A stretch of DNA of 64,000 nt from Staphylococcus simulans. Lineage in GTDB: Bacteria > Bacillota > Bacilli > Staphylococcales > Staphylococcaceae. How positions within the stretch are numbered: position 1 is the stretch's first letter; each line of letters starts with the position of its first letter. This document shows positions 1 to 64,000 of the stretch, piece by piece. The stretch is from contig NZ_MRZJ01000003.1 in assembly GCF_002994445.1 (NCBI RefSeq), forward strand, positions 1 to 64,000, given 5' to 3'. A program made the translations under genes and the position numbers. Under the pieces are notes generated by a model that was not told the DNA's origin, made no database searches, and worked only from the letters and a program-made list of their open reading frames with translations.

Positions 1-1365
1 CCATCAGGTAAAATCATCGAGTTGCCGATCACATCTTCATTCCGTGAAGGTTTAACAGTGTTAGAGTACTTCATCTCTACTCACGGTGCGCGTAAAGGTC
101 TTGCCGATACAGCACTTAAAACTGCCGATTCAGGTTACCTTACTCGTCGTCTGGTTGACGTGGCACAAGATGTTATTGTTCGTGAAGAAGATTGCGGAAC
201 TGACCGCGGCTTGCTTGTATCTGACATTAAAGAAGGTACAGAAATGATCGAACCATTCATCGAGCGTATTGAAGGCCGTTACTCTAAAGAAACGGTACGT
301 CATCCAGAAACAGATGAAGTGTTAGTAGAACCAGATCAATTAATCACACCAGAAATCGCAAAACGCATTACAGATGCTGGTATTGAGCAAATGTATATCC
401 GTTCAGCATTTACATGTAACACACGTCATGGTGTATGTGAAAAATGTTACGGTAAAAACCTTGCGACTGGTGAAAAAGTTGAAGTTGGTGAAGCGGTTGG
501 TACAATCGCAGCACAATCTATCGGTGAACCAGGTACACAGCTTACAATGCGTACCTTCCATACAGGCGGGGTAGCCGGAAGCGATATCACACAAGGTCTT
601 CCACGTATCCAAGAGATCTTCGAAGCACGTAACCCTAAAGGTCAAGCAGTTATCACTGACATTGAAGGTACTGTTGAAGACATCAAACTTGCGAAAGACC
701 GTCAACAAGAAATCGTGATTAAAGGTGCAAATGAAACAAGATCTTATCTTGCTTCAGGTACTTCACGTCTTAAAGTTGAAAAAGGCCAACACGTTGAACG
801 CGGTGAAGTTTTAACTGAAGGTTCTATCGAACCTAAGCACTACTTATCAGTAGCAGGTTTAAATGCGACTGAAAGTTACTTGCTTAAAGAAGTTCAAAAA
901 GTTTACCGTATGCAAGGTGTAGAAATCGACGATAAACACGTTGAGGTTATGGTACGTCAAATGTTACGTAAAGTACGTATCATCGAAGCTGGCGATACTA
1001 AATTATTACCAGGTTCATTAGTAGACATCCATAACTTCACAGATGCAAACAGAGAAGCATTCAAAGAACGCAAACGTCCGGCAACTGCTAAACCAGTATT
1101 GCTTGGTATTACTAAAGCGTCTCTTGAAACAGAAAGCTTCTTATCAGCCGCATCATTCCAAGAAACAACACGTGTCCTTACTGATGCAGCTATCAAAGGT
1201 AAACGTGATGACTTGCTTGGACTTAAAGAGAACGTTATTATCGGTAAATTGATTCCTGCAGGTACAGGTATGAGACGTTACAGCGATGCTAAATACGAAA
1301 AACATATCGATCCTCAAGTTAAAGAGGCAGTAGAAGTACTTGCGGAAGATACACCGCAACAATAA
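1..1365 (+). CDS. rpoC: RNA polymerase beta' subunit, C-terminal part
   Basis: This is the 3' end of the gene for the beta' subunit, which forms the catalytic cleft of RNA polymerase with beta. The frame is open from base 1, so the true start lies upstream; 454 codons are visible. A zinc-ribbon segment with Cys residues ([12 protein letters not shown], about 410-450) leads into the trigger-loop region [18 protein letters not shown], the most conserved part of the beta' C-terminal half. The gene ends just before a strong terminator. It heads the str region, followed by the L7Ae-like gene and rpsL as in other staphylococci. Identification is certain; only the 5' truncation by the window edge is unusual. 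Confidence 0.98.
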
Positions 1366-1381
1366 TAAATGTTAATTTTGA

Positions 1382-1425
1382 AGCCAATACTGCTTTCGCA
1401 AGAAAGCGGGTATTGGCTTTCTTTT
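1382..1425 (+). terminator. Terminator after rpoC
   Basis: The outer arms AGCCAATAC (1382-1390) and GTATTGGCT (1410-1418) enclose an inner GCTTTC-GCAA-GAAAGC stem with a GCAA tetraloop. A T-rich tail follows. It separates rpoBC from the downstream promoter. Confidence 0.9.
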
Positions 1426-1530
1426 ATTGGATAATTTGAAATAAAAGTTGTAAGAAATCAGTGAAGATGTTTGAAATTCTTTCTGAATTTGTTATGATTA
1501 AAAAAGTCGACAGTATATTGAAAAATAATG

Positions 1531-1559
1531 TTGACGCAATCTATGGAAAGTGTTACTAT
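1531..1559 (+). promoter_or_regulatory. Sigma-A promoter for the str operon
   Basis: TTGACG at 1531-1536 and TACTAT at 1554-1559 are separated by exactly 17 bases. This sits between the rpoC terminator and the L7Ae-like gene, so it probably starts the rplGB-rpsL-rpsG-fusA transcript. Confidence 0.7.
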
Positions 1560-1598
1560 TATAAAGGTTGATGCAAGCAAAACTTTGGAGGATAGTCA

Positions 1599-1853
1599 AT
1601 GTCTAATGAAAAAGTTGCACGCTTTAACAAACACCATAGTGTTGTTGGTTTGAAAGAGACGCTCAAAGCGCTCAAAAAGAACCGAGTTACATCATTGATT
1701 ATTGCTCAAGACGTTGAAGTTTATTTGCTGTCAGACGTGTTAAGTAAGATCAATCATAGCGATATATCTGTTTCATTTTTCGAAAGCAAGAAAGCTTTAG
1801 GAGAATTTGCAGGTATCAACGTAGATGCAGCAATTGTTGCTCTATTGAAATGA
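1599..1853 (+). CDS. rplGB: L7Ae-like RNA-binding ribosomal protein (YbxF type)
   Basis: This 84-residue protein matches the short bacterial L7Ae/YbxF family, which binds kink-turn RNA and associates with ribosomes. The core pattern is visible: an N-terminal basic helix, then [24 protein letters not shown], and a C-terminal segment ending in the hydrophobic AAIVALLK. The length is typical. A good ribosome binding site (GGAGG, about 1588) precedes the ATG. It lies between rpoC and rpsL, where Bacillus and Staphylococcus carry this gene, and has its own promoter upstream. The exact role in the cell is modest and not fully settled for the family. Confidence 0.92.
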
Positions 1854-1858
1854 GAATT

Positions 1859-1878
1859 AGTAAGTAATTATGCTTACT
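1859..1878 (+). other. Small hairpin between the L7Ae-like gene and rpsL
   Basis: AGTAAG and CTTACT form a perfect 6-bp stem around an 8-base loop, followed by an AT-rich run. It could be a weak terminator or attenuator in the str transcript; the stem is short. Confidence 0.4.
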
Positions 1879-1950
1879 AAATTTTATTTAACCTAAAAAT
1901 GAACCACCTGGATGTGTGGGATTATAAAACAGGAGAGGAGGACATCTTAA

Positions 1951-2364
1951 ATGCCTACTATTAACCAATTAGTACGTAAACCAAGAAAAAGCAAAGCTAA
2001 GAAATCAGATTCACCAGCTTTGAACAAAGGTTTTAACAGTATGAGAAAACAATTTACTGACTTGAACTCACCACAAAAACGTGGCGTTTGTACTCGTGTT
2101 GGTACAATGACACCTAAAAAACCTAACTCAGCGTTACGTAAATATGCGCGTGTTCGTTTATCAAACAACATCGAAGTAAACGCATATATCCCTGGTATCG
2201 GCCATAACTTGCAAGAACACAGTGTTGTACTTGTACGTGGAGGTCGTGTAAAAGACTTACCTGGTGTGCGTTACCATATCGTTCGTGGTGCACTTGATAC
2301 TTCAGGTGTAGAAGGTCGTATGCAAAGCCGTTCATTATACGGTACTAAACGTCCTAAAAAATAA
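1951..2364 (+). CDS. rpsL: 30S ribosomal protein S12
   Basis: S12 lies at the decoding centre of the small subunit and is a target of streptomycin resistance mutations. At 137 residues it has the usual Gram-positive length. The two diagnostic lysine motifs are intact ([11 protein letters not shown] and [12 protein letters not shown]), so the sequence predicts streptomycin sensitivity at these positions. The start follows a very strong AGGAGAGGAGG site at about 1932. It is the first gene of the S12-S7-EF-G block, 70 bases ahead of rpsG. Confidence 0.98.
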
Positions 2365-2434
2365 GTTTAAGATTACGTAAATTTTCGAGATAGATTATGA
2401 GATTATACTATAATATGAAGGGAGGACTCTGATT

Positions 2435-2905
2435 ATGCCTCGTAAAGGATCAGTACCAAAAAGAGACGTTTTACCAGATCCAATTCACAACTCTAAGTTA
2501 GTGACAAAATTGATTAACAAAATCATGTTAGATGGTAAGCGCGGAACAGCTCAAAGAATTCTTTATTCAGCATTCGACCTTGTACAAGAACGCAGTGGTC
2601 GCGACGCAATGGAAGTATTCGATGAAGCAATCAACAACATCATGCCAGTATTAGAAGTTAAAGCTCGCCGTGTAGGTGGCTCTAACTACCAAGTACCTGT
2701 TGAAGTACGTCCAGAACGTCGTACTACTTTAGGTTTACGTTGGTTAGTGAACTATTCACGTCTTCGTGGTGAAAAAACTATGGAAGAACGTTTAGCTAAC
2801 GAAATCTTAGATGCAGCTAACAACACAGGCGGCGCAGTTAAGAAACGTGAAGATGTACACAAAATGGCTGAAGCGAACAAAGCATTCGCTCACTACCGCT
2901 GGTAA
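2435..2905 (+). CDS. rpsG: 30S ribosomal protein S7
   Basis: S7 nucleates assembly of the head of the small subunit by binding the 3' domain of 16S rRNA. The protein has the standard 156 residues, begins [17 protein letters not shown] and contains the conserved [18 protein letters not shown] segment. The start is set by GGGAGGA shortly upstream. It lies between rpsL and fusA. The 111-base spacer to fusA is not empty; it contains a substantial hairpin described separately. Confidence 0.98.
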
Positions 2906-2919
2906 GATTCAAGGTTTAA

Positions 2920-2962
2920 CCCTGAGTATGTTCGCATGGTACTACCATAGGCATGCTTAGGG
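2920..2962 (+). other. Hairpin in the rpsG-fusA spacer
   Basis: CCCTGAGTATGT (2920-2931) pairs with GCATGCTTAGGG (2951-2962) with three G-U pairs, and an inner ATGGTA/TACCAT stem (2936-2948) is perfect. There is no T tract, so this is not a simple terminator. It could be a processing site or a regulatory structure in the str mRNA. Confidence 0.6.
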
Positions 2963-3016
2963 CATCGCCATATACAAAGTATTTACTCAGTAATTACTGG
3001 AAGGAGAAACAATACA

Positions 3017-5098
3017 ATGGCTAGAGACTTTTCTTTGGAAAAAACTCGTAACATTGGTATCATGGCTCACATTGACGCAGGTAAAACAACGACTACTGAA
3101 CGTATCCTGTTTTACACTGGACGTATCCACAAAATTGGTGAAACTCACGATGGTGGGGCACAAATGGACTGGATGGAACAAGAACAAGACCGTGGTATCA
3201 CAATCACATCAGCAGCAACAACTGCACAATGGCATGATCATCGTGTCAACATTATCGATACTCCAGGACACGTAGACTTCACAGTTGAAGTTGAACGTTC
3301 ATTACGTGTACTTGACGGTGCGGTTACAGTACTTGATGCACAATCAGGTGTTGAACCACAAACTGAAACAGTTTGGCGTCAGGCTACTACTTACGGAGTT
3401 CCTCGTATCGTATTCGTAAACAAAATGGACAAATTAGGTGCTAACTTCGAATATGCAGTAAGTACTTTACACGATCGTTTAGACGCTAACGCTCAAGCGA
3501 TTCAATTACCAATTGGTGCCGAAGACGAATTTGAAGCTATCATTGACTTAGTTCAAATGAAATGTTTCCAATACAATGGTGACTTTGGTGAAGAAGTAGT
3601 AGAAATCGAAATTCCAGACGACTACAAAGACAAAGCAGCTGAAGCGCGTGAAACATTAATCGAATCAGTAGCTGAAGTTAACGAAGAGTTAATGGAAAAA
3701 TATTTAGAAGGCGAAGAAATTTCAGTTGATGAATTGAAAAAAGCTATTCGTCAAGCAACTCTAGATATCGAATTCTACCCAGTACTTTGCGGTACTGCTT
3801 TCAAAAACAAAGGTGTTCAATTAATGCTTGACGCAGTAATTGACTACTTACCATCACCATTAGATGTTAAACCAATCGTTGGTCACCGTGCTAGCAACCC
3901 TGATGAAGAAATCATTGCTAGAGCAGATGACGATGCAGAATTCGCTGCATTAGCATTCAAAGTTATGACTGACCCTTACGTTGGTAAATTAACATTCTTC
4001 CGTGTGTACTCAGGTACAATGAACTCTGGTTCATACGTGAAAAACTCTACTAAAGATAAACGTGAACGTGTAGGTCGTTTATTACAAATGCACGCAAACA
4101 CTCGTAAAGAAATCAGCACAGTTTACTCAGGCGATATCGCTGCTGCGGTAGGTCTTAAAGAAACTGGTACTGGTGATACTTTATGCGGTGAGAAAAATGA
4201 CATTATCTTGGAATCAATGGAATTCCCAGAACCTGTTATTCACTTATCAGTAGAACCAAAATCTAAAGCTGACCAAGATAAAATGACTCAAGCTTTAGTT
4301 AAATTACAAGAAGAAGACCCAACATTCCATGCACACACTGATGAAGAAACTGGACAAGTTATCATCGGCGGTATGGGTGAACTTCACTTAGACATTCTTG
4401 TAGACCGTATGAAAAAAGAATTTAACGTTGAAGCTAACGTTGGTGCGCCAATGGTTTCATACCGTGAAACATTCAAAACACCAGCTAAAGTTCAAGGTAA
4501 ATTCTCTCGTCAATCTGGTGGTCGTGGTCAATATGGTGATGTTCATATTGAATTCACTCCAAACGAAGTTGGCGCAGGTTTCGAATTCGAAAACGCTATC
4601 GTTGGTGGTGTAGTTCCACGTGAATATATTCCATCAGTTGAAGCTGGTCTTAAAGATGCTATGGAAAACGGTGTATTAGCTGGTTATCCATTAATCGACG
4701 TAAAAGCTAAACTTTACGATGGTTCTTACCATGATGTCGATTCATCTGAAATGGCCTTCAAAATCGCTGCTTCATTAGCACTTAAAGAAGCTGCTAAAGT
4801 TGCAGATCCAGTAATCTTAGAACCAATGATGAAAGTTGAAATCTTAATGCCTGAAGAATACATGGGCGACATCATGGGTGACGTAACAGCTCGCCGTGGA
4901 CGCGTAGATGGTATGGAACCACGTGGTAATGCTCAAATGGTTCGTGCATACGTACCGCTTTCAGAAATGTTCGGTTACGCAACTTCATTACGTTCTAACA
5001 CTCAAGGTCGCGGTACTTACACTATGTACTTCGATCACTATGAGGAAGTTCCAAAATCAATTTCTGAAGAAATCATCAAGAAAAATAAAGGTGAATAA
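3017..5098 (+). CDS. fusA: Elongation factor G
   Basis: EF-G is the GTPase that drives translocation of tRNA and mRNA through the ribosome and is the target of fusidic acid. The protein has 693 residues, the normal length. The P-loop AHIDAGKT (residues 17-24), the DTPGH motif (about 81-85) and NKMD (about 135-138) are all present. Domains II to V follow without interruption. The start ATG follows GGAAGGAG at about 2999. It is the third gene of the str block and precedes tuf by 184 bases. I saw no truncation or frameshift. Confidence 0.99.
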
Positions 5099-5149
5099 TT
5101 GATTCATCTTTAGTTCTGAGCCAAGTTTCTGCTTGGCAGGGTTCCTTAA

Positions 5150-5178
5150 TTGATTTTTTGAACCAAATGCTTTATAAA
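5150..5178 (+). promoter_or_regulatory. Probable tuf promoter
   Basis: TTGATT (5150-5155) and TATAAA (5173-5178) are separated by 17 bases in the fusA-tuf spacer. A separate tuf promoter would explain the long structured leader that follows. Confidence 0.55.
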
Positions 5179-5208
5179 GGAATTAGCCCTTTACAACTTA
5201 ACAATCAG

Positions 5209-5239
5209 CTCTCATGGTGGTGAGAAACTATCATGAGAG
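5209..5239 (+). other. Hairpin in the tuf leader
   Basis: CTCTCATG (5209-5216) and CATGAGAG (5232-5239) are perfect inverted copies, about 30 bases before the tuf ribosome binding site. It is a plausible mRNA-stability or regulatory element in the leader. Confidence 0.5.
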
Positions 5240-5282
5240 ATAATTTAAATAACTTTTTAACAAGAAGAGGAGAGATTTCATA

Positions 5283-6470
5283 ATGGCTAAAGAAAAATTC
5301 GATCGCTCAAAAGAACATGCCAATATTGGTACTATCGGTCACGTTGACCATGGTAAAACAACTTTAACAGCTGCTATCGCAACTGTATTAGCAAAAAATG
5401 GTGACACTGTAGCACAATCATACGACATGATTGACAACGCTCCAGAAGAAAAAGAACGTGGTATTACAATCAATACTTCACACATCGAGTATCAAACTGA
5501 CAAACGTCACTATGCTCACGTTGACTGCCCAGGACACGCTGACTATGTTAAAAACATGATCACTGGTGCTGCTCAAATGGACGGCGGTATCTTAGTAGTA
5601 TCTGCTGCAGATGGTCCAATGCCACAAACTCGTGAACACATTCTTTTATCACGTAACGTTGGTGTACCAGCTTTAGTTGTATTCTTAAACAAAGCTGACA
5701 TGGTTGATGACGAAGAATTATTAGAATTAGTTGAAATGGAAGTTCGTGACTTATTATCTGAATACGACTTCCCTGGTGACGATGTACCAGTTATCGTTGG
5801 TTCTGCATTAAAAGCTTTAGAAGGCGACCCAGAATACGAACAAAAAATCTTAGACTTAATGCAAGCTGTAGATGACTACATTCCAACTCCAGAACGTGAC
5901 TCTGATAAACCATTCATGATGCCAGTTGAGGACGTATTCTCAATCACTGGTCGTGGTACTGTAGCTACAGGCCGTGTTGAACGTGGTCAAATCAAAGTCG
6001 GTGAAGAAGTTGAAATCATCGGTATCACAGAAGAAAGCAAAAAAACAACAGTTACAGGTGTAGAAATGTTCCGTAAATTATTAGACTACGCTGAAGCTGG
6101 TGACAACATTGGTGCTTTATTACGTGGTGTTGCACGTGAAGACGTACAACGTGGACAAGTATTAGCAGCTCCTGGCTCTATTACTCCACACACTAAATTC
6201 AAAGCTGATGTTTATGTTTTATCTAAAGATGAAGGTGGACGTCACACTCCTTTCTTCACTAACTACCGCCCACAATTCTACTTCCGTACTACTGACGTAA
6301 CAGGCGTTGTTAACTTACCAGAAGGTACTGAAATGGTAATGCCTGGGGATAACGTAGAAATGACTGTTGAATTAATCGCTCCAATCGCGATTGAAGACGG
6401 TACTCGTTTCTCTATCCGTGAAGGTGGACGTACTGTAGGATCAGGCGTTGTTACTGAAATCCAAGCATAA
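5283..6470 (+). CDS. tuf: Elongation factor Tu
   Basis: EF-Tu carries aminoacyl-tRNA to the ribosome as a GTP complex. It has 395 residues with the P-loop GHVDHGKT at 19-26, the switch motif DCPGHADY, and the base-recognition motif NKAD. The three domains are complete and end in the expected VVTEIQA. The start ATG follows AAGAGGAGAG. This is the last gene of the str block and is followed by two hairpins. It is a highly expressed gene. Confidence 0.99.
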
Positions 6471-6500
6471 TTTCGACTAGCTTAGTTGAATTTATAATAA

Positions 6501-6531
6501 AGGGTCTCTCTTATGAGGGACTCTTTTTTTT
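6501..6531 (+). terminator. Terminator after tuf
   Basis: AGGGTCTCTC (6501-6510) pairs with GAGGGACTCT (6515-6524), with two G-U pairs and a TTAT loop, followed by a run of T. Confidence 0.88.
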
Positions 6532-6536
6532 ACATA

Positions 6537-6581
6537 ACAAAGCAGCAATGCGGCCTTTTACGGTGTGCATTGCTGCTTTGT
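6537..6581. terminator. 15-bp inverted repeat between convergent genes
   Basis: ACAAAGCAGCAATGC (6537-6551) and GCATTGCTGCTTTGT (6567-6581) are perfect inverted copies between tuf and the convergent amidohydrolase gene. It probably ends one or both transcripts, although neither side has a long T tract. A short TA repeat follows at 6586-6599. Confidence 0.6.
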
Positions 6582-6620
6582 GTTTATATATATATATATT
6601 ATTAATCCAGTTTGCTTTGA

Positions 6621-7802
6621 TTATAGCCTCTCAGGAGATAACACAGTCTCAAGTTCAAGTATTTTCAAGAATTCTGCTGCCGCATATTTAAGTGCAGCTT
6701 CATCAATATCGAAATAAGGACTATGGTGCGGGTAGTCAGTACCTTTTTGAGCGTTGCCGCAGCCTGTTAAGAAGAATGCGCCTGGTCTGACACGTTGATA
6801 GGCAGAGAAGTCTTCTCCGACCATCATCATTTCTGCTTCTGTAAATCTTAAATTAGAGTCATGTGCTGCTTGTTTTACTGTTTCATACGCTTGTTCATTA
6901 TTATGAACAGGGACATAACCGCGTTCGTAATCTAGTGTATATTCGATATCGTTTGCGACTGCTAAACCTTGCAAGAGTTTATCGAGTTTATTCATAATGT
7001 GGGTCTGCAGTTCTGAATCGAACGTTCTTACGGTACCGCGGCAGATAGCTGAGTCAGGGATAACACTATCTGATGCACCTGCTTGAATCATACCGAATGT
7101 CACCACAGCTTGTTTAATCGGGTCTACAGTACGAGAAACAATCTTTTGCGCACTTAAGATAAATTCAGCTAAGATGACAATCGGATCAATTGTTTCGTGC
7201 GGTTTTGCGCCATGTCCGCCTTTACCTTGAATACTGACAGTAAATTCATCAGGTGATGCCATCATAGCACCAGGGCGTGAATAGATGATGCCTGTGGGAT
7301 AGCCGCTCCATAAGTGGTTGCCGTAAACACGATCTACACCGTCTAAAGCACCATCATCAATCATTTGCTGGGCACCGCCCGGGACAATTTCTTCGCCGTA
7401 TTGGAAGATTAAAACGACGTTGCCTTTTAAATAGGCTAAGTTTTCATTAATAATTTGTGCCACACCTAGTAAGATAGCAGTATGTCCATCATGTCCGCAT
7501 GCGTGCATGCAGCCTTCGTTTTTAGAACGGTAGGGCTTATCGTTTAATTCAGTGATAGGCAATGCATCAAAGTCAGCACGCAGCGCAACAGTCGGCCCTT
7601 CTTCTTGTCCTTTAAACGTTGCGACAATCCCGTTTTTACCGACAGGACGGCGGATATCGCAAGCAAGCTGTTCGAGCTGATTGACGATATAATCATGTGT
7701 GTTGTGTTCTTCGAAAGAGAGTTCTGGATATTGATGCAGATGTCTTCTGATTTGAATCATAGACTTCTCTTTCTCTTGTGCAAGTTGATACCAATTAATC
7801 AT
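6621..7802 (-). CDS. M20 family amidohydrolase (N-acyl amino acid hydrolase type)
   Basis: The protein belongs to peptidase family M20, the zinc enzymes that hydrolyse N-acyl amino acids, hippurate or related amides in the cytoplasm. The metal-binding signature HACGHDGHTA and the catalytic EE pair (YGEEIVPGG) are visible, and a dimerisation domain (GGHGAKPHETIDP) interrupts the catalytic domain as usual. I chose the ATG at 7802 because AGAGGTG sits 6-7 bases before it; a GTG at 7811 is in frame but overlaps that site. It is convergent to tuf. A second member of the family lies at 44558-45736. The substrate cannot be told from sequence. Confidence 0.88.
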   Translation of the reverse strand: MINWYQLAQEKEKSMIQIRRHLHQYPELSFEEHNTHDYIVNQLEQLACDIRRPVGKNGIVATFKGQEEGPTVALRADFDALPITELNDKPYRSKNEGCMHACGHDGHTAILLGVAQIINENLAYLKGNVVLIFQYGEEIVPGGAQQMIDDGALDGVDRVYGNHLWSGYPTGIIYSRPGAMMASPDEFTVSIQGKGGHGAKPHETIDPIVILAEFILSAQKIVSRTVDPIKQAVVTFGMIQAGASDSVIPDSAICRGTVRTFDSELQTHIMNKLDKLLQGLAVANDIEYTLDYERGYVPVHNNEQAYETVKQAAHDSNLRFTEAEMMMVGEDFSAYQRVRPGAFFLTGCGNAQKGTDYPHHSPYFDIDEAALKYAAAEFLKILELETVLSPERL

Positions 7803-8009
7803 GGTATTCACCTCTTCTGTAATTAGTATAGATGTACTTATTATAGCACGGACCCTTTGATTTAAACCCGAAAGGAGAAAGACGATATTTTCAAACTTTG
7901 AAAATGCTAAAAAATGCGAATTTAAAGTTATTTAAAAGTACTCAGCTTTTCTAAAAGAATAAAATGCGTTATGATATATGTAATCAAATACAAGGGGGAT
8001 TTACTACCA

Positions 8010-9197
8010 ATGGTTCAATCATTACACAATTTTTTAAGTGAAAATATCCAGCATTTAAAAGATAACGGACTTTACAACGAAATTGACACAATTGAGGGTG
8101 CAAACGGACCGGAAATTACAATTAACGGTAAAAACTATATCAACTTATCTTCAAACAACTACTTAGGATTAGCAACAAACGAAGATCTTAAAGAAGTAGC
8201 AAAAAAAGCAATTGATAAATACGGTGTAGGTGCAGGTGCTGTTCGTTCAATCAATGGTACTTTAGATGTGCATGATGAATTAGAAAAAACATTAGCAGAG
8301 TTCAAAGGTACTGAAGCAGCAATCGCATACCAATCTGGTTTCAACTGTAACATGGCTGCGATTTCAGCAGTTATGAACAAAAACGATGCAATCCTTTCTG
8401 ATGAATTAAACCATGCCTCTATCATTGACGGCTGCCGTTTATCAAAAGCTAAAATCATTCGTGTGAACCACTCAGATATGGATGATTTACGCCAAAAAGC
8501 AAAAGAAGCGGTTGAATCAGGTCAATACAATAAAGTTATGTACATTACTGATGGTGTCTTCAGTATGGACGGCGACGTTGCGAAATTACCTGAAATCGTT
8601 GAAATTGCGGAAGAGTACGGTTTAATCACTTACGTTGATGACGCACATGGTTCAGGTGTGATGGGCAAAGGTGCCGGTACAGTTAAACATTTCGGCTTGC
8701 AAGATAAAATCGATTTCCAAATCGGTACACTTTCTAAAGCAATCGGTGTTGTTGGCGGTTATGTAGCTGGATCTCAAGAATTAATCGACTGGTTAAAAGT
8801 ACAATCTCGTCCATTCTTATTCTCAACTTCATTAACTCCAGAATCTTCAGCAGCAATTATCGCAGCAGTACGCAAATTAATGGATTCTACAGAGTTGCAT
8901 GACAAACTTTGGGAAAATGGCGACTACCTTAAAGAAGGCTTGAAAAAATTAGGCTATGATATCGGAAACTCAGATACTCCGATTACACCAGTAATCATTG
9001 GTGATGAAAAGAAAACACAAGAATTCAGTTCACGCTTAAAAGATGAAGGCGTTTATGTAAAATCAATTGTCTTCCCAACTGTTCCAAGAGGTACAGGCCG
9101 TGTACGCAATATGCCTACAGCTGCACACACTAAAGAAATGTTAGATGATGCTTTAGCAGCGTATGAAAAAGTAGGTAAAGAATTAGGTATTATTTAA
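8010..9197 (+). CDS. kbl: Glycine C-acetyltransferase (2-amino-3-ketobutyrate CoA ligase)
   Basis: Kbl is a PLP enzyme that cleaves 2-amino-3-ketobutyrate with CoA to glycine and acetyl-CoA, the second step of threonine catabolism. The fold-type I features are present: [10 protein letters not shown], the [11 protein letters not shown] aspartate motif, and the PLP lysine in [12 protein letters not shown]. The start at 8010 gives 395 residues, the family length, and follows AAGGGGG at 7992-7998; an upstream in-frame ATG at 7971 has no such site. The partner dehydrogenase-like gene is at 11083, separated by two unrelated-looking genes. Confidence 0.93.
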
Positions 9198-9214
9198 TAA
9201 CAAGTATGAAAAGA

Positions 9215-9252
9215 AGCGGAAAAGTTCAAGGATGAGCTTTTCCGCTTTATTT
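9215..9252 (+). terminator. Terminator after kbl
   Basis: AGCGGAAAAG (9215-9224) and CTTTTCCGCT (9237-9246) form a perfect stem followed by a T-rich tail. Confidence 0.88.
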
Positions 9253-9297
9253 TTTGTATTTTATGAGTTTTATGTGTTCTGGTTTGTTCATAAAATA

Positions 9298-10296
9298 TTA
9301 AGCATCAGGTGCTGCTTCTGTTAAATCAGTAAAGTTCAACTCAGGTTTGACGACATACGATTTTTCTTCGCCAGACGACAACAAGTCTTCGGTAAGTTTG
9401 ATTTTATAAATATTGTTGCTGCTGTAGTCTTTGAAATAATAAGTTAAATGATGTGTATCTGCTATGGCTTGGTATTGCGTGTAATAAATTGTGCCTTCGT
9501 CTAAGACAATACCGCGCGGAATACTGACAGTATCCAACAGTTTGAAAAGGTTGTTCAAACGTTTGCGATCATCTTTTGTATCTTCGATAAATTGTCTGAA
9601 GTGTGCCATCTTCACAAAACGAGATGGTGAAGTATAACCGCCTGGCAATGTTTCAGTGCCTGCTTCTACACCTAAGGGACGTATAGTTTCAATCCCAAGC
9701 AAAGAAGGTGAAGGTGCTTCGACATTGAAGTTGGTATATTGTCTTAAGTTTTGGTAGTGCCATTCGAGATTTGGGTTATTCGTTAAGACACGGACAGGAT
9801 TTTCTTTAATGATGAGCTGCCCATCTGCAGGAATCACTACAACACTTTGTCCTGTTTGATCTGTGACCATAAAGTGAAGCGGCGGTACACTATCTAAAGC
9901 GGGATTGACTTGTTTTAACAAGCGTACACTATCCACTTGTTCTTTGAGTTCTTTAATAGAATCATTCATGCCTAATGCCCACATAATAAATTCTTCCGGT
10001 TCTAAATTAATGTTGTCGCTAGAAGTGGATGTGGCATAAGATGCTTCTTCTTGATAATAAAGCACTGAAATAGCCAAGCCTTGTTCATTTACGCCATCCG
10101 CAAAAACAACACCATTCACAGTCATTGCAGTACCGACAAAGCCGTAATCTAATGTAAAGTCTCGGCCATTCATTGTTGTCCAATCATGATGTCTTGGAAT
10201 GACTTTAGGAAATGAGTTTAACGCAAAAGAAAAATCCATAGTGCGTGCTAAATAATTGCTGTCGTGTTGCGATGTATAAGTTAAGCTTGTACACAT
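9298..10296 (-). CDS. Choloylglycine hydrolase / penicillin V acylase family protein
   Basis: This is an N-terminal nucleophile hydrolase of the linear-amide family (bile salt hydrolase, penicillin V acylase). The protein starts MCTSLTY, so removal of Met would expose Cys2 as the nucleophile, and the acidic partner DFSF follows at Asp21. An asparagine motif (TNNPNLEWH) and SRFVKM near the end fit the active site. It has 332 residues, the normal size, and no signal peptide. AAGGAGG precedes the ATG. Natural substrates could be bile salts, N-acyl homoserine lactones or other N-acyl amides; sequence cannot decide. It is divergent from the GNAT gene at 10409. Confidence 0.85.
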   Translation of the reverse strand: MCTSLTYTSQHDSNYLARTMDFSFALNSFPKVIPRHHDWTTMNGRDFTLDYGFVGTAMTVNGVVFADGVNEQGLAISVLYYQEEASYATSTSSDNINLEPEEFIMWALGMNDSIKELKEQVDSVRLLKQVNPALDSVPPLHFMVTDQTGQSVVVIPADGQLIIKENPVRVLTNNPNLEWHYQNLRQYTNFNVEAPSPSLLGIETIRPLGVEAGTETLPGGYTSPSRFVKMAHFRQFIEDTKDDRKRLNNLFKLLDTVSIPRGIVLDEGTIYYTQYQAIADTHHLTYYFKDYSSNNIYKIKLTEDLLSSGEEKSYVVKPELNFTDLTEAAPDA

Positions 10297-10408
10297 AATG
10301 AGCGCCTCCTTAGTTTGAGCAATATTTACGTGAAATTGTTAGAATAAGCATAACATGAAGGAAGAACGATTATCGAATTAAAGGAAGAAGCGAAAGAGGG
10401 GAAGAGAT

Positions 10409-10870
10409 ATGAAAATATCAACATGCGAAGATGCAGCGTTATTAGCACGCCTGAATAAAAATGTACACACTTTGCATCATCAAGCCTATCCAGATATCTT
10501 CAAACCCTATCATTATTTAGATACATTAGATTTATTTCAAAAGCTGATTGAGCGTCCAGAACATTATTTGCTAGTCGCAACAGAGAAAGAAGAAGCAGTA
10601 GGTTACGTGTGGTGTCAGGTGCTTACTTTGGATGAAACACCTTTTCGATATGCGCAAAAGACTTTATATGTACATCAAATCGGTATAGAACCTGATTATC
10701 AAAATAACGGGTATGGACATGCGCTTATAGATTATATTGAAAAGATTGCGGTTCAAGAAGCATGCGATACAGTAGAATTGGATTACTGGGTACAAAATGA
10801 TCATGCGGCTTTATTTTATGAAAAAGAAGGCTATGAAACTTTACGGCACTGTTGTCGCAAAAACCTTTAA
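10409..10870 (+). CDS. GNAT family N-acetyltransferase
   Basis: The 153-residue protein shows the GNAT acetyl-CoA signature: a beta4 strand VHQIGIEPDYQNNGYGHALIDYI with the pyrophosphate-binding loop QNNGYG, and a C-terminal FYEKEGYE motif. These enzymes transfer acetyl groups to amines on small molecules or proteins. The start follows AGAGGGGAAGAG. It is transcribed away from the amide hydrolase and ends 212 bases before the threonine-dehydrogenase-like gene. The substrate is unknown. Confidence 0.82.
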   Translation: MKISTCEDAALLARLNKNVHTLHHQAYPDIFKPYHYLDTLDLFQKLIERPEHYLLVATEKEEAVGYVWCQVLTLDETPFRYAQKTLYVHQIGIEPDYQNNGYGHALIDYIEKIAVQEACDTVELDYWVQNDHAALFYEKEGYETLRHCCRKNL

Positions 10871-10934
10871 GATGTATGTGCTTATTAAAGTTATAAGTAA
10901 AAATGATAAAATGGTGAAAAATTGCAATATGCAA

Positions 10935-10949
10935 ATGTAAGCGCTTTAC
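10935..10949 (+). promoter_or_regulatory. CcpA (cre)-like site
   Basis: ATGTAAGCGCTTTAC fits the catabolite-responsive consensus WTGNAANCGNWNNCW with a mismatch near its 3' end. It overlaps the -35 of the promoter below. Repression of threonine catabolism by CcpA is a reasonable inference. Confidence 0.45.
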
Positions 10950-10973
10950 TTATCTTTGTACATATGATATATA
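10945..10973 (+). promoter_or_regulatory. Promoter of the TDH-like gene
   Basis: TTTACT (10945-10950) and TATATA (10968-10973) are 17 bases apart, about 110 bases ahead of the start codon. Confidence 0.45.
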
Positions 10974-11082
10974 CAATAGTAAGGAGATATAGTAAAATAT
11001 ATTCAAATAGAAACAGAATGTACATCTCAGAAATACACCTTGTCTTTATAAAAACACACTCAAATTCAAGGGGATGAAATTC

Positions 11083-12045
11083 ATGAAAAGAATTATGATT
11101 ACTGGTGCACTTGGCCAAATCGGTACGGAACTTGTATTGAAATGTCGTGAAATTTACGGAACAGATAATGTATTGGCGACAGATATCAGAGAGCCAGAAG
11201 CAGACTCTCCAATCAAGGAAGGACCATTCGAAATTCTTGATGTGACAGATATAGAGCGTATGAAGGAAATCGTTTCTGAGTTTAAACCGGATGCGATGAT
11301 GCACATGGCTGCATTACTTTCAGCAACTGCTGAAAAGAACCCGCAACTTGCTTGGAATATCAACATGGGCGGTTTAGTCAATGCGTTAGAAACAGCACGT
11401 GAATATGACTTGCAATTCTTTACACCAAGTTCAATCGGTGCATTCGGACCGACAACACCTAAGAAAGATACACCTGCACTTACAATCCAACGTCCAACTT
11501 CAATGTACGGGGTAAATAAAGTATCGGGAGAATTGTTATGTGAGTATTACCATACTAAATTCGGTGTAGATACACGCAGTGTACGTTTCCCAGGTTTAAT
11601 CTCATATGTTAAAGAACCAGGCGGCGGAACTACAGACTATGCTGTTGAAATTTACTTTGAAGCAGTACGTAAGGGAGAATACACTAGCTTCATCGATAAA
11701 GGCACTTACATGGACATGATGTTTATGGATGATGCGATTGATGCAATTATTAAATTAATGGAAGCTCCTGAAGGTGAATTAAAACATCGCTGTGCTTTCA
11801 ACTTAAGCGGTATGAGCTTTGAGCCAGAAGAAATTGCAGCATCTATTCGCAAGCATATTCCAGATTTCAAATTAAGTTATGATGTAGATCCTGTACGTCA
11901 AGGTATAGCGGACAGCTGGCCGGATGCGATCGACACAAGCTGTTCAAGAGATGAATGGGGCTTCGCACCAAAATATGACTTAGATAAAATGACTGAAGCT
12001 ATGTTAAACGGTGTCAGAGAAAAAGAAGCAGCAGCACAAAAATAA
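11083..12045 (+). CDS. NAD-dependent epimerase/dehydratase, probable L-threonine 3-dehydrogenase
   Basis: This is a short-chain (extended SDR) protein. The NAD-binding loop GALGQIGTE is at the N terminus and the YGVNKVSGE motif supplies the catalytic Tyr-x-x-x-Lys. SDR-type threonine dehydrogenases look like this (about 320 residues) and oxidise threonine to 2-amino-3-ketobutyrate, the substrate of Kbl encoded 2 kb upstream. The start at 11083 gives 320 residues with GGGG nine bases upstream; the ATG at 11074 directly abuts that site. The assignment as TDH rests on family resemblance and proximity to kbl. It could be another sugar-nucleotide SDR. Confidence 0.78.
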
Positions 12046-12161
12046 ATCATAATAGGTAAAGCGCAAAAGCAGGGCTGAATGTAATCAAAAGGACTTTTGT
12101 ATCCAGCTTTACTTAATAGACAGGCAATAAAGAAGCAGGTGAAGCGGGTGACCTTGGGTTG

Positions 12162-12196
12162 AGGTGATTCGCATCACCTGTTTTTTATTTTTTTAT
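12162..12196 (+). terminator. Terminator after the TDH-like gene
   Basis: AGGTGAT-TCGC-ATCACCT (12162-12179) is a perfect 7-bp stem with a tetraloop and a long T tract. An upstream CAGGTGA (12136-12142) could pair with the 3' arm instead, so a switch between two folds is possible. Confidence 0.85.
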
Positions 12197-12228
12197 ACAG
12201 TTTTAGGAAGAAGTTGGAGGAGAACTGA

Positions 12229-13266
12229 ATGAAACAGTTAATAGTACCAGAACACTTAAAAAGAGGAGATACGGTTGCGCTGATTTCACCTTCTTCGGGA
12301 GTAGCAGGCGAAGCCTTTGTGCAATATCGTATACAAATAGCAATTGACCGTTTAAAGACAGTTTTCGGTTTGAAAGTAAAAGTGATGCCGAATGCATTGA
12401 AAGGTCTGGATTTCGTATATCGTCATCCAGAAAAAAGAGCAGATGATATTCATCAAGCACTCTTAGATGAAGAAGTTAAAGCACTGATTACATTCATCGG
12501 CGGTGAAGAATCTATGAGAATTGTACCTTTTCTTGATGAGAAGCTGATACAGCAGCATCCTAAAATTTTCATGGGCTATTCAGATGCGACATCAATTCAT
12601 TTGAAGTTTTTCAAAGCAGGAGTACGCAGTTATTACGGGCCTGCTGTTTTAACGGATTTCGCAGAACATATAGAGATGGATGAATATACAACAGATCATA
12701 TATTCAAAACGCTGTTTGCTAACCAGATTATCGGAAATATTGACACTGCTCCTTATTACCGTCAATTCGGTTTGAAGTGGGGAAAACAAAGCCGCTTTGT
12801 ATCACGGCCGAAAATTGAAAACACAGGCTATGAAGTGATTAATGGTAATGGTATTGCTGAAGGAAAATTAATAGGCGGTTGTTTTGAAGTTCTTAATAAC
12901 TTGAGAGGTACATCTGTATTTCCTGAAATTGAAGCATTTGAAAATAGTATATTATTTGTGGAAAACTCTGAATCGCAATTACCGCCATACTTTTTAAAAC
13001 AAGCGCTGCGTTCTTTTGTTTACATGGGTATATTCGATAAAATCAGTGGTGTAATTATAGGGAAGCCTCAGCAAATTGAGCAAGCGCAAATGATTAAAAC
13101 AACATGGCAAGATGTCTTAAAAGAAAACGGCTATGATCATTTGATTGTTATGTTTAATGCAAGTTTTGGCCATAATGAACCTAAATGTATTTTGCCCTAC
13201 GGTGCGCAAGCAGTATTAGATACCGAGACGCCTTCATTTTCGATTTCAGAGCAAGGATGCAAATAG
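12229..13266 (+). CDS. S66 family peptidase (LD-carboxypeptidase / MccF-like)
   Basis: The S66 family holds serine peptidases that trim murein peptides (LD-carboxypeptidase) or cleave microcin-C-like amides (MccF). The Ser nucleophile motif MGYSDAT is near residue 120. A glutamate in FVENSESQ and a histidine in FGHNEPKCILPYG complete the expected Ser-Glu-His triad. At 345 residues without a signal peptide it is cytoplasmic and of normal length. The start follows GGAGGAG. It lies alone between a terminator and the ilvE promoter. Murein recycling or detoxification of aminoacyl-nucleotide antibiotics are both possible. Confidence 0.85.
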   Translation: MKQLIVPEHLKRGDTVALISPSSGVAGEAFVQYRIQIAIDRLKTVFGLKVKVMPNALKGLDFVYRHPEKRADDIHQALLDEEVKALITFIGGEESMRIVPFLDEKLIQQHPKIFMGYSDATSIHLKFFKAGVRSYYGPAVLTDFAEHIEMDEYTTDHIFKTLFANQIIGNIDTAPYYRQFGLKWGKQSRFVSRPKIENTGYEVINGNGIAEGKLIGGCFEVLNNLRGTSVFPEIEAFENSILFVENSESQLPPYFLKQALRSFVYMGIFDKISGVIIGKPQQIEQAQMIKTTWQDVLKENGYDHLIVMFNASFGHNEPKCILPYGAQAVLDTETPSFSISEQGCK

Positions 13267-13460
13267 AGCTATTATATGCAAGAAAGCAAGCTTCTTAGTA
13301 AGTGCTACCCCTCACAGTTGCATTCATCTATCTACTGTACAATAATGGAGGTGTAAACAATTTTAGTGACATGCATCTTAAATCAATGAAACAGATACAT
13401 AGGGGGAAAATGACAGGGAATACTGTTGATGTATCATTTTGATTAGGGGTATATTTTTGA

Positions 13461-13475
13461 AATTTTCTAAAAACT
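13461..13475 (+). promoter_or_regulatory. CodY-box-like site upstream of ilvE
   Basis: AATTTTCTAAAAACT matches the CodY consensus AATTTTCWGAAAATT at 13 of 15 positions and abuts the -35 of the ilvE promoter. Repression of branched-chain amino acid metabolism by CodY is established in Firmicutes; this individual site is inferred. Confidence 0.6.
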
Positions 13476-13477
13476 CA

Positions 13478-13506
13478 TTGAATACAAGGTGTTTGATTGC
13501 TATACT
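13478..13506 (+). promoter_or_regulatory. ilvE promoter
   Basis: TTGAAT (13478-13483) and TATACT (13501-13506) with exactly 17 bases between them, about 45 bases before the ilvE start. Confidence 0.7.
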
Positions 13507-13552
13507 TTTAGTATTATCTTATTTATAAGCAAATTTTTAGGAGGCAAAAATC

Positions 13553-14632
13553 ATGTCAGAAAATGTTAAATTCGAGAAACGTGAAGAACTTAAACAAAAA
13601 CCAGATCCAAGCAACTTAGGATTCGGTCAACACTTCACAGACTATATGTTAAGTTACGACTACGATGAAGATAAAGGTGGTTGGCATGATTTGAAGATTA
13701 CACCTTATGCACCGATCGAATTAGATCCAGCTGCACAAGGACTTCATTATGGCCAAGCTGTCTTTGAAGGTCTAAAAGCATATAAACATAATGGAGAAGT
13801 TGATTTATTCAGACCAGACCAAAACTTCAAACGTATTAACCAATCATTAGCACGTTTAGAAATGCCTCAAATCGATGAAGAATTATTATTAGAAGGCTTA
13901 AAAGAACTTGTTAATGTTGAACGTGATTGGGTACCTGAAGGCGAAGGACAATCATTATACATTCGTCCATTCGTATTTGCGACTGAAGCAGGCTTAGGTG
14001 TACACCCAGCAACACACTACAAATTATTAATCATCTTATCACCATCAGGTTCATATTATGGCGGAGATGCATTAAAACCTACACGTATCTATGTTGAAGA
14101 CAAATACGTTCGTGCCGTACGCGGCGGTGTTGGTTTCGCTAAAGTTGCTGGTAACTACGCAGCAAGTTTATTAGCACAATCTAACGCAAATAAAGAAGGC
14201 TACGACCAAGTATTATGGTTAGACGGTGTAGAACAAAAATACATCGAAGAAGTCGGAAGCATGAACATCTTCTTCGTTGAAAACGGCGTACTTGTTACAC
14301 CGAAATTAAACGGCAGTATCTTACCTGGTATTACACGTAAAACAGTAATCGAACTTGCAAAAGAATTAGGTTACAAAGTTGAAGAACGCCGTGTTTCTGT
14401 AGATGAATTATTCGAAGCATACGACAGAGGCGAATTAGATGAAGTCTTCGGTACAGGTACAGCTGCAGTTATCTCACCTGTAGGTACTTTAAAATATGAA
14501 GACCGTGAAATCACTATCAACAACAACGAAACAGGTAAAATTACGCAACACTTATATGACCAATACACTGGCATTCAAAGCGGTAAATTAGAAGATAAAC
14601 ACGGCTGGAGAGTTGTGGTCCCTAAACACTAA
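13553..14632 (+). CDS. ilvE: Branched-chain amino acid aminotransferase
   Basis: IlvE transfers the amino group between glutamate and the 2-keto acids of Leu, Ile and Val, for synthesis of these amino acids and supply of branched fatty acid primers. It is a fold-type IV PLP enzyme. [14 protein letters not shown], the PLP lysine region [27 protein letters not shown] and [12 protein letters not shown] are all conserved. The 359-residue length is normal. The ATG follows AGGAGG. It is a single gene between its own promoter with a CodY-like box and a clear terminator. Confidence 0.95.
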
Positions 14633-14650
14633 TATGAAACAGATGATTAA

Positions 14651-14692
14651 GTCGGAAATCGCAATACAGTGCGGTTTTCGGCTTATTCTTTT
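14651..14692 (+). terminator. Terminator after ilvE
   Basis: GTCGGAAATCGC (14651-14662) and GCGGTTTTCGGC (14671-14682) form a 12-bp stem with three G-U pairs, followed by a T tract. Confidence 0.85.
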
Positions 14693-14735
14693 TTTGTTTT
14701 GGTTCGATAGAAGAAGGTTTCTGATTGTATTTTTA

Positions 14736-14778
14736 TTTACAAGTTCCCGTCCTGTTGTATAATTGGAAATGATTATCG
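14736..14778 (+). promoter_or_regulatory. DUF454 promoter with Fur-like box
   Basis: TTTACA (14736-14741), 16 bases, then TATAAT (14758-14763). Immediately after lies TGGAAATGATTATCG (14764-14778), which agrees with the Fur 7-1-7 consensus TGATAATNATTATCA at all but three positions and would cover the transcription start. Iron control is an inference. Confidence 0.45.
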
Positions 14779-14792
14779 ACAGAGGTGCTTTT

Positions 14793-15179
14793 ATGAGATA
14801 TATTTTGATTGCGATTGGACTCATCGCTGCAATTGTCGGGTTTATCGGAATTGTGGTTCCTTTATTGCCGACTACACCTTTTTTACTTTTAGCAGCTGTC
14901 TGTTTCTCTAGAAGCTCAGAGAGATTTAATCGATGGTTAGTCAATACAAAAATTTACGACGAATATGTCGAGAGCTTTAAAAGAGATAGAGGCTTCACTT
15001 TAAAGAAGAAATTTAAGATATTGATGAGTTTGTATATAGTGATTGCTTTTTCGATTATTATGATAGAACACAGTTTAGTGAGAATCGGCTTATTGATTAT
15101 GGTAACGATTCAAACAGTTGTTTTGTTTACCTTGGTAAAAACTTTGCCGGAAGATTCTAAAGAAGATAAACAGCGTTAA
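14793..15179 (+). CDS. DUF454 (YbaN family) small membrane protein
   Basis: The 128-residue protein has the DUF454 pattern: an N-terminal membrane segment (RYILIAIGLIAAIVGFIGI), the conserved PLLPTTPFLLLAAVCF segment with RSS, and a C-terminal pair of hydrophobic helices. The function of the family is not known. I chose ATG 14793 because AGAGGTG precedes it by five bases; an in-frame TTG at 14763 overlaps the -10 box and cannot be in the transcript. A strong promoter and a Fur-like box sit directly upstream. Confidence 0.8.
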   Translation: MRYILIAIGLIAAIVGFIGIVVPLLPTTPFLLLAAVCFSRSSERFNRWLVNTKIYDEYVESFKRDRGFTLKKKFKILMSLYIVIAFSIIMIEHSLVRIGLLIMVTIQTVVLFTLVKTLPEDSKEDKQR

Positions 15180-15209
15180 GCTGAAGCAGTTTGAAATAGG
15201 ATGATTCCA

Positions 15210-15246
15210 AGTCTTGTATCCAGTTTTCGGAGACAAGGCTTTTTTA
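15210..15246 (+). terminator. Terminator after DUF454
   Basis: AGTCTTGT and ACAAGGCT (15233-15240) pair around a 15-base loop, with a T run after. Confidence 0.7.
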
Positions 15247-15301
15247 AATTTCCTTCATTTCAGCCGAACTGATAAAATGGGATAAAAGGTTATAGAAAGA
15301 A

Positions 15302-16033
15302 GTGAAATCATTGGCAATTAAGTGGATCTTATTTGATAAAGATGGAACATTAATCGATTTTGATATGAGCTGGATGAAAATTGGTATTCAAATGGTAGAC
15401 CAATTTGTAGAACGCTTTATTTCGGATGAAGATCAAGCACACGCGTATCAAACATTAGGTGTAAATAAAGAAACAAACCAAATTGAACCAGGGACACCGA
15501 TGGCATGTGGTTCACTTGATGAAATTATTCAAAATTTCAATGCGCTGGCAGGTGAAGATGTAGGTGAATGGACACGTCAAACCAGTCAATATTTGATTGA
15601 TCACAGAGAACCTGAAATCAAATGGATTGAGGGTATGGTAGAAGCATTAGAAACTTTAAAAGCACAAGGCTATCGCATCGGTATTATTACCAGCGACACT
15701 AAAAAAGGAACAGATCAATTTATAGAGGCGACAGATACAGAAGCTTTCTTTGATTTAGTTATTTCTACAGAAGCCAATGCGGCTGAGAAACCTGACCCTG
15801 CTGTATTAAACCCGCTCTTTGACCAAGAGAAGGGGCTTAAAGCAGAAGAAATCGCAATTGTGGGCGATAACCCTAATGATATCCAAACGGCTGTTAATGC
15901 TCATCTAGGCCTTTCTGTAGCGGTGTTGACTGGTGTAGGACAAGCACATGAATTTAAACAAGCCGATTATGTCGTTGAAACGGCCCCTGAAGTGGTGAAT
16001 ATCTTAAAAGGACAATCATCAGATAAAGAATAA
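15302..16033 (+). CDS. HAD family hydrolase (phosphoglycolate phosphatase-like)
   Basis: This is a HAD-superfamily phosphatase. Motif I is FDKDGTLIDFD close to the N terminus, motif II is IITSDTKKG (about residue 130), and motif IV is IVGDNPNDIQTA (about 185). The helical cap between motifs I and II suggests the Gph/PpaX subgroup acting on small phosphomonoesters. The start is uncertain: GTG at 15302 gives 243 residues, but the TTG at 15311 is better placed relative to AGAAGTG. It begins a run of three genes transcribed together through 17316. Confidence 0.85.
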   Translation: MKSLAIKWILFDKDGTLIDFDMSWMKIGIQMVDQFVERFISDEDQAHAYQTLGVNKETNQIEPGTPMACGSLDEIIQNFNALAGEDVGEWTRQTSQYLIDHREPEIKWIEGMVEALETLKAQGYRIGIITSDTKKGTDQFIEATDTEAFFDLVISTEANAAEKPDPAVLNPLFDQEKGLKAEEIAIVGDNPNDIQTAVNAHLGLSVAVLTGVGQAHEFKQADYVVETAPEVVNILKGQSSDKE

Positions 16034-16064
16034 CAGCGCAGATGCATAAAAAGAGGTGATTAAC

Positions 16065-16475
16065 ATGAGCAATCCAGGCACAGTAGCAGATGGACGCTAC
16101 GCAGAATATCAAGGAGAAGTGTTTCGTGTCTTAAATGATTACGGCAAAACATTGCATTTAGTGACTGAAGATGCCGGTGCACGTGCGTTAGGCTTTGAAG
16201 CTAAGACCACTAAGCATTCAAGCCATACGCTTTATTATAAAGATGTAGCACGCCATGAAGTGGAAGCACTATATGATCTTAAACATGAAGCACGCTACGG
16301 CGGTACCTTATTTGATTTGTATTTTGATATGCAAGGTCAAAGTTATATCGGGACCAGCGATGTAAACAAAGCAGAAGCTTTCGGTTTAACAGAAAAGGAT
16401 GAGGGCTATTTCAGTAAAGCTGTCAATGATGATGAATATGAACCTGTTATTTATCGCGAGGAATTAGAAATATAA
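16065..16475 (+). CDS. Conserved hypothetical protein, 136 residues
   Basis: I do not recognise this family. It is a soluble, acidic protein rich in Tyr and Asp/Glu with no membrane segment, signal peptide or evident catalytic motif. The start ATG at 16065 follows AAGAGGTGA; an in-frame GTG at 16056 lies inside that site. It sits 31 bases after the HAD phosphatase and 19 before a second HAD gene, so the three are probably co-transcribed, and staphylococci tend to keep such a small protein here. Confidence 0.75.
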   Translation: MSNPGTVADGRYAEYQGEVFRVLNDYGKTLHLVTEDAGARALGFEAKTTKHSSHTLYYKDVARHEVEALYDLKHEARYGGTLFDLYFDMQGQSYIGTSDVNKAEAFGLTEKDEGYFSKAVNDDEYEPVIYREELEI

Positions 16476-16494
16476 TTAATGTTGGAGGGATGAT

Positions 16495-17316
16495 ATGATG
16501 CGTCAATTAATTCTATTTGATTTTGACGAAACGTATTATAAACATCAAACCACGAAAGAAGATATTCCGAAACTGCGCGAACTTGAATCGACATTGCGAC
16601 TGGCTGAAGACAAGTATCAAGTGATTACTGCAGTGTTATCCGGCAGTATCTTTGAAAGCATCATGGAGAAAATGAAACATGCTGAAATGGAGTATAAACC
16701 GCACTTTATCTTTTCTGATTTATGTTCAAAACTATTTGAGCGAGATGATAAAGGTGTGTATCATCGTTCTAAAGACTATGATCAAGCTGTTTCAGAAACA
16801 ACATTTACTAAAGAAAAAGTCGATGAAATTATCAGTGACTTTGAGTCTGAACACCACGTTGAACTTCATCCGCAGAGAGCTTTCAGAGATGAAGAAACAT
16901 TGTATGAATACTACTATTATGCACAAGGTGATGAAGCACAAGATGCGCAGTATTTAAAAGATTTACAAGATAAAGCCGCAGCTTATGATTATGCCGTGCA
17001 TTATAATAAAACGAATCCTAAAGCAGGCGACCCTGAAGATGCCTATGATGTACACTTCACACCGAAAAATGCTGGAAAGTTATTCGCTGTGCATTATCTG
17101 TTAGATATGTATGACCTTGATTCAGAAGGAGTGTTAGGTTTCGGTGACAGTGGTAATGATGAGGTTTATTTAAGTCATATCGGTCATCCGTTTGTGATGC
17201 ATAACAGTACAGATGATGAAATGAAAGAGAAATTCCCAGTTACACATTATGATTATTATAAAGGATTAAATGATGAAATTAAGCGGTTCATTAGTAAACA
17301 ACTTAATGCAGATTGA
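16495..17316 (+). CDS. HAD-IIB/Cof-like hydrolase
   Basis: The protein has a HAD motif I (LILFDFDETYYKH) and a late motif GFGDSGNDEVYL, the type-II-cap arrangement of sugar-phosphate phosphatases (Cof family). The 273-residue length fits. The start is ATG at 16495 (with another ATG directly after) behind GGAGGG. It closes the three-gene cluster and is followed by a strong bidirectional terminator shared with the convergent kinases. The substrate is unknown. Confidence 0.82.
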   Translation: MMRQLILFDFDETYYKHQTTKEDIPKLRELESTLRLAEDKYQVITAVLSGSIFESIMEKMKHAEMEYKPHFIFSDLCSKLFERDDKGVYHRSKDYDQAVSETTFTKEKVDEIISDFESEHHVELHPQRAFRDEETLYEYYYYAQGDEAQDAQYLKDLQDKAAAYDYAVHYNKTNPKAGDPEDAYDVHFTPKNAGKLFAVHYLLDMYDLDSEGVLGFGDSGNDEVYLSHIGHPFVMHNSTDDEMKEKFPVTHYDYYKGLNDEIKRFISKQLNAD

Positions 17317-17330
17317 TTCAAAGTAAAAGA

Positions 17331-17376
17331 AAATCATGTATCTCACTCAGCTAAGAGAAGAGATACATGATTTTTT
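17331..17376. terminator. Bidirectional terminator
   Basis: AAATCATGTATCT (17331-17343) and AGATACATGATTT (17361-17373) form a perfect 13-bp stem with T-rich and A-rich flanks between convergent genes. Confidence 0.9.
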
Positions 17377-17385
17377 GGCTGCTTA

Positions 17386-18051
17386 TTATTTTCTCGGATC
17401 TACATTACGGTGGATATCAATGATATGCGCAATTTTATCCAGCACCGGATCTAAGGTATCTGGGCTTTCATGCAAATCGTATTCGTTGATGTTCACGCGT
17501 ACGACCGGGCAGGCATTGAAACTTGAAATCCATGTTTCATAACGACGGAAGAGTTTCTTCCAGTATTCTGGATCTGTATCGATTTCCATTTGGCGTCCGC
17601 GTTGTCGAATACGTTCAATGACTTCGTCATAATCGCATTCAAGATAAATCAAAATGTCAGGTTTTGGGAAGTAAGGTGTCATGACCATCGCTTCAAACAA
17701 CTCTGAATAGGTATTGAAGTCTTCTGGTGACATTGTGCCTTGTTCTTCATGCATTTTTGCGAAGATATCAACGTCTTCATAGATAGAACGGTCTTGAATG
17801 AAGCCGCCGCCGTATTCAAACATACGTTTTTGTTCTTTGAAACGTTCTGCCAAGAAATAGATTTGAAGATGGAAACTCCAACGTTCAAAATTATCGTAGA
17901 ACTTATCAAGGTATGGATTATGATCCACATTCTCAAAAGAAGTGCGGAAATTTAATTTTTCAGCTAGAGCACGTGTTAAGCTGGATTTACCAACGCCCAC
18001 AGTACCTGCGATAGTAATCACTGCATCTTGAGGGATACCGTAATTATTCAT
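17386..18051 (-). CDS. Deoxynucleoside kinase, deoxypurine type
   Basis: This kinase phosphorylates deoxynucleosides for salvage into dNTPs. The P-loop GTVGVGKSS is at residues 16-24, followed by ENVDHNPYLDKFYDN, the substrate-binding segment, and DRSIYEDVDIFA, the DRS motif of the dCK/dGK family. The 221-residue length is typical. The start ATG follows GGAGG. It overlaps the upstream kinase gene by 8 bases, so the two are translationally coupled and may form a heterodimer, as known for lactobacillus deoxynucleoside kinases. Confidence 0.9.
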   Translation of the reverse strand: MNNYGIPQDAVITIAGTVGVGKSSLTRALAEKLNFRTSFENVDHNPYLDKFYDNFERWSFHLQIYFLAERFKEQKRMFEYGGGFIQDRSIYEDVDIFAKMHEEQGTMSPEDFNTYSELFEAMVMTPYFPKPDILIYLECDYDEVIERIRQRGRQMEIDTDPEYWKKLFRRYETWISSFNACPVVRVNINEYDLHESPDTLDPVLDKIAHIIDIHRNVDPRK

Positions 18052-18661
18052 GCGTGTTGCCTCCTATCATTGATTGGACAATGTTTAATATATTGTTGTA
18101 ATCGTCTGGGCGATTAACGAAATCGATATTTGTTGTATTGATGCGGATGACTTGTTTGCCTTGTTGTTTTAAATCTTGATAAAAACGGTAATAAGCATCT
18201 TTTAAGTTCAACAGATAATCGTCTTCGATTTGTGCTTCAAAACTGCGATTACGCTTTGCGATACGCTGTTTTAACACGTCTAAATCAGCATCGAGAAAAA
18301 CAACAATATCCGGCATCATCAAATCTTCAGTTAAAATATCAAAGATACGATCAAATTTATGGTACTCTGTATCTGTCAAAGTTTGACGTGCAAAAATTTT
18401 ATTCTTATAAACATGATAATCGCCGACAATACCTTTGTTATACTGTTTGAGGTCTTGAACTTGTTTATAGCGATTGCACAAGAAGAACATTTCTGTTTGG
18501 AAACTCCATTTTGAAATGTCATCGTAGAAATCGGACAAGAAGGGATTCTCATCCACAATTTCTTGTGCTTCATGGTAGTTAAGAGATTGACTTAATAAGT
18601 GTGCTAATGAGGATTTGCCTACTCCTATAGGTCCTTCAATAGCGATATAAGGTTGATTCAT
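18044..18661 (-). CDS. Deoxynucleoside kinase, second subunit
   Basis: A paralogue of the downstream kinase. It has the P-loop EGPIGVGKSS at residues 9-18, DENPFLSDFYDD and a C-terminal nucleotide-binding half, but the DRS motif of its partner is replaced by GDYHVYKNKIFA. The reading frame stays open upstream, but MNQPYIAIEGPIG at 18661 is the obvious start because the P-loop then lies where the family has it and GGAG precedes it. It is 205 residues long. The divergence of the DRS motif suggests a different deoxynucleoside specificity. Confidence 0.9.
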   Translation of the reverse strand: MNQPYIAIEGPIGVGKSSLAHLLSQSLNYHEAQEIVDENPFLSDFYDDISKWSFQTEMFFLCNRYKQVQDLKQYNKGIVGDYHVYKNKIFARQTLTDTEYHKFDRIFDILTEDLMMPDIVVFLDADLDVLKQRIAKRNRSFEAQIEDDYLLNLKDAYYRFYQDLKQQGKQVIRINTTNIDFVNRPDDYNNILNIVQSMIGGNTHE

Positions 18662-18713
18662 AAACAACACTCCAAGTGTTAAAATAGACAATAGATATTG
18701 TATCACATGGTAA

Positions 18714-19214
<501 letters not shown>

Positions 19215-19256
19215 TCAAACATCTTTCAGGATATAATTAAAATAAGCCAATAAGAC

Positions 19257-19292
19257 AGACGAACTCTTGTGAGGAAGTTTGTCTTTGTTTTT
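19257..19292 (+). terminator. Terminator after tadA
   Basis: AGACGAACT (19257-19265) pairs with AGTTTGTCT (19276-19284) with a T-rich tail. Confidence 0.8.
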
Positions 19293-19487
19293 TGTAAAGA
19301 GTGTAAAAAATATGTGAGTTTAAGGCGGTTTTAAGGCGATTTTAATACTTGATCGGGTTTATCTGAGAAATAGGCCGAACAGACGATAGAAGTATCCGGA
19401 TGAAATTTGATAGAATGGGGTTAGACTACGTTGTAATATATTAAGTTTACGACACTGCGGTAAAGACAATAGAAACGAGGTTAATTC

Positions 19488-20357
19488 ATGATTAAATTAA
19501 TTGCGACAGATATGGACGGAACATTATTAAATGCAGCACATGAAATTTCAGAGGAAAATATTAAAGCGATTAAAGCAGCGCAAGAACAAGGGATTACGGT
19601 AGTAATAGCGACAGGACGTGCTTTCTATGAAGCCAATGCGCCTGTGGAACCTACAGGATTAAAAGTCCCTTATATTTGTTTGAATGGTGCAGAAGTACGT
19701 GATGAATCATTTGATATTATGCATACTTCAAGTTTGAATCATGAAATGATTGAACAGATTACACACGTACTGAATCGTGAAAATATTTATTACCAAGTGT
19801 ATACGAACTTTGGTATTTATACAGAAGACCCGCAAAGGGATTTAGATATTTATATTGATATTGCTGAGCATGCCGGTCAAAAAGCAGATGTTGATAAGAT
19901 TAAAAAACATATTCAGCATCGTATTGACCAAGGGACGCTTAAAGTTGTCAGCAATTATGACCAAATTGCGGAAACACCAGGTGAAATTGTGATGAAACTT
20001 TTAGCATTCGACGGCGATGTCGAAAAAGTAGACCGTGTCAGCAAAGAATTAGCAGAACATCCTAACTTGGCAATTTCATCTTCTGCACGCGGCAATATCG
20101 AGATTACGAATGCATATGCGCAAAAAGGGATTGCGTTAGAAGAAATCGCCAGCCAATTAGGCATTAAAATGGAAAATGTCATGGCTATCGGCGATAACAT
20201 GAATGATGTATCTATGCTTTCACGCGCAGGTTATCCGGTCGCAATGGAAAATGCGATTCCAGAAGTGAAGGAATACGCAAAATATGTGACAGACACAAAC
20301 CAAAACAGCGGTGTCGGTAAAGCAATCAATAAAATGTTAGAAGAACAATCAAAATAA
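19488..20357 (+). CDS. Cof-type HAD-IIB phosphatase
   Basis: The 289-residue protein carries all Cof-family marks: [14 protein letters not shown] at the N terminus, VIATGRAF (motif II), and [24 protein letters not shown] near the end. Such enzymes dephosphorylate sugar phosphates, FMN or PLP. The start follows ACGAGG. It precedes the flavin reductase by 22 bases, so the two are likely co-transcribed; together with a flavin-dependent partner, FMN turnover would be a fitting but unproven role. Confidence 0.9.
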
Positions 20358-20379
20358 TCTAGTTGAGGTGACGAATTTC

Positions 20380-20946
20380 ATGAAGGGTGTCATTATTGTC
20401 GGGAGTGCACGTGTGGAATCACACACTAAAGCACTGGCACGATTCTTAAAGGGACAGTTTAATGAAAAAGAAGTAGAGGTTGAGATTTTCGACTTAGCAG
20501 ATCGTCCGATTCATACATTGGACGTTTCAGGAACAAGTAATCCGCCAAGTGACTATCAAGAGAATGTAAAAGATTTACAAACATTGGCAAGAGAAGCGGA
20601 CTTTATTATTTTAGGTACACCAAACTATCATGGTTCTTATTCAGGTGTACTGAAAAATGCTTTAGATCATCTGACTATGGATGATTTCAAAATGAAACCG
20701 GTCGGTCTAGTAGGCAACAGCGGCGGTATTGTAAGTGCGGAACCATTATCCCACTTGCGTTTGATTGTACGTACATTATTAGGTATCGCAGTACCTACGC
20801 AAATTGCGACACATGACTCTGATTATGGGAAGCTGGATGACGGAACATTCTTCTTACAAGACGAAGAGTTCCAATTACGTTCACGCTTATTTGTAGAACA
20901 AATAGTGTCATTTGCGGAAAGCCGTCCTTATGAACATTTAAAATAA
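20380..20946 (+). CDS. NADPH-dependent FMN reductase / azoreductase
   Basis: This is a flavodoxin-fold oxidoreductase. The FMN phosphate loop [10 protein letters not shown] is near the N terminus and [21 protein letters not shown] is the second flavin-binding segment. It uses NADPH to reduce FMN, quinones or azo compounds. The ATG at 20380 follows GAGGTGA; an in-frame GTG at 20368 is inside that site. In S. aureus the sdr adhesin genes follow this gene; here only a hairpin separates it from hxlB. Confidence 0.88.
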
Positions 20947-20989
20947 ACTAACGATTATACACAAAAGTACAATCGTTTATTGTATAAAT

Positions 20990-21032
20990 AACGCCCTGTA
21001 TCAAGCGGAAGTACCGCGCGATACAGGGCGTT
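20990..21032. terminator. Bidirectional terminator
   Basis: AACGCCCTGTATC (20990-21002) and GATACAGGGCGTT (21020-21032) are perfect 13-bp arms between convergent genes. Confidence 0.85.
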
Positions 21033-21047
21033 GTTATTTATATTCAA

Positions 21048-21593
21048 CTATTCTAAATTAGCATGATTTTGCTGCATAGCAGTTTCATCAATGTTGAATG
21101 TTTCCATTAAGTTTAAGACAACTGCATCTAAAAATAATTGTGCAGATTGCTCGAAAAGACTGCCTAATGGTTGTGCTGAACCTTCAGCATCGTATTTAGT
21201 GCCGGCTGGCAACTCGATTGTTGTATCTGCAAGTTCACCGATTTTTGAATCAGGTTTTGTTGTTACTAATGCAACGCGTGCACCTTCGCCTTTGGCTTTT
21301 TCAGCTAATAAGCGTAAGTGTTCTGTGCTGCCTGAACCTGAAATAACGATAAATAAGTCACCTTCATGAATTGAAGGTGTTGTAATACCGCCGATGATGA
21401 AAGCAGGTTGCTCAAGTTGATTTAAACGCATTGTGAAGCCATTAGCAACGAATCCAGAGCGGCCTTTGCCTGCGACAAAGATGTTTTTTGCGTCTTTGAT
21501 TGCTTTTTCAAAGTTTTCAACATCTTCTTCTTTTACGTTAGCTAATGTTGTTTTCAGCTCGTCTAAAATAAGTTGGTATTTTAATTCTGCCAT
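21048..21593 (-). CDS. hxlB: 6-phospho-3-hexuloisomerase
   Basis: HxlB is a SIS-domain isomerase that turns hexulose 6-phosphate into fructose 6-phosphate in the ribulose monophosphate pathway. The SIS signature is visible: IFVAGKGRSGFVANGF, then FIVISGSGSTEHLRLL and VTTKPDSKIG. The 181-residue length is standard. It lies six bases behind hxlA on the same strand, forming a two-gene operon. The pair traps formaldehyde as sugar phosphate and can also supply ribulose 5-phosphate in reverse. Confidence 0.93.
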   Translation of the reverse strand: MAELKYQLILDELKTTLANVKEEDVENFEKAIKDAKNIFVAGKGRSGFVANGFTMRLNQLEQPAFIIGGITTPSIHEGDLFIVISGSGSTEHLRLLAEKAKGEGARVALVTTKPDSKIGELADTTIELPAGTKYDAEGSAQPLGSLFEQSAQLFLDAVVLNLMETFNIDETAMQQNHANLE

Positions 21594-21599
21594 AACTTA

Positions 21600-22229
21600 T
21601 TACCCTTCAACTGCGTCGCGGCAAGCTTTAGCAGCTTCGACTGGATCGTCAGCATTTGCGATGCCGCCGCCGACAATGACTAAGTCCGGTCCTTCAGCTA
21701 CGATGTCTTTGATTGTATCTGGTTTGATACCGCCAGCAACTGCAACTTTAGAATTTTTGATAACTGATTTAACAGTGTGTAAATCATCTAATGGTGATTT
21801 ACCTTGTGCTTGCAAGTCATAGCCGATGTGTACTGCAATATAGTCCGCACCCATTTCGTCTAATTCTTTTGCACGTTTTTCAATGTCTTGTACAGCAATC
21901 ATGTCTACTAATAATTGCTTGTCATTTTTGTGTGCTTCTTCGATTGCTGCTTTGATAGAAGCATCTTCTGCAACACCTAAGATTGTTACAACGTCAGCGC
22001 CGAATTTCACTGCTTGGCTGACTTCGTAGTCTGCCGCATCCATGATCTTCATATCTGCAAGGACTTTAACACCGTCGATATTATCGTCCATGTATTGAAC
22101 AGCTGGTAAACCTTCGTTATAAATGATAGGTGTACCGATTTCTACGATATCAACATAATCTTTCACTTTGTTAGCTAACTCTGCAGCGTCTTCTTTATTT
22201 AATAAATCAATTGCTAATTGTAGTTCCAA
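21600..22229 (-). CDS. hxlA: 3-hexulose-6-phosphate synthase
   Basis: HxlA condenses formaldehyde with ribulose 5-phosphate to hexulose 6-phosphate. It is a TIM-barrel of the orotidine decarboxylase suprafamily: EIGTP at the first strand, the metal-binding ADMKIMDA motif, IAVHIGYD, and the phosphate-binding VAGGIKPD and IVGGGI loops. The 209 residues are typical. The start is a TTG at 22229 behind AAAGGATG. It is the first gene of hxlAB and has a recognisable promoter. Staphylococci use this pathway against formaldehyde rather than for methylotrophic growth. Confidence 0.93.
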   Translation of the reverse strand: MELQLAIDLLNKEDAAELANKVKDYVDIVEIGTPIIYNEGLPAVQYMDDNIDGVKVLADMKIMDAADYEVSQAVKFGADVVTILGVAEDASIKAAIEEAHKNDKQLLVDMIAVQDIEKRAKELDEMGADYIAVHIGYDLQAQGKSPLDDLHTVKSVIKNSKVAVAGGIKPDTIKDIVAEGPDLVIVGGGIANADDPVEAAKACRDAVEG

Positions 22230-22279
22230 AATGATTCATCCTTTCATAATGTGAGTGTTGTAACTTTTGCTTTACCTAA

Positions 22280-22307
22280 ATTGTATACCCTGTTTGATAA
22301 TGTACAA
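22280..22307 (-). promoter_or_regulatory. hxlAB promoter
   Basis: Read on the minus strand, TTGTAC (22307-22302) and TACAAT (22285-22280) are 16 bases apart, about 50 bases before the hxlA start. Confidence 0.55.
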
Positions 22308-22320
22308 ACAATAGGCAAGT

Positions 22321-23049
22321 TTACTTATCAGGTGCTGCCGCATCATCTACATAAACTTCTACATTCGGGTGATCGTACAATACAGTTGCTGGTACATCTG
22401 GATCTTGAATACCACTCGCAAGTTTGGTAATTGCATCTTTCTTTTTCTCTCCGAATGCTAATAAGATGATACGTTTTGCAGACAAGATTGTAGAAAGTCC
22501 CATTGAAATCGCTTGTTTCGGCACATCTTCTTCGTTGTCGAAGTAGCGGCTGTTAGCTTGAATTGTACTTTCTGTTAAGTCTACGACACGTGTCACACTG
22601 TCTTTTGCTGTTCCTGGTTCATTAAAACCGATATGTCCGTTTTCCCCGATACCCAAGATTTGAATATCTACAGGACCTTGTTCTTTAATGAGTTGTTCGT
22701 AGCGTGATGTTTCAGCTTCTAAATCTTTTGCATCCCCAATCGGTAAATGTACATTTTCTTCTTTGAAATGCGGATAGCGATCGAATAAAACTTCAAGCAT
22801 ATAATGATGGTAACTTTCAGGGTGATCTGCTGATAAACCAATATACTCATCTAAGTTGAATGTTTCTACATTTGAAACATCTAATTGGTTGCGTTCCAGC
22901 AGGTTGACGAAGTTGGAATAAACATCAACCATTGTACCGCCTGTTGCCATACCCAGCTTACTGTCAGGATGACGGCTGATTTGATTGAATAATTCACATG
23001 CTGTATAAAATGAAGCATCGTCTCTATTGCCTAAATTAATAATTTTCAT
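22321..23049 (-). CDS. nagB: Glucosamine-6-phosphate deaminase
   Basis: NagB converts glucosamine 6-phosphate to fructose 6-phosphate and ammonia, feeding amino sugars into glycolysis. The family signature FNLDEYIGLSADHPESYHHYM and the active-site segment GIGENGHIGFNEPG are present, with the phosphate loop LGMATGGTMVDVY. It has 242 residues, the short form seen in Firmicutes, which lacks the E. coli allosteric extension. The ATG follows AAGGAGG. It is upstream of hxlAB on the same strand but with a gap and separate promoter. Confidence 0.94.
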   Translation of the reverse strand: MKIINLGNRDDASFYTACELFNQISRHPDSKLGMATGGTMVDVYSNFVNLLERNQLDVSNVETFNLDEYIGLSADHPESYHHYMLEVLFDRYPHFKEENVHLPIGDAKDLEAETSRYEQLIKEQGPVDIQILGIGENGHIGFNEPGTAKDSVTRVVDLTESTIQANSRYFDNEEDVPKQAISMGLSTILSAKRIILLAFGEKKKDAITKLASGIQDPDVPATVLYDHPNVEVYVDDAAAPDK

Positions 23050-23385
23050 TATGAATGACCTCCTTATTATTTATCTGTTATGAAGACATACATGTCCATT
23101 ATAACGGGGTGTTATACAAACAGATAGTAAATCCCCCTCATTTTATAGAAATGTTTCAATAACCTCTTTAGAAAGTGTTAGAACAGTTATATAATGTAAA
23201 TATTGTTTCTAAATATTGAATAATAACCGATAATTCCTATGGTTTTTTATGGAATGAGCAAGTGGTTATATTTATTGACGCTGATTTAGTACAATTAAGT
23301 GATACAGAATAATAGATAAATTAAACACGGCACAGTATAGATGGGGTTAACAATTGAATTTGTTTTGTGTAAGGGAGTGAGCGAC
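23050..23385. other. Divergent regulatory region of nagB and yojF
   Basis: This gene-free stretch separates the divergent nagB and yojF-bshB2 units. Read toward nagB, a TATAAT lies about 60 bases upstream of its start. Toward yojF, TTTAGA (23167-23172), 17 bases, TATAAT (23190-23195) is a fair promoter, which would give a leader of about 180 bases. I found no riboswitch or clear operator. Confidence 0.5.
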
Positions 23386-23745
23386 TTGGAGCCGATAGAA
23401 TATGAGAAAGTGCAATCTTTATTATCATCTTATGTAGACCAGCCGGTATACTTGCATGTTGAGACAACCAATGGCGCGTATGCGAACCATTTTGATCAAC
23501 GTGTATTCAATGCTGGGACCTTCTTAAGAAACATTAAAGTTGTCTTTGAACATGCAAAGCTTAAGGGCGGCGGTAAAGACCCGTTCAGAGTAGGTTTGAA
23601 ACTGCAAGATAACGGATGGGTTTATGTACAAGGTTTAACGCATTATGAAGTGAATGAGAATAATGAATTCTTGCTCGCTGGATTTAATTATGAAGGACAG
23701 TTAGCGGCAGCGCTGGAAATCAGTACTGTACCGTTTCAAATATAA
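23386..23745 (+). CDS. yojF: YojF family protein (DUF1806)
   Basis: A small soluble protein always found beside the bacillithiol deacetylase BshB2 in Bacillus (yojF-yojG) and Staphylococcus. The hallmark segment VYLHVETTNGAYANHF and the C-terminal EISTVPFQI fit that family. Its biochemical role is not known; adjacency suggests help to BshB2. I favour a TTG start at 23386 behind AAGGGAGTGAG (119 residues); an ATG at 23341 in the same frame lacks a ribosome binding site. The gap to bshB2 is 12 bases. Confidence 0.85.
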   Translation: MEPIEYEKVQSLLSSYVDQPVYLHVETTNGAYANHFDQRVFNAGTFLRNIKVVFEHAKLKGGGKDPFRVGLKLQDNGWVYVQGLTHYEVNENNEFLLAGFNYEGQLAAALEISTVPFQI

Positions 23746-23757
23746 GGAGGACGTATC

Positions 23758-24423
23758 ATGTCAGAGGAACAACAAGTATTAGTTATCTTTCCGCATCCTG
23801 ACGATGAGACGTTCTCATCAGCAGGAACATTAGCCAGATATATAGACAACGGTGTACCTGTCACTTATGCTTGCCTGACTTTAGGTCAAATGGCGCGCAA
23901 CTTAGGGAATCCGCCGTTTGCGACACGCGAATCTTTGCCGGATGTCAGAGAGCGCGAGTTGGAAGAAGCAGCGAGAGTAATAGGTATCAAAGATTTAAGA
24001 AAGATGGGGTACCGTGACAAGACGGTAGAATTTGAACCTTATGATAAGATTGATGGGATGGTAGAAAGCTTAATCGATGAACTGCATCCATCAGTAATCA
24101 TTTCATTCTATCCAGGTTATGCTGTACATCCTGATCATGAAGCGACAGCGGAAGCGGTTGTAAGAACAGTGAGACGTATGCCGAAGGCACAGCGCCCGCG
24201 TTTACAATTAGTGGCTTTTAGTAATGATGCAATTGATGAATTAGGGGAACCTGATATTGTGAACGATATCAGTGATTATAGAGAAGTAAAATTAGATGCA
24301 TTCAAAGCACATGCATCACAATCTGGACCTTTCTTGCAGCAACTTGCTGAACCGCAAGTTCCAGATACAGCCAAAAGTTTCTTAGAACAAGAAGCTTATT
24401 GGACTTATAATATTGAATCATGA
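23758..24423 (+). CDS. bshB2: Bacillithiol biosynthesis deacetylase BshB2
   Basis: BshB2 removes the acetyl group from GlcNAc-malate during bacillithiol synthesis. It is a LmbE/PIG-L zinc deacetylase: [16 protein letters not shown] near residue 11 carries the His-Pro-Asp-Asp zinc site, and [17 protein letters not shown] supplies the distal histidines. The 221-residue length fits. AAGGAGG precedes the ATG. Bacillithiol replaces glutathione in this group of bacteria. It is paired with yojF and followed closely by folE2. Confidence 0.93.
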
Positions 24424-24439
24424 GTGGAGGCGCACACAG

Positions 24440-25318
24440 ATGACTGAATTTGATTTATCAACACGTGAAGGTCGTTGGAAACACTTTGGTTCTGTTGATC
24501 CGATTAAAGGTACAAAACCAACAGTAAAAGAAGAAATGACAGACTTGCAAAGCACGCACAAAGATTTCCTATTTGAAATTGAAGAAGTCGGGATTAAAAA
24601 CTTAGTCTATCCCGTAATTATAGATGAATATCAAACTGCAGGCACATTCGCATTCTCAACAAGTTTAACAAGAGAAGAAAAAGGCATTAATATGAGCCGT
24701 ATTTTAGAGAGTGTTGAAAGACACTATGACAATGGTGTGAGATTAACATTCGATAACTTGCACACTGTATTAGACTCGCTTCAAAAACACATGAAGCAAA
24801 GTTCTGCGGGTGTAGATGTATCAGGTAAATGGTTCTTTAACCGTTACAGCCCAGTAACAAACTTAAAAGCTGTCGGCAACGCTGATGTAACTTACGGCAT
24901 GGCAGTTGAAGGGGATAAAGTGACACGCCAAGAATTAACAGTTCAAGCAACAGTCACAACACTATGTCCTTGTTCAAAAGAAATCAGTGAATACTCTGCA
25001 CACAATCAACGCGGTGTAATCACTGTAAAAACGTATATTAATCCAGAGGCGACATTACCATCAGATTATAAAGAAGTTATCTTAGATGCAATGGAAGCCA
25101 ATGCAAGCTCAATATTATATCCTATCCTTAAACGTCCAGACGAAAAACGTGTCACAGAACGCGCTTATGAAAACCCGCGTTTTGTGGAAGATTTAATTCG
25201 TTTGATTGCAGCGGACTTAGTAGAATTAGATTGGTTAGAAGGCTTCGATATTGAATGCCGCAATGAAGAATCTATTCACCAACACGATGCATTTGCGAAA
25301 TTAAAACACAGAAAATAA
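24440..25318 (+). CDS. folE2: GTP cyclohydrolase FolE2 (type IB)
   Basis: FolE2 makes dihydroneopterin triphosphate from GTP, the first step of folate synthesis, and unlike FolE can use metals other than zinc, which is useful in zinc or manganese limitation. The active-site cysteine lies in [20 protein letters not shown] and the core [14 protein letters not shown] is conserved. I chose ATG 24440 behind GGAGG (292 residues); the frame is open further upstream but overlaps bshB2. A hairpin terminator follows. Confidence 0.93.
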
Positions 25319-25334
25319 TAAATAGACAATCAAC

Positions 25335-25390
25335 AAAAAGCCGCCTTGCGTGATTCGGTACTTTACTGAATCATGCTGGCGGCTTTTTAT
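25335..25390 (+). terminator. Terminator after folE2
   Basis: AGCCGCC (25339-25345) and GGCGGCT (25378-25384) with flanking A and T runs; an inner TGATTCGGTA/TACTGAATCA stem extends the hairpin. Confidence 0.85.
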
Positions 25391-25405
25391 GTCTTTCAAT
25401 AAAAA

Positions 25406-25483
25406 AAGAGCACTGCATATAACCTGTTGGGACGGCAGGCAACAAGAGAGAAGGGACGGTCTCACTTGTTTAGCAGTGCTCTT
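25406..25483 (+). ncRNA. Cloverleaf-like structured element
   Basis: An 11-bp perfect outer stem, AAGAGCACTGC (25406-25416) with GCAGTGCTCTT (25473-25483), encloses two smaller hairpins: CCTG...CAGG (about 25423-25439) and AACAAG...CTTGTT (about 25441-25470). Both loops contain GGGACGG. No ORF fits. It may be the body of a small RNA ended by the next terminator, or a second termination structure. Confidence 0.45.
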
Positions 25484-25495
25484 ATTTTTAGGGTG

Positions 25496-25543
25496 AGCCG
25501 ATAAGCAGTGTCAGGGGAAGGGTGTTGCTTATCGGCTTTTTTA
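25496..25543 (+). terminator. Strong terminator at the end of the folE2 hairpin cluster
   Basis: AGCCGATAAGCA (25496-25507) and TGCTTATCGGCT (25526-25537) are perfect 12-bp arms, followed by a T tract. Confidence 0.85.
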
Positions 25544-25621
25544 ATTCAATGATTAGATTAACTGTTAATGCTATCGCAATTTTATTGTTAGGATATGATT
25601 ACCTTTTATTTAGGAGGTTAA

Positions 25622-25705
25622 ATGCGATTTTTGCATTGTCTATGTCGGTGTAGAGGAAGCACTCAGCCTTTTAGGTGGGTAGAAAGGTGTAACGATTATT
25701 TATAG
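25622..25705 (+). CDS. Possible 27-residue cysteine-rich peptide
   Basis: A mini-ORF follows a perfect AGGAGG (25612-25617) with a 4-base spacer. It would encode a basic peptide starting MRFLHCLCRCRG, with four Cys in 27 residues. No gene follows on this strand for over 1 kb, so it is not an obvious leader of a protein gene. It may belong to a small RNA. Without comparative data the coding status is doubtful. Confidence 0.3.
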   Translation: MRFLHCLCRCRGSTQPFRWVERCNDYL

Positions 25706-25760
25706 AATTTACATTTAGGATTGATTTAGGATTCACACATTACATTTTGCTTCCTCTACA
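25649..25760. repeat. 13-bp inverted repeat, arms about 86 bases apart
   Basis: TGTAGAGGAAGCA (25649-25661) and TGCTTCCTCTACA (25748-25760) are exact inverted copies. The left arm lies inside the mini-ORF. It could be a long RNA stem or the trace of a small mobile element. Confidence 0.6.
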
Positions 25761-25884
25761 TTGATTATTGTATTAAATTTTTTGGAATGATACATGGGGC
25801 TTCGGTATCAACTTTTTCTAGGACTAATTGATGAGAGCGTGAACGTTGATTTTTTTTGAATTGCGGTGCTTTTCCTTTTATGTA

Positions 25885-25918
25885 TAAAAAGAGACAAGCT
25901 CAAAGAAAGAGCTTGTCT
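25885..25918 (-). terminator. Terminator after pdxK
   Basis: AGACAAGCTC (25892-25901) and GAGCTTGTCT (25909-25918) pair perfectly; on the minus strand the stem is followed by a T run. Confidence 0.85.
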
Positions 25919-25943
25919 GCATCATGAATTACTATAGGTTTGT

Positions 25944-26774
25944 TTATACTTCAGCAACGGTTACATCGATTTTTTCGATACGGTTATAGGCACCGTGGTC
26001 AACCGGACCTACAAAGTCGTTCATTTTCCAACCGTTTTTAATCGCTGAAGCTACGAATGCTTTAGCGTTGATAACAGCATCTTTAGGTGATTGGCCGTTT
26101 GCCAAGTTAGCTGTTGTCGCAGCTGCGAAGGTACAGCCTGCACCATGGTTATAACTTTGTTGGAACATGTCTGTTGTAAGTTGATAGTATTTATCGCCAT
26201 CGTAGTATAAGTCATATGATTTATCTTGATCTAAAGCTTTTCCGCCTTTGATTACAACGTTTTGTGCACCTTGTTCATGAATGATTTTAGCGGCTTTTTT
26301 CATATCTTCGATAGATTTAAGTGTACCTAAACCTGATAATTGACCTGCTTCAAAGAGGTTAGGTGTTGTGACTGTTGCTTTTGGCAATAAATATTTAATC
26401 ATTGCATCTGTGTTGCCAGGGTTTAAGACTTCGTCTTCGCCTTTACATACCATCACAGGGTCAACAACGAAGTAGTCTGCACCTGATTCTTCAAATGCTT
26501 CGCCTGCACGTTTAATGACTTCCTCAGTACCTAACATCCCTGTTTTAACAGCATCTGGACCGATAGAAATTGCTGTTTCTAATTGTTTGTTGAAGACATC
26601 AAATGGAATAGGTGTTACATCATGCGACCATGTTTCTTTGTCCATAGTCACAATCGCTGCTAAAGCGACCATTCCGTAAGTGTCTAATTCTTGGAATGTT
26701 TTTAAATCTGCTTGCATTCCCGCACCGGCACTTGTATCTGAGCCGGCAATTGTTAATACTTTTTTCAATGCCAT
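25944..26774 (-). CDS. pdxK: Pyridoxine/pyridoxal kinase (ThiD-like)
   Basis: This is a ribokinase-fold kinase of the Gram-positive PdxK group, which looks like ThiD but phosphorylates vitamin B6 forms. The N-terminal SDTSAGAGMQADLKTF and the C-terminal anion hole NHGAGCTFAAATTANLA with its catalytic Cys are visible; the cysteine in the lid is the mark of the dual-Cys PdxK type. It has 276 residues. GGGAGTG precedes the ATG. A true hydroxymethylpyrimidine kinase (ThiD) is the alternative, but no thiamine gene is near. Confidence 0.87.
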   Translation of the reverse strand: MALKKVLTIAGSDTSAGAGMQADLKTFQELDTYGMVALAAIVTMDKETWSHDVTPIPFDVFNKQLETAISIGPDAVKTGMLGTEEVIKRAGEAFEESGADYFVVDPVMVCKGEDEVLNPGNTDAMIKYLLPKATVTTPNLFEAGQLSGLGTLKSIEDMKKAAKIIHEQGAQNVVIKGGKALDQDKSYDLYYDGDKYYQLTTDMFQQSYNHGAGCTFAAATTANLANGQSPKDAVINAKAFVASAIKNGWKMNDFVGPVDHGAYNRIEKIDVTVAEV

Positions 26775-26880
26775 AATACTACACTCCCTAACGTTTTCGT
26801 TTCTTTAATCATAACACGATTCCAAGGGAGGATTGAACTTTTTGATATATCCTGTGTTATCATATGTTTGAGGTGATACC

Positions 26881-27543
26881 ATGGAGTGGTCTGAAGTATT
26901 TCATGACATAACAAGCCGTCATGATTTCAAAGCGATGCATGATTTTTTAGAGAAAGAATATACGACACAAACTGTCTATCCAGACAGAGAAAATATCTAT
27001 CAAGCCTTTGATTTAACACCATTTGAAAAGGTGAAAGTCGTGATATTGGGACAAGATCCTTATCATGGTCCGAAACAAGCGCATGGTTTGGCGTTCTCGA
27101 TACAGCCTGGGGCTAAATTTCCGCCTTCATTGCGCAATATGTACCAAGAATTGGCTGATGATATCGGTTGTCAGCGTACAGTATCTCATTTACAGGACTG
27201 GGCACGTGAAGGTGTGCTGTTGTTAAATACTGTTTTAACTGTGCGTCAAGGCGAGGCGCATTCTCATCGCGGTATAGGCTGGGAAATCTTTACAGACGAG
27301 ATTATCAAAGCTGTTTCTGACCATAGAGACCATGTGGTGTTTATTTTATGGGGCAAACCCGCACAACAAAAGGAAAAGCTGATTGATACAACAAAACATG
27401 ATGTGATCAAGTCTGTGCATCCGAGTCCATTATCAGCGTACCGCGGTTTCTTTGGTTCTAAACCGTATTCACGGGCGAATGCTTATTTAGAAGCACATGA
27501 TCAAACACCAGTGAATTGGTGCGGAGAGGGGGAAATGCGATGA
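26881..27543 (+). CDS. ung: Uracil-DNA glycosylase
   Basis: Ung removes uracil from DNA, the first step of base excision repair. The water-activating loop GQDPYHG is at residues 57-63 and the minor-groove loop [13 protein letters not shown] near 180. The 220-residue length is standard. It starts after TTGAGGTGATACC. The stop codon overlaps the start of the next gene (ATGA at 27540-27543), so translation is coupled. Confidence 0.97.
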
Positions 27544-27914
27544 ACAAAGAGAAATTAATCGCATTGATTGAACGTGAATTAGTGCAGGCAGATGAAGCGC
27601 ACAGCGAAGCGGAATTTAATAAGCATATGTATGCGATTCATACACTGACTTCGCTTTACACAGATGCAGAACCGTCTGAGACAAGCAAAGTGTATGCGAA
27701 ACAATCAGCACCGTATCAGCAGCCTGCTGCGCATACTTCAGTGCAAAAACAATCTCCTTCAACATCCGGTGTGTCTGTTGAAGAAATCAAAGCGATGGGC
27801 GGCAAGGTTGCTTCTTATTCAGAAACACCGAATTCATCGACACCGCCAGGTGCTTCTAATAAAATGGTAACTGATGACCAACTCGGCAATGGCGATTCTA
27901 TATTTGACTTTTAA
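27540..27914 (+). CDS. DUF5327 (YwdI family) protein
   Basis: A 124-residue protein with an acidic N-terminal helix ([32 protein letters not shown]) and a long, low-complexity Ser/Pro/Gln middle, ending in GNGDSIFDF. That layout matches the YwdI-type proteins encoded after ung in Bacillus. The function is unknown; no membrane segment is seen. It overlaps ung by four bases and precedes the DUF423 gene by 21, as in Bacillus ywdI-ywdK. Confidence 0.8.
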
Positions 27915-27935
27915 CTATAAAGGAGCGATTAAGCA

Positions 27936-28319
27936 ATGAATCTTAAATCAATGAAAACATTTGTAGCACTCGGTGCAGGGTGTGCTGCATTATCAGTTGC
28001 GACAGGAGCATTCGGTGCACATGCGTTAGCTGATAAATTATCACCGCATTATTTAGATGTGTGGAATAAAGCAACAACATATGAAATGTATCACAGCTTA
28101 GGGTTAGTCGGTATCGGGATTTTAAGCGGTACAACTAAATTAAACTTAAAAGCTGCAGGATGGATGATGTTTGGCGGTATTGTCATCTTCAGCGGCTCAT
28201 TATACGTATTATCATTAACACAAATCAAACCTTTAGGCGCAATTACACCAATCGGAGGCGTGTTATTTATCGCTTCTTGGGTAACTTTACTCGTACAATC
28301 ACTTAAATTAAAAAAATAA
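27936..28319 (+). CDS. DUF423 (YwdK/YgdD family) membrane protein
   Basis: The 127-residue protein has four hydrophobic segments and the conserved [10 protein letters not shown] motif near residue 27, with YEMYHSLGL, both marks of DUF423. It is an integral membrane protein of unknown function. AAGGAGCGA precedes the ATG. It forms an operon with ung and the DUF5327 gene. Confidence 0.88.
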
Positions 28320-28385
28320 ACCAATAAACGGTTCAAAAATTCATCTCACAGGGTATAATGTATCGAATGAGGTGAATTTTTTATT

Positions 28386-29930
28386 ATGGGAGAAAGAGAT
28401 AGAAAACACCATAAAAAAGTAGACCGAGGAGATTTACAACAGAACCTGTCAGAAAAGTTCGTCTGGGCAATTGCCTATGGTTCATGTATAGGTTGGGGTT
28501 CTTTTATATTGCCTGGAGACTGGATTAAACAATCAGGTCCGATTTCAGCAGCAATCGGTATTACAATTGGTGCATTATTAATGATTATTATTGGTGTAAG
28601 TTACGGGGCACTTGTGAAACACTTCCCAGTATCCGGAGGCGCATTCGCCTTCAGTTATTTAAGCTTTGGGAGGTATGTGAGTTTCTTCTCATCATGGTTT
28701 TTAACTTTTGGTTATATTTGTGTTGTCGCATTGAATGCGACCGCCTTTAGTTTACTCTTGAAGTTTATGATGCCGAGCGTACTCGAGCATGGTAAACTTT
28801 ACACCATCGCCGGATGGGATGTTTACATCACTGAAATTATTATCGCAACTGTTTTATTATTACTCTTTACGTTTATTACGATACGTGGTGCACACGTGTC
28901 AGGGAGCTTGCAGTATTATTTCTGTGTTGCGATGGTAATAGTTGTATTACTGATGTTCTTCGGATCATTTTTCGGAAGCGAATTTTCATTCAGTAATTTA
29001 CAACCTTTAACAAATGAGTCCAAAGGCTGGTTTACTTCAATTATCTTGATAGTGGCTGTAGCGCCATGGGCATATGTCGGGTTTGATAATATTCCGCAAA
29101 CCGCAGAAGAATTCGACTTTGCGCCGAATAAAACATTCAAACTGATTGTTTATAGTTTGCTTGCGGCAGCAGGGACGTATGTCTTGATGATTCTTTATAC
29201 AGCATGGTTGAGCAAAAGCAGTGAAAGCTTAAACGGCAACTTGTGGTTAACAGGTGCTGTAACACAACAAGCTTTCGGCTATATTGGCTTATTCATACTT
29301 GCTATCGCAATCATCATGGGTATCTTTACAGGACTTAACGGTTTCTTGATGAGCTCAAGCCGTTTATTATTCTCAATGGGCCGTTCAGGAATTATGCCGG
29401 GAGTATTCAGTAAACTGCATTCAAGATACAAAACACCGTATGTCGCTATTTTATTCTTAGGTGCTTTAACACTGATTGCGCCGTGGTTAGGACGTACTGC
29501 ATTAACTTGGATTGTAGACATGTCTTCAACGGGTGTATCAGTCGCATACTTAGTCACATGTTTATCAGCTGCGAAATTATTCAGCTATAACAAAGCAAGC
29601 AATACTTACGCTCCGGTTTATAAAACATTTGCGATTGTTGGTTCGGTATTTGCGTTTATTTTCTTAGGATTATTATTAATCCCAGGATCACCAGCTGCTT
29701 TATCATTGCCATCTTATATTGCTTTAATCGCATGGCTAGTGTTAGGTTTGATTTTCTTCATCGTACGTTATCCTAAGCTTAAACGTATCGATAAAGATGA
29801 ACTCAGCCGCTTGATTCTTGATACAAGTCAAGAAAGAGTAGATGAGATTATTGAAGAACCGGGAGATAACGACACACCAGAAACAGATAGACCTTTAAAT
29901 ACAAGAGATTCAAATTATAAAAATCAATAG
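28386..29930 (+). CDS. APC family amino acid permease
   Basis: A 514-residue permease with about twelve membrane segments. The first helix carries the APC signature AYGSCIGWGSFILPGDWIKQSGP, with the broken helix that binds the substrate backbone, and PVSGGAFAFSYLSFG follows. The C-terminal 45 residues are hydrophilic and acidic. It is a proton-coupled importer or exchanger; the amino acid cannot be told. A hairpin terminator follows. Confidence 0.87.
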   Translation: MGERDRKHHKKVDRGDLQQNLSEKFVWAIAYGSCIGWGSFILPGDWIKQSGPISAAIGITIGALLMIIIGVSYGALVKHFPVSGGAFAFSYLSFGRYVSFFSSWFLTFGYICVVALNATAFSLLLKFMMPSVLEHGKLYTIAGWDVYITEIIIATVLLLLFTFITIRGAHVSGSLQYYFCVAMVIVVLLMFFGSFFGSEFSFSNLQPLTNESKGWFTSIILIVAVAPWAYVGFDNIPQTAEEFDFAPNKTFKLIVYSLLAAAGTYVLMILYTAWLSKSSESLNGNLWLTGAVTQQAFGYIGLFILAIAIIMGIFTGLNGFLMSSSRLLFSMGRSGIMPGVFSKLHSRYKTPYVAILFLGALTLIAPWLGRTALTWIVDMSSTGVSVAYLVTCLSAAKLFSYNKASNTYAPVYKTFAIVGSVFAFIFLGLLLIPGSPAALSLPSYIALIAWLVLGLIFFIVRYPKLKRIDKDELSRLILDTSQERVDEIIEEPGDNDTPETDRPLNTRDSNYKNQ

Positions 29931-29942
29931 ATACTTTTAAAT

Positions 29943-29978
29943 AAGGTGAGGCCATCATAAAAGGTGCCTCACCTTTAA
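29943..29978 (+). terminator. Terminator after the APC permease
   Basis: AAGGTGAGGC (29943-29952) and GCCTCACCTT (29966-29975) form a perfect 10-bp stem with a short T run. Confidence 0.75.
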
Positions 29979-30112
29979 TCGTTTATAGAGTTTGTTAAGC
30001 AACCCTATTTTACTTGCAAAATGCTTGGAATTTTTATAAGTTATAGCGAGTAAGAAAAAAGCAGATTGAGAGAAATCTGTTGTTTTTCTAAATAATAAAT
30101 AGGAGGAACCTT

Positions 30113-30733
30113 ATGGAACAGATGGTCGAAAATTTTATCGATCAGTTTGGTTACCTGGGAGTATTCTTATTAATCGCTCTAGAGAATATCTTCCCTCCAA
30201 TCCCTTCTGAATTGATTTTAACTTTCAGCGGATTTTTAACGTTGCATTCAGATATGAACGTTGTTGGTGTAATTATTGCGTCTACACTCGGTTCAGTAGC
30301 AGGCGCTATTGTACTTTATTATGTAGGACGACTGCTCTCTGTAGAAAGATTGCAGAAACTGGTAAACGGTAAAGTAGGAAAAATATTGCGTTTTAAAGCA
30401 AGCGACTTAGAAAAAGCAGATGACTGGTTTGATACACACGGCAATAAAGTCGTTTTCTTCGCAAGATTTATTCCAGTGATTCGCAGCCTGATTTCAATTC
30501 CAGCCGGAACAACAGGCATGCGACTCATACCATTCTTAATCTTTACTACACTTGGTACATTAATTTGGAACACCGTTCTTGTAATATTAGGTCAGCAAGC
30601 AGGATCAGCTTGGCCGAAAATTTCAGCTGCATTCGATTCATTCTCAAGTATAGTACTTATCGTCTTAGTTATTTTATTTATTATTTTAGTTCTATTATTT
30701 GTGAAGAAACGTTTCAGCAAGTCAAATAAGTAA
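30113..30733 (+). CDS. DedA family membrane protein
   Basis: DedA proteins are inner-membrane transporters; in Firmicutes some flip undecaprenyl phosphate or phosphatidylethanolamine across the membrane. The re-entrant motif ENIFPPIPSELIL (about 23-35) and the second motif FFARFIPVIRSLISIPAGTTGM are both intact. It is 206 residues long, the usual size. AGGAGGA precedes the ATG. It stands alone between terminators. Confidence 0.9.
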   Translation: MEQMVENFIDQFGYLGVFLLIALENIFPPIPSELILTFSGFLTLHSDMNVVGVIIASTLGSVAGAIVLYYVGRLLSVERLQKLVNGKVGKILRFKASDLEKADDWFDTHGNKVVFFARFIPVIRSLISIPAGTTGMRLIPFLIFTTLGTLIWNTVLVILGQQAGSAWPKISAAFDSFSSIVLIVLVILFIILVLLFVKKRFSKSNK

Positions 30734-30741
30734 ACATAAAT

Positions 30742-30775
30742 ACCGCACTTTCCGATGAAGAGGGAAGTGCGGTTT
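30742..30775. terminator. Terminator between convergent genes
   Basis: ACCGCACTT (30742-30750) and AAGTGCGGT (30765-30773) pair perfectly between DedA and the minus-strand membrane protein, with TTTAA after. Confidence 0.75.
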
Positions 30776-30804
30776 AATTATATTGCTTTATGCATATAAA
30801 CGTA

Positions 30805-31593
30805 TTAAAAGTGTCCGCGAATAGGAAATAAATCCAATGCTGAATATACAAAGATTTGTTCTGGTTTCATGTCCAATCTTGTACAAATAGAGTGGATGAT
30901 GGAGTCTTTTGGTTGTTTGCTGTGTAAGTTGTAGTAATACTTACCGTTCTTTTCCAGCACGTAACGCCATGCCCCTAAATGTTTGAGTTTATTTAAGTCA
31001 GGCGGTCCATCAGTTGTTCGAATGGAAACGGAATAACTGAGATAGAACTGATCGACGTAAGTTGGACAGCTTGTTCTGATTCGGTGTTTAATCATCAAAT
31101 AAAATAGTACTATCGCAATAAATACACCGCTCATGATTTTCATAGGTAATGGTGCCATTACATTTGTATAGCCGATTGAAGTGAAATAAGCCCATAAAGC
31201 AATACAGATAAATAACGCTAAAATAGCAAGAGTTAAGATGGTATTTTGAAAGTGTTTAAGGTATTGATATTCTTCTGCTTTAGTATCTGTGTTGCTATAG
31301 ATAGGGTTTTCAGTGTCTTTTAAATAGCTGTACACCAATGTATGTTTTGAGTAGTTGAGTTGTTTGGTTGTCATTGCGAAATAAGGACTGTTGTTATCGA
31401 GCGCAGGTTGTGTTTCTATATCCTTTGTTTTAATAAAGTTGACCTGTAGTTTCATATTCTTAACTGCAGGATTATGTTTGAAAGTATAAACGCCGTTGAT
31501 AACACGTGTTAAATAATAACCTTCTTGTTTTTTCTGTTCGAGAAACTTTTGTTCAGCAAGTGATCCTTTAAGGGTCAATTTAAGCTTTTTCAT
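30805..31593 (-). CDS. Two-helix membrane protein, possibly DUF2812-like
   Basis: I do not firmly recognise this 262-residue protein. The N-terminal part (about 1-125) has an alternating charged/aromatic pattern around QKKQEGYYLTRVINGVYTF, reminiscent of DUF2812 domains. Two membrane helices sit at about 135-155 and 165-182, then a second soluble domain of about 80 residues. Both soluble parts would face the cytoplasm. AGGAAGAAGG precedes the ATG. It is not in an obvious operon. Confidence 0.65.
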   Translation of the reverse strand: MKKLKLTLKGSLAEQKFLEQKKQEGYYLTRVINGVYTFKHNPAVKNMKLQVNFIKTKDIETQPALDNNSPYFAMTTKQLNYSKHTLVYSYLKDTENPIYSNTDTKAEEYQYLKHFQNTILTLAILALFICIALWAYFTSIGYTNVMAPLPMKIMSGVFIAIVLFYLMIKHRIRTSCPTYVDQFYLSYSVSIRTTDGPPDLNKLKHLGAWRYVLEKNGKYYYNLHSKQPKDSIIHSICTRLDMKPEQIFVYSALDLFPIRGHF

Positions 31594-31745
31594 GATGTCT
31601 TCCTTCTTCCTGAATCTTATGTAAACGCTTTAATTATATTTTAGATATTCGGAAAATAAAAAGCAAGACTGATAGAGAAATATATGGATAAGTACTAAAG
31701 AACGCCTCGCTTTCGATAGAAAGGAGACGTTTCGTATTCTGAAAT

Positions 31746-32204
31746 TCATTTTACTTTTTGTTTTACTGCACTCTTCCAAGTAATCAAAAGACGTGAAAGC
31801 TGATCGGCAAAAAGAAGACCTGCCGCAATTGCACCGGCAATTAAAGTAACCTCAAGCATGGTAGGTACTGCTTTGTTAAATTGAAGTATCACCAGGCTTT
31901 TTGTGGTGTCGAATGCGAGCCCTCCGGGTACCAAAGGGATAATACCAGGTACCATAAAGATAATGACGGGTTCTTTTTTCAGACGAGCCATGATATGGCT
32001 CAGCAAACCAAGTGCTAAACTGCCGAAGAAAGAAGCATAGATTGTATGAATATGCAGACCGGAATATAAAAAGATATACACCATCCAACCGCATGATCCT
32101 ACTAATCCTGCCCATACATACATGCGCTTCGGCGCATCGAAAATGACACAAAAGAAGAGGGAGGCAATATAACTAAAGAAAAAGTGAGAAATCCAATATA
32201 ACAT
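31746..32204 (-). CDS. Threonine/serine exporter, small subunit (ThrE C-terminal half)
   Basis: The 152-residue protein has about four to five membrane helices and the FMVPGIIPLVPGG motif typical of DUF3815, which corresponds to the C-terminal half of Corynebacterium ThrE. It works with the larger subunit encoded just upstream. GGAGG precedes the ATG. The gap to the upstream subunit is 19 bases. Export of threonine or serine is inferred from the family. Confidence 0.85.
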   Translation of the reverse strand: MLYWISHFFFSYIASLFFCVIFDAPKRMYVWAGLVGSCGWMVYIFLYSGLHIHTIYASFFGSLALGLLSHIMARLKKEPVIIFMVPGIIPLVPGGLAFDTTKSLVILQFNKAVPTMLEVTLIAGAIAAGLLFADQLSRLLITWKSAVKQKVK

Positions 32205-32223
32205 GTTGTGTCAGCCTCCTCTT

Positions 32224-33018
32224 TTAAAATATCAGCAGCATCGTACCTACGCCTGCACCTATGCCGAACGAAGTAACGAGTGCTTCTAATGATTTAGTCG
32301 TGAACATCATCATGTGTCCCCCGAATAAGTCTTGGATTGCATTGGTAATTAACACTCCTGGGACAATCGGCATGACTGCGGCGATAATAATCGCAGAGAG
32401 CGAACCGTCGGGGACCATATTATTTCCGAGTATTGCAATCCCTCCGATTACAACAGAACCTAGAAATTCTGGTATAAATAAAGTTTTTAAATTAGCGCGG
32501 TAGAGCATTTCTACAACCAGATAACCAAGGGAGCCAGCAAAAACGGTCGCAACAATATCTACGAAATTACCCGTCTGCAAGTATAAAAAGCTGATAGAAA
32601 TGATAGCGGCAGCTATTCCTTTATAAATTAAATCATGTGTTTGTTTAGTTCTATAGACCTGTTTCAAACGTGTGTAAGCTTCTTCTAAACTAATATCACC
32701 AGATGCTAATTTACGAGAAACAGAATTGGTTTGGGAAATTTTAATTAAATTAGTATCACGTGATTCGATTCTATACATTCTTGGCGTGGTTTGATTATCA
32801 AGCAAGAAGTTAATCACTGTATTAGTCACAAAGCTGTTGCTTTGGTTAAAGCCTAATGTTTCCGCAATACGTGTCATCGTACCTTCGACACGAGTACCTT
32901 CGGCACCAGACTCTAATAATATACGACCTGCAAGCATAATCGTATCTTTCGCTAGGCGTTCTTTAGGCGTATCTTCTATATAACTTACTCTGTTATCTAA
33001 TTCCATATCATCACTCAT
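32224..33018 (-). CDS. Threonine/serine exporter, large subunit (ThrE N-terminal half, DUF1212)
   Basis: A 264-residue protein with a cytoplasmic N-terminal domain (about 1-120) carrying LLESGAEGTRVEGTM, a hallmark of DUF1212, and then about five membrane helices including IVPGVLITNAIQDLFGGHMM. In the split form it pairs with the DUF3815 protein downstream. The ribosome binding site is weak (AGAAG); a second in-frame ATG at 33006 is possible. It lies beside the long structured non-coding stretch. Confidence 0.85.
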   Translation of the reverse strand: MSDDMELDNRVSYIEDTPKERLAKDTIMLAGRILLESGAEGTRVEGTMTRIAETLGFNQSNSFVTNTVINFLLDNQTTPRMYRIESRDTNLIKISQTNSVSRKLASGDISLEEAYTRLKQVYRTKQTHDLIYKGIAAAIISISFLYLQTGNFVDIVATVFAGSLGYLVVEMLYRANLKTLFIPEFLGSVVIGGIAILGNNMVPDGSLSAIIIAAVMPIVPGVLITNAIQDLFGGHMMMFTTKSLEALVTSFGIGAGVGTMLLIF

Positions 33019-33311
33019 TTTCTTCTGTCGTTAAGCTGTCCTTATATTTTTGTGAATATTCAAATCAATACATCAATTATGTAGGAAAACAAGGAGAGAA
33101 ACAACCGAAGAATTCGTTTCGATTGTGTAAATTTTGAAAAATGAGGTATTCATATACCAACCCGTTATCGATAGTGACCTTTACATAGTCAATGTGTTTT
33201 TTATCCTATCAATAATTTCATAATTGCATTTTTATAATTAAAAGAAGACAATCAAATAATCCAATATTCTATCCAATGTTTCAAATATTTCAAAACGGTT
33301 AAAGTTATAGT
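33019..33311. other. AT-rich gene-free stretch
   Basis: This stretch upstream of the exporter genes holds no ORF worth calling. TTTACA (33180-33185), 16 bases, TATCCT (33202-33207) is a possible rightward promoter for the structured RNA that follows; evidence is weak. Confidence 0.35.
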
Positions 33312-33675
33312 GGTTGACTGTTGAAGCGTGTTAACTGGGTAGCGACGGTAACCGCTTCACAGTTAACCTGCTAAACAAGTAGTGGCAAAGTTCTCCAAGG
33401 ACACTACAGGAGGGATGAGCAACACTGCATTCAAGCCGTGCAGTTGTATGCTTATACTATACGGCAGAAGCTGCCAACATTGGGAGTGATAGATGCCGAA
33501 GAACGTGCCCGCTAGCATGCAGGCTCAGATAGCCAGCATACGTGTGGTACATAGGTGTCATTTATTTCTCGGTGCTGGCTAGCATTCTGCTTTAATTAAT
33601 GAATCACACCTTTATATAAATCCATCAAAAGAGAGCTTTCAACAACATGAGTTTGTTGGGAAGTTCTCTTTTGTC
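33312..33675 (+). ncRNA. Candidate structured non-coding RNA with terminator
   Basis: A dense set of pairings is visible. GGTTGACTG (33312-33320) pairs with CAGTTAACC (33360-33368), and nested inside TGAAGCG (33322-33328) pairs with CGCTTCA (33353-33359). Next come GTAGTG/CACTAC, a CTGCA...TGCAG stem, GGCAG-AAG-CTGCC, and TAGCCAGCA with TGCTGGCTA about 60 bases later. The end is a long terminator-like hairpin, AAAAGAGAGC...TTCTCTTTT, with a T-rich tail (33627-33675). The stretch is clearly richer in GC than the AT-rich DNA to its left, and has no long ORF. The terminator favours the plus strand. I could not match it to RNase P, tmRNA, SRP RNA, 6S RNA, a T-box or a known riboswitch. Confidence 0.6.
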
Positions 33676-33779
33676 TTTACACCATTTGATTACATCCTGT
33701 TTTGTGCCCTGGAGACACGAACTTTTGATGTTGTGGTAAATGATAGAAAGATAGCAAATAAAATAAATATGCATAAGAA

Positions 33780-33822
33780 AAGGGACACAAAAATCATGAA
33801 ATCTCCATGACTTGTGTCCCTT
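33780..33822 (-). terminator. Terminator after hemQ
   Basis: AAGGGACACAA (33780-33790) and TTGTGTCCCTT (33812-33822) are perfect arms; on the minus strand a T run follows. Confidence 0.85.
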
Positions 33823-33846
33823 GCTTTATCTAATTTATCTCTTATC

Positions 33847-34596
33847 TTAAATACTGAAGAATTTTTCTAAACTGTCTTCAGGTAATTTATGGCCGACAAA
33901 GAAACTGCCGAATTCGCCATAACGCGCAGTTGTTTCATCAAAGCGCATTTCATAAACGATTTTCTTGAATTGAAGTACGTCATCTGCAAATAATGTAACG
34001 CCCCATTCGTAATCGTCAAATCCAACTGAGCCAGTGATGAATTGTTTGATTTTACCGGCATATTTACGACCAATCATACCGTGGTCATACATTAATTTTT
34101 TACGTTCATCCATTGAAAGCATATACCAGTTATATGTTTCATTGCGGCGTTTGTTCATTGGATAGAAGCAGATATAATCTGAATGCGGCAATTCAGGATA
34201 AAGACGTGCTTTAACATGCGGGTTCTCATATGGATCTTCGTCTGATTTGCCTGCAAGATAGTTGCTTAATTCGATAACAGATACGTATGAGTACGTTGGG
34301 ATAAAGTAATCTGCGATACGTAATTTGTTTAATGCAAGTTCAATAGCATTAAGCTCTTGCATTTCTGGACATAATACCCAAAGTAAAACATCTGCTTTTT
34401 GGCCTGTAATATTATACAGTGCGTGATCACCGTTTTGATCTTTACGTACTGAACCTAATTTGTCTAAGAAGTCTTGGAATTCTTTGACAATTTCTTGACG
34501 GTCTTCACTAGGTACAAGACGTAATGTCGGCCAGTCGATTGCATAAAATAAATGGAGGCTGTACCAACCATCTAATGTTTCTGCTGCTTGACTCAT
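33847..34596 (-). CDS. hemQ: Coproheme decarboxylase
   Basis: HemQ converts coproheme III to heme b, the last step of the coproporphyrin-dependent heme pathway of Firmicutes. The protein has 249 residues and the chlorite-dismutase-like fold. The catalytic Tyr145 lies in ICFYPM and the proximal heme ligand His172 in YDHGMIG, both at the positions known for S. aureus HemQ. AAGGAG precedes the ATG. It is divergent from pta, as in other staphylococci. Confidence 0.95.
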
Positions 34597-34688
34597 TATT
34601 ATCGCTCCTTTGAAATATCTATTGATTCACATCAAAGTTTATCATAAAGGTTGATGCAAAGCATACAAATTGATTGAAAGTAAGAGCG

Positions 34689-34717
34689 TGGTAATTACTT
34701 GTAAAATAGCGTATAAT
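34689..34717 (+). promoter_or_regulatory. pta promoter
   Basis: TGGTAA (34689-34694), 17 bases and a perfect TATAAT (34712-34717), about 45 bases before the pta start. The -35 is weak. Confidence 0.5.
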
Positions 34718-34763
34718 AATGGATGAAAAAATTTATAAAACCGTGATTTCCAAGGAGGATATT

Positions 34764-35753
34764 ATGCCTAGTTTATTAGATGTATTGAAAGACAAACTTT
34801 CAGGAAAGAATGTAAGAATCGTATTACCTGAGGGTGAAGATGAACGCGTATTAACTGCAGCAACAAAATTACAAGCTTCAGATTTTGTGGAACCTGTTGT
34901 TTTAGGTGATGAAGACAAAATCAAATCACTCGCAGAAGACAAAGGTTTAGATATTTCAGGCATCGAAATTATTACACCAGAAACAAGTGAATTGAAACCT
35001 GAATTGGTGGAAGCATTTGTAGAACGTCGTAAAGGCAAAGCGACAAAAGAACAAGCAGAAGATATGCTGAACAATGTAAACTACTTCGGTACAATGCTTG
35101 TTTATACAGGTAAAGCAGAAGGGCTTGTCAGCGGTGCTGCACACTCTACAGGCGATACTGTACGTCCTGCATTGCAAATTATCAAAACAAAACCAGGCGT
35201 TGCGAAAACTTCAGGTGTGTTCTTCATGATTAAAGATGATGCACAATATGTATTCGGCGACTGTGCAATCAACCCGACACTAGAAGCAACAGACTTAGCT
35301 GAAATTGCTGTAGAAAGTGCAAAAACAGCGAAAAGCTTCGGTATGGACCCTAAAGTTGCATTATTAAGCTTCTCAACAAAAGGTTCTGCAAAATCAGACG
35401 ACGTTGAAAAAGTAGCACAAGCAACAAAAGCAGCACAAGAAAAAGCTGAATCAGAAGGTTTAAACGATGTTGTTATTGACGGAGAATTCCAATTCGACGC
35501 AGCAATCGTACCAGAAGTTGCAGCGAAAAAAGCACCAGACGCTAAAATCAACGGTGACGCTAATGTCTTTGTTTTCCCTAGCTTAGAAGCAGGCAACATC
35601 GGCTATAAAATTGCACAGCGTTTAGGCGGTTATGAAGCAATCGGACCTGTATTGCAAGGCTTGAATTCTCCAGTAAACGACTTAAGCCGCGGCTGCTCAA
35701 CTGAAGATGTCTTCAACTTATCAATCATCACTGCAGCACAAACATTACAATAA
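34764..35753 (+). CDS. pta: Phosphate acetyltransferase
   Basis: Pta interconverts acetyl-CoA and acetyl phosphate, the first step of overflow acetate production. The sequence follows the short, single-domain Gram-positive form (329 residues): VLPEGEDERVL at the N terminus, VSGAAHSTGDTVRPALQIIKT, and the C-terminal NSPVNDLSRGCSTEDV. The start at 34764 follows AAGGAGG; the frame is open 45 bases upstream but without a site. The stop codon overlaps the lipL start by one base (TAATG). Confidence 0.96.
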   Translation: MPSLLDVLKDKLSGKNVRIVLPEGEDERVLTAATKLQASDFVEPVVLGDEDKIKSLAEDKGLDISGIEIITPETSELKPELVEAFVERRKGKATKEQAEDMLNNVNYFGTMLVYTGKAEGLVSGAAHSTGDTVRPALQIIKTKPGVAKTSGVFFMIKDDAQYVFGDCAINPTLEATDLAEIAVESAKTAKSFGMDPKVALLSFSTKGSAKSDDVEKVAQATKAAQEKAESEGLNDVVIDGEFQFDAAIVPEVAAKKAPDAKINGDANVFVFPSLEAGNIGYKIAQRLGGYEAIGPVLQGLNSPVNDLSRGCSTEDVFNLSIITAAQTLQ

Positions 35754-36592
35754 TGGATTTGGCAGAGCGCTATTTTAAAGATCAAGAATGGCGTTATATT
35801 GACCATTCTACAGGCTTTGCGCCGATGCAGTCTTTTGCATTTGATGATACATTTTCAGAAAGTGCGGGCAAGGATTTATCATGCAGTGTCGTCCGCACTT
35901 GGATTCATCAGCATACCGTAATACTAGGAACACATGATGCACGCTTGCCGCATTTAAATGACGGCATACGCTATTTGGTCGATGAACGCGGTTATAATGT
36001 AATTGTCCGCAATTCAGGCGGCTTAGGTGTGGTGCTCGATCAAGGTATTTTGAATTTCTCCCTTATCTTTAAGGGCAAGACCGAAGTTTCAATAGACGAA
36101 GCATTTAACCTAATGTATTTGGTAGTCGATAAAATGTTCGAAGATGAGCATGTTACTATCGAAACGAAAGAAATTGAACGCTCTTATTGCCCGGGAAAAT
36201 TCGACTTGAGTATCAATGACAAAAAGTTTGCTGGTATTTCTCAACGCAGAGTGAGAGGCGGTATTGCGGTACAGGTTTATCTTTGTGTAGAAGGTTCAGG
36301 CGAAGAACGTGCTGAAATGATGAAAGCTTTCTACGATAGAGCGCTGCAAGGCGAAGAAACAAAGTTTAAGTACCCTGATATTGAGCCATCTTGTATGGCT
36401 TCGCTTGAAACTTTGTTTGGACATTCCATGACGGTTCAAGATGTGATGTTTAAATTGCTTTATGCGATTAAAGATTTAGGCGCAACATTAAATATGGAAC
36501 CGATCAGTGATGAAGAATGGGAAAGATTTGAAAAATATTTTGAGCGTATGATAGAACGCAATGCAAAAATTAATGCAAAAATGAACGATTAA
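35753..36592 (+). CDS. lipL: Octanoyl-[GcvH]:protein N-octanoyltransferase
   Basis: LipL moves octanoyl or lipoyl groups from GcvH to E2 subunits of 2-oxoacid dehydrogenases by an amidotransfer. The protein has 279 residues. The nucleophile is Cys146 in RSYCPGKFDLSI, the motif that separates LipL from LplA, and the conserved lysine lies in KKFAGISQRR. The N-terminal RNSGGLGVVLDQG segment fits the lipoyl ligase fold. It is translationally coupled to pta, the same neighbourhood as in Bacillus. Confidence 0.92.
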   Translation: MDLAERYFKDQEWRYIDHSTGFAPMQSFAFDDTFSESAGKDLSCSVVRTWIHQHTVILGTHDARLPHLNDGIRYLVDERGYNVIVRNSGGLGVVLDQGILNFSLIFKGKTEVSIDEAFNLMYLVVDKMFEDEHVTIETKEIERSYCPGKFDLSINDKKFAGISQRRVRGGIAVQVYLCVEGSGEERAEMMKAFYDRALQGEETKFKYPDIEPSCMASLETLFGHSMTVQDVMFKLLYAIKDLGATLNMEPISDEEWERFEKYFERMIERNAKINAKMND

Positions 36593-36596
36593 GCAC

Positions 36597-36641
36597 AAAG
36601 GGATGTAAATAGCTGCATAAGCTGTCTGCATCCCTTTTCTA
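36597..36641 (+). terminator. Terminator after lipL
   Basis: AAAGGGATG (36597-36605) and CATCCCTTT (36629-36637) with an inner AGCTGC...GCTGTC fold and a T tract. Confidence 0.85.
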
Positions 36642-37031
36642 TTGCCTGTTTGCAAGTTGCGTCCTTTGGTTTATGCGGATTTTTATGACGAAGATATGAA
36701 CAAATCGTTTAAATAAAGTGAAATTTTCGGTAGAATGAGGAAGTAGTTTATTATCAGGTATTAATTTTACAACTTAGGTATGATAAAACAAAGAGATAAA
36801 TAGGGTATAATAAAACGGTGTTTGAAGAAAAGTGAACAGTAAAGTGCAACATATTTTATAAATGACAAAAATATATAGGTTGAAAAATAAATGAGTATAT
36901 TAAGTCCCATGCATAAGCTTCCTGTCATTTTCATAAGGGCAACAAAGAAAATGGCTGGAGGTCTTTGCATGTATACAACAGGAATTCAATATACTTTGAG
37001 AAACTAGGAAAGTATTAAAGGTGATGCAGAT
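36642..37031 (+). other. Upstream region of the mevalonate operon
   Basis: TATAAT at 36806-36811 is a good -10 with no clear -35. It would give a leader of about 215 bases before mvk, with a candidate leader peptide near its 3' end. I saw no known riboswitch. Confidence 0.45.
36969..37007 (+). CDS. Candidate 12-residue leader peptide before mvk
   Basis: ATG at 36969 follows GGAGG (36957-36961) by seven bases and encodes MYTTGIQYTLRN, ending in TAG 25 bases before the mvk start. An in-frame ATG at 36951 would add six residues but has no site of its own. The excellent site in an otherwise empty leader suggests translation that could couple to mvk. It is unproven. Confidence 0.35.
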   Translation: MYTTGIQYTLRN

Positions 37032-37955
37032 ATGACACAAAAAGGCTACGGGGAATCTAATGGGAAAATCATATTAGTAGGTGAACATGCGGTGACGTTC
37101 GGCCAGCCTGCGATTGCAATTCCGTTTTCCTCTGGGAAAGTAACAGTTGAAATTGAAGAAATGCCGGAATTGGCAGTGTCTACGATGATCAGTGATGTCT
37201 ATGAAGGCGAAGTTGCGGATGCACCGGAGCATTTACATGCATTAATCAGCAGATTCGAAGAAGAAAATCATATTGATTCACCTGTGATGATTAAAATCGA
37301 TGCACAATTACCGCCTTCAAGAGGTTTAGGTTCTAGTGCTGCTGTAGCCGTAGCCTTCACTAGAGCTGCTTTTGATTATATGGGCAAACCTTTATCTGAT
37401 GAAGCATTGATTGAACATGTCAACTGGGCAGAAATGATTGCGCATGGGAAACCTAGCGGTATTGATGCACAAACGATTGTGTCGAATAAACCGACCTGGT
37501 TCCAAGAAGGTGTCTTTACACCTTTGAAAACTTTGAATGTTGCGGGATATATGGTCGTTTTAGATACCGGCATCAGAGGGAATACCAAAGAGGCAGTGAG
37601 CGATGTGCATGAACTTGTGCAGCACAATCATGAGAATATGCAGTTTATCGAACGTATCGGCCGACTGGTACATGCAGCGAATCAAGCCATCAACACGCAT
37701 AATTTTGAAGCGTTAGCTGACATTTTCAATGAATGCCAAACTTATTTAGCGACATTGACAGTCAGTCATCCGAAAATTGATCGGTTGCTGCAAGTGGCAA
37801 AACAAGCAGGTGCTGTGGCAGGCAAGCTGACAGGCAGCGGCCGCGGCGGCAGTGTCATTACGTTAGTGAAAGATTATGCGACAGCGAAAAAGGTAGCACA
37901 AGCGGTAAAAGAAGCAGGTGCTAAGCATACGTGGATAGAGAATTTAGGAGGTTAA
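37032..37955 (+). CDS. mvk: Mevalonate kinase
   Basis: This GHMP kinase phosphorylates mevalonate, the first dedicated step from mevalonate to isopentenyl diphosphate. The ATP loop PPSRGLGSSAAVAVA is near residue 97, the N-terminal GKIILVGEHAVTFGQPAIA and the C-terminal KLTGSGRGGSVITL motifs are complete. It has 307 residues. It opens the mvk-mvaD-mvaK2 operon, the standard order in Staphylococcus (also called mvaK1). Confidence 0.95.
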   Translation: MTQKGYGESNGKIILVGEHAVTFGQPAIAIPFSSGKVTVEIEEMPELAVSTMISDVYEGEVADAPEHLHALISRFEEENHIDSPVMIKIDAQLPPSRGLGSSAAVAVAFTRAAFDYMGKPLSDEALIEHVNWAEMIAHGKPSGIDAQTIVSNKPTWFQEGVFTPLKTLNVAGYMVVLDTGIRGNTKEAVSDVHELVQHNHENMQFIERIGRLVHAANQAINTHNFEALADIFNECQTYLATLTVSHPKIDRLLQVAKQAGAVAGKLTGSGRGGSVITLVKDYATAKKVAQAVKEAGAKHTWIENLGG

Positions 37956-37960
37956 TTCAA

Positions 37961-38956
37961 TTGGCTAAGACGGGCAAAGCGAGAGCGCATACGAATATTG
38001 CGTTGATTAAATATTGGGGGAAAGCAGACGATGCACTGATTATTCCAATGAATAATAGTTTGTCGCTGACTTTGGATAAATTTTATACGGAAACACGTGC
38101 AACATTTGATGCGCAATTTGAAAAGGACCGTTTCTTCTTAAACGGGGAAGAAGCGGATGACAAAGAAACGCAAAAAATTTCAGCATACTTAGACATTGTC
38201 AGAGCACGCGCAGGTACTGACATGAAAGCACATATCGATAGCACTAATTTTGTGCCGACGGCAGCTGGATTAGCTTCTTCTGCCAGTGCGTTTGCGGCAC
38301 TTGCGGCTGCATGCAATGAAGCATTGGACATGCAGTTGTCTGATAAAGATTTATCCCGCCTCGCTAGACGCGGTTCAGGTTCTGCAAGCCGCAGTATTTA
38401 CGGAGGATTTGCGGAATGGGAAAAAGGCCATGATGATGAAACGTCTTATGCACATGCCATCGATGCAGATCATTGGGAAGATGATTTAGCAATGATATTC
38501 GTAGTGATTAATCAACAATCTAAAAAAGTAAAAAGCCGTGCTGGGATGTCCTTAACGCGCAATACTTCTCGCTTTTACCAATATTGGTTAGACCATATTG
38601 ATGCGGATATCAAAGAAGCAAAAGCAGCGATTGCAGCTAAAGATTTCAAACGTTTAGGCGAAGTATTTGAAGAGAATGGACTGCGTATGCATGCGACAAA
38701 CTTAGGGGCACAACCGCCATTTACATATTTGGTGCCGGAAAGTTATGAAGCCATGGCTTTAGTACATGAATGCCGCGAAGCAGGATTGCCAGCATACTTC
38801 ACAATGGATGCAGGCCCTAATGTAAAAGTATTAGTACAAAAACAGCATCAGCAAGCAGTCATTGATAAATTAACAACTTACTTTGATCAAGACCAAATTA
38901 TCGCAAGTGATATCGGTACCGGGATTGAAATTATAAATGAGGAAGATGAATCATGA
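37961..38956 (+). CDS. mvaD: Diphosphomevalonate decarboxylase
   Basis: MvaD decarboxylates diphosphomevalonate to isopentenyl diphosphate with ATP. The N-terminal KARAHTNIALIKYWGK and the GHMP loop PTAAGLASSASAFAALA are diagnostic; RRGSGSASRSIYGGFAEW follows. A TTG at 37961 is the likely start because AGGAGG ends ten bases upstream and the protein then has 331 residues as in S. aureus; the open frame to 37931 runs inside mvk. Its stop overlaps the mvaK2 start by four bases. Confidence 0.95.
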   Translation: MAKTGKARAHTNIALIKYWGKADDALIIPMNNSLSLTLDKFYTETRATFDAQFEKDRFFLNGEEADDKETQKISAYLDIVRARAGTDMKAHIDSTNFVPTAAGLASSASAFAALAAACNEALDMQLSDKDLSRLARRGSGSASRSIYGGFAEWEKGHDDETSYAHAIDADHWEDDLAMIFVVINQQSKKVKSRAGMSLTRNTSRFYQYWLDHIDADIKEAKAAIAAKDFKRLGEVFEENGLRMHATNLGAQPPFTYLVPESYEAMALVHECREAGLPAYFTMDAGPNVKVLVQKQHQQAVIDKLTTYFDQDQIIASDIGTGIEIINEEDES

Positions 38957-40032
38957 TTACAGTCAAAGCGCCAGGCAAACTCTATATCGCAGGTGAATAT
39001 GCAGTAACGGAACCAGGTTATAAGTCTGTATTGATAGCAGTGGACCGTTTTGTGACGGCTACGATTGATACAGCAGCCGCAAATAACGGCGGTTCAATTC
39101 ATTCTAAAACGCTGCATCATGAGCCGATTACATTCCAAAGAGAAGGCGATAAGATTGCAGTCTCAGACGCGAATGCGGCTAAACAATTAGAATATGTGAT
39201 TACTGCAGTTGAAGTCTTTGAGCAATATGCTAAAAGCTGCGGTAAAGCGCTGAAACACTTTGATTTAGTGATCGACAGCAATTTAGATGATGCCTCTGGC
39301 CATAAATACGGTTTAGGTTCGAGTGCTGCTGTTTTAGTTTCTGTCGTTAAAGCACTGAATGAATTTTATGAGCTGGATTTAGCGAATTTAAATATTTATA
39401 AGCTTGCGGTGATTGCGAATATGAAACTGCAAAGTTTAAGCTCATGCGGCGACATTGCAGTCAGTGTCTTTACAGGCTGGTTAGCTTACAGTACTTTCGA
39501 CCATGATTGGGTCATGCAGCAGATTGAAACGTCTTCTGTTGCTGAAGTGGTAAAGAAAAACTGGCCGGGATTATATACTGAACCCTTGCAAGCCCCTGAG
39601 AATATGGAAGTGCTTATCGGCTGGACAGGTTCTCCAGCGTCATCTCCTTACTTAGTCAGTGAAGTGAAACGATTAAAATCAGATCCAGAGTTTTACACCC
39701 GTTTCTTAGAACAATCTCAATCTTGTGTTGAACGTTTGATTTATGCTTTTAAAACGAACAATTTAAAAGGTGTACAAGCTATGATTCGACGCAACCGTTC
39801 TATCATCCAAATGATGGATGCAGAAGCAATTGTCGACATTGAAACACCTCAGCTTAGACAATTATGCGATATCGCAGAGACTTATAATGCTGCTGCTAAA
39901 ACATCAGGTGCAGGCGGAGGAGACTGCGGTATAGCGATTATCGGCAACCAAAAACACCGCAAAATGATTTATAACAGCTGGAAAGCAGCAAACATCAAAC
40001 CGCTGCCATTCCACGTTTATCAAGGTCAATAA
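38953..40032 (+). CDS. mvaK2: Phosphomevalonate kinase
   Basis: This enzyme adds the second phosphate to make diphosphomevalonate. It is a GHMP kinase of 359 residues: VKAPGKLYIAGEYAVTEPG at the start, KYGLGSSAAVLVSVV in the middle and TSGAGGGDCGIAI near the end. The ATGA overlap with mvaD (38953-38956) shows translational coupling. It ends the operon and a terminator follows. Confidence 0.95.
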   Translation: MITVKAPGKLYIAGEYAVTEPGYKSVLIAVDRFVTATIDTAAANNGGSIHSKTLHHEPITFQREGDKIAVSDANAAKQLEYVITAVEVFEQYAKSCGKALKHFDLVIDSNLDDASGHKYGLGSSAAVLVSVVKALNEFYELDLANLNIYKLAVIANMKLQSLSSCGDIAVSVFTGWLAYSTFDHDWVMQQIETSSVAEVVKKNWPGLYTEPLQAPENMEVLIGWTGSPASSPYLVSEVKRLKSDPEFYTRFLEQSQSCVERLIYAFKTNNLKGVQAMIRRNRSIIQMMDAEAIVDIETPQLRQLCDIAETYNAAAKTSGAGGGDCGIAIIGNQKHRKMIYNSWKAANIKPLPFHVYQGQ

Positions 40033-40041
40033 TATAGTGTG

Positions 40042-40081
40042 CTGTCTCACTGTGAACCATTGCAGTGCGGCAGTTTTTTTA
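40042..40081 (+). terminator. Terminator of the mevalonate operon
   Basis: CTGTCTCACTG (40042-40052) pairs with CAGTGCGGCAG (40063-40073) with one mismatch, then a run of T. Confidence 0.85.
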
Positions 40082-40247
40082 TAGCAGATTTCAGTGTACT
40101 GCTGAGGTGTTAAAGACTGAGTATCATACGGTTCAAAGAATTGGGACTTGAAATTTTACGGAAAAAGCGTAGAATAGATAAGGTTAAATAATAGAAGTCG
40201 TTAGAGAAAATAGATGATTATAGAGATAAAGTGAGGTGGACATAGCA

Positions 40248-40589
40248 GTGCAAAACAAATTTTTGATTTGTGATGATTGCCAAGCCGTTAATTGCAAATC
40301 CCTAGAAAGAAAATTAAAGAAATTAGATCCAGAAGCTGAAATAGAAATAGGCTGCCAATCATACTGTGGTCCAGGTCGCAGAAAGACATTTGCGTTCGTC
40401 AACAACCGCCCTTTAGCAGCATTAACAGAAGATGAGTTAATGGAGAAAGTTGAAAAGCAGCTTCAAAAACCGCGTGATCCAGAAGAAGAAGAGCGCTTGC
40501 GTCAACGTAATGAAGAACGTAAACGCAGAAAAGAAGAACAAGACCGAAAACTTAAAGAAAAATTAGCGAAACGTAAACAAGCTAAATAA
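40248..40589 (+). CDS. DUF1450 protein with cysteine cluster
   Basis: The N-terminal half is a DUF1450 (YuzB-like) domain with CDDCQAVNC and [21 protein letters not shown], five cysteines that could bind a metal or cluster, a thioredoxin-like arrangement. The C-terminal 45 residues are almost all Lys, Arg, Glu and Gln and probably form one long charged helix; Bacillus YuzB lacks this tail. I favour GTG at 40248 behind GAGGTGG (113 residues); a GTG at 40236 lies in that site. The function is unknown. Confidence 0.8.
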
Positions 40590-40605
40590 ATAGAATTTCA
40601 ATTAC

Positions 40606-40661
40606 AAAAAGACAGACCCTTAACTGTTTGCATATAGGCAAAACAGAGGGTCTGTCTTTTT
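40606..40661. terminator. Strong bidirectional terminator
   Basis: AAAAAGACAGACCCT (40606-40620) and AGGGTCTGTCTTTTT (40647-40661) are 15-bp perfect arms. Confidence 0.92.
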
Positions 40662-40736
40662 ATCGTTTGAACTATCGCGAGATTCATCGAATATTGACTG
40701 CGGATAATGCCGTTGTTGTCTCGTGGTAGTGGATTC

Positions 40737-40970
40737 TCAATAAACTTTTACATATGACCTGCAAGCATTTAAAACATCTTTAGTATAGAAATGACGCAAA
40801 TTGTCCTTTGTATACGATGGGATAAGTTCTTTTCTTTTCACCCATTTATCTATAAGAGATGGCGGGATGCCATCAACTGCCATTTCAGATTCATCAGTTA
40901 CTAAAGTGTCCCAATCTAACGTTACAGGCTGCGAGTCAATATAAATGTTACTAAAGCTCGTATCATCCAT
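40737..40970 (-). CDS. Small protein with a MerR/excisionase-like helix-turn-helix
   Basis: A 77-residue protein of no family I recognise. Residues about 35-68 (PPSLIDKWVKRKELIPSYTK, then HFYTKDVLNAC) follow the pattern of winged-helix excisionase or MerR DNA-binding domains, in which a helix with I.KW is followed by a K.LIP turn and a wing ending in F..KDV. AAAAGGTGA seven bases before the ATG supports real translation. It stands alone. A phage-type regulator remnant or a small transcription factor are possible. Confidence 0.6.
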   Translation of the reverse strand: MDDTSFSNIYIDSQPVTLDWDTLVTDESEMAVDGIPPSLIDKWVKRKELIPSYTKDNLRHFYTKDVLNACRSYVKVY

Positions 40971-41214
40971 ATTTTAATCACCTTTTATTGAGTTATTAAG
41001 TCCCTTTTGCTTGATTGAATAGGGTACCTTTTATCCTTCTTACTCAGTTCATATACCCAGTCTATCTTGAAGGTATTCGCATTTTTTACAAAAAATTTAC
41101 GTTAGATTCATTAAGTTGGTATATTTACATAATGTAACCTATAATTAGGCTTATTAAACAAGAGATAACAATGTTCATAAAAAGTTCACTTATATTCCAG
41201 AAAGGAACCTGCAC

Positions 41215-41775
41215 ATGATAACTGTTATATTCGGAGGAAGCAGACCAGAAGGCAATTCTGCTTCACTCGCAAAATTGGTTGTAGAGGGTTTAGATTATCA
41301 ATGGATTGATTTAACGCAATACCGCTTCGCACCTGTCAGGGATGTCAGACATAATGGGGGACAAATTGACGGCTACCTAGATGATTATCCTGATATTATT
41401 GATCGTGTGTTAGAAAGCGATAGTGTGATATTGGTGTCGCCGGTATATTGGTATAGTGTTTCAGCCTCAATGAAAGCATTCATCGACCACTGGTCAGAAA
41501 CATTGCGCGATAAAAATTATCGTGATTTTAAAGAAAAGATGGCACAAATCGAATTTCGTTTAATTTTAGTAGGCGGTGATTGTCCTAAAATCAAAGCACG
41601 TCCATGTATGCATCAAATAGAATACAGCTTGGAATTTTTAGGTGCCCGCTTAGAAGATTATCTGATTGGTACAGCGAATGTACCGGGTGATATTTTAAAA
41701 GATACATACGCGATGCATCACGCCAAGCAGTGGCATGAGCAATTAAAAGAAAAAGCAAGCACACGTAAGTTATAG
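41215..41775 (+). CDS. NAD(P)H-dependent flavin oxidoreductase
   Basis: A flavodoxin-fold reductase of 186 residues. The phosphate loop GGSRPEGNSASLAK is at the N terminus, and LVSPVYWYSVSASMKAFIDHWS is the second FMN-binding strand. It reduces FMN, quinones or related electrophiles with NAD(P)H. AGAAAGGA lies upstream of the ATG. It stands alone between AT-rich spacers. A paralogue is at 20380. Confidence 0.85.
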   Translation: MITVIFGGSRPEGNSASLAKLVVEGLDYQWIDLTQYRFAPVRDVRHNGGQIDGYLDDYPDIIDRVLESDSVILVSPVYWYSVSASMKAFIDHWSETLRDKNYRDFKEKMAQIEFRLILVGGDCPKIKARPCMHQIEYSLEFLGARLEDYLIGTANVPGDILKDTYAMHHAKQWHEQLKEKASTRKL

Positions 41776-42028
41776 ATAATGTGTTGTATTAGATTTGAAG
41801 CGCTTAGGGTTATATCTGAATGCTTTTTATATTTATAAACACAACAACTGATTCAGGCTATATATTTATCATGTATATTGCGCTGTGTTTAGTAACACCC
41901 TGCAAGCGGGGTAGAACAATAAATAAGTCGTCATACGCGTGTTTGTTTAAACACAATTTTATATCTCGTATGATATAATTAATTTATTCATTTTGAAAGT
42001 TGAACTATGTAAGGAGACGTGATTAACG

Positions 42029-42505
42029 ATGCATAAAGTGAGAGAAGCAACACCAGCGGATGTTGTCGGCATCAGAGATGTGGCAACAAAAGCATGGTAT
42101 AACACGTATTTGAATATCTATGCTGCGACGACTGTCAATGAGTTATTGACAGCTTCATACAATGAGCAGCATTTGCTCAAAAGATTAAAAGAACAATTAT
42201 TCCTAGTGGCAGAAGAAGATAATGAAATTGTAGGGTTCGCTAATTTTATTAACGGCAGCGAACTTTTCTTATCTGCGCACTATATTCATCCTAAAGCACA
42301 ACGTAAAGGCTATGGTACTGCCTTATTAAATAAAGGATTGGACCATTTCAAAGGACAATATGATGCGGTTTATTTAGAAGTAGATAACCAAAACGAAGAA
42401 GGTGTCGAATACTACCGCCAACAAGGCTTTGAAATGGTACGCGCTTATAACCGAGAAGTATACGGGGAAGTCATGGACCTTGCGCTAATGAAAAAGGTAT
42501 TTTAA
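42029..42505 (+). CDS. GNAT family N-acetyltransferase
   Basis: The 158-residue protein has the GNAT core: FLSAHYIHPKAQRKGYGTALLNKGLDHF with the acetyl-CoA loop QRKGYGTA, and a C-terminal YYRQQGFEMVR motif. Its substrate is unknown. AAGGAG precedes the ATG. It lies 33 bases ahead of the HD hydrolase gene and may be co-transcribed with it. Confidence 0.85.
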   Translation: MHKVREATPADVVGIRDVATKAWYNTYLNIYAATTVNELLTASYNEQHLLKRLKEQLFLVAEEDNEIVGFANFINGSELFLSAHYIHPKAQRKGYGTALLNKGLDHFKGQYDAVYLEVDNQNEEGVEYYRQQGFEMVRAYNREVYGEVMDLALMKKVF

Positions 42506-42538
42506 ATATATTGAATAGAATGAGATGGAGGGATCCTC

Positions 42539-43837
42539 ATGGCGGAGACAGATTACGGCACTAAAAAATTATTTGAAGAGAAAGTATTCAAAGATCCGAT
42601 TCACCGCTATATTCATGTTAAAGATCAAGTCATTTGGGATTTAGTAAAAACAAAAGAATTCCAGCGTTTGCGCCGTATCAAACAGCTAGGTACGCTGTAT
42701 TTGTCTTTCCACACTGCAGAACACAGCCGTTTTGGCCATTCGCTGGGTGTGTATGAGATTGTCCGCAGAATTATTGACGAGTCGTTTCGCGGACGCGAAG
42801 CATGGCATGATGATGACCGTTTGCTCGCATTATGTGCTGCTTTGCTGCATGATTTAGGTCATGGTCCTTTCTCTCACAGTTTCGAAAAGATTTTCAATAC
42901 AGATCACGAAGCATTTACACAAGCCATTATTACCGGAAATACTGAAGTGAATGCCGTGCTGAGCAGAGTTTCAAAAGACTTTCCGAAACAAGTTGCAGAC
43001 GTGATTAATAAAACACATCCTAATAAGCTGGTCATTTCTATGATTTCATCTCAAATCGATGCAGATAGAATGGATTACCTGCAAAGGGATGCTTATTTTA
43101 CAGGTGTGCAATACGGCAAATTCGATATGGAACGTATCTTAAGATTAATGCGTCCAACTAAAGAGGAAGTCTTGATTAAAGACAGCGGTATGCATGCGGT
43201 AGAAAACTTTATTATGAGCCGCTATCAAATGTATTGGCAGATTTATTTCCACCCGGTCAGCCGAGGCGGAGAAGTCTTGCTGAATAACTGTTTGAAACGT
43301 GCAAAAGCGCTCTATCAAGAAGGTTATGAGTTTAATTTGTTTCCTAAAGATTTCATTCCGTTCTTTGAAGGAACGATGACAATCGAACAATATGTAGAGC
43401 TGGATGAAGCGGTAGTCTTATATTACTTGAAAGAATGGATTAAAGAAGAAGACGATATCTTAAGTGATTTAGCACGCCGTTTTATTAATCGGGATTTATT
43501 CAAATATCTGCCGTTTGACGGTTCGATTATTACAATGAATGAGCTGAGAGAGTTGTTTGAAGCCGGCGGTATTAATCCGGATTACTATTTCGTGAGCGAA
43601 TCGTTCTCTGATCTGCCTTATGATTATGACCGTCCGGGGTCTAACCGCCAACCGATTCATCTCCTTCAGCATAACGGCAAAATCCGAGAAATCAGCAGTC
43701 AGTCTATGGTGATTCAAAGTATCACAGGAATTAATCGCCAAGATTATAAATTATATTATCCTAAAGAACTGGTTCATAATATCAAAGATGATGCAGTACG
43801 CGAACGTATTTTGAGTATCTTAAATGAACTGAATTAA
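42539..43837 (+). CDS. HD domain phosphohydrolase (YwfO-like)
   Basis: A 432-residue HD-superfamily protein. The metal site is HSRFGHSLG followed by LLHDLGHGPFSHSFE (about residue 102), and a distal aspartate lies in SSQIDADRMDYLQRDA. This arrangement matches the dNTPase-like YwfO/SAMHD1-type group, which hydrolyses dNTPs. GGAGGG precedes the ATG. The neighbours do not narrow the role. Confidence 0.9.
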   Translation: MAETDYGTKKLFEEKVFKDPIHRYIHVKDQVIWDLVKTKEFQRLRRIKQLGTLYLSFHTAEHSRFGHSLGVYEIVRRIIDESFRGREAWHDDDRLLALCAALLHDLGHGPFSHSFEKIFNTDHEAFTQAIITGNTEVNAVLSRVSKDFPKQVADVINKTHPNKLVISMISSQIDADRMDYLQRDAYFTGVQYGKFDMERILRLMRPTKEEVLIKDSGMHAVENFIMSRYQMYWQIYFHPVSRGGEVLLNNCLKRAKALYQEGYEFNLFPKDFIPFFEGTMTIEQYVELDEAVVLYYLKEWIKEEDDILSDLARRFINRDLFKYLPFDGSIITMNELRELFEAGGINPDYYFVSESFSDLPYDYDRPGSNRQPIHLLQHNGKIREISSQSMVIQSITGINRQDYKLYYPKELVHNIKDDAVRERILSILNELN

Positions 43838-43916
43838 ACGATGTGCATTGTATTCGAAAAGATACAGATGATACAGTAAAATAGAATAACATGAGCATAT
43901 AATGGAGGTGTGGCTT

Positions 43917-44429
43917 GTGGCAGAGAATAAAGGGTTTAAATTCAATATTATTAAAAATGACCCGCTAGACGGCCATAAAGGAACAAATATCGGGGCAATC
44001 AGTTTAGATAACGTTGCACCTGTATTTATAGACATGCAATCTAAAGAAGCATTTATTGATATCGGTGCGATGCACGCACGTGCAGATGTTGAAAAAGGTG
44101 TAAAATGGATTACAGATAAAGAAACAGTCGAAGGACCTGAAGCGAAAGAATATTGGTTATGCTGGGTAACGACTGAACGCGGTGAACAAGGTGCATATTA
44201 TGCAGGGTTAACCGCATGTTACCTCATGGTAAATAAAAAAATCCGCAGAGGCTACAAAAGCATGCCTGAACATGTGAATATGATGGATAAATCTATGAAA
44301 CATAAAGTAGTCATCGATCATATCGGAGATGAATACATCGCGATTATCAGAGACTTCCTTAAAAATCATGATATTGAAATGTGGAATCATTCAAGCGATG
44401 AATTAAAAGAAGCATTGCACGATAAGTAA
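43917..44429 (+). CDS. YwhD family protein
   Basis: The 170-residue protein matches the YwhD family of Bacillus and Staphylococcus, of unknown function: FNIIKNDPLDGHKGTNIGAIS at the N terminus and AYYAGLTACYLMVNKKIRRGYKSMPEHVN in the middle. It is soluble and has no known catalytic motif. I chose GTG 43917 behind GGAGGTG; an ATG at 43902 overlaps that site. A terminator follows. Confidence 0.85.
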   Translation: MAENKGFKFNIIKNDPLDGHKGTNIGAISLDNVAPVFIDMQSKEAFIDIGAMHARADVEKGVKWITDKETVEGPEAKEYWLCWVTTERGEQGAYYAGLTACYLMVNKKIRRGYKSMPEHVNMMDKSMKHKVVIDHIGDEYIAIIRDFLKNHDIEMWNHSSDELKEALHDK

Positions 44430-44435
44430 ATGTTA

Positions 44436-44471
44436 AGCAGAAATCACACAAAGTGGTTTCTGCTTTTTTTG
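44436..44471 (+). terminator. Terminator after the YwhD gene
   Basis: AGCAGAAATCAC (44436-44447) and GTGGTTTCTGCT (44453-44464) are perfect arms with a T tract. Confidence 0.92.
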
Positions 44472-44557
44472 CCCGTTCATCATTCTAAGTATGTTACAGT
44501 AAGTATATAAATTTTAGAATAATCTAAATTGCAAGATTATTGAAAAGGGGAGATAGT

Positions 44558-45736
44558 ATGAGTTCAGAATTAATTCAGCGATTAAAAGAGAAAGAGGACC
44601 GTATGGTTGAAATCAGACGTTATCTGCATGCACATCCGGAACTATCTTTCAAAGAAGTTGAAACACCGAAGTATATTGCAGAATTCTATAAAGATAAGGA
44701 TTGTGAAGTAGAAACTAATGTCGGAGAAAATGGTTTGAAGGTCACTATCGACAGCGGGAAACCGGGTAAAACGATTGCGATTCGTGCCGATTTTGATGCA
44801 TTGCCGATAGAAGAAGCAACAGGTTTGCCGTTCGCGTCAGAAAATCCTGGTGTTATGCATGCTTGCGGTCACGATGCACATACAGCTTATATGCTGATAT
44901 TGGCTGAGACATTAATCGAGATGAAAGATCAATTCTCAGGAAAAGTAGTTGTGATACATCAACCAGCTGAAGAAATGCCTCCAGGCGGTGCAATCGGAAT
45001 GATTAAAGATGGCGTTTTAGATGGTGTAGATCATGTATTAGGGGTACATGTGATGAGTAATGGTGAGCGCGGTACAATTTATTATCGAGAAGGCAATGTA
45101 CAAACAGGGCGCGGGTTCTTTAAATTAACGATTCACGGTAAGGGCGGCCATGGTTCATCACCGCATGACGCGAATGATGCGATTGTCGCAGGCGCAAACT
45201 TTGTGACGACTGTACAATCTATCGTTTCAAGACGTTTGAGTCCATTTGAAACGGGTGTCGTTTCTATCGGTTCATTCGATGCCAAAGGCCAATTCAATGT
45301 AATTAAAGATAAAGTTGTCCTTGATGGAGATGTACGCGGACTGCAAGATGAAACAAAAGATAAAATCGCACAAGAATTGCAGCATGTCGTAGATGGTTTA
45401 GAAACAACATTCGGTGTGACTTGCGATTATGAATATACAGACGATTATCCGGCTGTCTATAATGATCCAAAATTTACGAAATATGTATCAGAGACATTAA
45501 ACAACGCAGAAAAATCTGCAATACAAAAAGTCGAACGCTGCGAACCTTGGCCGCCTTCAGAAGACTTTGCATATTATTTACAAGAAGTCCCAGGCGCATT
45601 TATCTTTGCAGGTGCAGAACCAGAAGAAGGGGAGGTTTATCCGCACCATCATCCGAAATTCAATATCAGCGAATCTTCTATGATGAGTGCAGCTGAAGCA
45701 GTGGGTACGATTGTGTTAGATTATTTGAAAGACTAA
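44558..45736 (+). CDS. M20 family amidohydrolase, second copy
   Basis: A zinc amidohydrolase related to the one at 6621-7802. The metal motif MHACGHDAHTAYML, the catalytic EE in QPAEEMPPGG, and the dimerisation domain GKGGHGSSPHDANDA are present. It has 392 residues from ATG 44558, chosen because AAGGGGAGAT precedes it. Likely substrates are N-acetyl amino acids or acyl-diaminopimelate. A 13-bp inverted repeat follows the gene. Confidence 0.88.
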   Translation: MSSELIQRLKEKEDRMVEIRRYLHAHPELSFKEVETPKYIAEFYKDKDCEVETNVGENGLKVTIDSGKPGKTIAIRADFDALPIEEATGLPFASENPGVMHACGHDAHTAYMLILAETLIEMKDQFSGKVVVIHQPAEEMPPGGAIGMIKDGVLDGVDHVLGVHVMSNGERGTIYYREGNVQTGRGFFKLTIHGKGGHGSSPHDANDAIVAGANFVTTVQSIVSRRLSPFETGVVSIGSFDAKGQFNVIKDKVVLDGDVRGLQDETKDKIAQELQHVVDGLETTFGVTCDYEYTDDYPAVYNDPKFTKYVSETLNNAEKSAIQKVERCEPWPPSEDFAYYLQEVPGAFIFAGAEPEEGEVYPHHHPKFNISESSMMSAAEAVGTIVLDYLKD

Positions 45737-45777
45737 GTGAAGTGAGACACAATTTAATTTTGATTTTTAGGGTTATC

Positions 45778-45813
45778 AGCGCATACAGTGTGAATTTAGT
45801 CACTGTGTGCGCT
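45778..45813 (+). terminator. Inverted repeat after the second M20 gene
   Basis: AGCGCATACAGTG (45778-45790) and CACTGTGTGCGCT (45801-45813) are 13-bp arms. The tail is only moderately T-rich. Confidence 0.65.
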
Positions 45814-45873
45814 GTATATTTATGTTATAATTCAGAGTATTAATGAATAAATAAGAATAGGGTGAGCGCGTCT

Positions 45874-46290
45874 TTGAATGAAAACATTCGTATACAAACA
45901 TTTCAGATGATTGAACGCGATGGAGAAATAGATGAGTTTGAATTTGAAACCAACGGCACTTGGCAAGAGAAGCGGCAAGCTGAATATATACGTTATGATG
46001 AAGTCGTAGAAAACTTGGAAGTGCATGTTACATTGAAGATTCAAAATGGCGAAGTGAGGTTGCTGCGCAGCGGGAATATTAAACAGAATCTGCATTTTAT
46101 AGAAGGTAATGATACGATGTCATTATACGAAATACCTACTGGCAAGATTCCTTTAACGATTCGTACGCTCAGCATTAATCATTATGTACAACCAGAACAG
46201 TCAAAACTCAAAGTTCGTTATGAACTCTATCAAAATGAAGAGAAGATGGGCACATACCTTTACCAAATTACCTACAAGGAGCTGAAGTAA
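45874..46290 (+). CDS. DUF1934 (YwiB) family protein
   Basis: The 138-residue protein has the DUF1934 pattern with QTFQMIERDGEIDEFEFETNG near the start and LSINHYVQPEQSKLKVRYELYQN near the end; it is a beta-barrel family of unknown function. YwiB precedes argS in Bacillus too. A TTG at 45874 is my choice because AGGGTGAG ends about seven bases upstream; a GTG at 45862 is an alternative. Its stop codon directly abuts the argS start. Confidence 0.82.
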   Translation: MNENIRIQTFQMIERDGEIDEFEFETNGTWQEKRQAEYIRYDEVVENLEVHVTLKIQNGEVRLLRSGNIKQNLHFIEGNDTMSLYEIPTGKIPLTIRTLSINHYVQPEQSKLKVRYELYQNEEKMGTYLYQITYKELK

Positions 46291-47955
46291 GTGAATATTA
46301 TTGATCAAGTCAAACAAACATTAATTGAAGAAATAACAGCAAGTGTTAAAGCCGCTGGACTTGCAGAAGAAGTTCCTGAAGTCAAAGTGGAAATTCCAAA
46401 AGATCCTAAAAATGGGGACTACTCTACAAATATCGCAATGGTGCTGACAAAAATTGCGAAACGCAATCCGCGTGAAATCGCACAAGAGATTGTTGATAAC
46501 TTGGATAAATCAAAAGCGAATGTGCAAAAAATCGAAATTGCAGGTCCTGGATTTATCAATTTCTATTTAAACAATGAATACTTAACTGAAATTATTCCGC
46601 AAGCCTTGAAAAAAGATAAAGACTTCGGACGTGCAGAAGTACCTAAAAATCAAAAAATCTTAGTTGAATATGTATCTGCGAACCCAACTGGCGATTTGCA
46701 TATCGGACATGCGCGTAATGCGGCAGTCGGTGATACATTAAGCAATATTTTAGATGCAGCAGGCTATGATGTGACACGTGAATACTACATCAACGATGCC
46801 GGCAACCAAATTACTAACTTAGCACGCTCTATTGAAGCGCGTTATTATCAAGCGTTAGGCAAAGAAGCGGAATTACCAGCTGATGGTTATCATGGTAAAG
46901 ATATCGTGAATATTGGTAAAGATTTAGCAGAAAAACGTCCTGACCTTCAAGAGCTGCCCGATGACGAACGCTTAAAAGTGTTCAGACAATTAGGTGTCGA
47001 TTATGAAATGGAAAAATTGAAAAAAGACTTAGCAGACTTCAATACACACTTTGACGGATGGTTCAGTGAAACAACTTTATATGATTCAGGCGAAATCAAA
47101 CGTGTATTAGAGCTGATGAAAGAAAATGGTCATACGTATGAAGCGGATGGTGCGACATGGCTGCGTACGACAGAATTCAACGATGACAAAGACCGTGTGT
47201 TAATCAAAAAAGACGGCACATACACTTACTTCTTGCCTGACGTTGCTTATCACTATGACAAATTCCATCGCGATGGCGGTCAAGATATCTTAATCAACTT
47301 ATTCGGAGCGGATCATCACGGTTATATCAACCGTTTGAAAGCTTCAGTTGAAACATATGGTATCGATGCAGATCGTTTAGAAATTCAAATCATGCAAATG
47401 GTACGTTTAATGCAAGACGGCGAAGAAGTTAAAATGAGTAAACGTACAGGCAATGCGATTACATTGCGTGAAATCATGGATGAAGTCGGCATTGACGCAG
47501 CACGTTACTTCTTAACGATGCGCAGCCCGGATACGCACTTTGATTTTGATATGGAACTTGCGAAAGAAAATTCAGCAGAAAACCCTGTGTATTATGCACA
47601 ATATGCACATGCGCGTATTTCTTCAATCTTAAAACAAGCGGCAGAACGCGGCATTGTGCCGACGCAAAATGCGGACTTCAGTGTTATCAAAAATGATAAA
47701 GCAATCGACCTATTGAAAAAAATAGCTGAATTTGAACCGATGATTGAAAGTGCTGCAGAACAACGTGCACCGCATCGTGTAACAAATTACATTCAAGAAC
47801 TTGCAGCAGCATTCCATAAATTCTACAATGCGGACAAAGTATTAACAGACGATGAAACTAAGACACAAGCTTATGTTTCAATGATTGCGGCAGCGCAAAT
47901 TACATTACGCAATGCCTTAGCATTAGTGGGTGTTACTGCACCGCATACAATGTAA
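46291..47955 (+). CDS. argS: Arginyl-tRNA synthetase
   Basis: ArgS charges tRNA-Arg. It is a class I synthetase of 554 residues with the HIGH motif as HIGH in [14 protein letters not shown], a KMSKRTG motif, and the N-terminal Add-1 tRNA-binding domain. The start is a GTG directly after the DUF1934 stop; AAGGAGC is upstream. Conserved ending and strong terminator follow. Confidence 0.97.
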
Positions 47956-47966
47956 TTCACTTATTC

Positions 47967-47998
47967 GAAGTACTCTTTTCAGAGTGCTTCTTTTTTTA
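47967..47998 (+). terminator. Terminator after argS
   Basis: GAAGTACTCT (47967-47976) pairs with AGAGTGCTTC (47981-47990) with a T run. Confidence 0.9.
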
Positions 47999-48092
47999 TG
48001 CAAAATGTGTATAATTTTTTTGTAAAATTGACCTTTTCAGCAAGAGTAAATGTGCTAAAATGAGATTTACAATACAATATGAGGAGAAGTTG

Positions 48093-48998
48093 ATGAAACA
48101 AAAATTATGGGTTTTTCTAATCTTAGTTATTTTGGTTGCGGCAGGGTGTGCTTCACCTGCAGAAAAGGATAAGAAAGACGATAAAAAACAATCTGAGCAC
48201 AAAACTGAGCAGTCTATCAAATACCACCGCATCATCTCATTGATGCCGAGCAACACGGAGATATTGTATGAATTAGGTTTAGGTAAAGAAGTGATTGGGG
48301 TTTCTACTGTAGATGACTATCCTAAAGACGTTAAAAACAAGCAGAAATTCGACGCGATGAAGTTGAATAAAGAGCAATTGCTTAAAGCCAAACCGGATTT
48401 GATTTTAGCGCATGAATCTCAAAAAGGCATGGATAACAAAGTATTAAGCGACATAGAAAAGAAAGGCATCAAGGTGGTTTACATACCTGAAGCCAAAAAC
48501 TTTGAAGAAATCTATGGAACGTTTGAACAAATCGGCGATATTACAGGACGCAAATCACAAGCAGATACATTAGTGTATGATACTAAGCACCGTGTTGAAG
48601 CAGTGTTGAAAGATGTGCCGAAACATCAAAAAGCACCTAGTGTCTTCTTAGAAGTTTCGCATGAACCTGAAATTTATACAGCAGGCAAATCTACGTTCTT
48701 TAATTATATGTTAGAAGAGCTGCAAGCACAGAATACGTTTGATGATTTGACAGGTTGGAAGAAAGTCAGCAAAGAAAGTATCATTAAGCATAATCCAGAT
48801 GTATTAATTACAACTGAAGGGATTACGCGTTCAGATTACTTGAAGATCATACGTAAGCGCGGCGGCTTTGAAAATATAGATGCTGTGAAGAAGAAAAGAA
48901 TTGAAGCGGTGAATGGCGATACGATTTCAAGACCTGGTCCGCGTATCGACCAAGGACTTAAAGCGTTAAGAGATGCCATTTATCGAGATGAACAATAA
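48093..48998 (+). CDS. ABC transporter substrate-binding lipoprotein (BtuF/FecB type)
   Basis: A lipoprotein that captures an iron-siderophore, heme or cobalamin for import. The signal ends in the lipobox VAAGC with Cys19, then a Lys/Asp linker and a class III binding fold starting YHRIISLMPSNTEILYELG. The 301-residue length is typical. I chose ATG 48093 because AGGAGAAG lies before it; the open frame starts earlier at 48060. It overlaps or abuts the permease gene. No ATPase gene is adjacent, so a shared ATPase such as FhuC is likely. Confidence 0.88.
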   Translation: MKQKLWVFLILVILVAAGCASPAEKDKKDDKKQSEHKTEQSIKYHRIISLMPSNTEILYELGLGKEVIGVSTVDDYPKDVKNKQKFDAMKLNKEQLLKAKPDLILAHESQKGMDNKVLSDIEKKGIKVVYIPEAKNFEEIYGTFEQIGDITGRKSQADTLVYDTKHRVEAVLKDVPKHQKAPSVFLEVSHEPEIYTAGKSTFFNYMLEELQAQNTFDDLTGWKKVSKESIIKHNPDVLITTEGITRSDYLKIIRKRGGFENIDAVKKKRIEAVNGDTISRPGPRIDQGLKALRDAIYRDEQ

Positions 48999-48999
48999 A

Positions 49000-49947
49000 A
49001 TGAAACAAATTACAATGATTATAGGATGGTGTCTTGCACTGACAGCAAGCATCGGCATCAGCTTGTTTTGGAATTTAGGCAGCTGGTCGGACCCTTTAAA
49101 TCAAAGTATCCTGTTTGAAGTGCGTTTGCCAAGAGTATTGGAAGCACTGCTCGCAGGTATCGGCTTGTCGATTGCAGGCCAAATGTTTCAAACCGTACTG
49201 AATAATCCGCTTGCAGACAGCCTGACATTAGGCTTAGCGAGCGGTTCTGTTTTAGGCGGCGGTTGTGCAGTCTTCTTAGGTCTCAGCAGTCTATGGATTC
49301 CTATGGCCTCAATGACAGCAAGTTTCATCACATTAGGTGTTGTGCTGGGTGTGACGGCTGTTATTTCGCAAGGTTATCCGATGCGCGCTTTGATATTATC
49401 AGGTATTATGATAGGTGCTTTGTTTAATGCGTTGTTATATCTGTTGATATTGTTAGATGAACGCAGAATGAAAAGTATTGTGATGTATATGTTCGGCGGT
49501 TTTTCCAATGCGGAAATGTATGAAATCTACTTCATTGTACCTGTGATGCTTTTGTGTGTCTTGCTTCTAGGTGTATTGCTGCCGAAGATTAAACTGCTTC
49601 AAGTCGGTACACTGAAAGCTCGTTCGTTAAGTTTAAATGTGCAGCAGATGATGTTTATGGTATTAACACTTGCCTCTATTATGACAGCGATTATTGTTTC
49701 ATATACTGGTATTATAGGGTTTATCGGAATGATAGTTCCTCAGTTGATAAGACGTACTGTTAAATCGACATTGGGTGTACAGATGCTGATGAATGGTATT
49801 GTCGGCGGTGCGGTCATGGTCTTTGCGGATACTTTAGGTGCACAACTTTGGCATCCGATTGAAATTCCAGCCAGTATTATCTTGGCATTATTAGGAATAC
49901 CTGTACTTGGGTATTTAATAGCAACACAGAAACGCTCGTATGAATGA
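49000..49947 (+). CDS. FecCD-type ABC transporter permease
   Basis: The permease partner of the lipoprotein. About nine or ten membrane segments are seen, with the FecCD motifs RLPRVLEALLAGIGLSIAGQ and IGFIGMIVPQLIRR. About 315 residues. Several in-frame ATGs (48973, 48988, 49000) have no strong ribosome binding site; I give 49000, where a membrane segment begins, but translation may be coupled from the lipoprotein gene. Import of iron chelates or cobalamin is the likely role. Confidence 0.85.
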   Translation: MKQITMIIGWCLALTASIGISLFWNLGSWSDPLNQSILFEVRLPRVLEALLAGIGLSIAGQMFQTVLNNPLADSLTLGLASGSVLGGGCAVFLGLSSLWIPMASMTASFITLGVVLGVTAVISQGYPMRALILSGIMIGALFNALLYLLILLDERRMKSIVMYMFGGFSNAEMYEIYFIVPVMLLCVLLLGVLLPKIKLLQVGTLKARSLSLNVQQMMFMVLTLASIMTAIIVSYTGIIGFIGMIVPQLIRRTVKSTLGVQMLMNGIVGGAVMVFADTLGAQLWHPIEIPASIILALLGIPVLGYLIATQKRSYE

Positions 49948-50008
49948 TCTTATTAATAAAGAAATGATAACAGAGATGCTTGATATGCATTTATAGGAGA
50001 GAAGAATA

Positions 50009-50746
50009 ATGAATTTAGAGGGTATTAAGGCGGTCGTATTTGATTTAGAAGGAACACTGTTAGATCGTAATAAATCGAGAGAGAAATTTATTGAAGAACA
50101 GTATGAACGGTTCCATGACTACTTAGTTCATGTACAAGCTCAAGATTTCAAAAAGCAGTTTATTGAATTGGATGATGACGAGGATCATGATAAGCCGGAA
50201 CTTTATAAAGCGATTATCAAACGTTTCCATGTCGATCGTTTAACGTGGAAAGATCTATTTCATGATTTTGAGAATCACTTCTATCGTTATGTCTTTCCGT
50301 ATCATGATACACAGTATACGTTGGAACGTTTAGTAAACAGAGGATATTTGACAGGTGTGATTGCGAATGGTAAATCTAAAATAAAGCAATATCGTTTAGA
50401 TAGCTTGGGTATATTGTCTTATATTCATTTTTTGTCTACGTCAGAGATGGTAGGCTACAGAAAACCGCATCCAAAAATCTTTGAAGATATTATGGAACAG
50501 CTCGGTGTAGAACCAGAAGAAGTGCTGTATGTAGGCGACGATGCTTTAAATGATGTTGCGCCGGCACGAGCGATGGGAATGGTCAGTGTTTGGTTTAATC
50601 ATGAAGATGATGAAGTTGAACTTGAGCCGGAACCGGAAGAGATGGATTTTGAAATTGCGACGTTAGAAGAACTTTTAGAGATTCTACCGCAAGAAGCCCC
50701 AGATTCTAAGGAGAGTGAGCAAGCGAATGGAACTATTTACGACTAA
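50009..50746 (+). CDS. HAD family hydrolase
   Basis: A HAD phosphatase of 245 residues with motif I FDLEGTLLDRN, where the usual second Asp is Glu, and a late motif YVGDDALNDVAPARAMGM. Substituting Glu for the catalytic-acid Asp is known in other HAD proteins and may alter activity. The C-terminal 40 residues are rich in Glu. AGGAGAGA precedes the ATG. The end overlaps the next gene by 20 bases. Confidence 0.82.
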   Translation: MNLEGIKAVVFDLEGTLLDRNKSREKFIEEQYERFHDYLVHVQAQDFKKQFIELDDDEDHDKPELYKAIIKRFHVDRLTWKDLFHDFENHFYRYVFPYHDTQYTLERLVNRGYLTGVIANGKSKIKQYRLDSLGILSYIHFLSTSEMVGYRKPHPKIFEDIMEQLGVEPEEVLYVGDDALNDVAPARAMGMVSVWFNHEDDEVELEPEPEEMDFEIATLEELLEILPQEAPDSKESEQANGTIYD

Positions 50747-51545
50747 AGATCATACAACATTGCATTATGCGGCGATGGGAAGCGGACAGCCGATTGTATT
50801 GATACATTCCGCATTTGAAAATTTTTCAATCTTTAGCGATATCGCTACAAAACTGTCTTACAGTTATGAAGTGATTTGTATAGATTTACGCGGTCATGGC
50901 TATTCAGACAAACCGCTGCAAATTGATTTTGCGGACTATGCTTCAGATATTAAAGAATTACTGGATTACTTATACATCCGACATGCATTCTTTATCGGAC
51001 AAGAACTAGGCGCAACCATTGCGGCAGACTTTGCGTCTAAATTTGATGCATATGTGGATGGGCTTGTACTGGTTAACCCGGCAACACTGCAAGCAGAACT
51101 GCCAGAAGCACGTCTGTTTAGAAAATATGCTGATACAATCAGAACATGGGAAGACAACAAGCAGCAGAAATTCTTAGATAAGCACACATATGGTTCAAAG
51201 AAAAAAGCGGGGAAAATGCTGAAGAATTATTCAGATATGACACCGATTATGACAGGACTCGAAAAGCGTTCTGTTACAGCTTCATTTGAACATACCGAAA
51301 TTCAACCTGCTTTAAATCATATTCAAGCACCTGTATTAATTATTCAAGGCAAACATGATGAACGATTAACATCAGAAGAGTTAGCAGCATATACTGATCA
51401 TATTCAGCATGCAGAAGTCGAAACATTTGAACGTTCCGGTCTGTATCCGATGGGTGAAGAGAAGAAAAGATTCTTAGAAACGGTGACAGCTTTCATAAAT
51501 GTCAATGAAGTATTAGAAGACGAGCAGCAACGTATTAAAGCCTAA
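50727..51545 (+). CDS. Alpha/beta hydrolase
   Basis: The 272-residue protein has the alpha/beta-hydrolase core: HSAFENFSIF as the oxyanion region and DLRGHGYSDKP after strand 4. The usual nucleophile elbow GxSxG reads IGQELGATIA, so the nucleophile Ser is replaced by Glu. An acid/histidine pair could be LSALYPMG-like near the end, but no clear His-loop is seen. It may be inactive as an esterase or have another role. ATG 50727 follows AAGGAGAGTGAG. Confidence 0.75.
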   Translation: MELFTTKDHTTLHYAAMGSGQPIVLIHSAFENFSIFSDIATKLSYSYEVICIDLRGHGYSDKPLQIDFADYASDIKELLDYLYIRHAFFIGQELGATIAADFASKFDAYVDGLVLVNPATLQAELPEARLFRKYADTIRTWEDNKQQKFLDKHTYGSKKKAGKMLKNYSDMTPIMTGLEKRSVTASFEHTEIQPALNHIQAPVLIIQGKHDERLTSEELAAYTDHIQHAEVETFERSGLYPMGEEKKRFLETVTAFINVNEVLEDEQQRIKA

Positions 51546-51597
51546 AAGCAAAGTTATTCATTATTATTTGCAATTAAACTCCTGATTATTATACAAT

Positions 51598-51688
51598 ATT
51601 ACAAAATATTACATCCGAAGACCGATTACATAAAGGGTATTTAAGGGTATAGTATAATAAGCGCAGAAAAAATTACAAGAACATTACA
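51598..51688 (+). promoter_or_regulatory. Array of five ATTACA half-sites, with one WalR-like box
   Basis: ATTACA occurs at 51598-51603, 51608-51613, 51625-51630, 51672-51677 and 51683-51688. The last two are spaced by exactly five bases, which in reverse is TGTAAT-N5-TGTAAT, the WalR (YycF) box. A TATAAT or TATAGT -10 lies at 51648-51658. Control of the next gene by WalKR is inferred. Confidence 0.55.
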
Positions 51689-51714
51689 AAAAGAGAGCGA
51701 AGGAGTTATTGCTT

Positions 51715-52221
51715 ATGAAAAAATTACTTTCAGCGGCTATCGTTTCTGCAACCGTGGTAACCGGACTTGGCATCCATCAAGCAGATGCAGCGTCTGGCAA
51801 TACAATTCAAACCGTGCAGCAAATCCAACATGGCGACACATCATTAGAGGGTGTGAAGTTGGGCCAAAATATTAAAGATGTTTTGAAAACGCACAAACTC
51901 ACAGGCTATTCTTATAAACCTGATAAAACTAAACACTATTATGAATTTAATTCTGACAAAGGATTAATGATTGTGACAGCGAATGGCCAAAAAGATCGCG
52001 GCCAAGTCACGCACATCACAATGAAGTACAACAAAATAGATGGACCAAGTTTCAAAACAGTACGCAACCAACTCGGTAACACTGTAACTTGGAGATATAA
52101 CTATAATGAACAAACAGGTAATTTCGGCTATATCAAAGATAAAGATACTTCTTATCAATTTGCAAGCCAATCACCTAAAGATAAAAACCTGAAACTTTAT
52201 CGTATTGATATCGGTAAATAA
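51715..52221 (+). CDS. Secreted protein with signal peptide
   Basis: A 168-residue protein with a clear signal peptide (KKLLSAAIVSATVVTGLGI) and cleavage at ADA-AS near residue 25. The mature part is basic and Tyr-rich, with no cell-wall sorting signal or CHAP/LysM motif. I recognise it as a conserved staphylococcal secreted protein of unknown function. AAGGAG precedes the ATG. The ATTACA array upstream suggests a link to cell-wall regulation. A terminator follows. Confidence 0.78.
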   Translation: MKKLLSAAIVSATVVTGLGIHQADAASGNTIQTVQQIQHGDTSLEGVKLGQNIKDVLKTHKLTGYSYKPDKTKHYYEFNSDKGLMIVTANGQKDRGQVTHITMKYNKIDGPSFKTVRNQLGNTVTWRYNYNEQTGNFGYIKDKDTSYQFASQSPKDKNLKLYRIDIGK

Positions 52222-52237
52222 GAACAGGTTTGTGCAG

Positions 52238-52272
52238 GAAGACGGGAGAGCAAACTCCTGTCTTCTTTTTTC
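52238..52272 (+). terminator. Terminator after the secreted protein gene
   Basis: GAAGACGGGAG (52238-52248) and CTCCTGTCTTC (52255-52265) pair with one G-U, then a T run. Confidence 0.9.
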
Positions 52273-52339
52273 ATTGAGTGGATAAATTAAGTGTGAAATG
52301 ATAAATTGATAAGGATAGAATATTTAAAGGAGACACATC

Positions 52340-53053
52340 ATGCGTCCTAATGACAAAATATTATTAGAAAATATCACCGATTATTTTAACTATAAAGGGA
52401 TTTCTCCTAAGATGATTGATGATATTAAAGAAAAAATACGTAATGACCTGCCAAAATCAGAAGCAAAAGATGAAGATTATATAGAATACCGCAAGAAAGC
52501 ACCAGCTGAAATTATTTTAACGATTCAACGTAATTTGTTTGGGATTCAATTGAATCCGATACTGTTCTTTATCGTCAATTTCTTGTTGATATCGTACTTA
52601 TATGATAAACAGTTTGTGCCGTTTCAGGCTGCGACAGGCTTATCGATTGTCTACTGCCTCATTATTTTCCCGATAACAGTTTTTGTTTATACCAGAATTG
52701 TTAAAAAGAACTATTTATACAGCAATCGAACTGAAGTCATGATAGGTATAGGGATTATCATCATTGCGGCCATTTTAGTGATGCTGCATGCATTTAATAT
52801 AGATTTCGGTGTTGTGGTAGTAACGAAATATGCGCATATTTTTGTGTTCTTCTTCGGTATTATCATGGCGATATTCGGTGTTTATTACAAACGCTTTGAA
52901 TTTACAGGTGTCGGATTGCTGCTGAGTCAAAAAACAATTGATGCAGTGGTATTAGATCCGAATCTGGCACAAATCGGCACAGTCATTATTTGGATTTTAA
53001 TCTTAGTAGTAATTATTTATTATTCCATTAAATTATCAACACGTGAGAAGTAG
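52340..53053 (+). CDS. Membrane protein, function unknown
   Basis: The 237-residue protein has an N-terminal cytoplasmic part of about 75 residues, rich in charged residues, with LLENITDYFNYKGISPKMIDDIKEKI resembling the start of DUF1048/DUF1129-type proteins. Five or six membrane segments follow. I do not recognise a catalytic motif. AAGGAGACAC precedes the ATG. It is convergent to sarA across two hairpins. Confidence 0.7.
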   Translation: MRPNDKILLENITDYFNYKGISPKMIDDIKEKIRNDLPKSEAKDEDYIEYRKKAPAEIILTIQRNLFGIQLNPILFFIVNFLLISYLYDKQFVPFQAATGLSIVYCLIIFPITVFVYTRIVKKNYLYSNRTEVMIGIGIIIIAAILVMLHAFNIDFGVVVVTKYAHIFVFFFGIIMAIFGVYYKRFEFTGVGLLLSQKTIDAVVLDPNLAQIGTVIIWILILVVIIYYSIKLSTREK

Positions 53054-53115
53054 GCTGATACAAGCTTCATAATCAAAATAAAAAGGTTCTCCGCCATAAA
53101 AGGTGAAGAACCCAT

Positions 53116-53165
53116 AAAAAAGCGTGATGCTAAAATGAATCATCATTTTTGCATCACGCTTTTTG
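53116..53165. terminator. Bidirectional terminator between the membrane protein and sarA
   Basis: AAAAAAGCGTGATGC (53116-53130) and GCATCACGCTTTTTT (53151-53165) pair perfectly. A smaller GGTTCT...AGAACC hairpin lies just before, at about 53085-53112. Confidence 0.92.
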
Positions 53166-53186
53166 TATATACATACCTTAAACAAA

Positions 53187-53561
53187 TCAGATTTTAATTT
53201 CTTTGTTTGCAGTTAAGATACGTTCATTAATACGGTTTAATAACTCGTTAATTTTTTCGCGTTGTGTTGCATTCACTAAAATTAATACTGTTCTTTCATC
53301 TTGTTCGTTACGTTTTTTATCGAAGTAATCTTCTTGAGATAAATTTTTAACCGCTTTAACAACTTGTGGTTGTTTGTAGTTCAAGTGGTTAATGATATCT
53401 TTTAAGTAGTATTCCTCGTCATTTGATTGACTAAGGAAAGTTAATACTGCAAATTCCTCGAAGCTGATTGTGAATTCTTTCTTGATAATACTTTTCATTT
53501 TATCAGCATATGTCACCATTGCTAATAAATCTGATGAATTTTTAATTTTTGATACTGCCAT
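53187..53561 (-). CDS. sarA: Transcriptional regulator SarA
   Basis: SarA is the small winged-helix global regulator of staphylococci that binds AT-rich promoters, including agr. The 124-residue sequence is nearly superimposable on S. aureus SarA over residues 15-110, with [27 protein letters not shown] core and the wing residues Asp88-Glu89-Arg90. Unlike S. aureus, residue 9 is Ser, not Cys, and the protein has no Cys at all. I chose MAVSKIK (53561) behind GGGAGGAAAT; the frame is open to 53594. Confidence 0.96.
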
Positions 53562-53592
53562 GTGTATTTCCTCCCTTAACATTCCCATTATC

Positions 53593-53625
53593 ATTATACT
53601 ATAGGTAAACAGACAGATTTTTAAA
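53593..53625 (-). promoter_or_regulatory. Proximal sarA promoter
   Basis: On the minus strand, TTTAAA (53625-53620), 16 bases and TATAGT (53603-53598) overlap a second TATAAT (53598-53593). The start would lie about 25 bases before the ribosome binding site. Confidence 0.5.
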
Positions 53626-53889
53626 CATTAATTTTCATAATTGGGACGAGATACTTTTCAAACAAAATATTCGTGTCCCTATTATTTATTTAATTATAAC
53701 TAGATAAAAATGAATTGTAAACAAAAAAACATTATAAAACAATGGTTTTTTCAAACTAATGATTCTTTCAAAAAATTACCGAATGAAGCAAGACAATTTA
53801 TTGAACATCATTTGAATAACACATTATTAATTAAGATAATGTCTATTTTCCTATTTACCGATATGATATGGGTTAATTATATAAGAACT
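53626..53889. other. AT-rich sarA upstream stretch
   Basis: It holds an imperfect GGGACGAG...CGTGTCCC hairpin (53642-53679), a possible processing or termination site, and otherwise AT-rich sequence where SarA and SigB promoters may lie. A 62-codon open frame at 53710-53898 has no ribosome binding site and is not called. Confidence 0.5.
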
Positions 53890-54813
53890 CTAGTTTGATG
53901 TGAAGTTTTTGGGTTGAGCAACAACTTTTTCTCCCGGTAAAAGTCCTTCACTAATAATAACCATACCCGAATTTTCGCTATATTTAATAATTCTTTTAAC
54001 CATTTGTTGATTTTTTTTAATTATTACTGCGTTTTTTCCGTATAAAACATCCTTAGGAAGTGCAATGAAATGCGTAGAAATTGAAATGTTAAAGCGGCTT
54101 CCTATAGGAAGACGTGCATTTGTGGAGATTTGTACTTCGTATTGCGAAGATTTACTATCTTCAGACTGTGTGATAGGGAATGCGTCGATTTTTTTAATTT
54201 TACCTTTAAACAAAGCAGCGCTCTGTCCTTTGATCTCTGCTTCTTGATTAAGCTTCAGCTGACTTAAGACAGATTCAGAAACGTAGGCTTTAATGATACG
54301 TTTAGGGCTGTATACTTCAGCGAACAATTGCTGCGGTTTGCTTGGGTGCTTGTCTATAATATGGACTACACCTTCCAAGGCAGTGAATTGTTTTACGCGC
54401 AGTCCGGCTTGGACAGCGTAAAATTGCTTTTCAAGGTCTGTATGCAAATTTAAGAAATTCGAACGTTTAGAATGCTGATCTAAATAATTCAGTTGTTTAC
54501 GAAGTAAAGTCAGGTGCTGCTCGTTTTCCTTATTGTAGTATTCGAATAAGGGCTGATCTTTCTTAACTGTTTTACCTGAATCAACATACCAATCATGAAT
54601 CATTCCCATCTTAGGGTCGTAGTAAAAAGAATGTTTTGTTTCGGCTGCTTGATGACCTGTAAATCGAATCGGGTGATTGTAAGCAGCAGTGTAGGTTTTA
54701 ATATTTTGCTTTGCCTGGGGTGTGTGATGTCGGAGAGCGGCGTATAATCCGACGGCAGCTGCACTTAATAAGAGGATAGTTATTAAGGCGGACAACCAGT
54801 GGGTTTTTAACAA
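53890..54813 (-). CDS. HlyD-like membrane fusion / efflux adaptor protein
   Basis: The 307-residue protein has one N-terminal membrane helix (ALITILLLSAAAVGLYAAL) and then the adaptor layout: a lipoyl-like half with WYVDSGKTVKKDQPLFEYYN, a coiled-coil (NEQHLTLLRKQLNYLDQHSKR), and a beta-barrel part with IPIGSRFNISIS-like strands and GKNAVIIKKN. Such proteins bridge to ABC exporters, but no transporter gene is adjacent. The start is a TTG at 54813 behind AAGAGGTGG. Confidence 0.78.
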   Translation of the reverse strand: MLKTHWLSALITILLLSAAAVGLYAALRHHTPQAKQNIKTYTAAYNHPIRFTGHQAAETKHSFYYDPKMGMIHDWYVDSGKTVKKDQPLFEYYNKENEQHLTLLRKQLNYLDQHSKRSNFLNLHTDLEKQFYAVQAGLRVKQFTALEGVVHIIDKHPSKPQQLFAEVYSPKRIIKAYVSESVLSQLKLNQEAEIKGQSAALFKGKIKKIDAFPITQSEDSKSSQYEVQISTNARLPIGSRFNISISTHFIALPKDVLYGKNAVIIKKNQQMVKRIIKYSENSGMVIISEGLLPGEKVVAQPKNFTSN

Positions 54814-55124
54814 ATAAAGCCACCTCTTCTTATATAATTTTATAGTTATTATACAATGAAGATAATGGTTGGGGCAACGCTGAAAATAATTATTTTGTTC
54901 CTTTTATTGAATTGTTATAATAAAAGAAAAAATAAAGGTATATCATGCTGAAAAAAGTGTTTTTTTTTCAGTTTTTCGATTATTTCGTAAAGAATTAGGG
55001 AATAATAAGTACTTTTTATTTGTTAATTGTAAAAGTTGTAGATTTTTTCAATGTATCAATATATAATTTGGTAAACTGGCAATAAACAGAAGCGTTGCAA
55101 AATGAGAAAATAGGGGGAACAGCC
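54814..55124. other. Gene-free divergent stretch
   Basis: Very AT-rich. A CTGAAAAAA...TTTTTTCAG hairpin lies at about 54949-54974. It probably carries promoters for both flanking genes; none is clear. Confidence 0.4.
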
Positions 55125-55364
55125 ATGACACAGGTGTCTATTATTCGTTTGTTAGATGAAGAAATGTTTTTTATTGATGCAGGCCAAGATTCAGACATTC
55201 AGAAAAAGCAATTTGTTGAAGTATTAAATCCCAAACATGCTTATAAAAACTTAGCACAAGTCGTGGATGTTTTTGAAAGCTATGCGTTATGCAAAAAGCT
55301 TGGTAAAGATCGCATCTTTTTCGGTGATATTGTAAAGCCGAGACCGCTTGATGCAGAGCAATAA
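55125..55364 (+). CDS. Small conserved protein of unknown function
   Basis: A 79-residue soluble protein with no domain I recognise. It is compact and mixed alpha/beta, with Cys in YALCKKLGKDRIFFGDIVKP. ATG 55125 follows AGGGGGAACA. It is convergent to the DUF2922/DUF1659 pair. Confidence 0.65.
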   Translation: MTQVSIIRLLDEEMFFIDAGQDSDIQKKQFVEVLNPKHAYKNLAQVVDVFESYALCKKLGKDRIFFGDIVKPRPLDAEQ

Positions 55365-55407
55365 AAAATCGAGCATACTCATTTGAGTATACTCGACATG
55401 CAATGAT

Positions 55408-55620
55408 TTAGAAAATGATGTGTGTTTCTTTTTCTATAATTTGTGCGCCTTTAATCGCAGCAATCTTGCCAGATGCGGGGTTTAAGACATTCAAGTCCAA
55501 TAATGTACTCATCGCATTTCTGACCGTTTCTTCTTGCACTTGTCCTGATACGTCCGGAATTTGGAATTTAACAGGCTTGTGTGCTTCATTGAGATAGATA
55601 AGTTCTAATGTTTTAGTCAT
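55408..55620 (-). CDS. DUF2922 protein
   Basis: The 70-residue protein fits DUF2922: KTLELIYLNEAHKPVKFQIPD, then ALNLLDLNVL-like spacing and AAIKGAQIIEKETHIIF. The function is unknown. It follows the DUF1659 gene by 17 bases; the two occur together in many Firmicutes, suggesting a shared complex. Confidence 0.85.
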   Translation of the reverse strand: MTKTLELIYLNEAHKPVKFQIPDVSGQVQEETVRNAMSTLLDLNVLNPASGKIAAIKGAQIIEKETHIIF

Positions 55621-55637
55621 AAAGTGACAGCTCCTTC

Positions 55638-55841
55638 TTATAAAGTTTCTACAGTAGTGATTTCGACGTTGTCGAAAGTTTCGCCAGTTAATTTTTCAAT
55701 AACTGATTTAAAACCGTTTAATTGTGTTTCAGTGCTTTGAGGGTTTAAACGAGCGAAACGACGGCGTTTTGCGACAGGTTTTCCATCTTTTGTTTCTTCT
55801 AAACGAATTAGAGTCACAGCAAGTTCTTTGATTGTTTTCAT
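55638..55841 (-). CDS. DUF1659 protein
   Basis: A 67-residue protein with the DUF1659 layout: a short beta strand pair (ELAVTLIRLEETKDGKPVAKRR) followed by FARLNPQSTETQLNGFKSVIEKLTGE. It is probably the partner of the DUF2922 product. ATG 55841 follows GGAGGTGAG; the open frame extends a little further upstream. Confidence 0.85.
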   Translation of the reverse strand: MKTIKELAVTLIRLEETKDGKPVAKRRRFARLNPQSTETQLNGFKSVIEKLTGETFDNVEITTVETL

Positions 55842-56173
55842 GTTTCTCACCTCCTTGCTCACTCTATATATCGAAATCCGCAGAAAAAAAGCACACCCTT
55901 TTTGTAAATTATTTTAATTTTTTTCGTCTTAAGCATAAGCAAACGGGTAAACGTAGTGTGTATCGCTATTTCTATAGCTTTAGTTATAAAGATGTTGTGT
56001 GTAGAATTTAAGAGAATGAAAGATTATGGCTAAAGTTATATAAATAGATTTCACGCAATTGAATATAGTACTATAAATAAAGACACTTAATAGATGTATG
56101 TGAAAAGACATCATTATTTTCAATTGGGTTATAAACACAAGAGAGTGCACACAACATAGAAAGAGGTGACGCT
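55842..56173. other. Gene-free stretch upstream of the antiporter
   Basis: AT-rich. I see no strong hairpin or operator. Promoters for the DUF1659 and antiporter genes must lie here. Confidence 0.4.
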
Positions 56174-58222
56174 GTGGAAATAGTTGAAGGATTACTCATA
56201 TTTATTGCGGCTATTATCCTAAGTTCATTAATACATTCACTATTTCTCCCTAAAGTCCCTTTGGCATTCATCCAAATTATTTTAGGGGCATTAATATTTG
56301 TAACACCTATTCCTGTGGCATTTGATTTTGACACAGAGGTGTTTATGGTCGCATTGATTGCGCCGCTATTATTTATTGAAGGGGTTCATGTTTCTCGTGT
56401 CGGCTTAAAACGCTACATAAAGCCAGTAATGATGATGGCTTTAGGATTAGTCTTCACTACCGTGATTGGTGTAGGCTTCTTTATTCATTGGGTTTGGCCG
56501 AGCTTGCCTATGCCTGCAGGCTTTGCGTTAGCAGCGGTATTATGTCCGACAGATGCGGTGGCAGTTTCAGCGATTACTAAAGGTAAAGTGCTGCCGAAAG
56601 GTTCTATGACGATTTTAGAAGGGGAATCGTTATTAAACGATGCCGCAGGTATCATTTCCTTCAAGATTGCGGTGGCTGCGCTGATTACCGGCGCATTTTC
56701 TATTACTGACGCAGTAGGGCAGTTCTTAGTATCTTCCATCGGCGGTTTAGTCGTTGGTTTGATTGTAGGTATTGTCTTAGTCAGATTGCGTATTATACTT
56801 GCGCGCCGCGGTGTTGAAAGTAATAACATGTTTATCTTTATTCAATTATTGACACCGTTTATTACTTATCTAGTCGCTGAAGTCTTCCATGCTTCTGGTA
56901 TTATTGCGGCTGTTGTATCCGGGTTGGTGCACGGCTTTGAACGTGATCGTATTACCCAAATCAGTACGCAGCTTCAATTAAGTTATACGCAGACATGGAA
57001 TTTATTAAGTTATGTATTAAACGGCTTTGTCTTTGTAATTTTAGGTTATATTGTGCCTGAAACAGTGAAGAATATTATACGCACAGAGCCGCAGAACCTA
57101 GTATTCTTATTAGGTACTACTGGACTTATTGCATTAGCAGTATACGTCTTTCGTTTCTTATGGGTATATGTATTATATCCTTACTTCTACTTGCCGGTCA
57201 GTCCATTCCAACGTGCAATGAACGAAGGGGATGAACAAGGTCCGGGTGAAGTTAAACCTAAGCGCAGCAAATATGCATTGGTGATGACACTTTGCGGTGT
57301 GCATGGGACAATTTCACTTGCTATCGCGTTGACATTCCCGTATATGCTGGCAGAAGATAGAACATTTATTTATCGTAATGATCTGCTCTTTATTTCTTCA
57401 GGTATGGTGATACTCAGTCTTGTAATCGCACAAGTATTGCTGCCGATTGTGACACCAATGATGAAACAAGTCAAAGTGGAAGGTATGAGTTTCAAAGAAG
57501 CGCGTATCTACATTTTAGAACAAGCAATCGAGTATTTAAGAAGCCATGCAACACCTGAAACATCATTTAAATACGGCAGTGTGATTAAAATTTATCACGA
57601 CCGTATCGCATTTATGAAAGTCTTAGATGATGATGACGAAAACTCAAAAGAGCTCGAACGCCTGCAAGGGATTGCGATTGATACAGAAACGAAGACTTTA
57701 AATGAATTAGTTAAAGAAGGCAAAATTACGCAAAGTGATTTTGATAACTATATGCGTTATGCAGAACGTACACAAGTATATCGTCAAGCTTCTTTAATCC
57801 GAAGAATGATTATGCGTATTAAAGTAGCTATCTTAAGACGCCGTGTCCGCGTTCAAACTAACGCTGCATCTTCATTAGATGTACAACAAAACTTAAAAGA
57901 AATCTCTAAAATTATGCGTATTGTGCATTATAACGTCGTTAAACGCTTAACCAAAGAAGCCAATGCTGACAACAAATTAGAAATCAGTACCATTTGCGAC
58001 AGTTACTTAATGCGTACGGATAATTTAACATCATCGAATCTCTTCAATTACAAGAAGTTCAATCCGAACAATATTACAAAAATCAAACTAAATGCGTTGC
58101 GTGAACAACGCCATATCCTCAATGAATTAGTAGAAGACGGAGAAGTAAGTGAAAAAACTGCACTAAAAATCCGACAAGCCATCAACTATGATGAAATGGT
58201 GTTAGTAGATCGATTGACGTAA
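56174..58222 (+). CDS. CPA1 family Na+/H+ antiporter
   Basis: A large monovalent cation/proton antiporter of 682 residues. The N-terminal 400 residues contain about twelve membrane helices with the CPA1 transport motifs LCPTDAVAVSAIT and ESLLNDAAGIISFKIAV (Asn-Asp pair). The C-terminal 270 residues are a soluble, charged cytoplasmic domain, the form seen in Firmicutes NhaP-type proteins. It exports sodium or potassium. The start is GTG behind AGAGGTGACG. Confidence 0.88.
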   Translation: MEIVEGLLIFIAAIILSSLIHSLFLPKVPLAFIQIILGALIFVTPIPVAFDFDTEVFMVALIAPLLFIEGVHVSRVGLKRYIKPVMMMALGLVFTTVIGVGFFIHWVWPSLPMPAGFALAAVLCPTDAVAVSAITKGKVLPKGSMTILEGESLLNDAAGIISFKIAVAALITGAFSITDAVGQFLVSSIGGLVVGLIVGIVLVRLRIILARRGVESNNMFIFIQLLTPFITYLVAEVFHASGIIAAVVSGLVHGFERDRITQISTQLQLSYTQTWNLLSYVLNGFVFVILGYIVPETVKNIIRTEPQNLVFLLGTTGLIALAVYVFRFLWVYVLYPYFYLPVSPFQRAMNEGDEQGPGEVKPKRSKYALVMTLCGVHGTISLAIALTFPYMLAEDRTFIYRNDLLFISSGMVILSLVIAQVLLPIVTPMMKQVKVEGMSFKEARIYILEQAIEYLRSHATPETSFKYGSVIKIYHDRIAFMKVLDDDDENSKELERLQGIAIDTETKTLNELVKEGKITQSDFDNYMRYAERTQVYRQASLIRRMIMRIKVAILRRRVRVQTNAASSLDVQQNLKEISKIMRIVHYNVVKRLTKEANADNKLEISTICDSYLMRTDNLTSSNLFNYKKFNPNNITKIKLNALREQRHILNELVEDGEVSEKTALKIRQAINYDEMVLVDRLT

Positions 58223-58230
58223 TTTAAAAC

Positions 58231-58276
58231 AGCAGCAGTGTGCCGTAAACCAACGAGTACACTGCTGCTCTTTTTA
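58231..58276 (+). terminator. Terminator after the antiporter
   Basis: AGCAGCAGTGT (58231-58241) and ACACTGCTGCT (58259-58269) are perfect 11-bp arms with a T run. Confidence 0.9.
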
Positions 58277-58291
58277 TGCAAAAAATAAAAA

Positions 58292-58483
58292 AAGCGACAG
58301 CACTTCTGCACTGTCGCTTCGAAAATCGATGTCATCGCAAAGCACCGATTTTCTTAAGGAATTGTGGTCCAGTGGGAGGAAAGACCACAGCTATTTATGT
58401 TTAGGATAGATTATTTATGGACCATCAGAAATGGTATGGACATACTAGGAGGTCTTTTCTGATGGTTGAAAGGATAAATTAGT
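58292..58483 (-). ncRNA. Structured mntABC 3' UTR, candidate RsaC-like small RNA
   Basis: On the minus strand the mntC stop is followed by four stem-loops in 190 bases: ACCATCAGAAA/TTTCTGATGGT (58466-58421), TGTGGTC/GACCACA (58389-58363), GAAAATCG/CGATTTTC (58353-58321), and AAGCGACAG/CTGTCGCTT (58319-58292) with a T run, a standard terminator. The first two loops carry CCTCCT and TTTCCTCCCACTG, complementary to Shine-Dalgarno sequences. In S. aureus the mntABC 3' UTR releases the small RNA RsaC, which is far longer. This compact version is an inference. Confidence 0.7.
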
Positions 58484-59413
58484 TTACTTCATACTTTTAT
58501 GGACAGTTTCAATATTAGATTCCATCATTTTGTAATAAGAATCGCCTTTACTGCCTTTTTTTCCAATAGAGTCTGTATAGACTTCTCCTGAAATAGGAAT
58601 GCCTGTTTCTTCGCTCAAGCTTTTCATGCTTTTATGATCGACGCTTGTTTCGACTAATAGATTTTTCAATTTGTGATCTTTAACGAATTGAATAGCTTGT
58701 TTCATTTGTTCAGGTGTACCTTGTTTTTCAGTGTTGATTTCCCAAATATAGCCGGGAGTAATGCCGTATTGTTTTGAGAAATATTTAAATGCGCCTTCGC
58801 TTGTAATCATCGCACGCTGTTCTTTAGGAATGTCATTAAATTTATTGTTGCTTTCTTTATTTAATTGTTTAAGTTTCGAGATATAGGCATCACCTCGTTT
58901 GTCGTAATCTGCTTTGTGTGCTTTATCGTGCTGACTTACAGCTTGTTGAATATTTTCGACGTATTTGATGCCGTTGTTAAGACTTAACCAAGCATGCGGA
59001 TCTTGTTTAGATGCATCACCTTTTGCACCGTTCAGATAAATCGGTTGAACGCCTTTAGAAACGCGTACGACACTGTCATCTTTTGTTGTTTTGCCAGCTT
59101 GTTCTAAAGCTTTGTTGAACCAGCCGTTGCCTGTTTCAAGATTAAGTCCGTTGTAGAGGATAATATCGGCATCTGTTAAGGCTTTGATATCTTTAGGTTT
59201 GACCTCATATTCATGGGGGTCTTGGCCGATAGGAACAATGCTATGTATCTCTGCATGGTCCCCAACTACATTGTCTGCCATGTCATATAGTATTGAATTG
59301 GTTGTGACGATTTTTAATTTATGATCAGAATCTGCTGATTTTGAATCTTTGCCTGTGCCGCAAGCTGCTAAGAGTAAGAGCATTATTGCTAACAAGGGTA
59401 CTAATTTTTTCAT
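58484..59413 (-). CDS. mntC: Manganese ABC transporter substrate-binding lipoprotein
   Basis: MntC captures Mn(II) outside the membrane. The lipobox LLAAC gives Cys18. The metal ligands are recognisable as GQDPHEYE (His), DPHAWLS (His), TSEGAFKYF (Glu) and VYTDSIG (Asp), the cluster A-I pattern. The 309-residue start at 59413 is the normal one; the open frame upstream lies in mntB. The ATGA overlaps mntB by four bases. It also shares strong similarity with S. aureus MntC throughout. Confidence 0.96.
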   Translation of the reverse strand: MKKLVPLLAIMLLLLAACGTGKDSKSADSDHKLKIVTTNSILYDMADNVVGDHAEIHSIVPIGQDPHEYEVKPKDIKALTDADIILYNGLNLETGNGWFNKALEQAGKTTKDDSVVRVSKGVQPIYLNGAKGDASKQDPHAWLSLNNGIKYVENIQQAVSQHDKAHKADYDKRGDAYISKLKQLNKESNNKFNDIPKEQRAMITSEGAFKYFSKQYGITPGYIWEINTEKQGTPEQMKQAIQFVKDHKLKNLLVETSVDHKSMKSLSEETGIPISGEVYTDSIGKKGSKGDSYYKMMESNIETVHKSMK

Positions 59414-60246
59414 GATGTAACTCCTTTTTTGATTTTGAGAGCGCATTTAGAATAGATAAATGTACCGATATAAATCGCAAATGCACACAAAACAATAGTT
59501 GCACCGCTTGGAATGTTATAAATATAGCTGAAATACATTCCGACGATTGCACTGATGACACTGAAAAGGCTGGCGACAATCATCATAGACCATAATTTCT
59601 TGGTAACGAGAAAGGCGCTGGATGCCGGTGTAATCAAGAGTGCAACGACTAAAATGATTCCTACTGTTTGAATACTTGCGACTGTCACAAGTGACAAGAG
59701 CAACATGACAAAATAGTGGATGAAAGTTGTGTTTAAACCGCTCATTCTACTAAACGTCGGATCAAAAGTAGAAATCATCAATGGGCGGTAGAAAATGATG
59801 ATAAGCAAGAGGACAATAACGCTGACAATAATGGTTGACCAGTATGCTGTTTTGGTAATCGCTAGCAAATTACCGAAAAGAATATGGTACAAGTTCGTTG
59901 TACTATTGATCAGACTGATAATAATGACCCCGACCGCTAAAAATGCTGTAAAGCTGATACCAATCGCTGCATCTTGTTTTGTCTTGCTTCTATCAGAGAT
60001 AAATCCGATAAAAAGACTGGCTAACATTCCTGTGACTAAAGCTCCGACAAACATTGGAATGTTGAAAAGGAATGAAAGTGCAACGCCAGGCAATACAGCA
60101 TGGCTCATCGCATCACCCATGAGCGACAATCCTCTTAATACAATCAGACTGCCGACTGTTCCGCACACAATGCCGACACATATGGAGATGATTAAAGCAC
60201 GGTTTAAGAATTGATATTGTGTGAGTTGTTGTATAAATTCGAACAT
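59410..60246 (-). CDS. mntB: Manganese ABC transporter permease
   Basis: MntB forms the channel for Mn(II). It has 278 residues and about eight membrane helices, with the ABC-3 family hallmarks RGLSLMGDAMSHAVLPGVAL near residue 38 and VALLITPASSAFLV later. It is the second gene of mntABC, 22 bases after mntA and overlapping mntC by four. Confidence 0.95.
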   Translation of the reverse strand: MFEFIQQLTQYQFLNRALIISICVGIVCGTVGSLIVLRGLSLMGDAMSHAVLPGVALSFLFNIPMFVGALVTGMLASLFIGFISDRSKTKQDAAIGISFTAFLAVGVIIISLINSTTNLYHILFGNLLAITKTAYWSTIIVSVIVLLLIIIFYRPLMISTFDPTFSRMSGLNTTFIHYFVMLLLSLVTVASIQTVGIILVVALLITPASSAFLVTKKLWSMMIVASLFSVISAIVGMYFSYIYNIPSGATIVLCAFAIYIGTFIYSKCALKIKKGVTS

Positions 60247-60268
60247 TGATCTAGCTCTCTTTCTGTTT

Positions 60269-60985
60269 CTATAGTGTCTTAGGTGCCTGATTCATGAATG
60301 TCTCATTTAAACGTTCTGTGGTCATTGCATCTTTACTTGGTCCGAAGTAGCGCAATGTTTGGTTTAATAAAATAATGCGGTCAAAGTAGGTTGTCGCCTT
60401 TGATAAGTCATGATGTACGATTAAGATTAATTTGCCTTTTGCTTTTAATGCTTCAATCTTCTCCATAATCAATTGTTCGCTAGTGAAGTCGATGCCGACA
60501 AAAGGTTCATCTAATAAGTATAGGCTGCTTGTTGTCATTAAAGCACGAGCGACTAAGACACGCTGCAATTGACCGCCGCTGAGTTGGGAAATCTGACGTT
60601 TTCTTAAATGCGTCAGCTGCATGTCTTCTAAAAGTGCTGTTAAACGTTGTTTGATGGTTGAAGAAGGGCGTTTAAACCATCCGATATCCTTATAGGCACC
60701 AGATAAGACAACACCTTCAACATCGATAGGAAAATCTAAATCTAAGTAAGCTTTTTGCGGTATGTATGTAATATTCTTCAGTTGTGTCTCGATGGGTCGG
60801 TTATCCAGCAAACGCTGACCTTGTGATTTGAATTCTCCGATTAACGCTTTAATAAGTGATGATTTACCTGCACCGTTCGGACCGATAATGCCGATAATCT
60901 CACCATGAGTCGGAATAGATAAGCTGATGTTGTGAAGTACATGCTTATTTCCTAAGTGTAAATCTAAATTTTTAATTTCTAACAA
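60269..60985 (-). CDS. mntA: Manganese ABC transporter ATPase
   Basis: The ATP-binding subunit of the Mn(II) importer. The Walker A motif GPNGAGKSS (about 35-43), the signature LSGGQLQRV and Walker B LYLLDEPF are present. A TTG at 60985 is the likely start because AGGAGG ends seven bases upstream (238 residues); a GTG at 60991 in frame nearly touches that site. It is the first gene of mntABC and lies behind the MntR-type operator. Confidence 0.95.
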   Translation of the reverse strand: MLEIKNLDLHLGNKHVLHNISLSIPTHGEIIGIIGPNGAGKSSLIKALIGEFKSQGQRLLDNRPIETQLKNITYIPQKAYLDLDFPIDVEGVVLSGAYKDIGWFKRPSSTIKQRLTALLEDMQLTHLRKRQISQLSGGQLQRVLVARALMTTSSLYLLDEPFVGIDFTSEQLIMEKIEALKAKGKLILIVHHDLSKATTYFDRIILLNQTLRYFGPSKDAMTTERLNETFMNQAPKTL

Positions 60986-61008
60986 TACCACACCTCCTAA
61001 AATAATTT

Positions 61009-61022
61009 TTAGGCTAACCTAA
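61009..61022. promoter_or_regulatory. MntR/DtxR-type operator
   Basis: TTAGGCTAACCTAA has TTAGG...CCTAA inverted arms and agrees with half of the DtxR-family box consensus. It overlaps the predicted transcription start of mntABC and lies between mntA and the divergent mntR. Confidence 0.75.
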
Positions 61023-61030
61023 TTTATTTC

Positions 61031-61059
61031 ATAATAAGTCATGAATTTTCGCTTGTCAA
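61031..61059 (-). promoter_or_regulatory. mntABC promoter
   Basis: On the minus strand, TTGACA (61059-61054), exactly 17 bases and TATTAT (61036-61031). The operator follows immediately downstream. Confidence 0.75.
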
Positions 61060-61110
61060 GTCTTTTCGTGATACAATAAAGTGAATCTGGATGGAAGGAA
61101 CGGTGACAAG

Positions 61111-61764
61111 ATGTTAACGGAAGAAAAGGAAGATTACCTAAAAGCGATTTTGAATAATGGCGGCGCAACTTCATTCGTTACAAACAAACAACTCTCTCGG
61201 TATTTAAATATTAAACCCCCATCCGTGAGTGAGATGGTCAATCGTTTGGAAAAAGCGGGCTATGTGACTACGAAACCTTATAAAGGTGTTAAATTATCTG
61301 AAGAAGGTTTTAATCATACATTAGAGATTATTAAACGCCATCGCTTATTGGAACTTTTCTTAATCGAAATATTGAAGTACAACTGGGAAGAAGTGCATCA
61401 AGAAGCAGAGGTATTAGAACATCGTGTATCGGATTTATTTGTAGAACGTTTAGATGCACTGTTGAATTATCCGACAACCTGTCCGCATGGCGGTGTGATT
61501 CCGCGCGACGGCAATTTCGAGGAGATTTATAATCTTTCATTGAAGGAATTTGAAGCTGGAGATCGTGTAACTATCAGACGTGTCCGAGACCGTACTAAAT
61601 TATTGATTTATCTCTCAAGCAAATCTATTTCTATCGGTGATGAAGTCACAGTAGCATCACGTGATGACACTAACCAAGTCATTGCGATTCAAAAAGGTGA
61701 AGATCCGTTGATTATCTTAAGTTATGAAAATGCTGATCACATTTTTGGTGAGAAAATAGATTAA
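61111..61764 (+). CDS. mntR: Manganese-responsive repressor MntR (DtxR family)
   Basis: MntR senses Mn(II) and represses mntABC. The protein has 217 residues: an N-terminal winged helix with KPPSVSEMVNRLEKAGYV, the metal-binding and dimer domain with RHRLLELFLIE and EEVHQEAEVLEHRVSDLF, and a C-terminal SH3-like domain, which Bacillus MntR lacks. ATG 61111 follows AAGGAACGGTGA. It is divergent from mntABC across the operator. Confidence 0.95.
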   Translation: MLTEEKEDYLKAILNNGGATSFVTNKQLSRYLNIKPPSVSEMVNRLEKAGYVTTKPYKGVKLSEEGFNHTLEIIKRHRLLELFLIEILKYNWEEVHQEAEVLEHRVSDLFVERLDALLNYPTTCPHGGVIPRDGNFEEIYNLSLKEFEAGDRVTIRRVRDRTKLLIYLSSKSISIGDEVTVASRDDTNQVIAIQKGEDPLIILSYENADHIFGEKID

Positions 61765-61889
61765 ATGACTACAGAGGCGTAATCTTAGATTGCGTCTTTT
61801 TTATGCGCAAATTGAATCAGACTTAAAGCGGATTTAAATGGTTGTATGATGCGTTATAATCTATGAAAAGAGAAATGGAGCAATAGATT

Positions 61890-62600
61890 ATGGATATAAA
61901 AAGAAAGCGCTCATTAGAAACATGGGCAATGATTATAAGTTTCATTGTGTTGGTGTTTACGATGCTTGGTGTATGTCTGCATATTGGATTTGCACATAAA
62001 ATAGATTTAGCCGCATTTAATTGGTTTGATCGTATGTTTGAGGAGCCTGCAATGAATTATAACGGCGGTTGGTTTAATGATATCATGACAATAGTAGCCT
62101 CTTACGGGGATGTTTTAACTTTTGTTTTGCTGTCAATTGCAGGTGCGATTATATTAATTGTAAAACGGTATTATTTACTGAGCTTATGGATACTTGCGAC
62201 AGTAGGATTCGGTGGGATTTTAGGGGTTATCTTAAAAGCGGTTTTTCATCGCAGTCGTCCCTACGATCACTTATTAGTAGATACCGGCTTTTCATTCCCT
62301 AGCGGCCACTCTCTATCAAGCACTTTGATTGCGATGATTTTATTAAGTGTGGTGATGCCTAAATTCAGTAATAAAGCGCTGCGTTATACAGCCTATGTGA
62401 TGATAGCAGTGTTATGGGGCAGTATCTTATTTTCAAGATTATATTTCCATGCACATTTTTTAACCGATGTCCTTGGAGGTACAGCATTGGGTATATTATG
62501 GGTGTTAGGAATGAAACGCATAGGTCATCTCATCACACCTTTCTTACAAAAGCTGCCTATACTAAAGAAAAGCAAAATTTATACGCTTTGTACAAAATAA
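61890..62600 (+). CDS. PAP2 family phosphatase
   Basis: A membrane phosphatase of 236 residues with about six helices. All three PAP2 motifs are present: KAVFHRSRP, SFPSGHSLSS and SRLYFHAHFLTDVLGG. Related proteins dephosphorylate undecaprenyl pyrophosphate or phosphatidylglycerophosphate outside the membrane. It stands alone and ends in a bidirectional terminator. Confidence 0.9.
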   Translation: MDIKRKRSLETWAMIISFIVLVFTMLGVCLHIGFAHKIDLAAFNWFDRMFEEPAMNYNGGWFNDIMTIVASYGDVLTFVLLSIAGAIILIVKRYYLLSLWILATVGFGGILGVILKAVFHRSRPYDHLLVDTGFSFPSGHSLSSTLIAMILLSVVMPKFSNKALRYTAYVMIAVLWGSILFSRLYFHAHFLTDVLGGTALGILWVLGMKRIGHLITPFLQKLPILKKSKIYTLCTK

Positions 62601-62630
62601 ATATGTGAAGTACAAGCTCAAAGATACAAA

Positions 62631-62674
62631 AAAGCAACTGCCGGATGATTATCAGTCTGGCAGTTGCTTTATGT
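62631..62674. terminator. Bidirectional terminator
   Basis: AAAGCAACTGCC (62631-62642) and GGCAGTTGCTTT (62659-62670) are perfect arms between convergent genes. Confidence 0.9.
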
Positions 62675-62681
62675 TGCACAG

Positions 62682-63176
62682 TTATTTAATTTGTTTGCCC
62701 CAAATATTCAAATCTAAGCGCTTGTTATCAATGTGTGCAATTTGCGGTAATTCTCCCCATAGTGCATAACCCAGTTTTTTAAATAAATGGTTGCACGGTT
62801 GATTTTGCGCAAAGACATATCCGGTTAAGAAGCGGATACCTAATGCTTTTGCTTCTTGTTCTAAACGTTCCATCACTTTGGTGCCGACCCCTTTGCCGCG
62901 CAAGTCTTCATCTAAATAGATGCTGAGCTCTGCTGTTTCATCATAAGCAGGGCGGCCGTAAAAGTGATTCAGACTCGCATAACCGATAGGGCGGTCTTCT
63001 TCATCGATGACAGTGAATAACGGACGTGCGGCATCATGTTGATCAAAAATCTTAGCCATTTCCTCTTCAGTCACTTGATTGATATCAGCTGTAATATTTC
63101 TTTCTGCTATTGCTTGGTTGTATACCTTGGTAAATAAGGGTAATTCGATTTCTGTTGCTGGACGTAGCTTTACCAT
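62682..63176 (-). CDS. GNAT family acetyltransferase
   Basis: The 164-residue protein resembles phosphinothricin acetyltransferase-type GNATs: AELSIYLDEDLRGKGVGTKVMERLEQEA with the acetyl-CoA loop RGKGVGT, then FLTGYVFAQNQPCNHLFKKLGY. ATG 63176 follows AAGGTGA; other in-frame starts (63182, 63185) are too close to it. It lies 10 bases after the M50 gene and is probably co-transcribed. Confidence 0.87.
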   Translation of the reverse strand: MVKLRPATEIELPLFTKVYNQAIAERNITADINQVTEEEMAKIFDQHDAARPLFTVIDEEDRPIGYASLNHFYGRPAYDETAELSIYLDEDLRGKGVGTKVMERLEQEAKALGIRFLTGYVFAQNQPCNHLFKKLGYALWGELPQIAHIDNKRLDLNIWGKQIK

Positions 63177-63186
63177 TTTCATCACC

Positions 63187-63936
63187 TTAATTTTGGAATA
63201 TTAAAATGTTTACAATAGAATACACGATATAGATGTTAAAGGCAATCCATAACAAACTGAACACAAATACAGGGATGCCTGTTAACCTGCGCAATGCCAA
63301 ACCGTCCCAATCTATGTGACGGGCGAACGTTAATATTGCAATAGTCCAAGTCGATTGCAGTACTTCTCCGAATAGGACACCTAATATAAAGTGATACACA
63401 ATCGACAATACAATGACGATAAATTCTGGCTGTCCATTTTGAATTAAACCATAAATCATGAGTGCTAACAATAATGTTAATAAAATCGGAATCCCTTTAC
63501 GTGAAGTGATGATGACGAAATATATGAATAAAGCTGTATAACTTAAGACAAAGAGCGATGGGTAATGATAGTAGCCTGCAAATAATCCGACAGCCAGCAT
63601 AATCGGTGGCATCATATAACCGCCGAGTGTGGTAATAATCATTGTACTTTTGTGTCTGGCTCTGGTTATTGCGAACCCTTGTCGCGATGTTTCGATTCTT
63701 TCTCTTCTTGAGGTTACAATCACTAAATCTTCTGTGTGTCCGCCGCTGATTTTATTAAATAAGATATGTCCGAATTCATGTGTCAAAACAGGAATATAAT
63801 TTAAAATAATATCCAACATCGCAAAACTTGAGCTGTGACGTTTTTGATGGGTAACGATATAAGCTATCGCTATTAACACAACCCAATATAAATGGAGTGT
63901 CATGGATGTACTGAGAATATCTTTGATAAGCTGCAT
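63187..63936 (-). CDS. M50 family metallopeptidase-like membrane protein
   Basis: The 249-residue protein has an intramembrane zinc-protease motif HEFGH (THEFGHILFNKISGG, about residue 53) and around seven membrane segments. A conserved basic stretch (VTSRRERIETSRQGFAITRARHKS) follows. Site-2 proteases of this type cut membrane proteins or transcription factors; the C-terminal aspartate motif is not obvious, so activity is uncertain. AGAGGTTA precedes the ATG. Confidence 0.8.
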   Translation of the reverse strand: MQLIKDILSTSMTLHLYWVVLIAIAYIVTHQKRHSSSFAMLDIILNYIPVLTHEFGHILFNKISGGHTEDLVIVTSRRERIETSRQGFAITRARHKSTMIITTLGGYMMPPIMLAVGLFAGYYHYPSLFVLSYTALFIYFVIITSRKGIPILLTLLLALMIYGLIQNGQPEFIVIVLSIVYHFILGVLFGEVLQSTWTIAILTFARHIDWDGLALRRLTGIPVFVFSLLWIAFNIYIVYSIVNILIFQN

Positions 63937-63963
63937 AATCTAACCTCTTAAATGTAATAGAAA

Positions 63964-63991
63964 AAAGTTGAGATAGCGTGACCTCAACTTT
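63964..63991. terminator. Hairpin at the window's right edge
   Basis: AAAGTTGAG (63964-63972) and CTCAACTTT (63983-63991) pair perfectly; on the minus strand a T run follows, so it probably ends a gene beyond the window. Confidence 0.75.
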
Positions 63992-64000
63992 AAATTCATG

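Follow-up and report, generated by a model that had tools for sequence, protein, structure and literature searches.

A compact mntABC 3′ UTR module in Staphylococcus simulans resembles RsaC and carries a linker predicted to pair with sodA

The closest described counterpart of the RNA studied here is RsaC of Staphylococcus aureus, which likewise lies in the 3′ UTR of mntABC. In S. aureus, RsaC is reported to serve manganese sparing (excerpts of PMC12421985), and the start-codon region of sodA has been reported to be bound by it (excerpts of PMC7308464). According to passages of PMC8334554 and PMC9438474, its 5′ part is variable and contains repeats, and its length is 584-1116 nt; a sequence-only reading of our locus had put RsaC at around 1 kb. 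In passages of PMC9438474, RNase III is said to release RsaC at a double-stranded structure, and the RNase III paper of Lioliou (2012) contains no occurrence of RsaC, mntABC or mntC. Reviews describe RsaC as conserved between S. aureus and S. argenteus (PMC9438474, in part) and say that only S. aureus and closely related strains acquired rsaC and sodM (PMC9294342, in part). Among the matches listed, which do not extend to the conservation analysis of the primary RsaC study, there was no report of an RsaC counterpart in other species.

Two other RNAs show some likeness. IsrR, the staphylococcal iron-sparing RNA, is conserved in the genus and has C-rich unpaired regions and a metal-sparing logic (excerpts of PMC9410917), but its targets differ from those predicted here. 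s-SodF of Streptomyces coelicolor is also derived from a 3′ UTR and, when metal is short, pairs with a superoxide dismutase message in its 5′ region (excerpts of PMC9438474); however, it derives from the sodF message, responds to nickel shortage and belongs to another group of organisms.

We analysed a stretch of 64,000 nt from a S. simulans contig (NZ_MRZJ01000003.1), hereafter the window, with the following features around the mntABC operon:

53187-53561, minus strand: sarA (NF038268, 224 bits, over cut-off), predicted second target through pairing of H2 with its start site
56174-58222: Na+/H+ antiporter gene, convergent
58287-58320, minus strand: intrinsic terminator with T-run (hairpin 58320-58291; 13-pair stem, 6 G-C)
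58292-58483, minus strand: whole mntABC 3′ UTR module of H1, linker, H2, H3 and terminator (fold z −5.9)
58321-58353, minus strand: hairpin H3, with the clade-invariant TGCGATGA at its tip (fold and clade alignment)
58363-58389, minus strand: hairpin H2, with UCCUCCC in its loop (fold; best predicted partner sarA)
58390-58420, minus strand: unpaired linker between H1 and H2
58399-58427, minus strand: predicted sodA-pairing stretch; its perfectly matched 12-base core (58409-58420) lies in the linker
58421-58466, minus strand: hairpin H1, with loop ACCUCCUA at 58453-58446 (fold and compensated pairs)
58484-59446, minus strand: mntC, manganese-binding lipoprotein (NF047355, 577 bits, over cut-off)
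59410-60246, minus strand: mntB, permease (PF00950)
60269-60991, minus strand: mntA, ATP-binding subunit (PF00005, scanned part 60269-60964; start probably TTG near 60985)
61009-61059, minus strand: promoter-like pair, TTGACA from 61059 and TATTAT ending at 61031 (11/12 match), together with a palindrome
61022-61009, minus strand: the MntR-type palindrome TTAGGTTAGCCTAA at the promoter-like pair
61111-61764, plus strand: mntR, divergent DtxR/MntR-type regulator (PF01325, PF02742 and PF04023, over cut-off)

The module begins directly 3′ of the mntC stop codon (58484-58486) and, read on the minus strand, consists of H1, H2, H3 and an intrinsic terminator. The four stem-loops ending in a terminator that had been proposed from the sequence were confirmed, as the UTR (58483-58292) reaches a folding energy of −56 kcal/mol, compared with −32.5 on average for its shuffles (z −5.9, 0/200 shuffles as good). 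Folded alone, H1 and H2 reached z −3.5 (1/200 shuffles as good) and −3.6 (0/200), respectively. Equally, the C-rich motifs were found in the first two loops, CCUCCU in H1 and UCCUCCC in H2, with mean unpaired probabilities of CCUCC of 0.92 and 1.0. With 42 CCTCC on both strands of the window, 0.06 would be expected per 192 nt of single strand, and the UTR has two. The sodA-pairing stretch (UTR nucleotides 64-92) had an average unpaired probability of 0.87. The TGCGATGA of H3 is constant in eight genomes of the S. simulans clade, and the terminator loop of S. aureus RsaC reads CCGAUGUCAU.

On the other side of the terminator, an inverted repeat, CAGCAGTGT/ACACTGCTG, lies at about 58206-58289 before the end of the convergent antiporter gene. 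We had considered a terminator common to the UTR and this gene, but the hairpin on the antiporter side (about 58229-58289) is separate and the idea was dropped.

Control of the module by manganese is probable, given the MntR-type palindrome at the promoter and the adjoining mntR. We take the palindrome to be a candidate MntR box. The mntR product also matched the NCBIfam MntR models, below their cut-offs. A promoter of its own for the RNA was considered and dropped, as the minus strand of the UTR showed no promoter-like match; the RNA would therefore be made together with the operon.

We then compared the module with RsaC. An Rfam scan of the window gave no match at gathering score, and for RsaC (RF01818) no match was obtained around the locus (57900-58900) at E ≤ 10; the S. 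aureus locus L010 (genome G006), taken as control, was recognised with 558.7 bits, the gathering score being 100. The loci L006, L014 and L030 had no match to RF01818 at E ≤ 0.1. In S. aureus, the RF01818 model spans the linker (positions 316-330, unpaired in the Rfam structure), H2 and the terminator, while H1 lies outside it, with its end some 340 nt upstream of the model start. Between H1 and the linker, L010 harbours 133-nt repeats, as described for the variable 5′ part of RsaC.

Like the RNA in the window, RsaC combines an upstream hairpin with a CCUCC loop, an unpaired AUAAAUAAUC complementary to sodA, a hairpin with a UUCCUCCCC loop and a terminator. In contrast to RsaC, the RNA in the window is 192 nt long, has no 133-nt repeats (for which there is no room) and no covariance-model match, and it has the extra hairpin H3 and a host with a single Fe/Mn superoxide dismutase. 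The earlier assignment to an RsaC type holds for position, C-rich loops and the predicted link to sodA, and would extend to the probable manganese control, but not to membership in RF01818. From its sequence, the module looks like a compact RNA that would work like RsaC outside this family.

To follow the module in relatives, a covariance model of the form found in the window (R2) was searched against 84 genomes of the genus and matched eight of them, including its three training rows, in all cases directly after mntC (E ≤ 1.8e-5). Ten further weak matches at E ≤ 1, with E between 0.03 and 0.95, lay elsewhere (nine of them in other genomes and one at a second place in G064) and were left out of the count. 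Aligning the clade with MAFFT alone for RNAalifold misaligned the hairpins, and a model-guided alignment, which leans towards its own structure, was used instead (eight rows, six distinct; a spurious ninth was left out). In this alignment, all 11 pairs of the H1 stem vary, 10 of them changed on both sides, with 100% of cells paired, while 6/8 pairs of the H2 stem are invariant. None of 500 shuffles reached the covariation score, the paired cells or the doubly changed cells; the number of doubly changed pairs was reached in 15/500 and that of pair types in 270/500. Across the eight genomes, neither the loop core ACCUCCUA nor the linker CCAUAAAUAAUCUAUCCUAAACAUAAAUA changes, save for a 7-base insertion in one. 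Both CCTCC loops, whose lack of conservation would have spoken against the earlier reading, are kept in 8/8 genomes, and four of these have a third CCUCC in the terminator loop. A small protein encoded in the UTR was also considered; the compensated stem changes speak against it.

Outside this clade, the xylosus, equorum, cohnii, nepalensis, gallinarum and pettenkoferi groups have H1, linker and H2 after mntC within about 120-130 nt. Here the linker starts with CAAGCC or CAAAGCC, and H2 contains UCCUCC plus further C. An alignment of this form (A3) comprised 26 sequences (23 distinct) out of 29, leaving out the near copies L020 and L046 as well as L084, which has a long H1 loop. Compensated changes were found in 12/31 pairs, with 0/500 shuffles as good (23/500 for pair types), and slid structures yielded 0 to 2. 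The H1 loop CCUCCU is present in 22/26 of these sequences and absent from L034, L052, L053 and L079; C-rich loops like those of the window thus recur in other groups, though not in all.

The corresponding hairpin-linker-hairpin model (R1), trained on 26 genomes, matched 42/84 genomes at E ≤ 0.1, 16 of them outside the training set, on the right strand and 31-326 nt after mntC. Echoes on the opposite strand and two more weak matches (G034 and G035, without a sodA-like linker, as seen for G034) were not counted. A wider family search of 108 genomes returned the same 42, confined to one genus of five. In G056, the R1 match lies 640 nt ahead of the H1 that the pattern search identified, and it may be due to chance. 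In the S. aureus complex, R1 scored about 36 bits on H1 alone, with H2 hundreds of bases further on. The UTR of the window reached at best 6.3 bits with R1, at the right place, and unrelated hairpins nearby scored 16.1 and 11.5. As the window's clade has no R1 match, the common ancestry suggested for the two forms is based on order, loops and linker rather than on model score. Of the 84 genomes, 34 had no match to either model, S. borealis, S. pragensis, S. intermedius and S. agnetis among them. In two of these 34, the parts were found by pattern. Whether the module is a minimal core or a distinct RNA, as had been asked, can be put more sharply: the series of hairpin, sodA linker and hairpin is met again downstream of mntC in many staphylococci.

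Next we examined the pairing with sodA. The start-codon region of sodA has a perfect 12-base complement in the linker in 8/8 clade genomes, and the duplex of the window's linker with sodA (−20 to +9) was predicted at −22.7 kcal/mol, with linker duplexes of −20.8 to −23.8. This region is near-constant in the genus, with TTAGGAGGATGATTATTTATGGC exact in 61/84 genomes (reverse complement GCCATAAATAATCATCCTCCTAA). The linker of the window, CCATAAATAATC-TATCC-TAAAC, follows this reverse complement, as do those of S. aureus (AAGCTATAAATAATCGC), S. caprae (AAGCCACAAATAATCAC), pettenkoferi (AAGCCTAGATAATCTC) and xylosus (AAGCCTTAAATCATCTCCCTAA). The GATTATTTATG form of sodA was found in 47/50 genomes matching R1 or R2 versus 15 of the 34 others (Fisher 4e-7, uncorrected for kinship; the linker was found by pattern in two of these 34).

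For a broader comparison, the linker was defined by its position between H1 and H2 in the 46 genomes in which the 3′ arm of H1 and the H2 loop were found by pattern, so that 38 of the 84 genomes fell outside this test. Against a background of 171 start sites, taken from one genome with a simple ORF caller, sodA ranked first in 25/46 genomes and among the top nine in 45/46 (median rank 1); the sole exception was G056 with rank 39. Outside the clade of the window, where sodA was first in 17/38 and in the top nine in 37/38 genomes, the test is less affected by the linker having been spotted in the clade beforehand, which makes the clade itself no independent test; nor are the genomes independent of one another. 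Shuffled linkers equalled the real ones in at most 10/1000 cases for 38/46 genomes, and reversed linkers gave a median sodA rank of 81. In the clade of the window, the reversed linker also ranked 2-16/171, with duplexes 3.6 to 11.4 kcal/mol weaker, showing that A+T-richness contributes.

When the Shine-Dalgarno sequence was removed from the sodA target, the best site within up to 1300 nt was the linker in 35/46 genomes (1.4 expected by length) and lay elsewhere in 11/46; shuffles of this target matched the clade pairings in 3 to 14 of 200. This search took in 83 genomes, without G033, whose best mntC match is not a close one (E 5.6e-22). Two close mntC copies are present in G051 (L035 and L085), and the second, L085, was left out.

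The loops behaved differently from the linker, with median sodA ranks of 12.5 (H1, n=52) and 38 (H2, n=46) of 171, and the view that sodA specificity lies in the CCUCC loops was rejected. The idea that the C-rich loops block ribosome-binding sites is retained insofar as they are predicted to pair with start sites generally; sodA specificity belongs to the linker. These ranks indicate that the loops are generic anti-Shine-Dalgarno sequences and that the linker is the predicted sodA-directed part. In the window genome, the UTR taken as a whole placed sodA only 17th of 171 when duplex energy was the measure, and 23rd when a crude correction for accessibility was included.

We consider it likely that the mntABC 3′ UTR is a compact manganese-sparing RNA which, by predicted pairing, blocks sodA translation through its linker. 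From the structure, covariation, conservation, position and sodA complementarity computed here, we infer its expression, its control by MntR, its processing and the repression of sodA. When manganese is scarce, MntR would leave its operator and the UTR RNA would be made along with the importer. The unpaired linker would then pair with sodA over its Shine-Dalgarno and start-codon region and block translation, in agreement with the reported binding of RsaC around the sodA start codon; less manganese superoxide dismutase would be made and scarce manganese would be saved. H1 may have a structural role and is a candidate RNase III release site, and the CCUCC loops of H1 and H2 may provide secondary anti-Shine-Dalgarno contacts, H2 perhaps being aimed at sarA.

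The strong terminator, and the simple hairpin that some relatives seem to carry alone after mntC, would also be in line with hairpins that merely terminate the mntABC message and stabilise its 3′ end, with loops and linker idle in trans. We regard this as unlikely, since a stabiliser requires stems but neither constant loops nor a constant unpaired linker. The H1 stem has been rewritten by compensation, yet its loop core is kept and the linker is near-constant, which we count in favour of the linker acting on sodA, and the match between linker and sodA is above background in 45/46 genomes.

It is similarly improbable that the RNA acts in trans mainly on sarA or another gene, with the sodA match being secondary. 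Of the 171 start sites, that of the window's own sarA formed the strongest duplex with the complete UTR (second by the crude corrected score); sarA is named among the RsaC targets in S. aureus (excerpts of PMC9266662), and its start site GGGAGGAAA is complementary to UUUCCUCCC of H2 (−30.6 kcal/mol). The sarA sites were obtained for 62/84 genomes, of which 46 were used. The H2-sarA pairing ranked 1-7 of 170 in 8/8 clade genomes, but its median rank was 18 over the 46 genomes and 34 in four genomes of the S. aureus complex, and outside the clade shuffled H2 sequences often did as well. Moreover, H2 has to open its own stem to pair with sarA, and sodA exceeds sarA in breadth across genomes. The predicted sarA pairing is a lead, strongest in the clade. 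Finally, it is very unlikely that the loops work in cis or target their own transporter operon through feedback on mntA translation: the H1 loop is predicted to pair with the mntA ribosome-binding site (60980-61000, minus strand) at −15.1 kcal/mol, but its rank of 12/172 is unremarkable (48 for the linker, 71 for H2). The loops are predicted to pair with start sites generally.

Returning to sodA repression through the linker, a search with PF02777 found one Fe/Mn superoxide dismutase in the window genome, as in 80/84 genomes; a second one is present only in G004, G006, G059 (S. schweitzeri) and G066. Repressing the sole Fe/Mn enzyme during manganese limitation fits manganese sparing. By sequence comparison, S. 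aureus RsaC looks like an expanded form of the module. We lean towards the view that RsaC was no invention of S. aureus, but that an older compact manganese-sparing RNA (H1, sodA antisense linker, H2) exists across much of Staphylococcus and represses the only Fe/Mn dismutase of most hosts; repeats would have expanded it in the S. aureus line, and sodM would have arisen later as a substitute. Our data point to a module far wider than in the S. aureus-only view of reviews, and older than sodM. The order of events, with repression of the manganese enzyme first and the substitute enzyme later, thereby becomes testable, and the 190-nt version of the S. simulans clade would allow the working parts of a large, awkward RNA to be dissected. 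The focus also moves from the C-rich loops to the unpaired antisense linker.

Two observations concern antisense matches beyond the module. G008 (S. borealis; L031) and G032 (L033) lack H1 and H2 and have, just after mntC, 12-13 bases of perfect antisense to the sodA Shine-Dalgarno region. The exact 12-base target occurs in four copies in the window genome, one being the complement of the UTR itself. Only two copies coincide with a start codon, the one in sodA and a further one at a likely start codon. The latter (L256, G000:C1:79792-79803) precedes a short ORF beginning MAKSNNFLKAVLG, which looks YtxH-like.
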